NCBI RefSeq assembly: GCF_001499735.1
Contig: NZ_LN848257.1
Location: 1,806,155-1,856,042 of the forward strand
DNA: 49,888 bases
Reading direction: 5' to 3'
From: Thiocapsa sp. KS1
GTDB taxonomy: Bacteria; Pseudomonadota; Gammaproteobacteria; Chromatiales; Chromatiaceae
Of the stretch, positions 1 to 49,888 are shown piece by piece. Numbering within the stretch: the first letter of the stretch is position 1; each line of letters opens with the position of its first letter. Below the pieces are notes generated by a model that was not told where the DNA came from, made no database searches, and was given only the letters and a program-made list of their open reading frames with translations. The translations under genes and the position numbers were made by a program.

Positions 1-463
1 TGATCACCAGCACCACCAGGATGCCGACCACCGCCTCGGTACTGCGCGAGACCGCCTTGGCGAAGGCCATGGACGGCTCCATGGACGCATCGCCGGCGAC
101 GATGGTGACCGTGAGCGCGAGCATAAACCAGGCGTAGCCGTACCGGCTGTTGCGGATCATGTAGACCGACACCGCCACCACCAGCGAGAGCGCGCCGATC
201 AAGGCCCAGCGGTCCTGGATCAGGAACGCCAGCAGGACGAGCACGAGCAAGGCGCCCACCAAGGTTCCGAGCACGCGCATGAGCCCCTTGTGCAGCGATG
301 CGCCGAGGTAAGGCGTTTGCAGGAACAAGACGGCGACCGGCGCCAGGAAGGGATCCGGCAATTGCTGCCAGAGCACGATGCCCCAGGCGGCGATGACCCC
401 GAGCGTCGTCTTCAGCGCATTGAGCGCGGCGGCGGGGCTCCAGGTGCGCGCGATCGTCGGCAT
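1..463 (-). CDS. FUSC-family efflux protein, AaeB-like (N-terminal part)
   Basis: This is the first 154 codons of an inner-membrane protein whose remainder lies left of the window. The start is ATG at 463 and the reading frame is open to base 1. The visible part is strongly hydrophobic, with several membrane segments: one near residues 15-30, another near 65-85, and a pair near 90-130. An N-terminal membrane block of this kind is usual for the fusaric-acid-resistance/aromatic-acid exporter (FUSC, AaeB) family. It lies 38 bp downstream of an HlyD gene, which in turn follows a DUF1656 gene, so the order matches Escherichia coli aaeX-aaeA-aaeB. In that family the protein exports aromatic carboxylic acids across the inner membrane together with its periplasmic adaptor. 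The substrate here cannot be read from the sequence. Confidence 0.8.
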   Translation of the reverse strand, partial: MPTIARTWSPAAALNALKTTLGVIAAWGIVLWQQLPDPFLAPVAVLFLQTPYLGASLHKGLMRVLGTLVGALLVLVLLAFLIQDRWALIGALSLVVAVSVYMIRNSRYGYAWFMLALTVTIVAGDASMEPSMAFAKAVSRSTEAVVGILVVLVI

Positions 464-501
464 GAGGGTGGCCCGAGGACGTCCGCGCGTCGCTCGCCCC
501 G

Positions 502-1440
502 TCAATCGGAGTTCGGGCCGGCGTCGCGCGCAGCGCCGGTGGCCACCGCGAGCGATGCCGACGCCGTCGGATTCACGGCGACATTTGCGCTGTAGCCGAC
601 GCGCAGCACAACTCCCGCCGGTGGCTCGTCGAGACGAATTCGGACCGGAATCCGCTGGGCAAGGCGGATCCACTCGAACATGGGCTCGACCTGAGCCAGA
701 TCGCCCGGACCGGCCGACGGGTTACGACGCTCGATCCCGTAAGCGATGCTCTCGACACGACCGGACAGCGGCTCGCTCGGATAGCCCATCAGGGTCACCG
801 CGGCAGGGTCGCCGATACGGATATCGGGGAGATCGGTCTCTTTGAAGTAGGCTTCGACGCGGAAGGAGTCCGCAGCCACCAAGGCGATCTGCGGCACGCC
901 CGCCGTCGCATAGGTACCTTCCTTGAGCTGGAGGTTCGTGACATAGCCGTCCACAGGCGCCGTCACACGCGTGTCGTCGACGCGAATCCGTGCAGTCGCC
1001 AGGGTGATCTCGGCCGCGACGACCGCGGCGGCTTTTGCCGTCGCCAACGCCTGCTTGGCCTCCTCGTCCAGGTTGCCGAGATCGCCGCCCGACGACCGCT
1101 CCGTGCCTTCTCGGGCATCCGCCGCCTCGGCGCGACGCAACGCAAGGTCGGCCTCCGCCTGCTCCAGCGCCTGTCGATACAGGGTCGGATCCAGCTCGAA
1201 CAGGAGGTCGCCCTTGGTCACCTGCTGACTGTCGGCGACGTGCACCGCGGTCACCTGGCCACCGACCCGCGGCGCCACATGCACCACGTCGGCCAAGACC
1301 TGCGCGTCGCGGGTCCAGGGATGCGACTTGGCCTGCTGCCAGGCCCAGTAGACGGCGCCGGCGGCGATCGCGACCATCAGCAGCGTCACCAGCACGCGCA
1401 CGCTGTCCAGGATCCATTGCTTCGCGTCGGGGTTGCTCAT
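502..1440 (-). CDS. HlyD/AaeA-type periplasmic adaptor of an efflux pump
   Basis: This 312-residue membrane-fusion protein has a single N-terminal anchor (about residues 13-33). The lipoyl half-motifs follow: VAPRVGGQV near residue 55 and VTAPVDGYV near 160. A short alpha-hairpin lies between them, and a C-terminal beta-barrel carries the family-typical VEAYFKETDL segment. It would link the inner-membrane FUSC partner encoded just downstream to an outer-membrane channel, which is not in the window. The start ATG at 1440 follows the DUF1656 gene by 52 bp. Length and architecture are normal for EmrA/AaeA adaptors. The family assignment is firm; the transported compound is unknown. Confidence 0.88.
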   Translation of the reverse strand: MSNPDAKQWILDSVRVLVTLLMVAIAAGAVYWAWQQAKSHPWTRDAQVLADVVHVAPRVGGQVTAVHVADSQQVTKGDLLFELDPTLYRQALEQAEADLALRRAEAADAREGTERSSGGDLGNLDEEAKQALATAKAAAVVAAEITLATARIRVDDTRVTAPVDGYVTNLQLKEGTYATAGVPQIALVAADSFRVEAYFKETDLPDIRIGDPAAVTLMGYPSEPLSGRVESIAYGIERRNPSAGPGDLAQVEPMFEWIRLAQRIPVRIRLDEPPAGVVLRVGYSANVAVNPTASASLAVATGAARDAGPNSD

Positions 1441-1492
1441 GGGGTGCTCATCTGACCTTGAGGTGATGCGGGGCTCGGTGCAGGTCGGTGGA

Positions 1493-1714
1493 TCAGCCGA
1501 AAAACGACGGCACCAGGGTCGTGCCCACCAGGACGGTGCAGGCGATGACCAGGGCGGTGAAGAACAGCGGCGGATGCCAGACGAATCGACTCAACCCGGT
1601 GCGATTGGCGAGTGCGACCAGGACGATCGCCAATATCAAACCGAGCAGTGCGGCCAGCAGCCACGGCGGATAATAGACGCCGTTCAGACTCAGCTCGACC
1701 GGACCGCTCGGCAC
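1493..1714 (-). CDS. DUF1656 small membrane protein, AaeX-like
   Basis: This is a 73-residue protein with two membrane segments (about residues 15-35 and 50-68) and the family-typical opening VELSLNGVYYPPWL. The start is GTG at 1714, one base after the stop of the upstream gene (1716-1718), which implies translational coupling. An upstream AGGG could serve as ribosome-binding site. DUF1656 proteins occur beside HlyD/FUSC pairs, as AaeX does in E. coli, and their molecular role is not established. Here the order DUF1656-HlyD-FUSC is the canonical aaeXAB order, which supports both the assignment and the non-ATG start. Confidence 0.8.
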   Translation of the reverse strand: MPSGPVELSLNGVYYPPWLLAALLGLILAIVLVALANRTGLSRFVWHPPLFFTALVIACTVLVGTTLVPSFFG

Positions 1715-1715
1715 C

Positions 1716-2495
1716 TCAGCGCATCCAACCCTGCGGCGGATAGCCGGCCGGCGGTATGGCAGAGCGTTCGTAAAGGTTCGGTGGATAGGCTTGGTATGGG
1801 CCGGGGGCACCATACCAGGAGGGTGCGACCGGGGCCTGCCGTGACGCCGCGGGGGGCGGCTGATAGCTCGGATAGACCGGAGCATAACCCTGTGCCGGCA
1901 TGGGCATGTAACCCGGCGGAACCGGGTATGTCGGCGCCTGGCGCGGCGGCCCGGCGGTCGCAGCGGGGCCGCTGATCGGAAGATCCGCGGACGGCACGGA
2001 TGGCATGGCAGCGACCGGAGCCGCCCCACCTGCATCGGCCGATACGGGCTGGACTGCGAGCGGATCCGCGGAGATAGGGGCCTGCGCTTCGGCCTGATCG
2101 GGCGAGAGCCCGGGCGATGCATCCGACCTCGCCGCCACACCGGTCGAACCCGCATCGGTCGACGCCGCATCGGATATGGCCGCCTCGGCGACGGCACTCT
2201 CGGCGGATGGCTCGGCCGGTGGGGATGCATCAGCCGGTGCTTCGGTCGCTGCCGCAGCGGTTTCGACGGCGGGCGCGGCGAGGGTCACCCGTCCGATCGG
2301 CGCGATCCGGTCCACGATCGCCGGATCAAGGGCAACCGCCTGATCCGGCGAGCGCGCAAAATAGAAGTCCACGAGATACAGATAGAGCGACCCCGTCAGC
2401 GTCGCCACCAGAACCGAGACGACGAAGAGCCGCTCGTAATTCACCCGCTTCAGTCTTTCGAGCAGTCCTTCAAGCCGCTCAATGATCGCTTGCAT
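1716..2495 (-). CDS. Unrecognised membrane-anchored Pro/Ala-rich protein leading the aaeXAB-like operon
   Basis: This 259-residue protein has a short amphipathic N-terminus (RLEGLLERLKRVNYERL), one membrane segment (about residues 24-43), and a long tail of low complexity. The tail is Ala/Glu/Ser-rich from about 70 to 150 and Pro/Tyr/Gly-rich from about 170 to 259, with repeated PxYP- and PPGY-like units. Between anchor and tail, residues ~57-72 (IVDRIAPIGRVTLA) resemble the helix that precedes the haem motif in cytochrome c5 proteins, but no CxxCH follows. The gene sits one base ahead of the DUF1656 start, so it is almost certainly co-translated with the pump genes. Function is unknown. The tail could span periplasm or interact with cell wall or the adaptor; that is only a guess. 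Confidence 0.7.
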   Translation of the reverse strand: MQAIIERLEGLLERLKRVNYERLFVVSVLVATLTGSLYLYLVDFYFARSPDQAVALDPAIVDRIAPIGRVTLAAPAVETAAAATEAPADASPPAEPSAESAVAEAAISDAASTDAGSTGVAARSDASPGLSPDQAEAQAPISADPLAVQPVSADAGGAAPVAAMPSVPSADLPISGPAATAGPPRQAPTYPVPPGYMPMPAQGYAPVYPSYQPPPAASRQAPVAPSWYGAPGPYQAYPPNLYERSAIPPAGYPPQGWMR

Positions 2496-2670
2496 CTACA
2501 ACGTCCTCGATCGCGATTCTTCATGCCCCGGCACCCTTAGGTGCACGGGGACCGACCAGGCGCGGAGGATAACCGAAACCTCGGCTCGGTTGGCGATCCA
2601 TCCTGCCCTTTGCGCCATGTGAGGGTATGATTATCGGCTTCTCAGCCGTTGAGCCTTGGTCATTCGCCCC

Positions 2671-4404
2671 ATGAGCCATGTCCGCCGATCCGGAGCCGCC
2701 ATCTTCTTCGATGTCCTCACCGACCTCGGGGTCGAGTATCTGTTCGGCCATACGGGCGGTGCGGTCATCCCATTGCATGTTGAGCTCAACCGGCGGATGC
2801 GCCGCCGCGACCCGGCACCCAAGTTCATCCTCTGTCGTCAGGAAGGCGGTGCCGGTCATGCCGCGGAAGGCTATGCCCGAACGAGCGGACGGGTCGGCGT
2901 GGCGATCGCCACCTCCGGACCGGGCGCGACCAATCTGGCCACGCCGATCGCGGACGCCTACAAGGACTCGATCCCGACGCTCTTCATCACCGGCCAGGTG
3001 CCGAGCGCGGCGATCGGCACCGATGCCTTTCAGGAGGTCGATACCGTCGGTTTTACCCGGCCGATCTCCAAGCACAATTATCTGGTCAAGGACGTGCGCG
3101 ACCTGGAATGGGTGCTGCGCGAGGCGTTCGCACTGGCGACGCGCGGACGTCCCGGGCCGGTCGTGGTCGACATCTGCAAGGATGTTCAGCTGGCCGAAAC
3201 GAGCGGGCAGAACCCGCCGCGGATCCGTCATCGCGAGCCGATCGCCTTCGATCCGGTGCGAGCCGACGCCATCCTCGCCGCACTGGCCGCCGCCGAGCGC
3301 CCGGTCGTGAAGGCCGGCGGCGGGATCATCCATGCCGACTCGGCACCAGCACTGCGGGCCTTCGCCGAGCGCTTTGCCGTGCCGGTCACGACGACCTTCA
3401 ACGCGCTCGGCGCCCTGCCCTTCGAGCTGCCGCACAACCTCGGCATGCCGGGCATGCACGGGACCATTCCGGCCAACTATGCCCTACGCGATGCGGACCT
3501 GATCCTCTCGCTGGGCGGGCGGTTCGACGACCGGGTCGCGGTCAAGGGGTTCGCCACAGGCAAGCGCATTGCCCATGTCGACATCGACCCGTCCGAGATC
3601 GACAAGACCATCGCGACCGACCTGCACCTGGTCGCGGAGCTCGGCGCCTTCTTCGAGCATGCCCTAAACACCGGGCGGGCCGCCGACCATCGCGACTGGC
3701 TGGCCCAAATCGCGCAATGGCGCGAGCAGATGCCCAAGCCCTACGGCCAGTCGGAATACATCAAGCCGCAGGCCGTCGTGGAGATCATCTCGGAGCTGAC
3801 GGCGGGCGACGCGACCCTGGTCACGGGTGTCGGCCAGCATCAGATGTGGTCGGCGCAGTATTATCGCTTCCGCCGGCCGCGCCAGTGGATCAGCTCGGGC
3901 GGGCTCGGGACCATGGGGTTCGGTCTGCCCGCGGCCATCGGGGCCTGGTTCGCCGACCCGGTCCACCCGCTCGTCCTGATCGACGGCGACGGCAGCTTTC
4001 AGATGAACATCCAGGAGCTCGGCACCCTGGTCGCCAATCGGATCCCGCTCAAGATCTTCGTCCTGAACAACAGCTTTCTCGGGATGGTCCGCCAGTGGGA
4101 AGACATGATGGACGAGGGCCATCATTACGAGACCTGTCTCGCCCGCGACGCGAGCTGCGACCCGGACTGCATGGACCTGGACCAGACCTGTCGGCGTCAG
4201 ATCCCGAACCTGACCGGCCTCAAATATGTCTACCCGCGCCTCAAGACCCAGCGCATCAAGCATCCGAAGGATCTACGCGAGGGCGTTGCCCAAGCGCTGG
4301 CAGAGCCCGGCCCGGTCCTGGTCGATGTCTGGGTCGACAAGGCCGAGAACGTCATCCCCATGGTGCGCCCCGGCCATCGCCTCGACCAGATGATCGAGTC
4401 CTGA
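2671..4404 (+). CDS. Acetolactate synthase large-subunit-like ThDP enzyme with a four-cysteine insert
   Basis: This 577-residue thiamine-diphosphate enzyme has the three AHAS-type domains. The N-terminal pyrimidine-binding domain carries the catalytic glutamate (RQEGGAGHAAEGYA, Glu58). The central domain contains GGRFDDR. The C-terminal PP domain has the ThDP signature (DGDGSFQMN, residues ~438-446, ending in NN). Acetolactate synthase condenses two pyruvates in branched-chain amino-acid synthesis. No small regulatory subunit gene is adjacent, which is unusual for a biosynthetic AHAS, so a catabolic or specialised ThDP carboligase is possible. A C-terminal insertion has cysteines at 489, 496, 500 and 507, which ordinary IlvB lacks as far as I recall. 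I chose ATG 2671 over the upstream in-frame TTG at 2656 because MSHVRRSGAAIFFDVL begins the family fold directly. Confidence 0.82.
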   Translation: MSHVRRSGAAIFFDVLTDLGVEYLFGHTGGAVIPLHVELNRRMRRRDPAPKFILCRQEGGAGHAAEGYARTSGRVGVAIATSGPGATNLATPIADAYKDSIPTLFITGQVPSAAIGTDAFQEVDTVGFTRPISKHNYLVKDVRDLEWVLREAFALATRGRPGPVVVDICKDVQLAETSGQNPPRIRHREPIAFDPVRADAILAALAAAERPVVKAGGGIIHADSAPALRAFAERFAVPVTTTFNALGALPFELPHNLGMPGMHGTIPANYALRDADLILSLGGRFDDRVAVKGFATGKRIAHVDIDPSEIDKTIATDLHLVAELGAFFEHALNTGRAADHRDWLAQIAQWREQMPKPYGQSEYIKPQAVVEIISELTAGDATLVTGVGQHQMWSAQYYRFRRPRQWISSGGLGTMGFGLPAAIGAWFADPVHPLVLIDGDGSFQMNIQELGTLVANRIPLKIFVLNNSFLGMVRQWEDMMDEGHHYETCLARDASCDPDCMDLDQTCRRQIPNLTGLKYVYPRLKTQRIKHPKDLREGVAQALAEPGPVLVDVWVDKAENVIPMVRPGHRLDQMIES

Positions 4405-4459
4405 GCCGGCGTCGCCCAGCCCTTTGAATCCATTCGCATCAGTCAACAAGGAGACCGCG

Positions 4460-5512
4460 ATGCCTACCCCACACTGGCGTTCCGTGCCGCGCACGGCCGC
4501 AACCGACACCATTTACGGACTCGCGCTGAGCCCCGACGGCCAGCGCCTGGCCACCGCAAGCTGGGACAGCCTGGTCAAGATCTGGGACGTCGCCGCCGGG
4601 CGCGTCGAGCATGAGATGCGGGGTCACGACGGACGCGTCTACACCGTGCGCTTCCACCCCGCCGGCCAATGGGTCGCATCGGGCGGTACGGATACCACCG
4701 TACGTCTTTGGGACGTCGCCACCGGCGCCGCCCTCTGGAGCCAGAGCGGACACAGCAGCCTGGTCTACAGCGTCGACTTCCAGCCCGGCGGCGAGCTGCT
4801 GGCGTCCGGGAGCGAGGACGGCACCATCTGCATCTGGACATCCGCCGACGGCACACTGGTGCGCACCATCGAGGGACATCCGCAGTACGTGCAGGGCGTG
4901 GTCTTCTCCATCGACGGCACGCGTCTGGTCTCGGGCAGCCGCGACTGCACCATGGCGGTCTGGGATGTCGACTCCGGGGAAGAGCTGCTGCGACTCGACG
5001 TCATCAACAACGGCATCAACAGCACCCAGTTCAGCCCGGACGGAACCCGGCTCCTGCTGAGCAACGTCGACGGCTCGATCGGCCTGTGGGACCTCGAGAA
5101 GGGCGGACTCATCATGGAGATGGAGGAGCACACCTATCCGGCGTGGAGTGCCGTCTTCAGCCCCGACGGCAAGACCATCGCCTCGGGCAGCGCCGACAAA
5201 ACCATCGTCCTGTGGGACGCCTTCACAGGTGCCGAGATGTCGCGCCTGACCGGCCACGAAAAGGACGTCTACTGCGTCGCCTTCAGCCCCGACGGCAAGT
5301 GGCTCTACTCCGGCAGCGTCGACAAGCACATCCGGGCCTGGAGCTTGGACAGCAGCGATCCGCGCTGGGAAACGCTCAGCACCGCCTGGCAGACGGCAGA
5401 GGCCGAGGATGCGAAAGCTGCCGCCGAGGCAGCGATCGCGCTGGCCGAGCAAACACCGGCGAAGGCACCCGCATCGGGGCTCTTAGGACGGCTGTTCGGC
5501 GGCAAGCGCTGA
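4460..5512 (+). CDS. WD40-repeat beta-propeller protein
   Basis: This 350-residue protein is built from seven WD40 blades, recognisable by repeated SPDG...LASGS.D..I..WD units starting near residues 15, 57, 99, 141, 183, 225 and 267. A closed seven-bladed propeller is therefore expected. An Ala/Glu-rich linker of about 40 residues follows, ending GLLGRLFGGKR. There is no signal peptide, so it should be cytoplasmic. Start ATG 4460 is set by an AAGGAG ribosome-binding site at 4448-4453; an in-frame upstream TTG (4424) lacks one. It follows the ThDP enzyme by 55 bp in the same direction and may be co-transcribed. Propellers of this kind are protein-interaction platforms; no partner can be named. 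Confidence 0.85.
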   Translation: MPTPHWRSVPRTAATDTIYGLALSPDGQRLATASWDSLVKIWDVAAGRVEHEMRGHDGRVYTVRFHPAGQWVASGGTDTTVRLWDVATGAALWSQSGHSSLVYSVDFQPGGELLASGSEDGTICIWTSADGTLVRTIEGHPQYVQGVVFSIDGTRLVSGSRDCTMAVWDVDSGEELLRLDVINNGINSTQFSPDGTRLLLSNVDGSIGLWDLEKGGLIMEMEEHTYPAWSAVFSPDGKTIASGSADKTIVLWDAFTGAEMSRLTGHEKDVYCVAFSPDGKWLYSGSVDKHIRAWSLDSSDPRWETLSTAWQTAEAEDAKAAAEAAIALAEQTPAKAPASGLLGRLFGGKR

Positions 5513-5661
5513 TGAGCACCGCCGGCTACGAGCATGCGTCTGCGCTTGATCCAAAGAGCTAGCGGAGCTCCTGCGTGGCCGGCATCGTTCCAACATCGGA
5601 TGACGCGAGCAAGACGGCACTCTAAATCCCGGACAACAGCAATCCGGCGGAGATTCTCGCC

Positions 5662-5922
5662 ATGACCGAAAACATCGAGCACCTCATTCTCGAGCAGTTC
5701 CGTGCTCTTCGGAACCAGATCACAGCGCTGCAGACCGAGATGCACAGCGAGTTCAACGACGTCAAGCATCGCATCAATCGAGTCGAATCCGCGATCGCCG
5801 GGATTCGCCGCGACGAGGCCGGAACCGCCGAGGATATCGCGCGCCAGCAGGCAACCATAGACCGGCTCAAGGATCGCTTGGACCGAATCGAACGCCGCTT
5901 GGAGCTGGTCGACGACATCTAA
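5662..5922 (+). CDS. Small coiled-coil protein
   Basis: This 86-residue, highly charged protein is predicted to be almost entirely helical. Heptads run through residues ~10-80 (for example ALQTEMHSEFNDVKHRIN and IDRLKDRLDRIERRLEL). It has no cysteines, signal peptide or membrane segment. A GGCGGAG ribosome-binding site precedes ATG 5662. I do not recognise a function; it could oligomerise or act as an adaptor. Its stop codon TAA (5920-5922) lies inside the recurring motif CTAAACCGCGTC (5919-5930) described under findings, and a hairpin follows at 5958-5983. Confidence 0.65.
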   Translation: MTENIEHLILEQFRALRNQITALQTEMHSEFNDVKHRINRVESAIAGIRRDEAGTAEDIARQQATIDRLKDRLDRIERRLELVDDI

Positions 5923-5957
5923 ACCGCGTCCAGCGCGGGATGCGATGTTTTCGGACT

Positions 5958-5983
5958 CGTGACACCCGCTCCGCGGTGTCACG
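5958..5983. terminator. Hairpin downstream of the coiled-coil gene
   Basis: A perfect 9-bp stem, CGTGACACC (5958-5966) with GGTGTCACG (5975-5983), encloses an 8-base loop. It lies 36 bases after the stop codon. There is no T-run, so factor-independent termination is uncertain. It could also be an RNA-stabilising 3' structure. Confidence 0.45.
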
Positions 5984-6135
5984 CATCCCCCGCGGCGCTC
6001 CGCGCCACGTGCCTCCATGGCCGAAATTTCAAACGAGTCACGGCGCGGCCAGGTTCATAATCCCGGCCAACGCGTGTTCGGCGCTGTTTAGGAGATCGGG
6101 GAGTTGGACTCGATGCCTCTAGCCGTCGGGACAGC

Positions 6136-6168
6136 GGAAGAGGACGACTGCAAGTCGTCGATCCCGGG
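6136..6168. repeat. 33-bp palindromic dispersed repeat, copy 1
   Basis: The core GACGACT-GCA-AGTCGTC (6143-6159) forms a 7-bp stem and is flanked by GGAAGAG and GATCCCGGG. The reverse complement matches 22033-22065 at 30 of 33 positions. Two of the three differences are compensatory within the stem. It lies downstream of the vsr 3' end. Confidence 0.65.
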
Positions 6169-6229
6169 ATGTCGGCGCTTCGTGACAATCGCCGGCGTCG
6201 CGCCCGGGCGGTCGCATGTCTCCACGCAA

Positions 6230-6778
6230 TCACACTTCTTGATCCGTATCCTCGTCGAGTGACTTGGGGCCGATCCGATAGCGTCGCTTCTCTTCGGCGA
6301 CCTGCAGTAACCGACGGGGATCGAGTGCCCCGAGATCGCAGCCGCCGTCCTCCTGCGCGGCGTCCGCCTCGGTCAATGCCGCAACCACGCGAGACACAGC
6401 GGCCACCGGATCGCGGTAAAGCTCGCATTCCCAGACTACGATGACCTTCCAGCCCGCGGCCTCGAGCGCGGCGACGGCCTCGGCGTCGCGCGCGACATTG
6501 CGTTCGAGCTTCTCCTTCCAGAAGTCCGCGTTGGTCCGCGGCAAGGTCGCGCGTTTGCAGTCGGCATGACGATGCCAGAAGCAGCCGTGAACGAAGACGA
6601 CGGCGCGATATTTGGGCAGGATCAGGTCCGGACGGCCCGGCAGTCCGCCCCCGCCGAGGCGATAGCGAAAGCCGAGGCGGTGCAGCGCGGAGCGCAGGAT
6701 CCATTCGGGTTTGGTGTCCTTGCCGACGACCCGGGCCATCAGGCGGGAGCGCTGGGCCGTGGTGAGCGTATCCGTCAT
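6230..6778 (-). CDS. vsr: Very short patch repair (Vsr) DNA mismatch endonuclease
   Basis: Vsr nicks DNA 5' of the T in T:G mismatches produced by deamination of 5-methylcytosine. This 182-residue protein shows the whole family signature: SRLMARVVGKDTKPE near residue 12, the catalytic GRPDL with Asp51, and the zinc/active-site cluster GCFWHRHADC (Cys66, His69, His71, Cys74). TNADFWKEKLERN follows near 82 and WECEL near 117 (Cys118). Asp51, Cys66 and His71 fall at the same numbers as in E. coli Vsr. The C-terminus is about 25 residues longer than in E. coli. Vsr genes normally sit beside a cytosine-5 methyltransferase; none lies next to it. Instead it starts 14 bp after a GGDEF/EAL gene and may be read through from it. 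Confidence 0.93.
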   Translation of the reverse strand: MTDTLTTAQRSRLMARVVGKDTKPEWILRSALHRLGFRYRLGGGGLPGRPDLILPKYRAVVFVHGCFWHRHADCKRATLPRTNADFWKEKLERNVARDAEAVAALEAAGWKVIVVWECELYRDPVAAVSRVVAALTEADAAQEDGGCDLGALDPRRLLQVAEEKRRYRIGPKSLDEDTDQEV

Positions 6779-6792
6779 CGGATGCGTGGGCT

Positions 6793-9700
6793 TCAGGGCG
6801 CAACCCGCAGGACCAAGGATCGGCCTGCATCGATGCGCAGCAGCGCGGTGATGGCATCGGGCTCGAGGGGCCGACTCTTCAAATACCCTTGGAAGAGATC
6901 GCAGCCTTGGCCGCGCAGGATATCGAGCTGTGCTTGTGTTTCGACGCCCTCGGCCAGGACCTGCAATCCGAGCGCATGACCCATGGCGATGATGGCATCG
7001 ACGATGGTGCGTGCGTCGGGCTGCTGGTCGATCTCGTCGATGAACCGCTTGTCGATCTTGAGCACATCCAGATGGAATCGGCGCAGATAGGCGAAGGAGG
7101 AATAGCCGGTTCCGAAGTCATCGACCGCCATGCGGATGCCCTGCTCGCGCAGACGGTCGAGGACGCCGACGGTGTCGTCCTCGCGTTCCATCAGCGCACT
7201 TTCGGTGAGCTCGAGCTCGAGCCGCTCGGCCGGGAAACCGGTCTGTCTCAGCACGCGGGCAACGGACTCGGCGATGTCGCCTTGCCGCAATTGATGGGCC
7301 GAGAGGTTGACCGCGACGACCAAGGGATCGATGCCGGCCTGCATCCAGCGTACGCCTTGGCGGCAAGCCTCGTTGAGCACCCACTCGCCGAGCGCGCCGA
7401 TCAGACCCGTCTCTTCGGCAAGCGGGATGAACGCACCCGGCGGGATCAAACCGCGCTCGGGATCGCGCCAGCGCACCAACGCCTCGACACCGACGATGCG
7501 TCCGGTGGCGATCTCGACCTGAGGTTGATAATGCGCGACCAGTTGGCCCTCGGCCAAAGCGCCCCGCAGCCGTCGCTCGGTCTCGACGCGCAGCCGCGCG
7601 CTGCGCGTAAGATCCTCGGTATAGAAATCGAAGCGACTGCGTCCGCCCGCCTTCGCCCGATAGAGGGCGGCGTCGGCTTGACGCAGCATCTCACCGGCAT
7701 CCTCGTGTTGCCCCTCGTAGACGCTGATGCCGATGCTGGCGCCGATACGCACCTCGCTGCCGTCCGGCAGCCTGGTTGTTTCGCCCAAGGCCGTAATCAG
7801 CCGCTCGGCGACACGGGCTGCGTCCTGCGGATCGACGATGTCTTCGAGCAGGATCCCGAACTCGTCCCCGCCGAGCCGCGCCAGGGTATCGGCCGCGACC
7901 AGACAGCCGCCGAGGCGCCGCGCCGTCTGTCGAAGCAGATCGTCGCCTGCGGGATGGCCGAAGCTGTCGTTGACATCCTTGAAGCGGTCCAGATCCAGCA
8001 GAAGCAGCGCCACGAGCTGACCTTCGCGGGCCGCAACTTCGATCGCGTGATCCAGACGCGAGACGAGCAGAAGACGATTGGGCAGCTCGGTCAGAGGATC
8101 GTGATGGACCAGAAAATCCAACCGAGACTCGGACTCCTTGATCCGCGACAGATCCGAGAAGGCGCCGACATACTGGACGATCCGCCCCGTGTCGTCAGGC
8201 ACTGCACTGATGTTGAGCAAGACCGGGTAGAGCGAGCCGTTCTTGCGCCGGTTCCAGAGCTCGCCCTGCCAATGGCCGGTGGCATCGATGTGCCGCCACA
8301 TGGCGTCGAAGAAGGCGGCGTCGTGGCGATCCGATCGCAGGAGAGCCGGTGTCCGTCCGACGGCCTCGGCTTCACGATAGCCCGTCAGCTCGACGAACGC
8401 CTTGTTGACCTGGAGGATCCGCGTGTCGCTGTCCGTCACCACGACACCCTCGCGCGTGTTGTCGAACAGGGCCGCGGCCAGCCGTAGACGCTCTTCCTGA
8501 CGCTTACGCTCGGTGATGTCGTCGACGGTCGCGACGAAATAGTCGATGGTCCCGTCGCGGTGCCGCACCGCGCGGACATCGATCGCAGTATCGACAATCC
8601 GCCCGTCCTTGCGCACGAAGCGCTTCTCCATCGCGTAGCCGTCCGATTTCCCGGCGATCACCCGCTCGAACTCGGCCAGATCCGCGTCGAGATCGGGCGG
8701 ATAGGTCAGCTCGACCCAAGTCATCTCCGCCAACTCGTCTCGCGAGTAACCGAAGATTTCGCAGAGCCGGTCGTTGAAGCGACTCCAGCGTTTGGTCTGC
8801 GGCGAGGTGATCGCCATGCCTACGAAGGGGAGCTCGTAGAACTTCATCAACAGCCGATCCTTCTCGGCGGCCTGCGCCGCCATCTCCAGACGGTGGTTGC
8901 GCTGCTGAAGACGCCAGAGAAAGTACGCGGACGTCGCGAGCAACAGCAACGCGGCCGCAGCAACCAGACTGACCCAATAGACCAACACCCGCAGCGGCGC
9001 CATGACCTCTGCACGATCCACCTTCGCGATCAGACGCCAGTTGGTCCCCGCGATGCGACGAAACACGGCAAGCACCTCGGTCCCCCGATAGTCCCGCCCC
9101 GGGACATGCCCGGCGTCGCTGTCGTGGAGCAACGCAGCCGTGGCCGGCAGCGGATCGCCCAACGGAACCTTTCGAACAAGCGGTTCCCACTCGTGATGCC
9201 GGGCGGCGCTCAGAAAGACCGCGAAATCGCCCTCCCGCTCCACCAAGAGGGTTTCGGCACTCGGGCTCGCGGTCGGCCAAGCGCGCAAGGTCGGATACAA
9301 GAAAGCCTCGGTACCCGCACGCAGCAGGATGGTCGCGACCGCTCGTCGCCCCCCGCCCTCATCGACCGAGAGCGGGATCACCCAATCGAGAGACACGCCG
9401 CCTCCCGGGTCCCGATGGAGCCCGCTCTGCAGGACGCGATTCTCGACCTGTGCTTGCAAGGCCAAGGTGTCGAGCGGCGGCAGAAGCTCGGAATGCGCGC
9501 CGATCCGCAGCACGACTTCGCCGTCATGGGCGACGACGAGAATGCTCTCGTAGTCGTAGGTCTCCAAAAGTGCGGTAAGGCGGCTGGAAATGTCCGCGGC
9601 GAGGGTCGGATCCGGAGGCGAGTCGCCGAGCAGATTTTCGAGTCGTCGAGAGAAGTGTGCATCGGACGCGAGCAACAAAGCATCGCCGTGCCGTTCCGCC

Positions 9701-10122
9701 AACCATTGATCCAGTTGATCGGCCTTGAGCGTGGCGACCGCGTCGAGATTCGAATAGGCCTCACGCTCCAGCTGGGGGCCATGAATCAAGACCACACCGA
9801 GACTCAGAATCGGGACCAGGGTCAAGAGGGCAAAAAAGCCCAAGATCATCCGAAGTGGCTTGACGGGCTTGATCGGCTCCTCGACCACCGAGGGCTCCGC
9901 CTCCAGGGCGCGACCGATTGAGGTATTGAGCAACCAAAAGAGCAGGATCGCGGTTACCGTGACGAACAATAGGCCCTTTGTCAGGCTCATGCCCAGCAGG
10001 ATTCCCAGCTCGCCAGTCGCAAGCGACAGCAGCACGTCCGAAACCAGGATCCAGGCGAGCCCAAAGACAAGGTAAATGAGGGCTATGCGCAGGGCTGGCG
10101 ACCGCCGCAAGAGGTATTTCAT
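6793..10122 (-). CDS. Membrane Cache-PAS-PAS-GGDEF-EAL cyclic-di-GMP enzyme
   Basis: This 1109-residue protein has three N-terminal membrane helices (about residues 12-32, 41-62, 90-112), a large periplasmic Cache-like sensor (about 115-385) and a further helix (390-412). Two PAS domains follow (about 430-555 and 560-680), then GGDEF (690-850) and EAL (865-1100). The GGDEF motif is intact (751-755). The RxxD product-inhibition site is absent, with VAAD in its place. The EAL motif (EALVRW, 880-885) and the supporting DDFGTG, ELTES and AEGVET motifs are intact. It may therefore both make and degrade c-di-GMP, with the balance set by periplasmic and PAS signals. I chose ATG 10122 because the protein becomes hydrophobic at once; 18 upstream codons in frame look non-coding. 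It precedes vsr on the same strand. Confidence 0.9.
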   Translation of the reverse strand: MKYLLRRSPALRIALIYLVFGLAWILVSDVLLSLATGELGILLGMSLTKGLLFVTVTAILLFWLLNTSIGRALEAEPSVVEEPIKPVKPLRMILGFFALLTLVPILSLGVVLIHGPQLEREAYSNLDAVATLKADQLDQWLAERHGDALLLASDAHFSRRLENLLGDSPPDPTLAADISSRLTALLETYDYESILVVAHDGEVVLRIGAHSELLPPLDTLALQAQVENRVLQSGLHRDPGGGVSLDWVIPLSVDEGGGRRAVATILLRAGTEAFLYPTLRAWPTASPSAETLLVEREGDFAVFLSAARHHEWEPLVRKVPLGDPLPATAALLHDSDAGHVPGRDYRGTEVLAVFRRIAGTNWRLIAKVDRAEVMAPLRVLVYWVSLVAAAALLLLATSAYFLWRLQQRNHRLEMAAQAAEKDRLLMKFYELPFVGMAITSPQTKRWSRFNDRLCEIFGYSRDELAEMTWVELTYPPDLDADLAEFERVIAGKSDGYAMEKRFVRKDGRIVDTAIDVRAVRHRDGTIDYFVATVDDITERKRQEERLRLAAALFDNTREGVVVTDSDTRILQVNKAFVELTGYREAEAVGRTPALLRSDRHDAAFFDAMWRHIDATGHWQGELWNRRKNGSLYPVLLNISAVPDDTGRIVQYVGAFSDLSRIKESESRLDFLVHHDPLTELPNRLLLVSRLDHAIEVAAREGQLVALLLLDLDRFKDVNDSFGHPAGDDLLRQTARRLGGCLVAADTLARLGGDEFGILLEDIVDPQDAARVAERLITALGETTRLPDGSEVRIGASIGISVYEGQHEDAGEMLRQADAALYRAKAGGRSRFDFYTEDLTRSARLRVETERRLRGALAEGQLVAHYQPQVEIATGRIVGVEALVRWRDPERGLIPPGAFIPLAEETGLIGALGEWVLNEACRQGVRWMQAGIDPLVVAVNLSAHQLRQGDIAESVARVLRQTGFPAERLELELTESALMEREDDTVGVLDRLREQGIRMAVDDFGTGYSSFAYLRRFHLDVLKIDKRFIDEIDQQPDARTIVDAIIAMGHALGLQVLAEGVETQAQLDILRGQGCDLFQGYLKSRPLEPDAITALLRIDAGRSLVLRVAP

Positions 10123-10318
10123 TGATTTCCGCGCTTCACCCTTCGTTCCCGGGGATCCGGCGGCAAGCCGGCGCATCGCTTTCGAAGCATTGGACGAACG
10201 AATCCTATAACTTGATGGAATTCATCGGGCAAAGATTGCCCCGGTCCGCCATAGTCTCCATTTTAGTCTAGTTGGAAAATCGGGCCCGCATGGATCATCG
10301 TACCTTCGGTGATCGGCC

Positions 10319-10332
10319 CGGCACATGTGCCG
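10319..10332. promoter_or_regulatory. Perfect 14-bp palindrome upstream of glcB
   Basis: CGGCACATGTGCCG is fully symmetric and lies about 90 bp before the glcB start, in the 298-bp gap between divergent genes. It could be an operator for a dimeric regulator. No matching family is recognised and no clear -10/-35 pair is visible beside it. Confidence 0.3.
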
Positions 10333-10420
10333 ATTAGCTTTTTCGAAGGCTGAAGACAACAATGCACGGCACTCCGATACCACTGAAATGGCCCTCGCGA
10401 CCCGAGGGTTGGAGATCGAG

Positions 10421-12595
10421 ATGATGATGAAGCGTATGGATGTGGGCGGCTTGAGTGTTGCGCAGCCTTTGTTCGATTTAGTCAAAGACCACGTCTTGCC
10501 CGGTACCGGTATCGCACCCGACGCATTCTGGCAGTCCTTCGGGAACATGGTGCAGGAGCTCGCGCCACGTCATCGCGTCCTTCTGGCGAAGCGCGACGCG
10601 TTGCAGGCCCGTATCGACGCCTGGCACCTCGAGCATCGAGGTCGGACACTGGATCAGGGCGCCTACCGCGCCTTCCTGTCGGACATTGGCTACCTCGTCC
10701 CCGAGGGACCTCGCTTCGGCGTCACCACGGCGAACGTCGACCCCGAAATCGCCGAGATCGCCGGTCCGCAGCTCGTGGTGCCGGTGAGCAACGCGCGTTA
10801 CGCGCTCAACGCCGCGAACGCGCGCTGGGGCAGTCTCTACGACGCGCTCTACGGGACGGATGTGATCCCGGACGCCGACGGGATGGAGCGCGGCAAGACC
10901 TACAATCCCAAGCGCGGCGCCGAGGTCATCGCCCGCGCCGCCGCCTTCCTCGACGAGGCCGCACCGCTGAACCGCGGCTCGCACGGGGAGTCCTGCGGCT
11001 ATCGGATCGAGGACGGCAAGCTGGTCGTCTGCCTGCCGGACAACAGCCAGACCATGCTGGCGGAGCCCAGCCAGTTCGTCGGCTATCTGGGCACTCCGGA
11101 GAAGCCGGATGCCGTCCTTCTGGTCAACCATGGCCTGCACATCGAGATTCGGATCGATCGCGAGCATCAGGTCGGTCGCGACAGCCCCGCCGGCGTGGCC
11201 GATCTGTTGCTGGAATCGGCCATGACCAGCATCCAGGATTGCGAGGACTCGGTCGCCGCCGTCGATACCGAAGACAAGGTCGAGGTCTATCGCAACTGGC
11301 TGGGCCTCATGAAGGGCAACCTCACCGCGCGTTTCCAGAAGGGCGGCAAGCCTGTCGATCGCGCCCTGGACGAGGACCGGAGCTATCGCACCCCGCTCGG
11401 CGGCACACTCACCCTGCCCGGCCGTTCACTCATGTTGGTGCGCAATGTCGGCCATCTCATGACCACGGATGCCGTCCTGGATGCCGACGGCAACGAGATC
11501 CCCGAAGGCATGCTCGATGCCCTGGTCACGGTGGCCTGCGCGCTGCACGACATCCATCCCGCCTTCGGGGCCCATCGCAACTCGCGCGCCGGCAGCGTCT
11601 ACATCGTCAAGCCGAAGATGCACGGACCCGAGGAGGTCCAGCTCGCGGTCGACATCTTTGCGGGGGTCGAAGACGCACTCGGGCTCGCCCGCAACACCAT
11701 CAAGATCGGCATCATGGACGAGGAGCGCCGCACCACGCTGAACCTCAAGAAGTGCATCCGGGTCGCGTCCGAGCGGGTCATCTTCATCAACACCGGCTTC
11801 CTGGACCGCACCGGCGACGAGATCCACACCGACATGGAGGCCGGTGCGGTGCTGCGCAAAGGCGACATGAAGACCGCGCCTTGGCTGCTGGCCTACGAGA
11901 ACTGGAACGTCGATGTCGGTCTGGCCTGCGGTCTGCGCGGCCACGCCCAGATCGGCAAAGGGATGTGGACCATGCCCGACGAGATGCGCGCCATGGTCGC
12001 GACCAAGTCCGGCCACCCCAAGGCCGGCGCCAACTGCGCCTGGGTGCCCTCCCCGACCGCCGCGACCCTGCATGCGATGCACTATCACCAGGTCGATGTG
12101 GCCGCCGTGCAGGCCGAGCTGGCCGCCGGCGGACCGCGGACCAGCCTGGACACCATCCTCCAAATCCCGCTCGACCCGAGCTGCGCATGGAGTGCCGAGG
12201 AGATCCAACAGGAGCTCGACAACAACTGTCAGGGCATCCTGGGCTACGTGGTGCGCTGGGTCGATCAGGGTGTGGGCTGCTCGAAGGTGCCGGACATCGC
12301 CAACGTCGGCCTGATGGAGGATCGTGCGACCCTGCGGATCTCGAGCCAGCATGTCGCCAACTGGCTGCATCACGGGATCGTATCGCGCGAGCAGGTCATG
12401 GAGACACTCAAGCGGATGGCCGCCGTGGTCGACGCGCAGAACGCGGACGATCCCGTCTATCGCCCGATGGCACCCGGGTTCGACGGCATCGCCTTCGAGG
12501 CCGCCTCGGACTTGATCTTCAAGGGTCGCGAGGCGCCGAACGGCTATACCGAGCCGACCCTGCACGCGATGCGCAGGCGGCTTAAAGGGTATTAA
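10421..12595 (+). CDS. glcB: Malate synthase G
   Basis: This enzyme condenses glyoxylate and acetyl-CoA to malate, the second step of the glyoxylate bypass and of glycolate assimilation. The 724-residue product has the length of the monomeric G isoform and its signatures: [10 protein letters not shown] near residue 270, [27 protein letters not shown] and ANWLHHG. I chose the ATG at 10421 because a GGAG (10411-10414) precedes it and the protein then begins like GlcB ([18 protein letters not shown]). The frame is open upstream to 10325 but that stretch looks unrelated. No isocitrate lyase or glycolate oxidase gene is adjacent, so its regulation cannot be read from context. The stop codon lies in a degenerate copy of the recurring CTRAAYCGCGTC motif and is followed directly by a strong hairpin. 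Confidence 0.95.
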
Positions 12596-12601
12596 ACCGC
12601 G

Positions 12602-12632
12602 CCTCGGGGTGACATGCGCTGTCGCCCCGAGG
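12602..12632 (+). terminator. Hairpin terminator of glcB
   Basis: CCTCGGGGTGACA (12602-12614) pairs with TGTCGCCCCGAGG (12620-12632) across a 5-base loop. The 13-bp stem contains one T-G wobble. It begins 7 bases after the stop codon. It is followed by TTAATG rather than a T-run. Confidence 0.65.
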
Positions 12633-12670
12633 TTAATGTCGCGCCCATCTGCGGGCTTTGCGACAGGGCT

Positions 12671-12746
12671 GTAGGTTGTGCCGAGCCGTGCGAGGCACAA
12701 CCAACCGTCGGCGGACGTTGTGCTTCCTCTCGTCAGCACAACCTAC
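12671..12746. repeat. 76-bp double-hairpin dispersed repeat, copy 1
   Basis: The element is bounded by GTAGGTTGTGC and its inverse GCACAACCTAC. Internally it forms two hairpins: GGTTGTGCC/GGCACAACC (9 bp) and GTTGTGC/GCACAAC (7 bp). An inverted copy at 43827-43902 differs at two positions. It carries no gene, so it resembles a REP/MITE-type element. Confidence 0.8.
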
Positions 12747-12801
12747 GGGTCTGGAATTTCCCGGCAACTGCCTCAGTGACCAGAGGTCTTGACAGCACTG
12801 C

Positions 12802-12836
12802 GGTTCAGGAGCGGTTCAGCGTGGAGGCTCTATGAT
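12802..12836 (+). promoter_or_regulatory. Predicted PhoP-box promoter of the phoPQ-like operon
   Basis: The direct repeat GGTTCA (12802-12807), five bases, GGTTCA (12813-12818) is followed after 12 bases by a good -10 element, TATGAT (12831-12836). There is no -35 at the expected place. Enterobacterial PhoP binds (G/T)GTTTA-N5-(G/T)GTTTA, often about 12 bp upstream of the -10, so the geometry matches and the sequence differs at one base per half. The downstream genes encode PhoP- and PhoQ-like proteins, which makes autoregulation likely. Confidence 0.6.
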
Positions 12837-12886
12837 TAGGGCTATGACGGTATCCGTTTCCCCCGTCGCTTCGCTGGAGATGATCC

Positions 12887-13189
12887 ATGAACATCAGCCG
12901 GGCGCTGTTGATCCTATCCGCTGTCGGTCTCGCGATGCTCGCCCTCGCGCCGGCGACCTCGACCGCGCGGGAGCCTCCCGTCTGGGAGGGACGCGACGGT
13001 CGGGAATGGCGCTGCGATCGCGGTCGGCCCTGTCAGCCCTACCCCCGCCGTTATCGTCCCGAGCGCGGCACCACCACCATCACGGCCCCGGAATACGGGG
13101 GCCATGCCATCCGCGGCTATGTACCGCCCCGCTCGGTTATCCTGAATTCGCCCGAGCGCGGATACGGGGGCAACCCAAACCCGAGATAG
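12887..13189 (+). CDS. Small exported protein at the head of the phoPQ-like operon
   Basis: This 100-residue protein has a Sec signal peptide (residues 1-27, hydrophobic core ALLILSAVGLAMLALAPA, cleavage near TSTA). The mature part is very basic and proline/arginine-rich, with two cysteines (CDRGRPC) and no recognised domain. A GGAGATGATCC ribosome-binding stretch precedes ATG 12887. It is the first gene after the predicted PhoP-box promoter and so is probably part of the PhoP regulon. A role at the cell envelope under cation or antimicrobial-peptide stress would fit, but that is inference from context. Confidence 0.65.
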   Translation: MNISRALLILSAVGLAMLALAPATSTAREPPVWEGRDGREWRCDRGRPCQPYPRRYRPERGTTTITAPEYGGHAIRGYVPPRSVILNSPERGYGGNPNPR

Positions 13190-13279
13190 TGCGCTGCGGC
13201 GCGCGGATGCCTTCGGCTCGACAGGCCGTCTGTGCTAGATTGACACGCACCTGGAACGGATCCCGGAGCCACAAACACG

Positions 13280-13528
13280 ATGCGCCAGACCAGACTCGCA
13301 CTCGCCGTCTTGCTCCTCGTCGCCGGCGTCGCAACGACGGGGGCTGCGTGGGGCCGTAGCGACAAGTCGAGCCAAGGACAAATGACCCCTTCACAAGCGG
13401 AACAGGCGGCGCGGCGCCAAACCGGCGGCGGGCGCGTCCTCTCCGTCAAACCGTCGGACGGCGGCTATCAGGTCAAGGTTCTGACACCGTCGGGCGAGGT
13501 GAAATACGTCTTCGTCTCGGGCCGCTGA
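13280..13528 (+). CDS. Small exported PepSY-like protein
   Basis: This 82-residue protein has a signal peptide (residues 1-24) and a short PepSY-like fold: MTPSQAEQAARRQTGGGRVLSVKP followed by YQVKVLTPSGEVKYVFV. Small PepSY proteins frequently accompany PhoP/PhoQ-type two-component genes and may modulate the sensor in the periplasm. It ends 11 bp before the response-regulator start and is probably co-transcribed with it. Confidence 0.75.
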   Translation: MRQTRLALAVLLLVAGVATTGAAWGRSDKSSQGQMTPSQAEQAARRQTGGGRVLSVKPSDGGYQVKVLTPSGEVKYVFVSGR

Positions 13529-13539
13529 AGGGTAAGCCT

Positions 13540-14238
13540 ATGCATGTCTTGGTGATCGAGGACGAGGCGGAGCTGCGTCGCCAAATCATCGAGCGTCTCG
13601 GTCGCGAGGGCGCCCTTGCGGAGGGCACCGGCGAGGGTCGCGAGGGCTTGTACCTGGCCACCGAATACCCTTTCGATGCTGCGGTGATCGACCTCGGTCT
13701 GCCCGGTATGAGCGGGCTGGAGATCATCCGCGGCTTGCGCGCACAACACAGCCTCCTGCCGATCCTCATCCTCACCGCACGCGACCGGTGGCAAGACAAG
13801 GTGGAGGGGTTGGAAGCCGGTGCGGACGACTACCTCGTCAAACCCTTCCAGGCCGAGGAGCTGGTGGCACGCCTGCGCGCCCTGATCCGCCGTGCGAACG
13901 GAACGGCATCTCGGGAGTTGCGGATCGGCCCGTTGCGCATGGATCTGGTCGCTCAGACCGTCTGGGTCGAGGAGCGCTCGGCCGATCTGACCGCCTATGA
14001 ATATCGTCTGCTCGAGCAGCTTGCGAGCGCCCGCGGCGGCGTGCTCTCGAAACAATCCTTGGCGGACCGGCTCTACCCGCACGACCAGGATCGCGACAGC
14101 AACGTCATCGAGGTCCTCTTGGGTCGACTGCGCCGCAAGCTCGACCCCGACGGCTCGCTCGCGCCGATCGAGACCTTGCGCGGTCGCGGCTACCGTCTGG
14201 CGCTCGCGAGCGAGGACCCGCCGAAGAGCGATCGCTGA
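13540..14238 (+). CDS. phoP: PhoP-like OmpR-family response regulator
   Basis: This 232-residue regulator has a receiver domain (1-115) with Asp8/Glu7, phospho-acceptor Asp51 (VIDLGLPGMSG), Thr79 and Lys101. A winged-helix DNA-binding domain (about 125-222) ends RGRGYRL. The stretch LTARDRWQDKVEGLEAGADDYLVKPF-like is characteristic of PhoP rather than of other OmpR members. It would bind the direct repeat upstream of this operon when phosphorylated by the kinase encoded next. The stop TGA overlaps the kinase start by one base (14238), so the two are translationally coupled. Confidence 0.88.
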   Translation: MHVLVIEDEAELRRQIIERLGREGALAEGTGEGREGLYLATEYPFDAAVIDLGLPGMSGLEIIRGLRAQHSLLPILILTARDRWQDKVEGLEAGADDYLVKPFQAEELVARLRALIRRANGTASRELRIGPLRMDLVAQTVWVEERSADLTAYEYRLLEQLASARGGVLSKQSLADRLYPHDQDRDSNVIEVLLGRLRRKLDPDGSLAPIETLRGRGYRLALASEDPPKSDR

Positions 14239-15575
14239 TGTCGCTGCGCGCCCGGGTCGTCGCCTCGGCCGCCGCGGTCCTCGCGGTCTTCATCCTCCTC
14301 ACCAGCCTTGCGCTGGAACGGGCCTTTCGCGATACCGCCGAGTCCGCGCGCGAGGAGCGCCTCTTCGCCCAGATCTTTCTCCTGATGGCCGCGGCCGAGG
14401 CGGAAGACGCCGCGCTGATCTTCCCCGAAGCCCTCGCCGAAGCCCGATTCAGCTTGCCGGGCTCGGGACTCTACGCCCGTGTCTTCGACCGCACCGGCAA
14501 TCCGATCTGGGAGTCCACCTCGGCCGTCGGCATCGCCGAGCCCGGCCCCATGCTGCTTGCACCCGGAGAGCGGCGGCTCGAATTCAGAACGGACAGCGAG
14601 GGGCTGGACTACCTGGTCGGCGGATTCGGCGTCTCCTGGGCGACCGGCGCAGTACCGCACAACTATGTCTTTGTCGTGGCCGAGGATATCGCGGCCTTCG
14701 ACGAAGAGGTCGGACGGTTCCGCGCCAGCCTCGCCGTCTGGCTGAGCGCGATGGCGCTACTCATGCTGACCGCGCTGGTCCTGATCCTGGCGTGGGGACT
14801 GGCGCCGTTGCGCCGCGTGGCGGCGGAGGTCGCCGCCATCGAGTCCGGCGATCAGGCCAAGATCCTCGGCGCCTATCCATCCGAGATCCGCGCACTAACC
14901 GACAACCTCAACGCCCTCCTCCTCCATGAGCAGGCGCGCCAGAAGCGGCTGGACAATGCGCTCGGAGACCTCGCGCACAGCCTGAAAACGCCGCTCGCCG
15001 TCATCAAAGGCGCGATCGACGATGCATCCGCAGGGGCCGATGTCGGCGCTTTGATGGAAGAGCAGCTGGCGCGGATGGACACCATCATCGCCCACCAGCT
15101 GCAACGTGCCCGCACCGGCGGACCTCCGAGCATGACCCTTGCTCCGCCGATCCAGGTCGGACGCCTCGCGGAGCGACTCATCGCCTCGCTCGGCAAGGTC
15201 TACCGGGACAAGGGTGTGCGTGCGACCCTGACGATCCCGCCGGAGACCCAGCTCAACGGCGTCGAGGGGGATCTGCTGGAGATGCTCGGCAACCTGCTCG
15301 ACAACGCCTTCAAGTGGTGCCGACAGGAGGTGCGCATCGGCGCCCGCCTGTCCAAAGGGCTGCTCGTGATCGCCATCGAGGACGACGGGCCCGGCATCCC
15401 GCCGCGGGATGCCGAACGTCTCCTCGCCCGCGGCGCCCGCGCCGACGAGGCCGTCCCCGGCCACGGCATCGGTCTCGCAGTGGCCCGCGAGATCTGCGAG
15501 GCCTACGGCGGCCGCCTCAGCGTCGAGTCATCGACGCTCGGGGGTGCGCGGATCTGTCTGAATCTCCCGGCCTAG
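14238..15575 (+). CDS. phoQ: PhoQ-like sensor histidine kinase
   Basis: This 445-residue kinase has two membrane helices (about 7-27 and 168-188). They enclose a periplasmic sensor of some 140 residues with an acidic helix (AAAEAEDAALIFPEALAEA), which may face the membrane as the PhoQ acidic patch does. HAMP, the phosphoacceptor box DLAHSLKTPLAVIK (His247, the PhoQ form of the H-box) and a HATPase domain follow (NLLDNAFKW, DDGPGI, GHGIGLAVA). E. coli PhoQ senses Mg2+, acid pH and cationic peptides; ligand identity here is unproven. The stop TAG lies in the 12-bp motif that starts the 15572-15658 inverted-repeat unit. Confidence 0.85.
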   Translation: MSLRARVVASAAAVLAVFILLTSLALERAFRDTAESAREERLFAQIFLLMAAAEAEDAALIFPEALAEARFSLPGSGLYARVFDRTGNPIWESTSAVGIAEPGPMLLAPGERRLEFRTDSEGLDYLVGGFGVSWATGAVPHNYVFVVAEDIAAFDEEVGRFRASLAVWLSAMALLMLTALVLILAWGLAPLRRVAAEVAAIESGDQAKILGAYPSEIRALTDNLNALLLHEQARQKRLDNALGDLAHSLKTPLAVIKGAIDDASAGADVGALMEEQLARMDTIIAHQLQRARTGGPPSMTLAPPIQVGRLAERLIASLGKVYRDKGVRATLTIPPETQLNGVEGDLLEMLGNLLDNAFKWCRQEVRIGARLSKGLLVIAIEDDGPGIPPRDAERLLARGARADEAVPGHGIGLAVAREICEAYGGRLSVESSTLGGARICLNLPA

Positions 15576-15658
15576 ATCGCGTCCGGAGGGATATGCATCG
15601 TTTTGGATTGGATCGGCCTCCGCCAGATCCTTAGAACGCCGGAGCTGACGCGATTTAG
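15572..15658. repeat. 87-bp inverted-repeat unit after phoQ
   Basis: CTAGATCGCGTC (15572-15583) and GACGCGATTTAG (15647-15658) are inverted repeats matching at 11 of 12 positions. The left end contains the phoQ stop codon. The interior is not similar to the units at 32095-32287. It could act as a transcript end or be a small mobile remnant. Confidence 0.5.
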
Positions 15659-15821
15659 GATTATAAAAAATAAGCACTTTTAAGCGCGTCCCCGCCGAAG
15701 CTCGGGTCTGGACTCACCCGGAGCTCGGCATCTCGCTCTGGACGCCGTTTAACAGGTGCGAGCCTGATCGTGCGACCGAGGCCGCAGAGCGACCGACCAT
15801 GCGCTGCGACGCTCCGACCTT

Positions 15822-16811
15822 TCAAGGCTCCCCGGCCGGATCCTCCGCGTCGGCGGCCGCCTGCTCGGCATCGATCCGGCGGACGTTGACCCGGACGGTC
15901 ATCCCCAGATAGTCGCTGGCCGCGCCGGTCCAGCCGCCCGAGATCGGCGCGGCCTGCTCGGGGGTACGGGTGTAGGCGACGCGGATGAGGTCGGTGCCGC
16001 CGAACAGGGTGTTGGTGGGATCGAAAGGCACCCAGCCGGCGCCCGGGAGGTAGACATGCAGCCAGGCGTGGGTGGCGCCGGCTCCGCGGGTGTCGACCTC
16101 TGCGTCGAAGCTCTCGGACTGACGCACGCCCTGCTGCAAGCCGCTGCCGACCTCGACCGGAGGCGGACCGTCGAGCGAGGGGTCGTAGAGGTAGCCCGAG
16201 ACGAAGCGCGCGGCCAGACCCAGGCCGCGGGCAGCCTCGATCATCAAAAGGGCGAAGTCGCGGCAGGTCCCGCTGCGCAGCGACAGGGTCTCGGCCGGGC
16301 GCTGGGTTCCCATCGCCTCACGGGAGGCATAGGCGAAATCGCTGCGGATCCCCTCGGAGATGTTGCGCAGGATGTCGCGGGTCTGGATGACACCGCGGGC
16401 CGGCATGAACTGCTTCACCCAGTCGCTCACGCCCGGAGCATCCTGCGGATACTGGGGCGGTAGAAAAGGGGCGAGGTCGATCCGGTCGTCGGCACTGTAA
16501 TCGAACGGATAGTTCTGCGCCTCCGGGTCGACCTGAAGCTCGAGGTTGCGGACGCCGAAGTGCTCGATCGTAAAGCGCGCATTGAAACGCAGCTCGTCCG
16601 CAGGCTCGAGCAGCTCGACGAGCGCGACCGAGTTCGAGAAGACATCCTGGATCCAATGTTGCCGCGCGAGCGGCGAGACCTCGAGGCTCGTGCGCAGGAC
16701 GCGGATGTCGTGAGCGGCCCGCGGGCGGAACATGACCTTGTGCCTGGAAAACTCGACCGGCTTGGCGTAGCGGTAGGTGGTGACGTGCTCGACATCGATG
16801 AACACGGACAT
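15822..16811 (-). CDS. Transglutaminase-like cysteine protease family protein
   Basis: This 329-residue protein has an N-terminal bacterial-transglutaminase beta domain (about 1-110, YRYAKPVEFSRHKVMFRP). A transglutaminase-like core (about 145-270) shows the catalytic triad region: SGTCRDFALLM (Cys183), ATHAWLHVYLPG and WVPFDPTN (His and Asp). There is no signal peptide, so a cytoplasmic location is likely. A GGAGATCACGC ribosome-binding stretch precedes ATG 16811. Such proteins often occur in clusters with alpha-E and circularly permuted ATP-grasp proteins; none is present here. Its upstream neighbour on the same strand is galE. The substrate is unknown. Confidence 0.85.
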   Translation of the reverse strand: MSVFIDVEHVTTYRYAKPVEFSRHKVMFRPRAAHDIRVLRTSLEVSPLARQHWIQDVFSNSVALVELLEPADELRFNARFTIEHFGVRNLELQVDPEAQNYPFDYSADDRIDLAPFLPPQYPQDAPGVSDWVKQFMPARGVIQTRDILRNISEGIRSDFAYASREAMGTQRPAETLSLRSGTCRDFALLMIEAARGLGLAARFVSGYLYDPSLDGPPPVEVGSGLQQGVRQSESFDAEVDTRGAGATHAWLHVYLPGAGWVPFDPTNTLFGGTDLIRVAYTRTPEQAAPISGGWTGAASDYLGMTVRVNVRRIDAEQAAADAEDPAGEP

Positions 16812-17000
16812 GCGTGATCTCCAGTGATACTGACGGGCTTCGCCTTGAGCTCGCCCATCGCGCTCGACGCAGGCGGCGCCTCCGGTGGCAAGTATCCGCT
16901 CCGCGCGACGCTTGTCTATCCTCGACCGTCGGCAAGGTCACAGGCCCGCTGCGGTTCGCGAGCGCGTAAGGTCGACCCGGCGCATTGCGCAGGTGCGCCT

Positions 17001-18014
17001 TCAGTCACCGAACCCCTGCGGATTCTCGGACTGCCACCGCCAGCTGTCCCGGACCATCGCGTCGATCCCGAATTGCGCCTGCCAACCGAGCTCCGCGCGG
17101 GCGAGTGCCGGATCGGCATAGCAGACGGCGATGTCGCCGGCGCGGCGCGCGACGATCTCGTAGGGGACGGGCCGTCCGCTCGCACGCTCGAAGGCCGCGA
17201 CCATGTCGAGCACGCTGTAGCCCTGCCCGGTCCCGAGGTTGTAGACGACCACGCCGGGCGCCGCCTCCAGCCGACGCAGCGCCGCAAGATGCCCGCGCGC
17301 CAGATCGACGACATGAATGTAGTCGCGCACGCCGGTGCCGTCCGGGGTCGGATAGTCGTTGCCGAAGACACGCAGCCGCGGCAGCTTGCCGACAGCGACT
17401 TGGGCGACATAGGGCATCAGGTTGTTCGGAATGCCGTTGGGATCCTCTCCGATGCGCCCGCTCGAATGCGCCCCGACCGGATTGAAATAGCGCAGCAGGG
17501 CGATGTTCCAGGCCCCGTCCGAGACATGAAGATCGCGCAGGATCTCCTCGATGAAGAGCTTGGAGCGGCCGTAGGGATTGGTCGCCGACAGCGGAAACCC
17601 CTCCCGGATCGGCACCGTCGCCGGATCCCCGTAGACCGTGGCCGATGAGCTGAAGACCAGATTCTTCACCCCGGCGGCGGACATCGCCCGGCAGAGTGTG
17701 ATGGTCCCGCATAGGTTGTTGTCGTAGTACTCCAGCGGGATCTCGACCGATTCCCCGACCGCCTTGAGCCCGGCGAAATGAACGACGGCATCGAAGGCGC
17801 CGTCGCGAAAGAGCGCATCGAGTGCCGCACGATCACGCAGATCCGCCTGGATGAAGGTCAGCGCTCGCCCGGTGATCTCGCGCACCCGCCGCAGCGATTC
17901 CTCCTTGCTGTTGCAGAGGTTGTCGACGACCACGACCTCCATGCCCGCCTCCAGCATCTCCACGCAGGTATGGCTGCCGATGTAACCCGCCCCGCCCGTT
18001 ACCAGCACTCGCAT
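17001..18014 (-). CDS. galE: UDP-glucose 4-epimerase
   Basis: This 337-residue short-chain dehydrogenase-type epimerase interconverts UDP-glucose and UDP-galactose for polysaccharide and LPS synthesis. The NAD-binding [10 protein letters not shown] lies at residues 6-15. The catalytic Ser/Tyr/Lys are seen in [10 protein letters not shown] and NPYGRSK, and the substrate-binding RYFNPVGAH and [11 protein letters not shown] are present. Length and motif order are normal for GalE. It stands alone rather than in a gal or capsule cluster and is followed 189 bp later on the same strand by the transglutaminase-like gene. Confidence 0.94.
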
Positions 18015-18253
18015 CGCTTCACCCCTCTGTCTGCTTTTAGAAATTTTTCATGTTTTTATCAACCGATGTTCATCCATTCGACAGCCTGCCTTCAGGAGGC
18101 ATCCCCCATCTTGGCGTCATCAGGGAAAGCCCGAAGACGGAGGGAGTCAGCACCCAAACCGCACCACTTCGGCATCAGCATGAAATCGCGAGCCGAGATC
18201 GGCATGAGCCATCCAGGTTTAAGCCACCATAACAGTCAAACCGGAGATTCAAC

Positions 18254-18820
18254 ATGCGCGTCGACACAGCAAGCCGCCCCCTGGCCACTCTGCTCGCCCT
18301 CGGATGCATCGGGCTCGCGCCCGCCGCCTTCGCCGGAGACTACCCCTGCCCGCCCAACCGCGGCGCAGTGACCATCGACGGCGACATCGTCGTGAAAGGC
18401 ATCTGCAACCTCAAGGGTACCAACGTCAAGGGCAACGTGAAGATCTATTCCGGCGGGACTCTCACGGCCACGGGCGTTCGAGTCGACGGCAACATCCAAG
18501 CGGAGAACGCCAACGCCGTGACGGTCAGAAGCAGCTACGTCAAAGGCGATATCCAGGCCAAGTATCTGAAGGGCTCGCCCAGTTATATCGAGAACAATAC
18601 CGTCGACGGCAACATTCAACTGGAGAGCAACCGCAGGTCGATCCTGGTGCGAGCCAATATCGTCGACGGCGACGTGCAGGCATTCAGCAATACCGGTGGC
18701 CTTGTGATCCGGGGCAACAGGATCGACGGGAATCTACAGTGCAAGAGCAACAATCCGGCACCGACCGGCGGAAACAATAGCGTGTCCGGCAGTAAGGAAG
18801 ACCAGTGCCGCCGACTCTAG
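18254..18820 (+). CDS. Exported beta-solenoid (VDGNIQ-repeat) protein
   Basis: This 188-residue protein has a signal peptide (1-28, cleavage near AFAG). The mature part consists of about seven 20-21-residue turns, each with a V(D/K)G(N/D)(I/V)Q-like unit: IDGDI, VKGNV, VDGNIQ, VKGDIQ, VDGNIQ, VDGDVQ, IDGNLQ. The regular spacing and alternating hydrophobic residues predict a right-handed beta-helix like polymer-forming or pectate-lyase-type solenoids, but no catalytic motif is visible. Cysteines near both ends (YPC, GIC; LQC, DQC) could cap the solenoid through disulfides. It is apparently monocistronic. The 239-bp gap upstream holds no other gene that I can support. Confidence 0.7.
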   Translation: MRVDTASRPLATLLALGCIGLAPAAFAGDYPCPPNRGAVTIDGDIVVKGICNLKGTNVKGNVKIYSGGTLTATGVRVDGNIQAENANAVTVRSSYVKGDIQAKYLKGSPSYIENNTVDGNIQLESNRRSILVRANIVDGDVQAFSNTGGLVIRGNRIDGNLQCKSNNPAPTGGNNSVSGSKEDQCRRL

Positions 18821-18845
18821 GCATTGCCGCGCCATGGATGGCGAT

Positions 18846-18869
18846 CGGCAACACGGCAACACGGCAACA
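18846..18869 (+). repeat. Short tandem repeat, three 8-bp units
   Basis: Three exact copies of CGGCAACA in a row, in the gap after the beta-solenoid gene. It is not in a reading frame that I can support. Confidence 0.7.
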
Positions 18870-18999
18870 GACCGGCACCGCCCGACATCTGTTATGGTGT
18901 GCGGCGGTGCAAGACACTGCCGGGCGGCGCCGAGAAGAGCGCAATCGATCGGGCATCCAGTCCGAATCAGGCATTTCACCAAGTAATCGGAACAGGTAA

Positions 19000-19587
19000 G
19001 TGACGAAAAAGCTGTATCGCGGTACGGTAGTCCCGGGTAGAAAGCTGACCCAAGCGACAGTTGAACGGCATCGCGATGAGCTGCGGCGACTGACACGGGA
19101 GCAGTTCTTCCCGGGCTCTCTGAACATTGCCCTCATGACGCCCGTACGCCTGAGCTGCGAAAGCACGCTTGCCTTCGACTTCGGACGCAGGTTTGTCTGG
19201 CCGGCTCGATTGAACGGGGTCGGGGTATGGCTTTATCGTTGGCCCACTGCGCCCCTATCGGTAGTCGAGGTTCTGTCGTCGACCCATTTGCGTAAAGGCT
19301 TGGGGCTGACGGATGGTGCGTCCGTGACCATCGAGGTCGAAGAGGCGCATATCGCGCCTATCGGTGCCTCCGCGTTGCTCGGCTGGGTCCTGCTGTGGCT
19401 TGGCCGACCCGCACTCTTCTACCGAAGCGAGCGCTATCGTCGCCATGCCAGGACCACCGGCATCTACCTCGGGGTCACGCAGTGCCGCGGCGAGATGACC
19501 CACATGGCCTTTCTACGCCACCTAGGCGGAGCCTTCCGACGATTCGCCGGCCGTATCGCAACGGGATACCGCGATCGCTCGGTCTAG
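19000..19587 (+). CDS. DUF120 / CTP-dependent riboflavin kinase-like protein
   Basis: This 195-residue protein has a central segment that resembles the archaeal CTP-dependent riboflavin kinase fold (DUF120). It reads FFPGSLNIALMTP near residues 37-49 (family G(T/S)LN motif), then the barrel strand WPARLNGVGVWLYRWP, then SSTHLRKGLGLTDGASVTIEV near 89-110. In archaea this domain phosphorylates riboflavin to FMN. A hydrophobic segment (about 118-136) and a basic tail follow, which are not usual. The start is GTG 19000 with AGGT just upstream. It ends three bases before a histidine-kinase gene, with a response regulator after it, so it may be a nucleotide or flavin-linked partner of that sensor. 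Similarity is judged by eye. Confidence 0.5.
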   Translation: MTKKLYRGTVVPGRKLTQATVERHRDELRRLTREQFFPGSLNIALMTPVRLSCESTLAFDFGRRFVWPARLNGVGVWLYRWPTAPLSVVEVLSSTHLRKGLGLTDGASVTIEVEEAHIAPIGASALLGWVLLWLGRPALFYRSERYRRHARTTGIYLGVTQCRGEMTHMAFLRHLGGAFRRFAGRIATGYRDRSV

Positions 19588-19590
19588 GCC

Positions 19591-21171
19591 ATGCGTTTCG
19601 CGACCAAGCTCTTCATGTTGTTCGCGGGGCTCCTGAGCCTCGCCATCGTTGGGACCTCTCTCGCCGTCTGGGGCACGCACGAGGCTCGCCGAAATCTCGC
19701 GCGAATCGACCTCGCCCACCGCTCCTACGAGGGTTACCTCTCGCTGTCGAACCACACCTACCAACTGTTCAAGCAGTTCGGCGACGCGATGACGATCGGG
19801 GATCTCGACCAAGGCGCACTGGAGACCGAGCTGCTGAGCGCAATTCGACAAGATATCGCCGTCATCCGAGCGATCATCGCCGAGGAGATCCACCTCGACC
19901 TCGACGACATGGTGACGGATCTCGATCGTCTGGCGCGAATCGAGAACAAGATCCACAACCTCCTCGCCGAATATCAGACGGTGCTCGACGCCGATTACCC
20001 GATCCCCTTGGTCGAGGAGTGGGAACGCCTGTCCAGGATCCTGGACGAGCGTGTCGACCAGGATTTTGCCCGCTTGATCCAGGATGCGCTCAACCTCCAG
20101 ATCGAAGAGCTGGCCGAGCAGCGGGCGCTCATCGAAGCGCGATCGCGCTTGAACCAGCTCCTTGCCGCCCTGGTCGCTGCATTCGGCGCCATCGCCGCGG
20201 TAGTCACCTTTTGGTGGCTGGTGCGCGACTTCAAGAAGCCGGTCGGACGTCTGATCCACGGCGCCGAGGCACTTGCCCGGGGTGATCGCGGTCATCGCAT
20301 CGCATCGGTCGGCGGCAGCGAGCTCGACGGCGTAGCCCGCGCGCTCAATCGGATGGCCGACGAGATCGCCGCCCGCGAGCAGGTACTCGAAACCTCGAAC
20401 AAACGGCTCGAGACGGCGGTCGCCGAGCGCACCGCCGACCTGGAGCGCCTCTTGACCACACTGAAGGATGCCGAAGCGGATCGCCGACGCCTCCTGGCCG
20501 ATGTGAGTCACGAGCTGCGCACCCCCTTGACCATCATCCGCGGCGAGGCCGACATCGCCCTGCGCGGGGCCGATCGACCCTCGACGGAATACCGGGAGGC
20601 GTTGGAGCGCTGCCGCGACGCGGCCACCCACACGGCGCGCCTGGTCGACGACCTCTTGTTCATCGCGCGACGCGAATCGCGCGAAACGCGCCTTCTGGTC
20701 CAAGTGGTGGACTTGGCGGTACTCCTGCCGACCGTCATCAACGACTGCCGCAGCCTGCAAGAGAATCACGGCGGCTCGGTCGAGCTTCGGAGCGATGTCG
20801 ATCGCGCCGTCCTGCGCGCGGATCCGGATCGCCTGCGTCAGGTCCTGGTCATCCTTCTGGACAACGCGATGCGGCACGGCGGCGGTCAGGTCCGGGTAAG
20901 CCTCGAGCGGATTGCCGACGGCTATCGCATCTCGGTCGAGGACAAGGGCCCCGGACTGAGCCCCCAAGACCTTCAACAGGTGTTTCAGCGTTTCTTCCGG
21001 GGGAGCAACGCAGCGCACACCTACGAGTCGGGTGTCGGCTTGGGGCTGCCGGTCGCCAAGGCCATCGTCGAGGCGCACGAAGGTCGGATCAGGGCCGAGA
21101 GCCAACCGGGAAAAGGGATGAAGATACTGGTCGATCTCCCGGCCGAAATCCACCCGAGGGCCGTATCGTGA
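19591..21171 (+). CDS. Sensor histidine kinase
   Basis: This 526-residue kinase has a first membrane helix (about 8-28), a long, mostly helical periplasmic region (about 29-188, four-helix-bundle-like) and a second helix (189-211). HAMP follows (212-265), then a coiled-coil, then the H-box ADVSHELRTPLTII (His307) and a HATPase domain (LLDNAMRHG, EDKGPGL, GLGLPVAKA). The overall arrangement is OmpR-family EnvZ-like. The stop overlaps the regulator start by four bases (GTGA, 21168-21171). The signal is unknown; co-expression with a DUF120 protein is its most distinctive context. Confidence 0.9.
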   Translation: MRFATKLFMLFAGLLSLAIVGTSLAVWGTHEARRNLARIDLAHRSYEGYLSLSNHTYQLFKQFGDAMTIGDLDQGALETELLSAIRQDIAVIRAIIAEEIHLDLDDMVTDLDRLARIENKIHNLLAEYQTVLDADYPIPLVEEWERLSRILDERVDQDFARLIQDALNLQIEELAEQRALIEARSRLNQLLAALVAAFGAIAAVVTFWWLVRDFKKPVGRLIHGAEALARGDRGHRIASVGGSELDGVARALNRMADEIAAREQVLETSNKRLETAVAERTADLERLLTTLKDAEADRRRLLADVSHELRTPLTIIRGEADIALRGADRPSTEYREALERCRDAATHTARLVDDLLFIARRESRETRLLVQVVDLAVLLPTVINDCRSLQENHGGSVELRSDVDRAVLRADPDRLRQVLVILLDNAMRHGGGQVRVSLERIADGYRISVEDKGPGLSPQDLQQVFQRFFRGSNAAHTYESGVGLGLPVAKAIVEAHEGRIRAESQPGKGMKILVDLPAEIHPRAVS

Positions 21172-21857
21172 ATGTTCTGTTGGTCGAGGACGAGGCGCGT
21201 GTCGCCGATTTCGTGCAGCGTGGTCTGAAGGCCGAGGGTTGGTCCGTCAGCGTTGCCCCCACGGGCGAGTCGGCCTTGCTCATGATCGCCGACGCCTGCT
21301 TCGACGTGATCGTGCTGGACCTGATGTTGCCCGGGATCAGCGGTCAGGATGTCTGCCGACGACTGCGCGCCAAGAAAAACCGGACCCCGATCCTGATGTT
21401 GAGCGCACTGGCCGATGTGGAGGATCGCGTCGCCGGCTTGCGCATGGGAGCGGACGACTATCTGCCGAAACCCTTCGACTTCGACGAGCTGATGGCTCGC
21501 ATCGAGGCGCTCGCACGACGCTTCGGCGGGTTCGGGGAGGCCGTCGCGACGCCGGAGGTACTGACCTCGGGGGCGCTCAGCTTCGACACCCGATCGCTGG
21601 AGGTCCGTTGCGGCGACACGCCGATCAATCTGACCCCCAAAGAACGTGATCTGCTGAAGCTCTTTCTCTCCGGTCCCCGCAAGATCTTCTCGCGCGAGCG
21701 TATCCTCAGCACCTTGTGGGGCATCAGCGAGGATCCTCAGACCAATGTCGTCGATGTCTACATCGGTCGATTGAGGAGAAAGCTCGGTCCCTGCGGCGAG
21801 CCGATCGAGACCGTGCGCGGGGCCGGCTACCGTTATGCGGAGAATGGTCCCGGTTGA
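21168..21857 (+). CDS. OmpR-family response regulator
   Basis: This 229-residue regulator has a receiver domain (Glu7/Asp8, Asp51 in LDLMLPG, Lys101 in LPKPF) and a C-terminal winged helix (about 130-225, ending VRGAGYRY). The start is GTG at 21168, overlapping the kinase stop by four bases, which makes the pairing certain by position. It closes a three-gene operon (DUF120 protein, kinase, regulator) and is followed 16 bases later by a very strong hairpin. Target genes are not apparent in the window. Confidence 0.9.
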   Translation: MNVLLVEDEARVADFVQRGLKAEGWSVSVAPTGESALLMIADACFDVIVLDLMLPGISGQDVCRRLRAKKNRTPILMLSALADVEDRVAGLRMGADDYLPKPFDFDELMARIEALARRFGGFGEAVATPEVLTSGALSFDTRSLEVRCGDTPINLTPKERDLLKLFLSGPRKIFSRERILSTLWGISEDPQTNVVDVYIGRLRRKLGPCGEPIETVRGAGYRYAENGPG

Positions 21858-21872
21858 TCCCGGGTGTCTTTC

Positions 21873-21909
21873 CGCTCGCTCGCGCACCGGGACGGTGCGC
21901 GAGCGAGCG
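21873..21909 (+). terminator. Strong GC hairpin after the two-component operon
   Basis: A perfect 16-bp stem, CGCTCGCTCGCGCACC with GGTGCGCGAGCGAGCG, closes a 5-base loop (21889-21893). It starts 16 bases after the regulator stop. No T-run follows, in line with other presumed terminators in this window. Confidence 0.7.
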
Positions 21910-22032
21910 ATCCTCGTCCCGGGTCGATGCGACGGGCGTTCCGGTCGACGGTCGTGGACCGGGCTTCCGCTCGGTGCCGATAATCACTCCGGCGCCACAT
22001 CGCGCCAGCGCTCATCACCGCACGGCGAGCAC

Positions 22033-22065
22033 CCCGGGATCGTCGACTTGCAGTCGACATCTTCC
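22033..22065. repeat. 33-bp palindromic dispersed repeat, copy 2
   Basis: The core GTCGACT-TGC-AGTCGAC (22042-22058) lies between CCCGGGATC and ATCTTCC. It is the inverted counterpart of 6136-6168 (30/33). The stem pair A-T in copy 1 is T-A here. Confidence 0.65.
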
Positions 22066-22336
22066 CACGCCCTCACAGCCGCCGGATCCAATCGAGCTCG
22101 ACGCTCCCGGCCTGCGCTCGATGACTGTCGGCAGGGCTCAGACCCAGGCGCTTCGATATCGACCGAGAGGGTTTCGAAATCCAACAGGCCGAGCATGGAA
22201 CACCATCGAACGACGAGCGCCCCACGTGGCGTCCTTTGTGCTTAACTCTTCTGCGGAACGCAGCCTTGCACGCGTCTCGCAACCAGGTGCGCCGCGCCCC
22301 CGCGGCAGGCCCCGCCCAACACTGCAGGTCACCGAC

Positions 22337-25300
22337 ATGATCGATCCCGTTCGCGAGCTTGGTCTCCACACCGACGCCTCCGCCGATCTTCCCGACGGAC
22401 CTTACGCCGCGCTCTCGGCCGACGATCGCCAGAAGCTGCATCTCTACATCAACCTCAAGCTGATCTCCTCCGGTCAGCCGTCCTGCGGGACGGCGGCGAC
22501 GGAGGGCTTCATCGAGATCGCCCACGACCTGCTGCTGAGCTACCGCGAGAAGAACCGCCTCCTGTCGACGTACCACTGTCCGGTCGACCGACGCATCCAG
22601 GACTTCCTCGGGCGTTACTTCGCGGACCTGGGGCTGGATCGGATCCCGACCCTGCCCTTCCAGTCCTTCATTCTGGATCGCCACGGACTGGCCCGCGAGC
22701 TCTCCGTCCCCGTCGACAGCAACGTCTTCACCTCGGACATCATCTCGAGCTATCGCGTGGCGCAAGGCGTGCTGCACAACCCCGCGAGCGACCGACGCAC
22801 CACCGAGGGGTCTTTCCACGTCGCCGAGGGCGGCCTGCCCATCCCGGGCGACAAGAAGGCGGTACCCAAGGCGGTCTTCGCAAAGCTGCTCGAAGCCGCA
22901 CTCGATCCGCCCGAGGAGCTGCTCACCATCCCCTTTACGGCCAACCACGGCGAGCCGGCACGGATGTTCGTCTCGCTCCTGCTGCGCCCCTTGGTCTGCC
23001 CGGAGGTGCCCGGGTTCCAGCCCGAGAAGAACATGGAGATCCGTTTCTTCGCGCCGGGCAACCTGGTCTCCAACCTGGATTTCGTCGAGAGCATCTTCGG
23101 CAACGGCGGCAACCCCTATCTTGCCGACTTCGACGCCGCCTTGGATGTCGATCACTGGACCGGCCATACCGGCTGCGTGATGCTCGCCCCGCACCTGACC
23201 CGACTCACCAAGCAGGCGCTGGGTCTGCCGCACCGAGATCACGCCAGTGCCCGCCAGCGCGCGGAAGGCATGTGCTGGAGTGACCCCGCCGAGCGCTACA
23301 ACGACGGCAATGCCTTCAAGATCACCGCGCGCGATACCTCCGGGGTCATCTTCACCATCCTGGCGGACAACTATTACGGCTACTGCAAGAAGGAGGTGAA
23401 GACCCAGATCAGCTTCGCCGCCAACCTCTTCGGCTTGGCAGAGGAGGAGCACTCGGGCGGCGCACTCGCGTTCCCGCGCTTCAACCACGGCGAGGAATTC
23501 GGCGTGGATCAGTCCACGCGCGAGCCCGGCTATGCCTTCGCCGAGGTCGCCGCGCGTTACGGCGAGATCATGGATGTGCAGCCGGAGGGTTACGGGATCG
23601 ACAAACGCTTCCCGCAGGTTCTTTACGTCTCGCAGGACCTGCGCATGGATCTCCTCGCCCAGCGCATCACCTGGGATCACGCCGGCACGACCCGGTCGAT
23701 TCGGCTCCAGCCCGGCAAGATCTATATCCAGCCCAACGGCTACAAGATCGAGATGCAGAAGCACCCGGGCGCACCCTCCTGGCGTCTCATCGGCACCAAG
23801 GCGGAAGGCACCTTCTGTCACAAACCCTGCACCGTCTCGGGCGGCGGCAAGTCCGAGATCTCCAAGTCGCTGGAAGACGCCGTGCTCTACGGTCCCATCT
23901 TCGTCGACGATCTGAATCAGGATCTCGACCGGGTGCAGGAGATCTTCGACCGCGATTACCGGGACCGCTTCCGCCCCGGTTTCGAGCACGAGGACCACGA
24001 CGCCGGGCGCAAGCCCTTGTCGCCGCAGCGCAGCCTGGGCTCGGTCATCAAGCTGCTGACCCCCTCGCCCAGTCATACGCGCGAGTACAACACCTGGCTC
24101 AAGCTGATCCCGCCGCGGCTGCTGGCACTGACCTTCATGATCAAACGCCTCTACCGTCCGAGCTGGGGCGAGGCTTGGCGCGACCGCTTCTCGGTCGACG
24201 AGGTCGACGGCGCACCCGGACACGAGCTCAAGGCCTTCGGGCGGCGCATCGTGGCGACCTACCTGCGGGTCGGGTTCGATACGGACGGCAAGTGGCGAAC
24301 CTTCAAGCTGCGCCAAGACTTCATCGCCGCCGAGAAGATCCAGATGGAGGACGACATTACCGCCTCGGTCGTGGTCCCGCCGGGGTCGGTCAGCGGCTGC
24401 CGAGCCACGGCGCGGGAAGGCGGGCACAGCCTCAAGCTGGCTCGCAACTGCGAATACCGCCTCTTCCAGCGCCCGGACGACGCCATCATCCCCGGCTTCG
24501 ACAAGCAGACCGAGCTGGAGATGGCGCAGGACGGCAACTTCATGGCCAATTACGAGCCACTCGAGGGCGGGACACTCGATGCCGTGATGGAAGACGTCTT
24601 GACCCTCTCGACCTTCAGCGCGCCGATGCGCCAGCGTCTGGAGCAGGCGGCGCGGGACGGCCTTGCGGTGGTCTCCTCCGCACACCCGCGGCTGGTCGAC
24701 GGCAAGCCCTCGAAGAACCCGCGCTATCTTCAGGTCCGGCCGGATCTGGTCAACCCGGTGCGCAGCTATGTCGCCGAGATGGGCGCGCGACTCCATCGCA
24801 AGCTCCCGTTGGACATCCCGGTCTGTCACCCGGTGGACGCGGTCCTGACCGGACGGCGCAACAACCCGCCGGAACCCGGCATCCGTGCGCTCGCGGTCTA
24901 CAATCCGATCCACTACCAAGAGCTGCCCGAGCTCTTCATGGACTTCATCTGCTCGCTGACCGGCAAGTCCCCATCGACCACCGGGGCCGGCAGCGAAGGG
25001 GCGCTGACCAAGGCACCGTTCAACGCCGTGCGTCCGACCGTGGACCTGAACAACGCCCTGGTCTCCTACATCCTCACCGGCTATGCCGGATTCTCCAGCT
25101 CGGCCGGACACATCGGCCCGAACGTGAAGGTCTCGCACGACGTGTCCCTCTTGATCCCCGAGATCTGGGCCCGTCTCACCGAGCAGGAGCGCGATCCGCA
25201 ATACCTGATCGCCAACGACTATCTGGAACCCCTCGAAGACTTTGCGTACCAAGGTCGTACCGTGCTGGCGAGCCGGCTCGGCTACCGCATCACAGAGCGC

Positions 25301-25864
25301 TTCGTCGCCCACTTCCTGGGCAAGATCTTCGACAACCCGCGCGCGGTCTTTACCTCGGCCATTCTGCGCCCGGAGTCGCAAAGCCTGGAGGTCTTCGTCG
25401 ACGGCATCGAGAACATCTGCGAGGCCCAGGAACGTGTCGCCCGGCGCTATCTGGAGGACGGCAGCATCGAGGATGCCTGCCCGCCGCTCGCGGCCCTGCT
25501 CCACATCATGGCCGAGGGTCATTATCGGGGCCGCAAGGTCAACGACCCCGTCATCCGCAACCTCTTCACCCGCGAGTATCTCTTGGCCTCCGACTGGTAC
25601 CGCGAGCGCCTGGAGGTCAAGCAGCAGCGCGACATACAGCTCGCCCGGCGGATGATGCTGAACCTCCGGCGGTTCATGGAGCTACGCCACTACGCCGACG
25701 AGGCCGACCGTCTCGACGCCGCCGCGCGCCTGGAGCGCGCCAAGGCCGAGCTGGAACGGGTTCAGGAGCCCGCCTACCTGGATGCCTTGGTCGGCACCAT
25801 CGGTGCGGATCCACTCGGGCCGGCGCGGGAGATCATGGTCGAGGCCGAGCGGCAGGCCGCCTAG
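22337..25864 (+). CDS. Very large protein, candidate diphosphate-type PEP carboxykinase
   Basis: This 1175-residue soluble protein has no signal peptide or membrane segment. Its size (~130 kDa) and a glycine-rich anion-binding motif TVSGGGKSEISKS (residues 499-511, Lys505) fit the PPi-dependent PEP carboxykinases known from Entamoeba and propionibacteria. Those convert oxaloacetate and diphosphate to PEP, CO2 and phosphate. Other notable stretches are MEIRFFAPGNLVSN, HWTGHTGC, EEHSGGALAFPRFNHGEEFG, KSPSTTGAGSEGALT and FSSSAGHIGPNVKVSHD. The assignment is from memory of the family, not a search. If right, the enzyme would run anaplerosis or gluconeogenesis on diphosphate. ATG 22337 is preceded by GCAGGTC. 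It is apparently monocistronic and followed by a hairpin. Confidence 0.55.
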   Translation: MIDPVRELGLHTDASADLPDGPYAALSADDRQKLHLYINLKLISSGQPSCGTAATEGFIEIAHDLLLSYREKNRLLSTYHCPVDRRIQDFLGRYFADLGLDRIPTLPFQSFILDRHGLARELSVPVDSNVFTSDIISSYRVAQGVLHNPASDRRTTEGSFHVAEGGLPIPGDKKAVPKAVFAKLLEAALDPPEELLTIPFTANHGEPARMFVSLLLRPLVCPEVPGFQPEKNMEIRFFAPGNLVSNLDFVESIFGNGGNPYLADFDAALDVDHWTGHTGCVMLAPHLTRLTKQALGLPHRDHASARQRAEGMCWSDPAERYNDGNAFKITARDTSGVIFTILADNYYGYCKKEVKTQISFAANLFGLAEEEHSGGALAFPRFNHGEEFGVDQSTREPGYAFAEVAARYGEIMDVQPEGYGIDKRFPQVLYVSQDLRMDLLAQRITWDHAGTTRSIRLQPGKIYIQPNGYKIEMQKHPGAPSWRLIGTKAEGTFCHKPCTVSGGGKSEISKSLEDAVLYGPIFVDDLNQDLDRVQEIFDRDYRDRFRPGFEHEDHDAGRKPLSPQRSLGSVIKLLTPSPSHTREYNTWLKLIPPRLLALTFMIKRLYRPSWGEAWRDRFSVDEVDGAPGHELKAFGRRIVATYLRVGFDTDGKWRTFKLRQDFIAAEKIQMEDDITASVVVPPGSVSGCRATAREGGHSLKLARNCEYRLFQRPDDAIIPGFDKQTELEMAQDGNFMANYEPLEGGTLDAVMEDVLTLSTFSAPMRQRLEQAARDGLAVVSSAHPRLVDGKPSKNPRYLQVRPDLVNPVRSYVAEMGARLHRKLPLDIPVCHPVDAVLTGRRNNPPEPGIRALAVYNPIHYQELPELFMDFICSLTGKSPSTTGAGSEGALTKAPFNAVRPTVDLNNALVSYILTGYAGFSSSAGHIGPNVKVSHDVSLLIPEIWARLTEQERDPQYLIANDYLEPLEDFAYQGRTVLASRLGYRITERFVAHFLGKIFDNPRAVFTSAILRPESQSLEVFVDGIENICEAQERVARRYLEDGSIEDACPPLAALLHIMAEGHYRGRKVNDPVIRNLFTREYLLASDWYRERLEVKQQRDIQLARRMMLNLRRFMELRHYADEADRLDAAARLERAKAELERVQEPAYLDALVGTIGADPLGPAREIMVEAERQAA

Positions 25865-25906
25865 GGCGGACCTGCGTTCGGTCGCCGGGAACCGCAGTCG
25901 GGACGG

Positions 25907-25933
25907 GCGCGCATACCGGCCGGGTATGCGCGC
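25907..25933. terminator. Hairpin after the PEPCK-like gene
   Basis: GCGCGCATACC (25907-25917) pairs perfectly with GGTATGCGCGC (25923-25933) across a 5-base loop, 42 bases after the stop codon. It could also serve the possible minus-strand gene that ends at 25940. There is no T-run. Confidence 0.6.
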
Positions 25934-25939
25934 AAGCGG

Positions 25940-26236
25940 TTATCCGGAGCGCCGGAAGGACAGGAAATGCGCCCACAAACCGGCGCGGACCGAGCGCCTC
26001 GGCGACCGCACGGCCCCGGCGGAGGTCGGGACCGCCGTAGGGCTCGCAGCCCTCTGGCGCGGCGCGTCGATCGACATGCTGCTCTCCAGCGCACGTCTGA
26101 CAACCCCTTCGAAATCGAAGGCATAGGCCGCCGCGGACGCCGCCTGGCAGTCCGTCTCGGGCGCGCGGATCTCGGATCGCATCGGATCCGGTTTCGGCGC
26201 ATGACGGTGGTCTTCGGGTATCGCAACGGGTGTCAT
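25940..26236 (-). CDS. Possible small protein, unrecognised
   Basis: This 98-codon frame starts with ATG at 26236, with GAGGGATCGG about 5-14 bases upstream as a weak ribosome-binding site. It reads as a plausible protein: an acidic middle (AYAFDFEGVVRRALESS), then a basic, Ser/Pro-rich tail ending WAHFLSFRRSG. Codon third positions are mostly G or C, as in neighbouring genes, but so are those of many chance frames here. It lies alone in a long gap, convergent with the PEPCK-like gene. I do not recognise it. Confidence 0.35.
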   Translation of the reverse strand: MTPVAIPEDHRHAPKPDPMRSEIRAPETDCQAASAAAYAFDFEGVVRRALESSMSIDAPRQRAASPTAVPTSAGAVRSPRRSVRAGLWAHFLSFRRSG

Positions 26237-26556
26237 TTTCAACCGATCCCTCTCGAAATCGTCTGTCGGGAGTATCGTCTGTAGGCTCCGAGCCCGACAC
26301 CGGCCCGAGGCTTGGACACCAAGCGCCTCGCAACCGACGACATGGCGAATCGGGCCAGGAGCCTGAGACAAGAGTATAGCCGTCCGATGGCCGAGAGACG
26401 TCATGATGGCCGTGGAATCTGTGACATATGCACACCTGCTCCGAAGCACCGCTCGACGCCGCGACGACCACCCGACCGACCGGCAGCCGAACCGACACCC
26501 CGGAGCGCCTTGTGTTAGCGTGCCGGTCATCGACGAACCATCCCGGAACCGAAAAG

Positions 26557-27378
26557 ATGCAACACCTTACACCGCAAGGCCAACAGATCGTCGAGGATAT
26601 CGCACGGCGTCACGGCTTCAGCCAAGATGCCGTCACCCAGATGCTCGTCGCCGTGCTCAACGGCAACGGCAGCATGGCCCAGTTCAGCCACCCGGAATTC
26701 GGCGGCTCGGGCCAGTGGATGCAGGGCGGCATGCTGATGCTCGGCGATATGTTCAACTCCTCCCTGAAAGGCCGGGTCGACGCACTCTGCTACGAGCTCT
26801 CCAACCTGCTCGTCAACCAGCCCGGCCTGCTTCAGAGCGGGAGCTTCCAGTCCCAGAGTCAAGGCGGCGGATCCTTTCAGAACCAGACCACCGGCGGTAT
26901 CCGCGGCCAATCCGATCTCTTCGTGCCGGACCCCGACGATCACTGGTGGCCGCAAGAGCTCGGCGCACCGAACGCGACCGGGAGTCAGAACAACGTCAAG
27001 TACGCCTATTTCGCCGACGCGCGGCGCCTGGCCGTCAACACCGGCGGCGATGTCTGGGTCTACGACACGCTGGATCACCAAATCGGCGGCTTCTCCCAGC
27101 AGCAAGGCATGGGCGGCTCGATCAGCTTCGGCAGCCAATACGGCACCATCGATCTCGGACGCCTTCCGGTCGTCTGGCGCAACGGCCAACCCGTGGAGGC
27201 AACGCCGCAAGCCGTTGCGCCGGATCGCCCCGTACCGTATCAGCCCGCGCCGAACCCACGTGGGAGCGAGGGCGACATCTTCGCCGCCATCGAACGTCTC
27301 GGCGATCTCCGGGCAAAGGGCATCCTCACGGACGAGGAGTTCAATACCAAGAAGGCGGAGCTGCTGGCACGGTTGTAG
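26557..27378 (+). CDS. SHOCT-domain protein
   Basis: This 273-residue protein has no signal peptide. The N-terminal half contains a helical segment (residues 1-35), a Met/Gly-rich stretch (GQWMQGGMLMLGD) and a Gln/Ser/Gly-rich low-complexity linker (about 95-125). An uncharacterised middle domain contains SDLFVPDPDDHWWPQELG. The C-terminal 38 residues form a SHOCT motif (IFAAIERLGDLRAKGILTDEEF..KKAELLARL), typical of short oligomerisation tails. Start ATG 26557 begins the first plausible protein-like stretch; 43 upstream codons in frame look random. The 3' end is convergent with the cardiolipin synthase gene across a palindromic element. Function unknown. Confidence 0.72.
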   Translation: MQHLTPQGQQIVEDIARRHGFSQDAVTQMLVAVLNGNGSMAQFSHPEFGGSGQWMQGGMLMLGDMFNSSLKGRVDALCYELSNLLVNQPGLLQSGSFQSQSQGGGSFQNQTTGGIRGQSDLFVPDPDDHWWPQELGAPNATGSQNNVKYAYFADARRLAVNTGGDVWVYDTLDHQIGGFSQQQGMGGSISFGSQYGTIDLGRLPVVWRNGQPVEATPQAVAPDRPVPYQPAPNPRGSEGDIFAAIERLGDLRAKGILTDEEFNTKKAELLARL

Positions 27379-27412
27379 CTGAAGAATGAAGCTGGGTTGA
27401 GCCTAGCCTAAC

Positions 27413-27438
27413 GTCGGGTTACGCTGCGCTAACCCGAC
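27413..27438. repeat. REP-like palindrome between convergent genes
   Basis: GTCGGGTTA (27413-27421) and TAACCCGAC (27430-27438) form a 9-bp stem around CGCTGCGC, followed by CTAC. The reverse strand reads GTAGGTCGGGTTAGCGCAGCGTAACCCGAC. A motif of this type is widespread in bacterial intergenic DNA. Placed 34 bp after one gene and 17 bp from the other, it may end both transcripts. Confidence 0.7.
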
Positions 27439-27455
27439 CTACATGGCTCCCCGAA

Positions 27456-28895
27456 TCAGAGATAAGGCGAAAACAAGCGCGCGAATCCGTCGCGCAGCTT
27501 CGCCGGGATCGAGCGGCCCGCAAGCTCGTCGAGCGACAGCTCGCGGCTCGCGGCGAGCTTGGCGTCAACCAAACCGTGGAGCCGACGGGCAAGCCGGCGG
27601 TCGTAGCACTCCAGGTTGTATTCGAAATTCAGGCGAAGGCTGCGCGCATCCCAGTTCGCAGAGCCGAGGAAAGACCATGCCTCGTCGATCAGCATCAGCT
27701 TGGTATGATCGAAGGGCGACGGGGAGAGTCGGATCCGGCAGTGACCTTCCAGAAGCTGCTCGGCTTGGGCTTGCGCCGCCCATTGTACAAGCTTCAGATT
27801 GTTTCGCTCCGGCATCAGGATCTCGACCGCGACACCGCGCAAGGCCGTGACGTTGAGCGCGGTGATCAGGGTCTGATCGGGGAGGAAATAAGGCGACACG
27901 ATCCGGACCCGCTCGCGTGCGGTCGTCAAGGCACCCAAAATCATGCGTCGGATGATATCAAAGTCTTCGTCGGGACCGTCCGGGACACCCCGCGCGAGGG
28001 TCGGGCCGACCTGTGCCGGCACCGGATACCAGGCATCCCCGCCGAGCCGCTCGCCGGTCGTGAAGGTCCAGTCCAGGTCGAAGGCCTCGACCAGGAAACG
28101 CACGACCGGACCTTCGACACGCAGATGCAGATCCTGGATCGGATTCCGCGGACAGGACGCCATCAGGCATCCGGCGCGGATGTTCAGCCCGCCCGTGAAG
28201 CCGATCCGCCCGTCCACCACCAGGATCTTGCGATGATTTCGCAGGTTCAGGTACTGACTCTTCACCGGCAGCACGGAGGCGAGAAAGACCGCGGTCGGAA
28301 TCCCGCGGCGGCGCAGCACGCGCGGCATCGGCGGTCGGCTGTAGCGCTGGCCGACCCCGTCGATGAGGACGCGCACGACGACACCGCGCCGATGCGCCCG
28401 CTCCAAGGCATTCGCAAAAAGGCGTCCGACGCTGTCGTTGTCGAAGATGTAGGTCGAGAGTCCGATGGTCTCCCGAGCCCGATCGATCGCCTCCAACATG
28501 CGCGGATAGGCCTGGTCGCCGTCGATCAGCGGCTCGACCCGGTTGCCGGCTTCGAGCGGCAGGCCGGTCAGTGCGTCGCCCAGATGGCCGAGACGGACCA
28601 GATTCGGATACTCGGCCTGCAGTACGCGGTGGGCGCGACGCTCGCCCGCCAGCTCCGCACGATCGCTCGCCTCCGAGGTCTGGGGACGCAGCCGGTGGGC
28701 CTTGCGGGTAATGCGGTTGATCCCGAGCAGCCAGTAGAGCGCGAGGCCGGTCAGCGGCGCCAGAATGACCAGCCCTGCCCAACCCACGGTCGAGGAGACG
28801 TCGCGACGGCCGAGAAGCAGGTGAGCCAGGGTGGCGACCTGGGCCGCCAGCTCCAAGGCCAGAAGCGTTCCCGTCAGGAGTCCGTGGTCAATCAT
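27456..28895 (-). CDS. cls: Cardiolipin synthase (phospholipase D family)
   Basis: This 479-residue inner-membrane enzyme makes cardiolipin from phosphatidylglycerol. Two N-terminal membrane helices (about 5-28 and 36-58, PLDc_N type, LLGINRITRKAHR just after) precede two phospholipase D domains. Each carries an HKD motif: LRNHRKILVVDG near residue 222 and FDHTKLMLIDE near 396. The flanking FTGGLNI and LGSANWD are also present. Length and order are those of ClsA. It follows the retropepsin-like gene by 80 bp on the same strand, so the two could share a transcript. Confidence 0.92.
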   Translation of the reverse strand: MIDHGLLTGTLLALELAAQVATLAHLLLGRRDVSSTVGWAGLVILAPLTGLALYWLLGINRITRKAHRLRPQTSEASDRAELAGERRAHRVLQAEYPNLVRLGHLGDALTGLPLEAGNRVEPLIDGDQAYPRMLEAIDRARETIGLSTYIFDNDSVGRLFANALERAHRRGVVVRVLIDGVGQRYSRPPMPRVLRRRGIPTAVFLASVLPVKSQYLNLRNHRKILVVDGRIGFTGGLNIRAGCLMASCPRNPIQDLHLRVEGPVVRFLVEAFDLDWTFTTGERLGGDAWYPVPAQVGPTLARGVPDGPDEDFDIIRRMILGALTTARERVRIVSPYFLPDQTLITALNVTALRGVAVEILMPERNNLKLVQWAAQAQAEQLLEGHCRIRLSPSPFDHTKLMLIDEAWSFLGSANWDARSLRLNFEYNLECYDRRLARRLHGLVDAKLAASRELSLDELAGRSIPAKLRDGFARLFSPYL

Positions 28896-28975
28896 CCGGA
28901 AGAATCGCGCCCGTCACCCCGAAAACGCCGGGAACGATCGACGCCGACGGCTGGAGACCGGAGGCCTTTTCTCGC

Positions 28976-29749
28976 CTACCGCGCCGCCAACGTCAGCAGA
29001 TTCTGCTCGTCGTCGATGGTGACCCGAAAGCGCCCGAGCAGACTCATCCCCAAGAGCGCATTCCCGCCGAGCCGCGTGTCGTCGATAAAGGCCGCGGAGA
29101 CCCCTTCGACCCGCGTGTCTCCGAGCCAGACGCCGCTCAAGGTGCCGAGCCGCGCGTCCACGGTGCCGTTGGCCGTCTGCACGCTCTGCATGCGCAGATC
29201 GCCCGGAGAAATGCCGAGCGGCCCGATGAGCGACGCGGGCAGAACCACGTGATCCGATCCGGTATCGATCAGCAGTACGCGCTCCACCCGTTGGCCGTTC
29301 GGCCCTTCCAGGGCCAGGTTCACGGCATGCGAAGTCCCCTGACGCTGGGTCGGCAGGACGATCGAGTCGCCCGGCTGACCCTCGCCGTCGTCAGGCGTCG
29401 CCCCCGGCGGAAACCCCGACCCGCCGCTGTCGACGACCAGCGGCGGCGCAACGACCGCGACCTTCTCGCCGAGGATGATGATGCGATCGACCCCGCCGCC
29501 CTCATCTTGAACGATCACATGGTCGAAGCCGTCGAGCAGCACCCGCAAGCGCGGCACCAAGTCGTCGCCTTCGGCGCGCCCTTCCATCTCCGCGGTCTGC
29601 TCGATACCCCGCACCTCGAACCCGTGCTGAGCCATCAAGCGCTCCAGCTCCTGCGCAACATTCACGAAGGGTCCCGCATTCGACGCCGGGGGCAGGACGC
29701 AGCCGATCCAGAGCGAGCCGATCAGGATCCGACGAACAAGGTGCTTCAT
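28976..29749 (-). CDS. Exported retropepsin-like aspartic protease
   Basis: This 257-residue protein has a signal peptide (1-25, hydrophobic GSLWIGCVLPP, cleavage near SNAG). About 110 residues of unassigned N-terminal domain follow, then a clan AA retropepsin-like domain (about 140-257). The catalytic triad is LLIDTGSDHVVLP (Asp162-Thr-Gly), and the flap-like NGTVDARLGTLSGVWLGD and the family-typical ALLGMSLLGRF follow. Bacterial single-domain retropepsins act as homodimers; periplasmic proteolysis is the likely role. The protein ends with a beta-strand (TIDDEQNLLTLAAR) as in the TIGR02281-type family. Confidence 0.85.
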   Translation of the reverse strand: MKHLVRRILIGSLWIGCVLPPASNAGPFVNVAQELERLMAQHGFEVRGIEQTAEMEGRAEGDDLVPRLRVLLDGFDHVIVQDEGGGVDRIIILGEKVAVVAPPLVVDSGGSGFPPGATPDDGEGQPGDSIVLPTQRQGTSHAVNLALEGPNGQRVERVLLIDTGSDHVVLPASLIGPLGISPGDLRMQSVQTANGTVDARLGTLSGVWLGDTRVEGVSAAFIDDTRLGGNALLGMSLLGRFRVTIDDEQNLLTLAAR

Positions 29750-30136
29750 GGCTCCGGACTCCGGACGCGAGGGGGTGCAGAAGATAGGACAGAGACTAGC
29801 AGCGAGGCGGGTTTAGAGCTACAGCCCGGACCCACCGGGTACTGGATTCGCGGACACCGCGACGAGCCTTCCACACCGAGCGCGCCCGGGCCGCGCAACT
29901 CGGAGCCGTAAGAAAACCGGGAAAAACGGGATCTATTTCATTATGATCTGCGGTCTTTCGGTGGTCGGCTGACCGGGGATCGGAGACCGTGCAGATCCTG
30001 CTCCGGGCCTGCCGCAGCATCGAAGAGCCGTCAACACAGGACATCGCACCCGACACCAACAGGTCCACGCCCTGCCGGGCGAAACGCTCGACACCGAAAC
30101 CGGCAAAGGACCCGATCATACAGAGGACACTCACGC
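29750..30136. other. Divergent intergenic region
   Basis: These 387 bases between the protease gene (minus) and the SLC13 transporter (plus) hold an AT-richer stretch around 29920-29955, with a TATGAT at about 29944. It could be a -10 box for the transporter, but no convincing -35 lies upstream. No gene is supported. Confidence 0.4.
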
Positions 30137-32098
30137 ATGCTGGCAGCCTTTCGTGCCCTGACGAAAACCGATCTCGCCGCGGTTTTCTTTGCAGTCGTCG
30201 GTATCTACCTCGCGGGGGTTGTGCCGTCCGTAGAGATCGCCTGGGTCATGGGCTTTCTGCTGCTCACGGTCTTTCTGTTCGCCTTCGAGGTGGTCACCGT
30301 CGATGTCGCCGCCATCAGCGTCATGGTGCTGCTCGGCCTCACCGGATTGCTCGCACCCTTGATGGGCCTCCAGCAGGGGCTGGTGCCGATCGAGCATCTG
30401 TTCGACGGTTTCTCGAGCAACGCGGTCATCTCCATCATCGCGGTCATGATCATCGGCGCCGGGCTCGACAAGACCGGGATCATGTCGACGGTCGCGGGCT
30501 TCATCATGCGTATCGGCGGCACCACCGAGGCGCGCATCATCCCGCTGATCTCCGGGGCCGTCGGCGGTATTTCGAGCTTCATGCAGAACGTCGGGGCCGC
30601 GGCACTCTTCCTGCCCGTGGTCAGCCGCATCTCGGCGCGCACCGGCTTGCCGATGTCGCGCCTGCTCATGCCGATGGGCTTCTGCGCCATCTTAGGCGGC
30701 ACCATCACCATGGTCGGCTCCAGTCCGCTGATCCTGTTGAACGACCTGATCCTGACCTCGAACAAGGCGCTCCCCGCCGGTACGACGCCGATGGAGACCT
30801 TTCAGCTCTTCGACGTCACCCCGATCGGGATCGCGCTGCTCACCGCCGGTATTCTCTATTTCGTGCTCGCCGGGCGCTTCGTCCTGCCCTCGCGCAAGAA
30901 CGAGATGCTGACCGGCAGCGACACCAGCACCTACTTCGCCGAAACCTACGGGCTGTCCTCCTTCGAGATCCGCGAGGTGAGACTTCGCCCGGAGAGCACG
31001 CTGGTCGGCAAGAGTGTCGACGAGCTTGAGCAGACCTGGCGCGTGCGGGTGATCGCGGTCGAAAAGGGCGACGGCCTGCGCCTGGGCGCCGACGGGGTGG
31101 ACCGCTCGCTCGGCATCGAGCCCGGCACCACGCTCGGCCTGCTCGGCACCGAGGAGAAGCTCGAACGCTTCGCCGCGGACAACGCGGTCGATGTCAAACC
31201 CGATCTCGATCTCTTCTCCGAAGCCATGGCCAAAAACAAGGCGGGCGTCGCCGAGATCGTCATCCCGCCCGGCTCCCAATTGATCGGCAAGACCGCCCGC
31301 GACGTCTGGATGCGCAAGACCTACGGACTCTCGCTGCTCGCCATCAATCGCGGCGGCACGCAGATCACCTTCAACACCGGCGGCGTGCGCAATACGCCCC
31401 TCCTCGCGGGCGATGCGCTGGTGGTCCACACCACCTGGGCGGACCTGACGCGCCTCACCAAGGACCGCAACTTCGTCGTGGTCACGACCGAGTATCCGCA
31501 CGAGGAGCTGCGCCCGCACAAGGTTCGCGCCGCGTTGGTGTTCTTCGCGATCACCCTGACACTGGTGCTCTTCACCGATCTGCGTCTCTCGGTGGCCCTG
31601 CTGACCGGAGCCATGGGCATGATCCTGGCCGGCGTCCTCTCGATCGACGAAGCCTACCGGGCGGTCAGTTGGAAGACGGTCTTTCTGTTGGCCTCGCTGA
31701 TCCCGCTCGGGCTCGCCGTGGAGGCCAGCGGGACAGCCGCCTGGATCGCTCAGCAGACGCTCGCCACGCTCGGCGACGTGCCCATCTGGGTGGTCCAGGC
31801 CGCCCTCGCGGTGCTCGCTACCTTCTTCACGCTCGTAATGTCCAATGTCGGAGCGACCGTCCTGCTGGTCCCGCTGGCGGTCAACATGGCCCTTGGGATC
31901 GGCGCCAACCCGGCCGTCTTCGCCTTGACGGTGGCGATCGCGACATCGAACTCCTTCCTGATCCCGACCCATCAGGTCAATGCGCTGCTGATGGGACCCG
32001 GCAACTATCGCGTCGTCGACTTCATCCGCGCAGGCGGCATCATGTCGATCATCTTCCTGGTGGTGGCGTTGACCATGCTCAATGTGGTCTTTGGCTGA
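30137..32098 (+). CDS. SLC13/DASS-family transporter with two TrkA-C domains
   Basis: This 653-residue inner-membrane transporter is split by a cytosolic insert. The first membrane half (about 12-260) contains the DASS-type SSFMQNVGAAALFLPV and MVGSSPLIL re-entrant motifs. Two RCK-C/TrkA-C domains (about 285-365 and 375-450) contain typical LVGKSVDELEQTWRVRVIAV and LIGKTARDVWMRKTYGLSLL stretches. The second half (about 470-653) has VMSNVGATVLLVPLAVN and TSNSFLIPTHQVNALLMGPG. Relatives carry sulfate, carboxylates or other anions with sodium; in a sulfur-oxidising phototroph sulfate is an attractive but unproven substrate. The weak AGAGGA site is 11 bases before ATG 30137. The stop codon lies inside an inverted-repeat unit. 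Confidence 0.88.
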   Translation: MLAAFRALTKTDLAAVFFAVVGIYLAGVVPSVEIAWVMGFLLLTVFLFAFEVVTVDVAAISVMVLLGLTGLLAPLMGLQQGLVPIEHLFDGFSSNAVISIIAVMIIGAGLDKTGIMSTVAGFIMRIGGTTEARIIPLISGAVGGISSFMQNVGAAALFLPVVSRISARTGLPMSRLLMPMGFCAILGGTITMVGSSPLILLNDLILTSNKALPAGTTPMETFQLFDVTPIGIALLTAGILYFVLAGRFVLPSRKNEMLTGSDTSTYFAETYGLSSFEIREVRLRPESTLVGKSVDELEQTWRVRVIAVEKGDGLRLGADGVDRSLGIEPGTTLGLLGTEEKLERFAADNAVDVKPDLDLFSEAMAKNKAGVAEIVIPPGSQLIGKTARDVWMRKTYGLSLLAINRGGTQITFNTGGVRNTPLLAGDALVVHTTWADLTRLTKDRNFVVVTTEYPHEELRPHKVRAALVFFAITLTLVLFTDLRLSVALLTGAMGMILAGVLSIDEAYRAVSWKTVFLLASLIPLGLAVEASGTAAWIAQQTLATLGDVPIWVVQAALAVLATFFTLVMSNVGATVLLVPLAVNMALGIGANPAVFALTVAIATSNSFLIPTHQVNALLMGPGNYRVVDFIRAGGIMSIIFLVVALTMLNVVFG

Positions 32099-32178
32099 GC
32101 CGCGTCCGCTGCGATATGGATTGTCGTCGTCAAACGCGGCCTCGGTCCGATCAACAAAGCCGGTGAGACGCGGTTCAG
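32095..32178. repeat. 84-bp inverted-repeat unit overlapping the SLC13 stop
   Basis: CTGAGCCGCGTC (32095-32106) and GACGCGGTTCAG (32167-32178) are inverted repeats with 11 of 12 matches. The left end includes the stop codon TGA. The left end also shares the 15 bases CCGCGTCCGCTGCGA with the next unit (32205-32219). Confidence 0.6.
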
Positions 32179-32199
32179 GGTTTTTTATTCGTTTCTTTC

Positions 32200-32287
32200 T
32201 AAAACCGCGTCCGCTGCGACGGGCTTGGAATCATGCAAGGGCAAGACCCGAATGAAGACAGTGCATGTCGTGCGAGACGCGGTTTTA
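32200..32287. repeat. 88-bp inverted-repeat unit upstream of the AAA+ gene
   Basis: TAAAACCGCGTC (32200-32211) and GACGCGGTTTTA (32276-32287) are perfect 12-bp inverted repeats. The unit is separated from the previous one by a T-rich stretch (32181-32199) and ends 14 bases before the AAA+ start codon. It may therefore contain that gene's leader. The inner ends of the two units (32167-32175 and 32203-32211) can also pair with each other. Confidence 0.6.
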
Positions 32288-32301
32288 TAGGGACGCGATC
32301 C

Positions 32302-33534
32302 ATGTCGCTGCTGCGCAAGACGCCGAGCTGTCCGGTGCATGGTTGCGAGCTTGTGCTCTCGCACCACGGCAAAAAGAGCAATCTCGGCCATTACTACGTC
32401 GAGGTGGTCGGCGCGCCGCTTCTGTATTGCCCGCAGTGTCTGGAGAAGGGTCAAGACACCTCCGTGGAGGTGGAGCCCGCGGCCTCAAACGCCTTTCTGA
32501 AACGGCTGGTCCAGGTGCTCGAAACCTCCGAGTTTCCGGGGCTCCTGAACAAGCCGAAGATCCGGGTCGACTTCAATCCCTCGAAGACAACCTTGGAGCA
32601 CCCCTACGGCCAGGGCGTCACGACCAATGCGGCTGCGATGTCGCAGGCAAGCCCGGCCGCGGCGCCGCCCGAGGAGACCGAGGAGCCGCGGCTCGAGGGT
32701 ATCGAGCCGGTCGAGCCACGCCATACGCTCAACGATCTCATCCTCGATCGGGACACCTTGGAGCGCATCCGCGAGGCGACCAACGTGCTGGTCTCTCAGG
32801 ACTTGATCTACGTCACCTGGGGGCTGTGCTCGGTGGCGCGGACCGGACGGCGCGTCGCACTGAACTTCTACGGTCCGCCGGGGACCGGCAAGACCCTCGC
32901 CGCGGACGCCATCGCCGACCTGCTCGCCAAGAAGATCCTGCGCATCAGCTACGCCGAGCTTGAATCCAAATATGTCGGCGAGACCCCCAAGAACATCAAG
33001 GCCGCCTTCGCCAAGGCGTCCGAGACCGGCGCCCTGCTCTTCTTCGACGAGGCCGACTCGATCCTCGGCAAGCGTCTGGTCAACGTCTCCCAATCGGCCG
33101 ACAACAGCATCAACGTCGCCCGCAGCACGACCTTGATCGAGCTCGACAACTTCGACGGCGCGGTCATCTTCGCCTCGAATCTGGTCGGCAATTACGACAC
33201 CGCCTTTCTGCGGCGTATGCTCGCTCATGTCGAGTTCAGGCTCCCCGCCACCGAGCAGCGCGAGCAGATCTGGCGCTGCCACATCCCCCGCCCATTGCCG
33301 CTGTCCGAGGACGTCGATTTCGAGACACTGGCCCTCTACTCGGAGGGTGCCGCGGGCGGCGACATCCAGAACGCCGTGCTGCTCGCGGCCTCCTACGCCT
33401 CCATGCGACAGGGGGCCGAGCAGGTCGTCACGCTCGCCGACCTGAAACGCGCCATCGCCTTCCTGCTCGACGGTAAACGCAAGATCCTCGAAGGCGAGTC
33501 CGGATCGGAAGACGGGCGGTTCGACTGGGGCTGA
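32302..33534 (+). CDS. AAA+ ATPase with N-terminal zinc-ribbon
   Basis: The 410-residue protein begins with a zinc-binding module: CPVHGC (Cys10, Cys15) and CPQC (Cys44, Cys47) in a beta-rich stretch. An unstructured Ala/Pro/Glu linker (about 110-140) follows. The AAA+ domain has Walker A GPPGTGKT (191-198), Walker B LLFFDEAD (Asp249, Glu250), a sensor-1 asparagine in FASNLVGNY and an arginine finger in FLRRML. It resembles spastin/katanin-like or ClpX-like single-ring remodellers rather than a protease. The zinc module could recruit substrate, as in ClpX, but the sequence is different. No partner gene is adjacent. ATG 32302 is preceded only by GGAC; the frame is open upstream through the repeat unit. 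Confidence 0.8.
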   Translation: MSLLRKTPSCPVHGCELVLSHHGKKSNLGHYYVEVVGAPLLYCPQCLEKGQDTSVEVEPAASNAFLKRLVQVLETSEFPGLLNKPKIRVDFNPSKTTLEHPYGQGVTTNAAAMSQASPAAAPPEETEEPRLEGIEPVEPRHTLNDLILDRDTLERIREATNVLVSQDLIYVTWGLCSVARTGRRVALNFYGPPGTGKTLAADAIADLLAKKILRISYAELESKYVGETPKNIKAAFAKASETGALLFFDEADSILGKRLVNVSQSADNSINVARSTTLIELDNFDGAVIFASNLVGNYDTAFLRRMLAHVEFRLPATEQREQIWRCHIPRPLPLSEDVDFETLALYSEGAAGGDIQNAVLLAASYASMRQGAEQVVTLADLKRAIAFLLDGKRKILEGESGSEDGRFDWG

Positions 33535-33946
33535 ACCGCCTCCGACAGACGCTGCTCCGTGCTCGCGTCGAGCGCATTCGTCGGAGGCTCGGCCGACCCG
33601 GCTCGGGGTTCCGAGGATCGCTTCATTCGAGCCACGTTTCGGAGAAGACCGCCGCTGTCCGCCAGGCGGCGGCCGGTGCTCGTGAATCGCTTCTCGGGAA
33701 ACGCGGTTCATGTCGATAAGGAGACGCAGGTACGGGTATGCAATCACCCGAGTGTCATACTTCTCGACGGGATCCGCCATCCGGGAGACGGCGGACAAGC
33801 ACCGGGCACGACGTACCCGGCATACCGCAGCGGCCTCGCGCGAACGATGAGGTTTCAGGAGCAGGCATGATCGATTGCAGTCCGGGCATTGATCGGTCAC
33901 CCAACGGCCGATTGTCGTTTTCGGACCTCTGAGCGCCGTCTGCGGA
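33535..33946. other. Intergenic region before the UrtA-like gene
   Basis: The 412 bases carry no reading frame I would defend. A foldback at 33683-33710 (TGAATCGC with GCGGTTCA, one wobble) overlaps a degenerate copy of the motif ending GCGGTTCA. I see no clear promoter for the downstream operon. Confidence 0.45.
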
Positions 33947-35206
33947 ATGCGTGCGCCGCCTTCCCTTGTGCTGACCCTGGCTGTCTCTGCCGCCTTGGCG
34001 TTGATCCTGATCGCTCAGCGGCCGACGGGGACAGAGCCGATCCGTGTCGGGGTCGTGCATGCCTTGTCCGGTCCCATGGCCGAGAGCGAGCGAGGACTCG
34101 TGGATGCCGCGCGGCTCGCCGTGGAGGAGATCAACGCCGAGGGTGGACTCCTCGGGCGTCGGTTGGATCTCATCGTTGCCGACAGCCGCTCGAATTGGAC
34201 GACCGCAACCACGGAGGTTGAACGCCTGATTCTCCGAGAGCGCGTCAGCGTCGTGTTCGCCTGCTGGACATCGGCGTGTCGAAAGGCCGTCACGCCGGTC
34301 GTGGAAAAGCACCGTCATCTGATGTTCTATCCCCTGCAGTACGAGGGCTTGGAGGAGTCGCCTCATCTCGTCTACATGGGCTCCACGCCCAACCAGCAGA
34401 TCATCCCCGGGACACGCTGGACGATGGACCGATTCGGGACTCGGATCTATCTCGTCGGCTCGGATTATATCTTCCCCCGAACCGTCAACCGGATGATCCG
34501 CGATCTGGTCACCGCCGCAGGCGGGGAGATCCTGGCCGAGCGCTACGTGCCCATGGATGCAGTCGATCTCGACAGGATCGCCGCCGAGATTCGCGCGCTG
34601 GCCCCGGACGCAGTCCTCAACACACTCAACGGCGATGCCAACCGGCACTTTTTCGCGTCCCTGCTGGCCGAGAATCTGACCGACATGCCGGTGATCTCGT
34701 TCAGCGTCGCCGAGCCGGAGCTTTGGTCCATGCGTTCCGGGCAGCTCCATGCCGCGCATTACGCGGTTTGGGGTTACTTCCAGAGCCTGCCCGATCCCGC
34801 CAACCGTCGCTTCGTCGACGCCTTCCGGAAGCGCTTCGGCGCCGAACGTGTCGTGAGCGATCCGATCGTCTCCAGCTACAACGGCGTCAGGCTCTGGGCA
34901 GAGGCGGTTCACGCGGCCGGCACGGACGATCCGGCACAGATCAATCGCTCGGTCGGACACACGAGCCTGGATGGCCCGTCCGGAATCGTCGCCTTGGACG
35001 CCGCCACCCGGCACCTGTGGCGGCGGGTCTATGTGGGACACGCCCGAGCCGACGGACAGTTCGATGCGGTCGAGATCTCCGAGGCGCCGATCCGCCCGGT
35101 GCCCTTTCCTGCCTCCCGCAGCCGGGCGGAGTGGCTTGCGCTGGTCGATCGGCTGTCGGGCGAAACGAATCGGAGCCTGCCGAGGGATTCGCGATGGGCA
35201 CCCTGA
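33947..35206 (+). CDS. UrtA/AmiC-like periplasmic binding protein
   Basis: This 419-residue type-1 periplasmic binding protein has an N-terminal hydrophobic export segment (about 5-23). Its closest look is to urea/short-amide receptors: RVGVVHALSGPMAESERGLVDAA near residue 32, CWTSACRKAVTPV near 106, FYPLQYEGLE, STPNQQIIPG and LVGSDYIFPRT. No ABC permease or ATPase genes follow. Instead its last 13 bases overlap the start of a membrane GGDEF/EAL gene. It therefore most likely works as a ligand receptor for that enzyme rather than in uptake. The ligand is unproven; urea or an amide is a family-based guess. Confidence 0.82.
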   Translation: MRAPPSLVLTLAVSAALALILIAQRPTGTEPIRVGVVHALSGPMAESERGLVDAARLAVEEINAEGGLLGRRLDLIVADSRSNWTTATTEVERLILRERVSVVFACWTSACRKAVTPVVEKHRHLMFYPLQYEGLEESPHLVYMGSTPNQQIIPGTRWTMDRFGTRIYLVGSDYIFPRTVNRMIRDLVTAAGGEILAERYVPMDAVDLDRIAAEIRALAPDAVLNTLNGDANRHFFASLLAENLTDMPVISFSVAEPELWSMRSGQLHAAHYAVWGYFQSLPDPANRRFVDAFRKRFGAERVVSDPIVSSYNGVRLWAEAVHAAGTDDPAQINRSVGHTSLDGPSGIVALDAATRHLWRRVYVGHARADGQFDAVEISEAPIRPVPFPASRSRAEWLALVDRLSGETNRSLPRDSRWAP

Positions 35207-37920
35207 GATCGCGCCGGCTCGGCCTGCGCTTGACAGTCGGATTCCTGATCGTCGCACTGCTGCCGTTGGCGGGTCTGGCCTGGTTTTATCTGCACACCTT
35301 CGAGCGCGCACTCACCGCCACCGTTCTGCAGAACATCACCTCGATCGCCGACAAGAAAGCCGATCAGATCGACAGCTATATCAACGAGCGTCTAGCCGAC
35401 GCCCGCTCCTTCGCAAGCCAGGCACTGGTTCGCGAGGCTGTGTCGACACTCGTCGCGACTCGGACGCTGAGCGCCGAGACGCGCACCGAGCTGGCGACCC
35501 TCGGCGAGCGCGCGGATTACCACGACGTGCTTCTGATCGATGCGAGCGGCGATGTTGTCTTTTCGCTGCGCGGCGAGGCCGATCTGGGCACCAATCTCCT
35601 GCATGGACCCTTTCGCGACTCCGAATTGGCGGCCGGCTTTCGCCAGGCGATGACCTTCATGCACATCGACATGACCCGTTTCGAGCCCTACGCGCCGTCC
35701 GCGGGCGAGGTGGCGGCCTTCGTCGTCGCACCGATCCTCGACGCGCAACGTCCGATCGGCGCACTGGCGCTCCAAGTCAACCTCGCCACCCTCATGCCGG
35801 TGGTCAGCGACCGCACCGGACTCGGCGCCAGCGGCGAAACCGTCCTGGCCGTTCAGGAGGGTCAGGCCGTGCGCTACACCGTCCCGCTGGAGCGCACACC
35901 GGGGGCACCCTTCACCAACCTTGTTCCGCTCGTCCGAACGGCCGAGCCGATGCGGATGGCACTGGCCGGCAATCAGGGCAGGGGCATCGTCAGCGACTAC
36001 GCCGATATCCCTGTCGCGGCCGGCTGGCGCTACCTGCCGGCCTTGGGTTGGGGCATGGTGGTCAAGATGGATACCGCCGAGGTCCTCGCACCCTTGCACG
36101 CGATGCAACAAGCGACGGTCTGGGCGTTCGCGGTCTTCCTCCTTGCCTCGGCCGGCGCGGCACTGGTGCTCGGTCGCCGGCTGGTCAGGGACGAGCGGAT
36201 CATCGCCGCGCAACAAGCCCGCTACCGCGCCATGCTGGGCAGCATGAACGACGGGGTTGCGCTGTTTCGCCCGCTTGCCGACGGCAGCGAATTCACCCTG
36301 CTCGACATCAACGCCGCCGGCGAGCGGATCACCGGCGTCAAACGCCGGGAGGTGCTCGGACGGCCTTCTCGGATCGCCTTTCCGGGTTTGGATGCCGCCG
36401 GCATCTACGCCGCGTTTGGGCGTGTTCATCGCCGCGGGGGGAGCGAAACGATCGGCCTGACCGCTTACGTCAAAGATCGGCAAAGCCTCTGGTTGGAGAC
36501 CGACGTGATCCGCCTGCACGGCGGCGAGATCCTGACGGTGTTCAAAGACATTACGGCCCGCAAGACCGCGGACGAGCGCATCGAGCACCTCGCCCACCAC
36601 GACAGCCTGACCGGCCTGGTCAATCGCCACAACCTGCAGATCCTGCTTGCACAGGCCCTGCACGCCGCCCACCGCGAGGGTCGATTGCTCGCGGTGCTCT
36701 TTATCGATCTGGACCGCTTCAAGGTCATCAACGACACGCTCGGCCATCACATCGGCGACCTGCTGCTGGTGGAGGTGGCACGCCGCCTATGCCGCGACGT
36801 GCGCGAGAGCGACATCGTCGCCCGCCAAGGCGGGGACGAGTTCGTCGTCATGCTCACCGCACTCGAGTGTGCGCAGGATGCAGCCGTGGTGGCTGCCAAG
36901 ATCCTGCACACCCTCGGCGAGCCTTTCGACATCGAGAGCGACCGGCTGCACACCAGTCCCAGCATCGGGATCAGCATCTACCCAGACGACGGCATGGACG
37001 CCGACACCCTGATGAAGAATGCCGACACCGCGATGTATCACGCCAAGGAGCAGGGTCGAAACAACGTCCAGTACTTCACCGAGACGCTGAACGTGGCGGC
37101 CGGCGAACGCCTCACGATGGAGCGCGAGCTGCGTGTCGCCATCGAGGAGGGTCAGCTCGCCTTGCACTATCAGCCCCAGTTCGAGGCCGCTGCGGATCCG
37201 CTCGGTTGCCCCGATGCCATGGAGGCCCTCGTACGTTGGCGGCATCCGCTGCGCGGCTTGATCACGGCCGGTCAGTTCATCCCGATCGCGGAGGAATCCG
37301 GACTCATCCACACGATCGGCGACTGGGTCTTGAACGAAGCCTGTCGCCGTCTGGCCGAATGGAAAGCCGCGGGCATCGGACCGCGGCGAATCGCGGTGAA
37401 CCTTTCGGCGCATCAACTGCGCAACCCCGCACTCCTGCAGAAGGTCGTCGCCGTGCTGCGGCGCTACGCGCTGAACGACGACGAGCTCGAGCTCGAGATC
37501 ACCGAATCGGTCGCGATGCGCGATCCCGCGCGTGCCGTCAAGACCTTGCAAGCCTTGCGCGATCTCGGGGTCACCTTGGCGATCGACGATTTCGGAACCG
37601 GCCATTCCTCGCTGGCCTACCTCAAGCGTCTGCCCATCCAGACGCTGAAGCTCGACCGCGAGTTCGTCCGCGACATCGAGACCGATGAGAACGACGCCGC
37701 GATCAGTGCCGCGACCCTCGCACTCGCCCATGAGCTCGGCCTGCGTGTGGTGGCCGAGGGGATCGAGACCGAGGGTCAGAGCCGGTTCCTGCAACAGCAC
37801 GGCTGTGATCTGTTGCAGGGGCATCTCTACGGCGAGCCCGCATCCGCCGAGGTTTGGACGACGCTCTGGACGGAAGGCAGGACCGCCGAGCTCAGTCGCA
37901 CCCGAAACCACAGCGCATAA
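35194..37920 (+). CDS. Cache-PAS-GGDEF-EAL protein coupled to a binding protein
   Basis: This 908-residue membrane enzyme has one helix (about 13-33), a periplasmic double-Cache region (about 35-300), a second helix (about 305-325), PAS (345-465), GGDEF (470-630) and EAL (640-895). GGDEF is intact (546-550), with an RxxD inhibitory site RESD five residues upstream (537-540). EALVRW (677-682), DDFGTGHSS and AEGIET are intact, so both synthesis and hydrolysis of c-di-GMP are possible. ATG 35194 lies 13 bases inside the binding-protein gene, so the two are translationally coupled; an interaction of binding protein and Cache domain is the natural reading. The 3' end overlaps the convergent RND gene by 94 bases. 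Confidence 0.9.
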   Translation: MGTLRSRRLGLRLTVGFLIVALLPLAGLAWFYLHTFERALTATVLQNITSIADKKADQIDSYINERLADARSFASQALVREAVSTLVATRTLSAETRTELATLGERADYHDVLLIDASGDVVFSLRGEADLGTNLLHGPFRDSELAAGFRQAMTFMHIDMTRFEPYAPSAGEVAAFVVAPILDAQRPIGALALQVNLATLMPVVSDRTGLGASGETVLAVQEGQAVRYTVPLERTPGAPFTNLVPLVRTAEPMRMALAGNQGRGIVSDYADIPVAAGWRYLPALGWGMVVKMDTAEVLAPLHAMQQATVWAFAVFLLASAGAALVLGRRLVRDERIIAAQQARYRAMLGSMNDGVALFRPLADGSEFTLLDINAAGERITGVKRREVLGRPSRIAFPGLDAAGIYAAFGRVHRRGGSETIGLTAYVKDRQSLWLETDVIRLHGGEILTVFKDITARKTADERIEHLAHHDSLTGLVNRHNLQILLAQALHAAHREGRLLAVLFIDLDRFKVINDTLGHHIGDLLLVEVARRLCRDVRESDIVARQGGDEFVVMLTALECAQDAAVVAAKILHTLGEPFDIESDRLHTSPSIGISIYPDDGMDADTLMKNADTAMYHAKEQGRNNVQYFTETLNVAAGERLTMERELRVAIEEGQLALHYQPQFEAAADPLGCPDAMEALVRWRHPLRGLITAGQFIPIAEESGLIHTIGDWVLNEACRRLAEWKAAGIGPRRIAVNLSAHQLRNPALLQKVVAVLRRYALNDDELELEITESVAMRDPARAVKTLQALRDLGVTLAIDDFGTGHSSLAYLKRLPIQTLKLDREFVRDIETDENDAAISAATLALAHELGLRVVAEGIETEGQSRFLQQHGCDLLQGHLYGEPASAEVWTTLWTEGRTAELSRTRNHSA

Positions 37921-40900
37921 AGCGCCGGCAGAAACAGCAGCGTGATCAGCGTCCCGACCAACACCCCGCCGATGAGCACGAAGGCGAGCGGCCCCCAGAA
38001 GGTATCCGTGGTGAGCGGGATGAAGGCGAAGACGGCCGCCGCCGCGGTCAGCACCACCGGACGCGCGCGCTGCACCGTCGCCTCGACCACGGCAGCGGAA
38101 CGCTCCAGCCCCTGATGCAGATTGTCCTCGATCTGCTTGGCCAGGATCAGGGTATTGCGCATCAGGATGCCGGCCAGCCCGATCAGCCCGAGCAATGCGA
38201 CGAAGCCGAACGGACGATCGGCGATCAGCAAGGCCAGCGTGGCCCCGATCACGCCGAGCGGCGCCGTGGCCACCACCATGAGGGTCCCCGAGAAGCTGCG
38301 CATCTGGAACATGATGACGATCAGCATCAGGGCCAGCATGATCGGCTGGACGCGTTGGATCGAGGCATCGGCCTTGCCCGATTGCTCCACCGCACCGCCG
38401 ATATCGATCCGATACTCGGGCGGGAGATCGGCGATCAGCCCCTGCAGCTCGGCCCAGATCGCTTGTGTCACGTTCGGTGGCTGGGCGCCCCGGACCTCGG
38501 ATTGCACCGCAATGAAGGGCTCGCGGTTGTAGCGCTTGAGCACCGGATCCTCGAAGGCGATCATCAGCTCGCCCGCCTGCTCGAGCGGGATAGTCCGGCC
38601 GTCGAGCGTCTTGAGATTGATGCCGGCGAGGCTGGTCGGCGTGATTGCTGTGCCGCTGCCGCCTGCCCCGGATCCGGCCCCGGCGCCGTCTGCGCTCGCC
38701 GGGCCCTCCTCGGCAAGCCCCCGCAGGATCAGCTGCACATTGCGGATGTCCTCGCGGATCTCGGTCGCCGGCAGCCCGGAGAGCTGGTATTCCAGTTGAC
38801 CGGCAAGCTCACGCGGGGTGAGCCCGATCAGACGCAGCCGCTCCGGGTCGAGCGCAAGCCGCACCACGGGGACGCGCTCGCCCCAGTCCAGATGCGGATC
38901 CTGCGTATTCGGATTGGCCGCGACCACCTCGCGCACCTGCTCGGCGATGCGGCGCAGGACCAGCGGATCGGGCCCGACCACACGAAAGGTCACGGGCCAG
39001 ATGACCGGCGGTCCGTAGAGCAGCGTGTGCACGCGCACCCGCGCCTCGGGAAACTCGCCGGCCTCTACATGCGATTGGATCTGCGCGATCAGCGTATCGC
39101 GCTCGGCCGCACCTTCCGCCACCACGATCAGCTTGGCAAAGGCCGGATTCGGAAACTCCGGGTTCAGCGCGAGGAAGAATCGCGGTGCCCCGGCGCCGAG
39201 ATAGGCCGCGCTCGAGCGCACGCCTGGCGCATCCGCCAGGATCGCCTCGACGCGCTCCACCACGGCCGCCGTCGCACGGATCGCGCTGCCCTCGGGGAGC
39301 CGGATGTCGATCAGGACCTCCGGTCGATCCGAGGACGGAAAGAACTGTTTCTGCACGCTGCCGGCCAACCCGACGATCGACAGGACCAGCAGCCCGAAGG
39401 TCGCTGCCACCACCCAGACCTTGTAGCGGACACAACCGCGGATCAGTCCGCGCAGCTTGCGGTAGAGCGGCGTCGCGTAGGGGGTTTCCGAGGCATGCTC
39501 GCCCGTGCGCTGCGGCGCCTTCAGGAGCAAGGTGCCCAGATAGGGCGTAAAGGTCACCGCCACCACCCAGGAGGCGAGCAGCGCGAAGGCCAGCACCCAA
39601 AAGATGTTGCCCGCATACTCGCCCACACCCGAGCGCGCGAAGCCGATGGGCACGAAACCGATCACCGTCACCAGTGTGCCGCTCAACATGGGCGCGGCGG
39701 TCACCGTCCAGGCATGGGCCGCAGCCCGCAGCCGATCCCATCCCGCCTCCATCTTCACCAGCATCATCTCGATGGCGATGATGGCGTCGTCGACCAAGAG
39801 CCCCAGGGCGATGATGAGCGCGCCCAGGCTGACCCGATCCAGGTTGATGCCCTTGATCAACATCAGCAGGAAGGTGAGCGCGAGGGTCAAGGGGATGGCG
39901 ATGCCGACGACCAGCCCGGCGCGCCAACCGATGGCGACAAAGCTGACCAGCATCACCACCGCGACCGCGACCAGGAACTTGATCTGAAAGAGGTCGACGG
40001 CATGCGTGATGGCGTCGGCCTGATTGGTGAGCTGTATGAAGCCGACGCCCAGCGGCAGACTGGCCTCAAGCCCTTTCTGAACCTCGACCAGGCGCTCGCC
40101 GAGCGCCAACCCGTTCTCGCCGCGCTGCATCACCACGCCGAGCAGGACTGCATCCTCCCCGCCGGCACGGATCAGAAACTCGGGCGGATCCTCGTAACCG
40201 CGACTGACCTCGGCGATCTCGCCCAGCGTGAGCAGATGCTCGCCGACACGCAGCGGCACCTGACGGATATCCTCGAGCTCGCGCAGCTCGGCATCGGGAC
40301 GCAGGTAGAGCCGTGGCCCGTCGGTCTCGACCAGACCCGCCGGGGAAAGCCGATTCTGGGCGTCCAGGGCCTCGCGCACCGCAGCGGGCGACACCCCGAG
40401 ATTAGCCAGGCGCGCCTGGTCCAGCTCCACAAAGAAACGCTGCGGACGCTCGCCCAGGATGCGCGCCTTCTGAACCCCCTCGACCCGCGCGAGCCGATCG
40501 CGGATCCGCTCGGCCTCGCGCACCAGTAGACGGTTCGGCAGATCCGGCGCCGAGAGCGCATAGAGCGCGAAATAGACGTCCGAGAAGTCGTCGTTGACGA
40601 AAGGCCCGAGCACCCCGGCCGGCAGGCTCCCGGCCGCATCCGACATGCGTTTGCGCACCTGATAGAAGAGATCGGGGATTTGCTCGGACGGCGCGTAGTC
40701 TTGAAACTCGACCAGCATGTCGACCCGTCCGGGGCGCGCCGTGGTCTCGAGCCGGTAGAAGAGCTCGACCTCGCCGATGCGCTTCTCCAGCGGATCGGCA
40801 ACCAGATCCTGCATCTGTTGCGCACTCGCCCCCGGCCAGAGCGCCGAGACCACCATCACCCGTACGGTGAAGGCCGGGTCTTCCGCGCGGCCGAGCTGCA

Positions 40901-41024
40901 GGAAGGCCGTCAGACCGGCGATCGCGGTCACCAGGATCAGAAAGAGCGTGACCGAGCGCTCGCGCACGGCGAGCGCGGAGAGATTGATCCGCGCTCGCGG
41001 CGGCGTGTCGTCTGTCGTGCTCAT
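37827..41024 (-). CDS. RND efflux transporter, AcrB/MexB superfamily
   Basis: This 1065-residue inner-membrane pump is driven by proton motive force. The usual twelve-helix layout is seen: a helix near 25-45, two large periplasmic loops, and helix blocks near 340-550 and 860-1040. The proton-relay region is GALIIALGLLVDDAIIAIE (paired acidic residues). The second loop carries a Gly/Ala/Ser-rich insertion near residue 775 (ADGAGAGSGAGGSG), which is unusual and probably disordered. The sequence RAEDPAFTVRVMVV near the start is typical of the NolG/heavy-metal-independent HAE family with a lipoprotein adaptor. Its ATG overlaps the adaptor's stop by four bases (ATGA). Substrate unknown. Confidence 0.92.
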   Translation of the reverse strand: MSTTDDTPPRARINLSALAVRERSVTLFLILVTAIAGLTAFLQLGRAEDPAFTVRVMVVSALWPGASAQQMQDLVADPLEKRIGEVELFYRLETTARPGRVDMLVEFQDYAPSEQIPDLFYQVRKRMSDAAGSLPAGVLGPFVNDDFSDVYFALYALSAPDLPNRLLVREAERIRDRLARVEGVQKARILGERPQRFFVELDQARLANLGVSPAAVREALDAQNRLSPAGLVETDGPRLYLRPDAELRELEDIRQVPLRVGEHLLTLGEIAEVSRGYEDPPEFLIRAGGEDAVLLGVVMQRGENGLALGERLVEVQKGLEASLPLGVGFIQLTNQADAITHAVDLFQIKFLVAVAVVMLVSFVAIGWRAGLVVGIAIPLTLALTFLLMLIKGINLDRVSLGALIIALGLLVDDAIIAIEMMLVKMEAGWDRLRAAAHAWTVTAAPMLSGTLVTVIGFVPIGFARSGVGEYAGNIFWVLAFALLASWVVAVTFTPYLGTLLLKAPQRTGEHASETPYATPLYRKLRGLIRGCVRYKVWVVAATFGLLVLSIVGLAGSVQKQFFPSSDRPEVLIDIRLPEGSAIRATAAVVERVEAILADAPGVRSSAAYLGAGAPRFFLALNPEFPNPAFAKLIVVAEGAAERDTLIAQIQSHVEAGEFPEARVRVHTLLYGPPVIWPVTFRVVGPDPLVLRRIAEQVREVVAANPNTQDPHLDWGERVPVVRLALDPERLRLIGLTPRELAGQLEYQLSGLPATEIREDIRNVQLILRGLAEEGPASADGAGAGSGAGGSGTAITPTSLAGINLKTLDGRTIPLEQAGELMIAFEDPVLKRYNREPFIAVQSEVRGAQPPNVTQAIWAELQGLIADLPPEYRIDIGGAVEQSGKADASIQRVQPIMLALMLIVIMFQMRSFSGTLMVVATAPLGVIGATLALLIADRPFGFVALLGLIGLAGILMRNTLILAKQIEDNLHQGLERSAAVVEATVQRARPVVLTAAAAVFAFIPLTTDTFWGPLAFVLIGGVLVGTLITLLFLPALYALWFRVRLSSAVLPSVQSVVQTSADAGSP

Positions 41025-42133
41025 CGCTCGAGCACCCGCACGGGCTGACCGGGCAGCAGAAGATGCGCGCCCAGCGCGACGACCGGCGTGCCCGGCGCCA
41101 GATCCGTTCGGATCTCGGCCTGCTCGCCGACGATGCCGATCAGCTCGACCGGCTCGGGCTCGACCCGGCCCTCCTCGATCCGCCAGATCAGCGGTCCTTC
41201 ACCGCGCTCCAGGATGGCACCGAGCGGCACCCGTGCGATCGACCTGGACGCCTCCTCGCGCGCCGTATCGAATATCAGGGTCACGGTCGTGCCGAGGCCG
41301 GGCTCGCTCGGCAGCTCGGGCAAACGATAGCGCGCACGCCAGGTCCGGCTGAGCGGATCCGCGCTGCCGGCGATCTCGCGCAGGGTCACGCGTGCGGACG
41401 CCGGTCCGTTCGCCGGTCCCGCGCCGTTCGCAAGCCGTGCCGTCGCCTCGGTCGGCAGATCGACACGCCGCGCCTCGGGCACCTGGACCTCGATCTCGCG
41501 CGGCCCGTCCTCGGCCAGGCGCGCAACCGCCTGACTGGGCGACACCACCTGTCCGACCTGTCCGTCCACGTCCAGAATCACGCCCGCCGCGGGAGCGACC
41601 AGGTCGGCGTAGAGGATGGCGTTGCGTGCCTGCTCCAGGGTCGCCTCGGCCGCGACCAACCGTTGCTCGGCGGCGCGTGCAGCGGTCACGGCCCGGTCGT
41701 GGTCCTGCTCGCTGGCGAGCCGCTTGGTCAGAAGATCGCCGAGACGGTCGCGCTCGCGCTCCGCGTTCTCGTGCTCCGCCCGGGCGCTCGCCACCGTCGC
41801 CTCGGCCGCGAGACGCTGCTGCGTCACGTCGCGCGGATCGAGCCGGAACAGGACGTCGCCGGCCTCGACCCGCGCCCCCGCGTCGACCAGACGTGCCTGG
41901 ATCTCGCCGCCGATACGGAAGGACAGCGGGATCTCATGGCGGGCGCGCACCGTGCCCGTCAGCGTCCAAACGCTGTTCGGCGCCGGCTCCACCCGGGCCG
42001 ACAACACCCAAGGCACGGATTCGCGATCGGACTCAGCCGTGGGCGCAGCCGACTCGTCGGCATTCGGCCCGCATCCCGAGCCGAGGAGCGTGGCGACGAA
42101 CACGGCTCCGATCCTCTTCATCCTGGTCGACAA
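41021..42133 (-). CDS. RND adaptor lipoprotein (AcrA/MexA-like)
   Basis: This 370-residue periplasmic adaptor has a lipoprotein signal peptide ending LLGSGC (lipidated Cys21). Lipoyl halves are RIGGEIQARLVDAGARV and APAAGVILDVDGQVGQVV around a coiled-coil hairpin of about 75 residues (REERDRL-like heptads). Beta-barrel and membrane-proximal domains follow. I chose the TTG at 42133 because GGAG lies six bases upstream; the ATG at 42121 has no ribosome-binding site. It lies first in a two-gene operon with the pump. No outer-membrane channel gene is adjacent, so TolC would be shared. A divergent TetR gene is the likely regulator. Confidence 0.88.
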   Translation of the reverse strand: MSTRMKRIGAVFVATLLGSGCGPNADESAAPTAESDRESVPWVLSARVEPAPNSVWTLTGTVRARHEIPLSFRIGGEIQARLVDAGARVEAGDVLFRLDPRDVTQQRLAAEATVASARAEHENAERERDRLGDLLTKRLASEQDHDRAVTAARAAEQRLVAAEATLEQARNAILYADLVAPAAGVILDVDGQVGQVVSPSQAVARLAEDGPREIEVQVPEARRVDLPTEATARLANGAGPANGPASARVTLREIAGSADPLSRTWRARYRLPELPSEPGLGTTVTLIFDTAREEASRSIARVPLGAILERGEGPLIWRIEEGRVEPEPVELIGIVGEQAEIRTDLAPGTPVVALGAHLLLPGQPVRVLER

Positions 42134-42184
42134 GGGTCACTCCTGCACCGCACGCGCCGGTTTTGGTTGGTGGTTCACCGCACC

Positions 42185-42213
42185 ATTATTCCTGTACGAT
42201 GGCGTTTAGTAAA
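42185..42213 (-). promoter_or_regulatory. Predicted promoter/operator of the RND operon
   Basis: On the minus strand TTTACT (42208-42213) and AATAAT (42185-42190) are separated by exactly 17 bases, a good sigma70 spacing. The region lies between the divergent adaptor and TetR genes, so a TetR operator probably overlaps it. The spacer has a loose symmetry (CGCCAT ... ATGGTGCG). Confidence 0.55.
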
Positions 42214-42242
42214 TGACCGAAAACATGACGGAGCACACAGCC

Positions 42243-42938
42243 ATGCCGACATCCGACGCCGGCGCATCCGGGACACCGGGGGCGCCTCGAGCCGCCGGGC
42301 GCGGTCGACCGCCGGACCTCGCCAAGCACGCGGCCATCCTCGACGCCGCTCGCAGGCTCTTCTTCTCGGGCTCGATCCAGGCACTCAACATGGAAGCCGT
42401 CGCCCGTGCCGCCGGTGTTTCGAAGGTCACGGTCTACAGCCATTTCGGTGATCTACAGGGTCTGATCCGCGCGGTCGTGCTGCTGCAGCGCAGCGAGATG
42501 ACGGCGGCGCTCGACGATCTGCCCTCCGGGCAGTGCGGGCTGAGACAGGCGCTGATCGATCTGGGATGCGCGCTGATGGGCTTCCTGAGCAGCGACGACT
42601 ATGTCGCCCTCCAACGGATGTTGGCGACCCTGGCCGGGAAGGAGACCTGGCTCGGCACACTCGTCTATCGCGACGGCGCGGAGGCGACGCGCGATCGGCT
42701 CGCTACCCGCCTAGCCGAGGCGTCGGCACGCGGCGACCTGCGCCCGCACGACAGCCGCCTGGCCGCCGAGCAGCTGCTCGGCATCTGGCAGGGGATTCAG
42801 ACCACGGGGCTCTTGAGCGGCGGCTGCCCGCGACCCGATGCCGAGCACCTGCGCCGTCGGGTCGAATGCGGGGTGGATGTGCTGCTGCGGGCCTACGCGC
42901 CCGAGTGCATCGATCCCAAGACCGACCGGTCGGGTTGA
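42243..42938 (+). CDS. TetR/AcrR-family repressor, likely of the RND pump
   Basis: This 231-residue regulator begins with a disordered basic tail, then a TetR helix-turn-helix (about residues 27-72: ILDAARRLFFSG, MEAVARAAGVSKVTVYSHFGD). An all-helical ligand-binding domain with the TetR_C-type end follows. Three in-frame ATGs exist (42213, 42225, 42243). Only 42243 has a ribosome-binding site (GGAG nine bases upstream), and the first overlaps the divergent promoter, so I prefer 42243. Divergent placement next to an RND operon is the classic arrangement for local repression relieved by the pump's substrate. The stop lies 8 bases from the convergent lipase stop. Confidence 0.85.
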   Translation: MPTSDAGASGTPGAPRAAGRGRPPDLAKHAAILDAARRLFFSGSIQALNMEAVARAAGVSKVTVYSHFGDLQGLIRAVVLLQRSEMTAALDDLPSGQCGLRQALIDLGCALMGFLSSDDYVALQRMLATLAGKETWLGTLVYRDGAEATRDRLATRLAEASARGDLRPHDSRLAAEQLLGIWQGIQTTGLLSGGCPRPDAEHLRRRVECGVDVLLRAYAPECIDPKTDRSG

Positions 42939-42946
42939 AACGCGAT

Positions 42947-43822
42947 TCAGCCGCGCAGGCGCGCTTGGTAGTTGGGGATCAGATGAGCATGGATGCCTCG
43001 GCGCACGAGCGTCCAGAGCTCGTCCGTCAGGCTTGCCGTAAGCATGCCCTCCACCGCCGTGCGCCCGAGCTCCCCGAGCGCGTGGGTGAATGCCCTCTGC
43101 GTCGGGCCTTGAAGCCTGACCTCGTTGAGACAATGGGCATAGGCGTTCGCCACCAGGCTGACCGTCGGCAGGAGCGGGACCGGGTCTTCGATATCGACAT
43201 AGCGAAAGATCCGGTCGGGAAACGCCTGCTCGAAGGCTTTGGCCGCGACGGCGTTGCCGATCATCGGCGCGCCGAAGGTAACGACCTCGTGCACCCCGAT
43301 GAAGGCGCGCTGAAAACGCCAGGCCGCAAGCAACGCAAGTGCACCGCCGAGACTGTGTCCGGTCACCCAGAGCGGTCGCTCCGACGCGTCCATCGCCTCC
43401 TGGACGGCCTGTAGGAGCGGCGTCCAGATCTCGTCCAACGCCTGCATGAAGCCGCGATGGAATCGGGCCCCCACGCCCGCGGCGGCAAAATCGGTTCCGA
43501 TGCGTCCCTCGGGGACGACCAACAGGTTGTTTGCGTTGGTCAGCAGCCAGTCCTTGACCCCGTCGAGGCTCGTCGGTGATTGCGAGCCGCGAAAGGCGAC
43601 GACCAGCGCACCGGGGTCGCTCGCCACATAGACCTGCGTGTTGTCGACGCCGATGAGGCGCGCATCCACACCCAGCTCGGCCCGAAAGCCGGCCGCACCT
43701 TCGGGCTTGTCCAAATAGGCCAGCTCGCACGCCTTGGCCAGAAATCGGACATTGGGCAGATACCGCGGAACCGACGCGTCGAGTGTCATGGTCTGTTTAA
43801 GGTGATGTCCGAAAAATTCCAT
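42947..43822 (-). CDS. Class 3 lipase-like alpha/beta hydrolase
   Basis: This 291-residue protein has the lipase class 3 signature VTGHSLGGALALL with nucleophile Ser157. VVAFRGSQSP lies near residue 90 (oxyanion region), and VTFGAPMIGN and DPVPLLP follow, with the acid and a histidine (HCLNEV) downstream. There is no signal peptide, so it may act inside the cell on lipids or esters. ATG 43822 (MEFFGHHL) abuts the 76-bp repeat; ATG 43790 is an alternative. Neither has a good ribosome-binding site. The stop codon TGA lies in a copy of the recurring motif (minus strand CTGAATCGCGTT). Confidence 0.8.
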   Translation of the reverse strand: MEFFGHHLKQTMTLDASVPRYLPNVRFLAKACELAYLDKPEGAAGFRAELGVDARLIGVDNTQVYVASDPGALVVAFRGSQSPTSLDGVKDWLLTNANNLLVVPEGRIGTDFAAAGVGARFHRGFMQALDEIWTPLLQAVQEAMDASERPLWVTGHSLGGALALLAAWRFQRAFIGVHEVVTFGAPMIGNAVAAKAFEQAFPDRIFRYVDIEDPVPLLPTVSLVANAYAHCLNEVRLQGPTQRAFTHALGELGRTAVEGMLTASLTDELWTLVRRGIHAHLIPNYQARLRG

Positions 43823-43826
43823 CCCC

Positions 43827-43902
43827 GTAGGTTGTGCTGACGAGAGGAAGCACAACATGCGCCGACGGTTGGTTGTGCCTCGCACGGCTCGGCACAACCT
43901 AC
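43827..43902. repeat. 76-bp double-hairpin dispersed repeat, copy 2
   Basis: This is the inverted counterpart of 12671-12746 with two differences (at the centre, near CAACATGCGCC). It fills most of the 101 bases between the LRR protein and the lipase start, so transcription or translation of the lipase must cross it. Confidence 0.8.
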
Positions 43903-43923
43903 ACCTGAATGACTGGCGCGGCC

Positions 43924-44583
43924 TCAGCGTAAGGCCCGGCGCCCGCGCTTGGCCTTGCGCCATTCGGAGAGGGTCTCGGCCGAGACGGATGTGCCGCGCA
44001 GATCCAGCTCGCGCAGAGCCGGATGAGCCATCAGGAACGCGCGAAAACCGGCGTCGGTAATGCCGGTGTTTGCCAGACGCAGCCGCTCCAAACGCGTCGA
44101 TTCGGCAAGCCGCGCGAGCCCTGCGTCCGTCACGCCGCTCTCGTTCAGATCCAGCTCGCGAAGACGATCCATCCCGGCGAGCAGCCGCAAGGTCTCGTCC
44201 GTCACATCCGGGTTGGCCATCTGCAGCACGACCACATCCGCCGCCCCGTCCAACACCCGATAGTCGTGCCGGTCCCAGCCCGTCAGGGTGATATGGCGCT
44301 CGCCGTCGACCAGCACATCGCGCGGGCCGAGATCGACGGGCAACAAGCGGTTGACGATCGGCGGACAGGCGGCGAGCAGCAATCCAGCCAATCCCAGGAC
44401 AAGCGGACCGCGCGCGGCGTGAAATCGGCCGACCACGAAGAGCAGCCCAGCCGGCGGAAAGAGCGTGACCGCCACACCCCAAGCACGGCTGCGCCGCCAA
44501 GCGACCACGGCAAACCAGATCCAACTGACCGCCAGCAGGCCGAAGCCTGTCGAGGTCGCCATGAAGAGGTGGCTTTCGTTCAT
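43924..44583 (-). CDS. Membrane-anchored leucine-rich-repeat protein
   Basis: This 219-residue protein has three membrane helices in the first 85 residues (about 8-28, 36-52, 60-82). A short linker and about four leucine-rich repeats of the RNI/SDS22-like kind follow: LRELDLNESGVTDAGLARL, LERLRLANTGITDAGFRAF, LRELDLRGTSVSAETL. The repeats would form a small interaction surface. Which side of the membrane they face is not clear. The start ATG overlaps the stop of a small upstream frame by four bases. Its position in a minus-strand row of genes suggests co-transcription with its neighbours. Function unknown. Confidence 0.75.
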   Translation of the reverse strand: MNESHLFMATSTGFGLLAVSWIWFAVVAWRRSRAWGVAVTLFPPAGLLFVVGRFHAARGPLVLGLAGLLLAACPPIVNRLLPVDLGPRDVLVDGERHITLTGWDRHDYRVLDGAADVVVLQMANPDVTDETLRLLAGMDRLRELDLNESGVTDAGLARLAESTRLERLRLANTGITDAGFRAFLMAHPALRELDLRGTSVSAETLSEWRKAKRGRRALR

Positions 44584-44690
44584 TTCGGGTCACCCTGCAT
44601 TTCGGACTCGCGCTTGGCCGCATCGAGGCTCCGATGCAGAGCGCTTTCCACACCCCAGGCACCGCAGCAGTCGTGCGGATCTTCCAGCAC
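44580..44690 (-). CDS. Possible small coupled protein upstream of the LRR gene
   Basis: This is a short frame ending in an ATGA overlap with the LRR gene, open from at least 44786. The best internal start I find is GTG 44690, giving 36 residues with a DPHDCCGAWG motif and a charged helical tail. The ATGA overlap and the conserved-looking Cys-Cys pair argue for a real product. The lack of a clear ribosome-binding site argues against. I do not recognise it. Confidence 0.35.
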   Translation of the reverse strand: MLEDPHDCCGAWGVESALHRSLDAAKRESEMQGDPK

Positions 44691-44758
44691 GCTGACGTGA
44701 CCCAGAAGGGAGGACTCGGTTTCCGGTGTCCGGTGTCGCCTCGCGCAACTTGCAGTCC

Positions 44759-45145
44759 TCAACCGAGTATCGTCTCGCCCAGGCAACGGCTCAGGATGAA
44801 TGCCTTCAGGTCCGCAATACTCGAGCAGCTATTCAGGGTCGCCGCATCCAAGCAGAGCTTCGGCCCTTGGTCCGTCATGCAAAACACCGCGGGCAGTGTG
44901 GCCGCGAGGCCAGGTTCGCGACGGTGGAGCTCGTCTCGGTGCAGGAACTCGCACTCCGCGTCGATGGATGAGACGAATGCTCGCCATTCGGCCTTTTCGG
45001 TCAGAAGGCCGTAAGTCATGGCGCACAGCCGGCAGGCGTAGGTCTCGGGCGAGAAGAATTTGTGTCCGATGTCGGCCATGGTATTGAAGAATCCGCTGTC
45101 GGCGTTGTAGACGAACAGCAGCCGCACGGGGCTTGTCTCGGGCAT
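44759..45145 (-). CDS. Conserved-looking protein of unknown function with CxxC
   Basis: This 128-residue protein begins with a beta-strand-like LLFVYNADSGFFNTMADIGHKFF, followed by TYACRLCAMTYG (Cys-x2-Cys) and later cysteines (Cys in AECEF, AVFCMT, KLCLD). The pattern recalls small thioredoxin-like proteins, but I cannot assign a family. A GGAG nine bases before ATG 45145 supports the start. It lies downstream of a glycosyltransferase and a truncated frame, and upstream of the LRR gene. A redox or metal role is possible. Confidence 0.7.
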   Translation of the reverse strand: MPETSPVRLLFVYNADSGFFNTMADIGHKFFSPETYACRLCAMTYGLLTEKAEWRAFVSSIDAECEFLHRDELHRREPGLAATLPAVFCMTDQGPKLCLDAATLNSCSSIADLKAFILSRCLGETILG

Positions 45146-45157
45146 GGGGTTTCTCCG

Positions 45158-45322
45158 TTACCGCAAGCATCGGGAGCCGAAGCGGCGTCTGCCGCTGCGA
45201 ACCCTCGAAACAGCCGACACCGACGCGGATCCGGGCCGGGTCGTTGCCTGGAAGGGGATCACGCCTTCCAACACAAACAGCGTCGCCGGAACCGCGAGAG
45301 TCAGCCACTGGTCCACGCTCAT
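45158..45322 (-). pseudogene. Truncated remnant coupled to the glycosyltransferase
   Basis: An ATG at 45322 overlaps the glycosyltransferase stop by four bases (ATGA). It opens a 54-codon frame whose first 26 residues look genuine: one membrane helix, WLTLAVPATLFVLEGVIPF, faintly like the start of sterol-desaturase-type proteins. The rest is Arg/Ser-rich and looks like non-coding read-through. I interpret it as the 5' end of a gene whose body has been deleted. A real small membrane protein is an alternative. Confidence 0.4.
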
Positions 45323-46005
45323 CGGCAATCTCGCTCGTAGATCTCGGCAAGCCGCGTCGGGGCCTCGCCGAGCAGATATCTCAGGATCAGACCCGCATTC
45401 ATGAGCTGCTGGCGGACCACGCCGTTGCGGCGAAAGCGCACGGCCGAGGTCGTGACGACACCCGGTAGCTTCGGGATGCGCGTGCGGCGTCGGGCGCGAC
45501 GGAGCAGATCGACATCCTCGAATAAAGGCCACTCCGGAAATCCGCCGAGCTGCTCGAAAAAGCGTCGCCGGATCAGGATCCCCTGATCGCCGAAGCTGGT
45601 CAGGATGGAGTCGAATCGCGAGAACCACCCATAGACCCCGAGCAGCCAATCGGCATCGTCGAAACGCAGACGAAAGCAGGCCAGCTCGGCGTCGTCCGTG
45701 TCGAAGGCCGATGCCGACAACCCGGCGGCCTGCTGCGGCAGGATGCTGTCGTCGTGCAGGAAGAGCAGAAGCTCGCCCACGGCCGCGCGCGCACCGGCGT
45801 TGCATTGGGGGCCCCGTCCCGGCGTTGCGAAAAGCACGCGTGTCGCCCCTTCGATCGCTCCTGCCGACTCGCCGGAGTCGCCGTCGTCGGCTGCGACGAC
45901 AAGGATCACCTCTGCTCCGGGGAAGGAGCGCCCGCAGGCATCGAGACAGGGCTCAAGATGACGACCGAGACGTCTGGTCGGGATGATGATCGAGAGGCTT
46001 GTCAT
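45319..46005 (-). CDS. Family 2 glycosyltransferase (TIGR04283-like)
   Basis: This 228-residue GT-A enzyme starts SLSIIIPTRRLGRHLEPCL. It has a nucleotide-sugar site with an acidic metal-binding motif (LFLHDDSILP), preceded by GRGPQCNAGARAAVGELLLF. That pattern is typical of the selenodomain-associated transferase 2 (TIGR04283) group. A second acidic stretch (PLFEDVDLLRRARRR) follows. The partner TIGR04282-type gene usually found beside it is absent. I chose ATG 46005; an upstream ATG (46032) adds nine unconvincing residues. It lies 74 bp downstream of queE on the same strand. Its acceptor is unknown. Confidence 0.82.
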   Translation of the reverse strand: MTSLSIIIPTRRLGRHLEPCLDACGRSFPGAEVILVVAADDGDSGESAGAIEGATRVLFATPGRGPQCNAGARAAVGELLLFLHDDSILPQQAAGLSASAFDTDDAELACFRLRFDDADWLLGVYGWFSRFDSILTSFGDQGILIRRRFFEQLGGFPEWPLFEDVDLLRRARRRTRIPKLPGVVTTSAVRFRRNGVVRQQLMNAGLILRYLLGEAPTRLAEIYERDCR

Positions 46006-46079
46006 GATGATGCGGACTGCGCCGGCGGGCATGGCAGGGATCTGGATCGGCCGACGCCGAAATCAACCCGCGAGATCCG

Positions 46080-46721
46080 TCAGGGAAAACCGAGCAGCTT
46101 GTGGGTCTGGATGCTCAGACGCCAGAGCGGCCTGGTTTGGCAGTAGGCGATCGCTTGGCGGGTATGCGCTTGAAGGTTCGGACCGTCCATGGGCTGAAGG
46201 AAGAAGTGATCGAAGGCGAGGTGCTCGAGATCGTCCGGCGAGAGGCCGGGCTGGGGGAAGACAAGCTTGAGCTCCTGGCCCGTACGCTGCACCAGCTCGG
46301 CCCCGGCCTTTGGGCTGACGCAAACCCAGTCGACGCCCTCCGGCACCGGAAGTGTCCCGTTGGTCTCGACGGCGATCTCGAAACCCCGCGCATGCAGCGC
46401 AGCGATCAGGTGGACATCAAGCTGAAGCAGCGGCTCGCCGCCGGTCAGGACGACGAAGGGCCGGCCGTGCGCGCCCGCCGGCTCGGGCCAGACCGATCGG
46501 ATGCGTTCCGCAAGCGCGTCCGGGTCTCGGAACAGCCCGCCGCCCTCGCCGTCGGTCCCGCGAAAATCCGTATCGCAGAATCGACAGATCGCCGTCGCGC
46601 GATCCTGCTCGCGCCCGGACCAGAGGTTGCAGCCGGCGAATCGGCAGAAGACCGCCGCCCGACCGGCCTGCGCGCCCTCGCCCTGCAAGGTGTAGAAGAT
46701 CTCTTTGACGCTGTAGCTCAT
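46080..46721 (-). CDS. queE: 7-carboxy-7-deazaguanine synthase
   Basis: QueE is a radical SAM enzyme that contracts 6-carboxy-5,6,7,8-tetrahydropterin to 7-carboxy-7-deazaguanine on the queuosine pathway. The 213-residue product has EIFYTLQGEGAQAGR near residue 7 and the modified cluster motif C-x14-C-x2-C (Cys31, Cys46, Cys49), as in many proteobacterial QueE proteins. Further motifs are VVLTGGEPLLQ, ETNGTL, CVSPKAG and LQPMDGPN. ATG 46721 overlaps the queD stop by four bases. It is the last gene of queC-queD-queE; queF and tgt are not in the window. Confidence 0.94.
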   Translation of the reverse strand: MSYSVKEIFYTLQGEGAQAGRAAVFCRFAGCNLWSGREQDRATAICRFCDTDFRGTDGEGGGLFRDPDALAERIRSVWPEPAGAHGRPFVVLTGGEPLLQLDVHLIAALHARGFEIAVETNGTLPVPEGVDWVCVSPKAGAELVQRTGQELKLVFPQPGLSPDDLEHLAFDHFFLQPMDGPNLQAHTRQAIAYCQTRPLWRLSIQTHKLLGFP

Positions 46722-47812
46722 AGCGGCAGCGCGGGGCCGAGCTCGCCCCAACCGAGCACGGCTCCGCAGCCCGGGGTCTCGTGCAGATCGATGCGGTCCA
46801 TCTGCGGGAGCGCGGCGGCGACCTCCTCGCGGATCCAGAGAAGCAGATTGCCCGGATCGGCTTGGCGCAGGCGCGGGAGCGCGTCGAGCCGATGGTGATC
46901 AAGTGCGTCGTAAACCGGCTTGAAGCGTCTCTTCACATCCCCGTAATCGATCGTCCAGCCGAGCACCTCATCCAGCGGGGCGGTCAGATGCAGACGCAGG
47001 AGATAGCTGTGACCATGCAGGCGGCGGCGCCGATCGCCTTCCGGCGCTTGGACGAGCTGCAGGGCGCTCTCGAAGCGCTGCTCCTTCCAGATTCGATAAT
47101 GCACACCGTCGTAGTGACAACCGGCGGTGGCCGTCTCGTAAACGGTGACACAGGAGAGCTGCGGAAAAACCGGTCGCAGTCGCTCCCAAATCCAACGCGC
47201 CAGCATCTCGCTGGTCGGGTTCTCCAGACCCGGGATGTCGTTCATGCAGGCGTGATCAAGCTCGGCGTACAGGGGTGCCCAGATCTCCGCGAGCCGATCG
47301 AAGTCGACGCCCATCTCGATTCCGCCAAGGTCCTGATTGGCGTGCAGGATCACCTCGAACCCATGCCCGTGCATCCGCCCGCACTGGTGACCCACGGGCA
47401 CATTCGGCAGGCGGTGGGCCGCCTCGAAACGAAAGCGTCGCCAGACATGGGCCTGCTCGAGGCCGTCGAGGTCGACTCCCTGATCGCGGGTGCTTTGGAT
47501 GCCGAGCGAAACGACCCCCGGCACGCCGAGTTGCGCGCGGACCCAGCGGGCGAGATTCTCGTCGGTCGGGATCGGCAGGTGCGTGTTCAGGTCGCTGTAA
47601 TCGAGCGGCGCAATGCAATCAGCGAGCGTCCGCGCGAGCGCTTCCGTCTCCCCGCCCGGAAACGGCGCCCAATCGACCGGCAGCTCCGCACGCACCTTGG
47701 CGACGAAACCGTGCCCGTGCAAACGGCGCGAACGGTGCCCCGCAGGCAGGATGGAGACACGCCGCGCGGCCTCGAAGGGGACGGCGGCGACATGATAAAG
47801 ATGTTCACTCAT
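46718..47812 (-). CDS. queD: Three-domain QueD fusion (6-carboxy-tetrahydropterin synthase)
   Basis: QueD normally is a ~120-residue enzyme turning dihydroneopterin triphosphate into 6-carboxy-tetrahydropterin. This 364-residue protein carries three tandem copies (about 1-118, 122-240, 242-364). The middle copy has the full set: FEAAHRL (zinc His133), HQCGRMHGH (Cys144, His148, His150), LDH (His187) and VYET (Glu226). Copy 1 has lost the first zinc histidine (Arg17), the cysteine (Ser28), the LDH histidine (Tyr72) and the glutamate. Copy 3 keeps HGH, LDH and Glu345 but lacks the first histidine and the cysteine. ATG 47812 overlaps queC by four bases. One active domain plus two scaffold or regulatory ones is the likely arrangement. 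Confidence 0.9.
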
Positions 47813-48510
47813 GGGACGGCGAGACCGAAACGAACGAGAAGTGGATCCGGGCAGCCGGCATCCGCAAAACCCTTGGCGCGGAGCAGGCATGAATCACAGA
47901 GACCGCAGGGACGGCCGTCCGTTCCGGGGTCGTAACAACTGCTGGTCAGGCCGTAATCGACACCGAGCGACAGACCTCGGGCAATGATCTCGGCCTTGGT
48001 CATCTGCATCAAGGGGGCGTGGATCTTGAGCCTTTGGCGCCCTTCGACCCCGGCCGCCGTCGCCAGATTGGCCATGCGCTCGAAGGCATCGATGAAGGCG
48101 GGTCGACAGTCCGGATAGCCGGAGTAATCCTGCACGTTCACACCGATGAAGATGTCCTCGGAGCCGAGGGTTTCGGCCCAGGCGAGCGCGAAGGACAGAA
48201 AGACGGTGTTGCGTGCCGGGACATAGGTGACCGGGATGCCGTCGCCGATCGCGTCGGTCGAACGTCCCTTGGGGACCGGGATATCGGCCGTCAGCGCCGA
48301 CCCGCCGAAGCGACGCAGATCGATCTCGACGATTGCATGCTCCGCGACCCCGAGCGCAGCGGCGACGCGGGCGGCGGACTCGAGCTCGATCCCGTGACGC
48401 TGGCCGTACCGAAACGACAAGGCATGGACGGCAAAGCCTTGCGATTTCGCGATGGCCGACGCGGTCGCCGAGTCCAACCCACCGCTCAAGAGAACGACTG
48501 CCGGTTTCAT
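47809..48510 (-). CDS. queC: 7-cyano-7-deazaguanine (preQ0) synthase
   Basis: QueC converts 7-carboxy-7-deazaguanine to preQ0 using ATP and ammonia. The 233-residue product shows the PP-loop SGGLDSAT near residue 8, [27 protein letters not shown] and [17 protein letters not shown]. The zinc site [19 protein letters not shown] has four cysteines. I chose ATG 48510, which begins directly at the family start ([14 protein letters not shown]); the frame is open upstream but reads Arg/Ser-rich. It follows the PilZ gene by 61 bp on the same strand and overlaps queD by four bases. Confidence 0.95.
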
Positions 48511-48571
48511 GGTCTTGGAGAGCCGAGAGATGGACGAGCGCGCCGGGCGGGACCGCAATGGCGACCCGCGC

Positions 48572-48946
48572 TCAGTTCCGATCGGTCGTCGGCTGGATGA
48601 GCGAGCGGATCCGCGCCAAAGCCGTGTCGCCGACATCCGAGAACTCGATCCCCAGCAGCCAGCGCTCTTCGGCGGTGCTCGGCGAGACCCAGACCACCGA
48701 GCCGACGGCCTGGATCCCCTCCGGGATCTCGGGCGCCTCCATTTCGACGAGCAGCCGAGAGCGCACGGCGAAAAGACGATCGGCCCACACCTGGAGACCG
48801 CCCTCGCTGATGTTGCGACCGAGCACCTGGTGCATCCCCGGGATGTTGTCCACCGCCTCGGAGCCCAACTGCATCAGGCGGGCATGGCACTCCCAGTGCA
48901 CGCGCTCGTAGCCCCGTCGATCCGCATCCGTCTCGCTGACCGCCAT
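48572..48946 (-). CDS. PilZ-domain cyclic-di-GMP receptor
   Basis: This 124-residue single-domain PilZ protein binds c-di-GMP through RxxxR (RGYER, residues 11-15) and the NxSxGG-like [10 protein letters not shown] near residue 48. The C-terminal barrel ([22 protein letters not shown]) is typical. GAGGTACTT just before ATG 48946 is a suitable ribosome-binding site. It precedes queC by 61 bp and could be co-transcribed with the queuosine genes, but there is no functional reason to link them. It is the only c-di-GMP receptor seen here beside two c-di-GMP enzymes. Confidence 0.87.
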
Positions 48947-49331
48947 AAGTACCTCAAGATCGATTGATTCATCGAAACGCCGGAAGGCCCTACCCTCGAC
49001 CCGATCATCCGGACGTCGGTCGGCCTTGCCGACCGCGGGGCGTCTAAACAGAGTAGCGCGGTAAGAATAGCGCTCGCCTCGGAAGCTGTCGACCGAGCTT
49101 GGAGCGGATCGCCCGGAGGCCGATCGCGGCGCAAGCCGATTCAAATCCTCAGGGACGAAAAACGGGGGTACGACAGATGCAGCGATGCCGAGGACGAGCG
49201 GAAGGCATTGGCGTCGCCATACTCAACGGCGCGGGACCGTTGAGTATGGTGCGATCCAAGGACGCGATGCCCGGGATCGCCTTCGATTTCGATCCGCGAA
49301 TGGACGAATCGAGGGGTCTTGCAGGGTCCGA
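48947..49331. other. Intergenic region between puc and the PilZ gene
   Basis: The 385 bases lie downstream of pucA on the same strand and hold a 13-bp hairpin (49217-49249, annotated separately). No gene is supported. The PilZ promoter should lie between about 48950 and 49200, but no clear box is visible. Confidence 0.5.
49217..49249 (-). terminator. Hairpin downstream of pucA
   Basis: CCATACTCAACGG (49217-49229) pairs perfectly with CCGTTGAGTATGG (49237-49249) across a 7-base loop. It starts 82 bases after the pucA stop. There is no T-run on the minus strand beyond it. It could end the puc transcript or protect it from 3' decay, as known for the puf and puc mRNAs of purple bacteria. Confidence 0.6.
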
Positions 49332-49496
49332 TCAGGCCCAACCGAAACCCATTTTGAACACGACCGCATGAAGGACAAGAGCGATGACCAGCAAGGCAAA
49401 GAAGATCGGCATCAGCCAAGTCGCTGGATTGAGGACAAGCCAGACCTTCCAATCGTCTTCCGGGTTCTTCGGCGCTGCAATCTTGACGTCACTCAT
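49332..49496 (-). CDS. pucA: Light-harvesting complex 2 alpha subunit
   Basis: This 54-residue antenna polypeptide has a polar N-terminus (NPEDDWKVWLVLNPATWLMP) and one membrane helix (about 28-48). Within the helix His43 is the bacteriochlorophyll ligand (LVLHAVV, five residues after ALL). The WKxWLVxNPATWLMPIFF pattern is that of Chromatiaceae LH2 alpha rather than LH1 alpha. The C-terminus is short (FKMGFGWA), in contrast with the Ala/Pro tail of the neighbouring partial gene. It lies 24 bp after pucB; the ribosome-binding site is weak (GAGAT). It pairs with PucB to form ring-shaped peripheral antennae in the intracytoplasmic membrane. Confidence 0.88.
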   Translation of the reverse strand: MSDVKIAAPKNPEDDWKVWLVLNPATWLMPIFFALLVIALVLHAVVFKMGFGWA

Positions 49497-49520
49497 AATC
49501 TTGATCTCGTCGAAGTCAGG

Positions 49521-49658
49521 TTAGAACCAGGGGTTGGCAGCGATTACGAAGAGATGAACCAATGCGGCGATCCCGACGTAGGCGGTATAGGTCACCTTGA
49601 ACTGCTCATGAAACTCTTTCGCTTGTTGATCGGTAAGGCCGGACAAAGACTGCGCCAT
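49521..49658 (-). CDS. pucB: Light-harvesting complex 2 beta subunit
   Basis: This 45-residue beta polypeptide begins SLSGLTDQQAKEFHEQFKV. His17 sits near the membrane surface, and one helix (about 22-41) contains His35 (AALVHLFVIA), which ligates bacteriochlorophyll. It ends ANPWF, the LH2 form; LH1 beta proteins of this family end in RPW-type sequence. An AGAGGAA ribosome-binding site lies 7 bases before ATG 49658. The upstream pucA-like gene ends 69 bp earlier, so two LH2 pairs probably sit in tandem, as in related species. Confidence 0.9.
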   Translation of the reverse strand: MAQSLSGLTDQQAKEFHEQFKVTYTAYVGIAALVHLFVIAANPWF

Positions 49659-49727
49659 GACTTAATTCCTCTGGTGGATTTTCAGTGACAGCCAAACGCC
49701 GAAGCGACGCCGGGCGGGTGGCAGGGC

Positions 49728-49888
49728 TCAGGCTGCCTCGGGAATCACGATTACTTCGACCGGAACCGCCGGCTCCGCAGCAGGTGCGGTTTCGGCCGGA
49801 GCGGCGGGGGCAGCCTCTGCGGGCGCAGCTTCGACCGGAGCAGCTTCGGCGGCAGGTGCGGCTTCGGCCGGTGCAGCTTCGGCGGCAG
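49728..49888 (-). CDS. C-terminal tail of a second LH2 alpha-like subunit (partial)
   Basis: The last 52 residues of a protein running off the right edge are read here. They are almost wholly Ala, Pro and Glu in the repeating unit (A)EAAPA, ending VPVEVIVIPEAA. Some LH2 alpha polypeptides of purple bacteria carry an Ala/Pro-rich C-terminal extension. The position directly upstream of pucB makes that the best reading, giving gene order pucA(long tail)-pucB-pucA or pucBA-pucBA. Because the membrane part lies outside the window, other exported or membrane proteins with AP tails cannot be excluded. Confidence 0.6.
   Translation of the reverse strand, partial: AAEAAPAEAAPAAEAAPVEAAPAEAAPAAPAETAPAAEPAVPVEVIVIPEAA

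Follow-up and report, generated by a model that had tools for sequence, protein, structure and literature searches.

A three-domain QueD of purple sulfur bacteria whose middle and last domains appear to share one active site

How does an enzyme that usually works as a ring of identical small subunits operate when three unequal copies of its domain are joined in one chain, and which of these copies carries the active site? The question is raised by a gene in a 49,888-nucleotide stretch of the Thiocapsa sp. KS1 genome (contig NZ_LN848257.1), here called the window. The initial annotation of this stretch described three tandem QueD domains, of which the middle one was considered live, the first was thought to have lost nearly all of its functional residues and the third to retain a subset of them. 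Our analysis leads to a different division of roles. In purple sulfur bacteria and some of their relatives the tRNA-modification enzyme QueD, elsewhere a ring of identical small subunits, is one chain of three unequal domains, of which the middle and the last appear to share a single site.

The gene and its three domains

The initial coordinates of the gene, 46718..47812, proved correct, and the strand, which had not been given, is minus (47812..46718; Table 1). A Pfam search of the 364-residue protein finds three stretches of PF01242, with a whole-protein E-value of 4.7e-57, and no other Pfam family. In NCBIfam the QueD model TIGR03367 likewise matches in three stretches and scores 146.5 bits against a cut-off of 89.25, which assigns the protein to the QueD equivalog, while the broader model TIGR00039 scores 119.8 and stays under its cut-off of 125.5. 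The presence of three tandem QueD domains in one chain is thereby borne out. QueD usually has one T-fold domain per chain, and with three PF01242 stretches the protein is therefore classed as a QueD variant rather than an ordinary member of the family.

Table 1. Features of the triple-domain queD locus, in window coordinates.
Feature	Position	Strand	Description
queE	46080..46721	minus	213 aa, TIGR04508; ATGA overlap with triple queD at 46721-46718
Triple-domain QueD gene	46718..47812	minus	364 aa plus stop; single ORF, three tandem PTPS/QueD domains
queC	47809..48510	minus	233 aa; ATGA overlap with triple queD at 47812-47809
Domain 1, residues 1-120	47453..47812	minus	Zinc ligand 1 is R17, Cys position is S28, dyad His replaced by Y72; keeps H32-G33-H34, D71, PTDE
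Domain 2, residues 121-236	47105..47452	minus	Zinc H133/H148/H150, C144, PTSE 199-202, E226
Domain 3, residues 237-364	46721..47104	minus	Zinc ligand 1 and Cys lost (L251, R262); keeps HGH, G285-W286, D289, F297, D305-H306, E345
D186-H187	47252..47257	minus	The middle domain's own dyad; intact here, in only 33/135 homologues
C189	47246..47248	minus	135/135 triples; Tyr in 25/26 single-domain QueD; beside the relaxed middle dyad
D305-H306	46895..46900	minus	Proposed catalytic dyad lent to domain 2; 135/135 homologues

The genomic link of QueD to queC and queE is present in the window, and the queC-queD-queE cluster with its two ATGA overlaps was confirmed at both ends of the triple gene. By eye, a PilZ-like ORF (48572-49144, minus strand) lies just upstream of queC, and a lipase-like stretch with a GHSLGG motif is found downstream, within 42947-44662 on the minus strand. 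For the homologous loci we recorded strand and order, not adjacency, in flanks of about 1.5 to 3.5 kb. The order queC, triple, queE on one strand is found at 77 of 135 loci, and 123 of them have queC, queE or both on the strand of the triple. Near 26 single-domain queD genes, with flanks of 1.5 kb, queE occurs once and queC not at all.

CxxxHGH, given as the signature of QueD (PTPS-I) in a passage of PMC5041015, occurs in domain 2 as CGRMHGH at residues 144-150 and is missing from domains 1 and 3 of this protein. The PTPS-III signature ExxHGH is absent, the residues preceding the three HGH triplets being RRL, GRM and RRL. It is highly improbable that the protein is a folate (PTPS-III type) or dual-function enzyme rather than QueD. 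The PTPS family has dual-function members, as part of PMC5041015 relates, but here a CxxxHGH motif without the ExxHGH glutamate is combined with a queC/queE cluster, and folB lies elsewhere in the genome. A folate enzyme was rejected on the motif and on the separate folB.

The earlier statement that the middle domain holds every zinc and catalytic residue is true of this sequence. In the alignment, H133, H148 and H150 correspond to residues 16, 31 and 33 of E. coli QueD, C144 to 27, D186-H187 to 70 and 71, and E226 to 110. The description of domain 1 turned out a little too strong, because H32-G33-H34, D71 and the PT(D)E motif are still there, even though R17 and S28 do replace a zinc ligand and the Cys. 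Domain 3 retains the subset ascribed to it (HGH, the Asp-His of LDH in D305-H306, and a Glu, E345), and its columns equivalent to PTSE are residues 318-321. The QueD residue set of three zinc His, Asp-His dyad and Glu can also be assembled with the zinc His and Glu of domain 2 and the dyad of domain 3.

The AlphaFold2 model consists of three tandem T-folds and is confident over the whole chain (pTM 0.89), with weak blocks at residues 161-170 (mean 57) and 281-290 (mean 55, with 284-286 under 50), the second of which contains the conserved GW. Modelled domain 2 superposes on E. coli QueD with 1.1 Å over 119 residues. Adjacent domain pairs match uricase and GTP cyclohydrolase IB, loosely (rmsd 4.5-6.2); several uricase matches with rmsd over 12 Å were set aside.

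Conservation of the active-site residues among homologues

We aligned triples with single-domain QueD sequences, using the domains of 12 triples as the guide for the column map. Four genome samples contained 109 whole triples, of which 105 were aligned (G104, G075, G108 and G143 were left out). Addition of 78 triples from named genomes and removal of duplicates gave 135 distinct sequences, many of them closely related. The 26 single-domain sequences are the best-scoring ones with loci given. Close relatives are therefore over-represented among them, and weaker single-domain types, with E of about 1e-8 to 1e-14, lie outside the alignment; within this set the dyad is kept in all 26.

In domain 2, H133, C144, H148, H150, P199-T200-S201-E202 and E226 are each conserved in 135 of the 135 triples. 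The dyad of the same domain is not: D186 is found in 51, H187 in 73 and both together in 33, position 186 being His (79) or Asp (51) in 130 of the sequences. In domain 3, D305 and H306 are each present in all 135, although zinc ligand 1 and the Cys have been lost from that domain in every one of them. Domain 1 has lost zinc ligand 1 throughout (135/135), the Cys in 124 and the dyad His in 132, and retains an intact dyad in two. The HGH triplets of domains 1 and 3 are almost invariant (H32 in 133, H34 in 134, H266 in 130 and H268 in 135 of 135), and D84 is found in all triples. Domain 1 has 3 strictly invariant positions, domain 2 has 18 and domain 3 has 13. Each sequence has at most one complete zinc site. 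The initial annotation would have been contradicted by homologues in which all three active sites are intact; these were looked for and not found, as all three zinc His occur together in domain 1 or domain 3 in 0 of 135.

A comparison with columns that are fixed in single-domain QueD points the same way. G49, W50, D53, F61, D69 and H70 (numbering of the single-domain sequence L099) are kept by domain 3 in 104 or 105 of the 105 triples from the four samples, and by domain 2 in 0 (G49 and W50), 78 (D53), 2 (F61), 33 (D69) and 60 (H70). The zinc-1, Cys and PTSE columns behave in reverse. A tree was built with the dyad columns omitted, from 107 rows that remained after thinning at 90% identity. 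It requires no fewer than 13 changes in the state of the middle dyad and no fewer than 20 at residue 186; in every one of the 107 rows the third dyad is intact. Purifying selection acts on each of the three domains: median dN/dS is 0.14, 0.10 and 0.07 for domains 1, 2 and 3 (28 pairs of 8 same-genus genes), and therefore no domain is decaying freely.

A middle dyad intact in 33 of 135 homologues, set against a third dyad intact in 135 of 135, argues that domain 3 most likely supplies half of the catalytic triad. The claim that the middle domain alone is live, with domain 3 holding leftovers, is left unsupported by these same counts. A self-sufficient middle QueD that forms its own trimers, with the outer domains as passive decoration, would agree with the complete residue set of domain 2 in this sequence and with its closeness to single QueD, as it reaches 50 to 54% against the listed chains of E. 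coli QueD and is nearest on the tree. We regard it as quite improbable, given that the middle dyad is broken in 102 of 135 triples and has changed repeatedly while the third has never been lost, that selection acts on all three domains, and that the model is confident across the whole chain.

Conservation beyond the triad invites two further readings. Domains 1 and/or 3 might have a second function beside a composite site, such as binding another pterin, as the initial annotation had suggested, or a metal, or regulating the enzyme. The histidines of their HGH triplets, D84 and C189 persist at the frequencies given here despite broken canonical sites, but zinc ligand 1 is gone from both domains in all 135 sequences, the Cys is gone from domain 3 in all and from domain 1 in 124, and the operon partners queC and queE hint at queuosine only; a second function is rather unlikely. 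In a more specific version, dead site 1 would have been rebuilt as a new metal or regulatory site at the interface of domains 1 and 2, from H32, H34, C189 and the His or Asp at 186, so that the chain would hold a catalytic zinc together with a second, new metal that has a structural or sensing role. This is suggested by the invariance of C189 where 25 of 26 single QueD have Tyr, by the restriction of position 186 to His or Asp in 130 triples and by the retention of H32 and H34 in 133 and 134, and we consider it unlikely.

Distribution and origin of the triple

The survey of Chromatiaceae proposed at the outset was run, and the whole triple was found in 60 of the 146 genomes of the family sample. 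The order sample has it in 80 of 210 genomes (in 79 as a single match, and in G137 with an insert in one ORF), the class sample in 19 of 369 and the phylum sample in 14 of 398; some genomes occur in more than one sample, and the present one is counted in each. Together they contain 109 genomes with a whole triple, this one included. The closest relative found, in the family sample, belongs to the same genus (G071) and is 95% identical over the full length. When 84,980 species genomes were scanned with the domain-3 alignment, 382 places matched the pattern, 379 of which encode relatives. Among 80 loci kept for inspection, 78 are full-length triples, one is broken (L143) and one is cut by a contig end (L193); they include Thiocapsa, Thiocystis, Allochromatium, Marichromatium, Chromatium, Thiothrix, Methylotetracoccus, Methylolobus and Plasticicumulans. 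The triple QueD is not rare. One scan of viral contigs gave 7 relatives and no triples, and 186 plasmid records matched, none of them covering 80% of the query in one place. In the order sample, the triple was not found in one same-genus draft genome (G167, 91% complete).

Some loci depart from the standard form. The insert in G137 (L105, contig C3) separates domains 1 and 2 by about 60 additional residues; the matches stop at ORF residue 131 and restart at 191. Copies broken over several frames, either extra to an intact triple or the sole copy, occur in Thiorhodococcus minor (L143, on the 3,580-base contig G122:C90), which also has an intact triple on another contig, and in G147 (L120/L121). 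Among the matches listed, the broken second copy in G122 is the sole other strong match beside an intact triple, and the other extra matches listed have an E-value of 2e-9 (G164) or weaker. Genomes with such weak extra matches may have a second, divergent QueD, because some distant single-domain types score no better than 2e-9. The genome of Thiocapsa sp. KS1 has two other PTPS-family genes, and by eye neither matches the QueD motif. One (L002, C1:1377165-1377545) has HGA instead of HGH, is without the Cys motif and adjoins a glycosyltransferase-like ORF; the other (L004, C1:3856141-3856578) has an ExxHGH motif and adjoins short-chain dehydrogenase-like ORFs. The assembly itself comprises 10.4 Mb in 43 contigs with 1.13% contamination, and ten other genomes of the genus measure 3.3-6.1 Mb.

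In a tree of the separate domains of 22 hand-picked triples, built on few columns and with long branches for three of the domain 1 rows, the first and second domains each fall on one side of a branch (100/100). The third domains group weakly, 21 of 22 being together (84/77) with that of L062 apart; this group requires two changes on the tree, as does the group of single-domain sequences. Domain 2 is nearest to single QueD. The topology fits one old triplication followed by a division of labour. A frame error or misassembly joining separate genes, the other circumstance that would have undone the initial annotation, was tested and rejected, and its probability is negligible: broken copies do occur in G147 and on the short contig of Thiorhodococcus minor, but the gene is one open frame here and in the 135 distinct aligned sequences, and each domain type clusters with its own kind.

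A proposed shared site and its counterparts in known enzymes

We propose, with a probability of about 0.82, that the protein is the QueD (6-carboxy-5,6,7,8-tetrahydropterin synthase) of the organism's queuosine pathway, in the form of a single-chain pseudo-trimer with one composite site built from domains 2 and 3. A passage of PMC7546909 describes PTPS-family enzymes as dimers of trimers in which three monomers surround the cavity of each zinc site, and a catalytic triad between subunits is named for rat PTPS in the title of Burgisser 1995. Fusion of the three protomers of one such QueD ring would have produced a chain with three T-folds in tandem, and this chain most likely forms a closed pseudo-trimer ring. 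In the PTPS triad, the Cys comes from one subunit and the Asp-His from another. With the triad lying between neighbouring subunits, each protomer of the ancestral QueD would have furnished its own site with zinc, Cys, PTSE and Glu, and the site of its neighbour with Asp-His. After triplication, domain 2 would have kept the zinc/Cys/PTSE/Glu half and domain 3 the Asp-His half, together with GW..D and F297; domain 1 would have kept neither half complete and would serve as a scaffold. With the halves shared out in this way, one of the three sites per ring would stay live.

From the pattern of retention we infer that the site takes zinc, Cys and Glu from domain 2 and Asp-His from domain 3 on a scaffold of domain 1, and that site i uses the dyad of domain i+1. 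Site 2 would then consist of domain 2 (zinc, Cys, PTSE, Glu) and the Asp-His of domain 3, while site 1 (domain 1 plus the domain 2 dyad) and site 3 (domain 3 plus the domain 1 dyad) would have decayed on both sides. D305-H306 would reach C144 within the same chain rather than from a partner chain, two chains would probably meet head to head to give a pseudo-hexamer, and the reaction would be that of QueD. Under the opposite neighbour rule, site 2 would take the dyad of domain 1, whose His is lost in 132 of 135, and the invariance of D305-H306 would be left unexplained. The suggestion in the initial annotation that altered domains complete the oligomer is supported as plausible for this tandem fusion in the queC-queD-queE cluster. 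Several observations count against parts of the proposal. An intact middle dyad, as found here and in 33 of 135, means that domain 2 could in principle serve itself in those species; and the HGH triplets are near-invariant in domains 1 and 3, for which a mere scaffold would have no need. Further points against it are the looseness of the two-domain matches and the two weak blocks of the model.

The protein looks like a natural symmetric ring enzyme that was fused into one chain and whose composite active site was then divided among the copies. If this is true, the protein family itself reveals which half of the site each subunit lends its neighbour. The fused chain also allows the intersubunit triad of PTPS enzymes to be tested directly by genetics. 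It carries a warning for annotation as well, since judging one domain by how complete its residues are can lead to the wrong dyad. Our literature searches, which covered open-licence papers, found no description of a QueD triplication, and a 2026 paper on the QueC family (PMC13329287) makes no mention of a QueD triple in its passages on QueD and fusion. The function of PTPS-V is called unclear in a passage of PMC5041015. The present protein resembles E. coli QueD/PTPS-I (PDB 4ntk, 4ntm, 3qn0) in the zinc, Cys and Glu residues of domain 2, in its TIGR03367 match and in its queC/queE neighbours. Phillips et al. 2012 reportedly deals with COG0720. QueD is built from identical subunits, whereas here one chain has three unequal domains and the residue set is split over domains 2 and 3.

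Uricase and GTP cyclohydrolase IB have two T-folds per chain; their chemistry is different, and the triple QueD has three domains. A parallel in the same pathway is bimodular QueF (V. cholerae, 3rj4/3bp1), in which, according to a section of PMC5372742, the active-site residues are parted between two tandem T-folds and meet at an interdomain site. The likeness is one of principle and fold only: instead of two tandem QueF-type T-folds, the present chain has three PTPS domains and no other Pfam family, and QueF carries out nitrile reductase chemistry on its two T-folds, whereas the triple QueD is a PTPS-type zinc enzyme of three.
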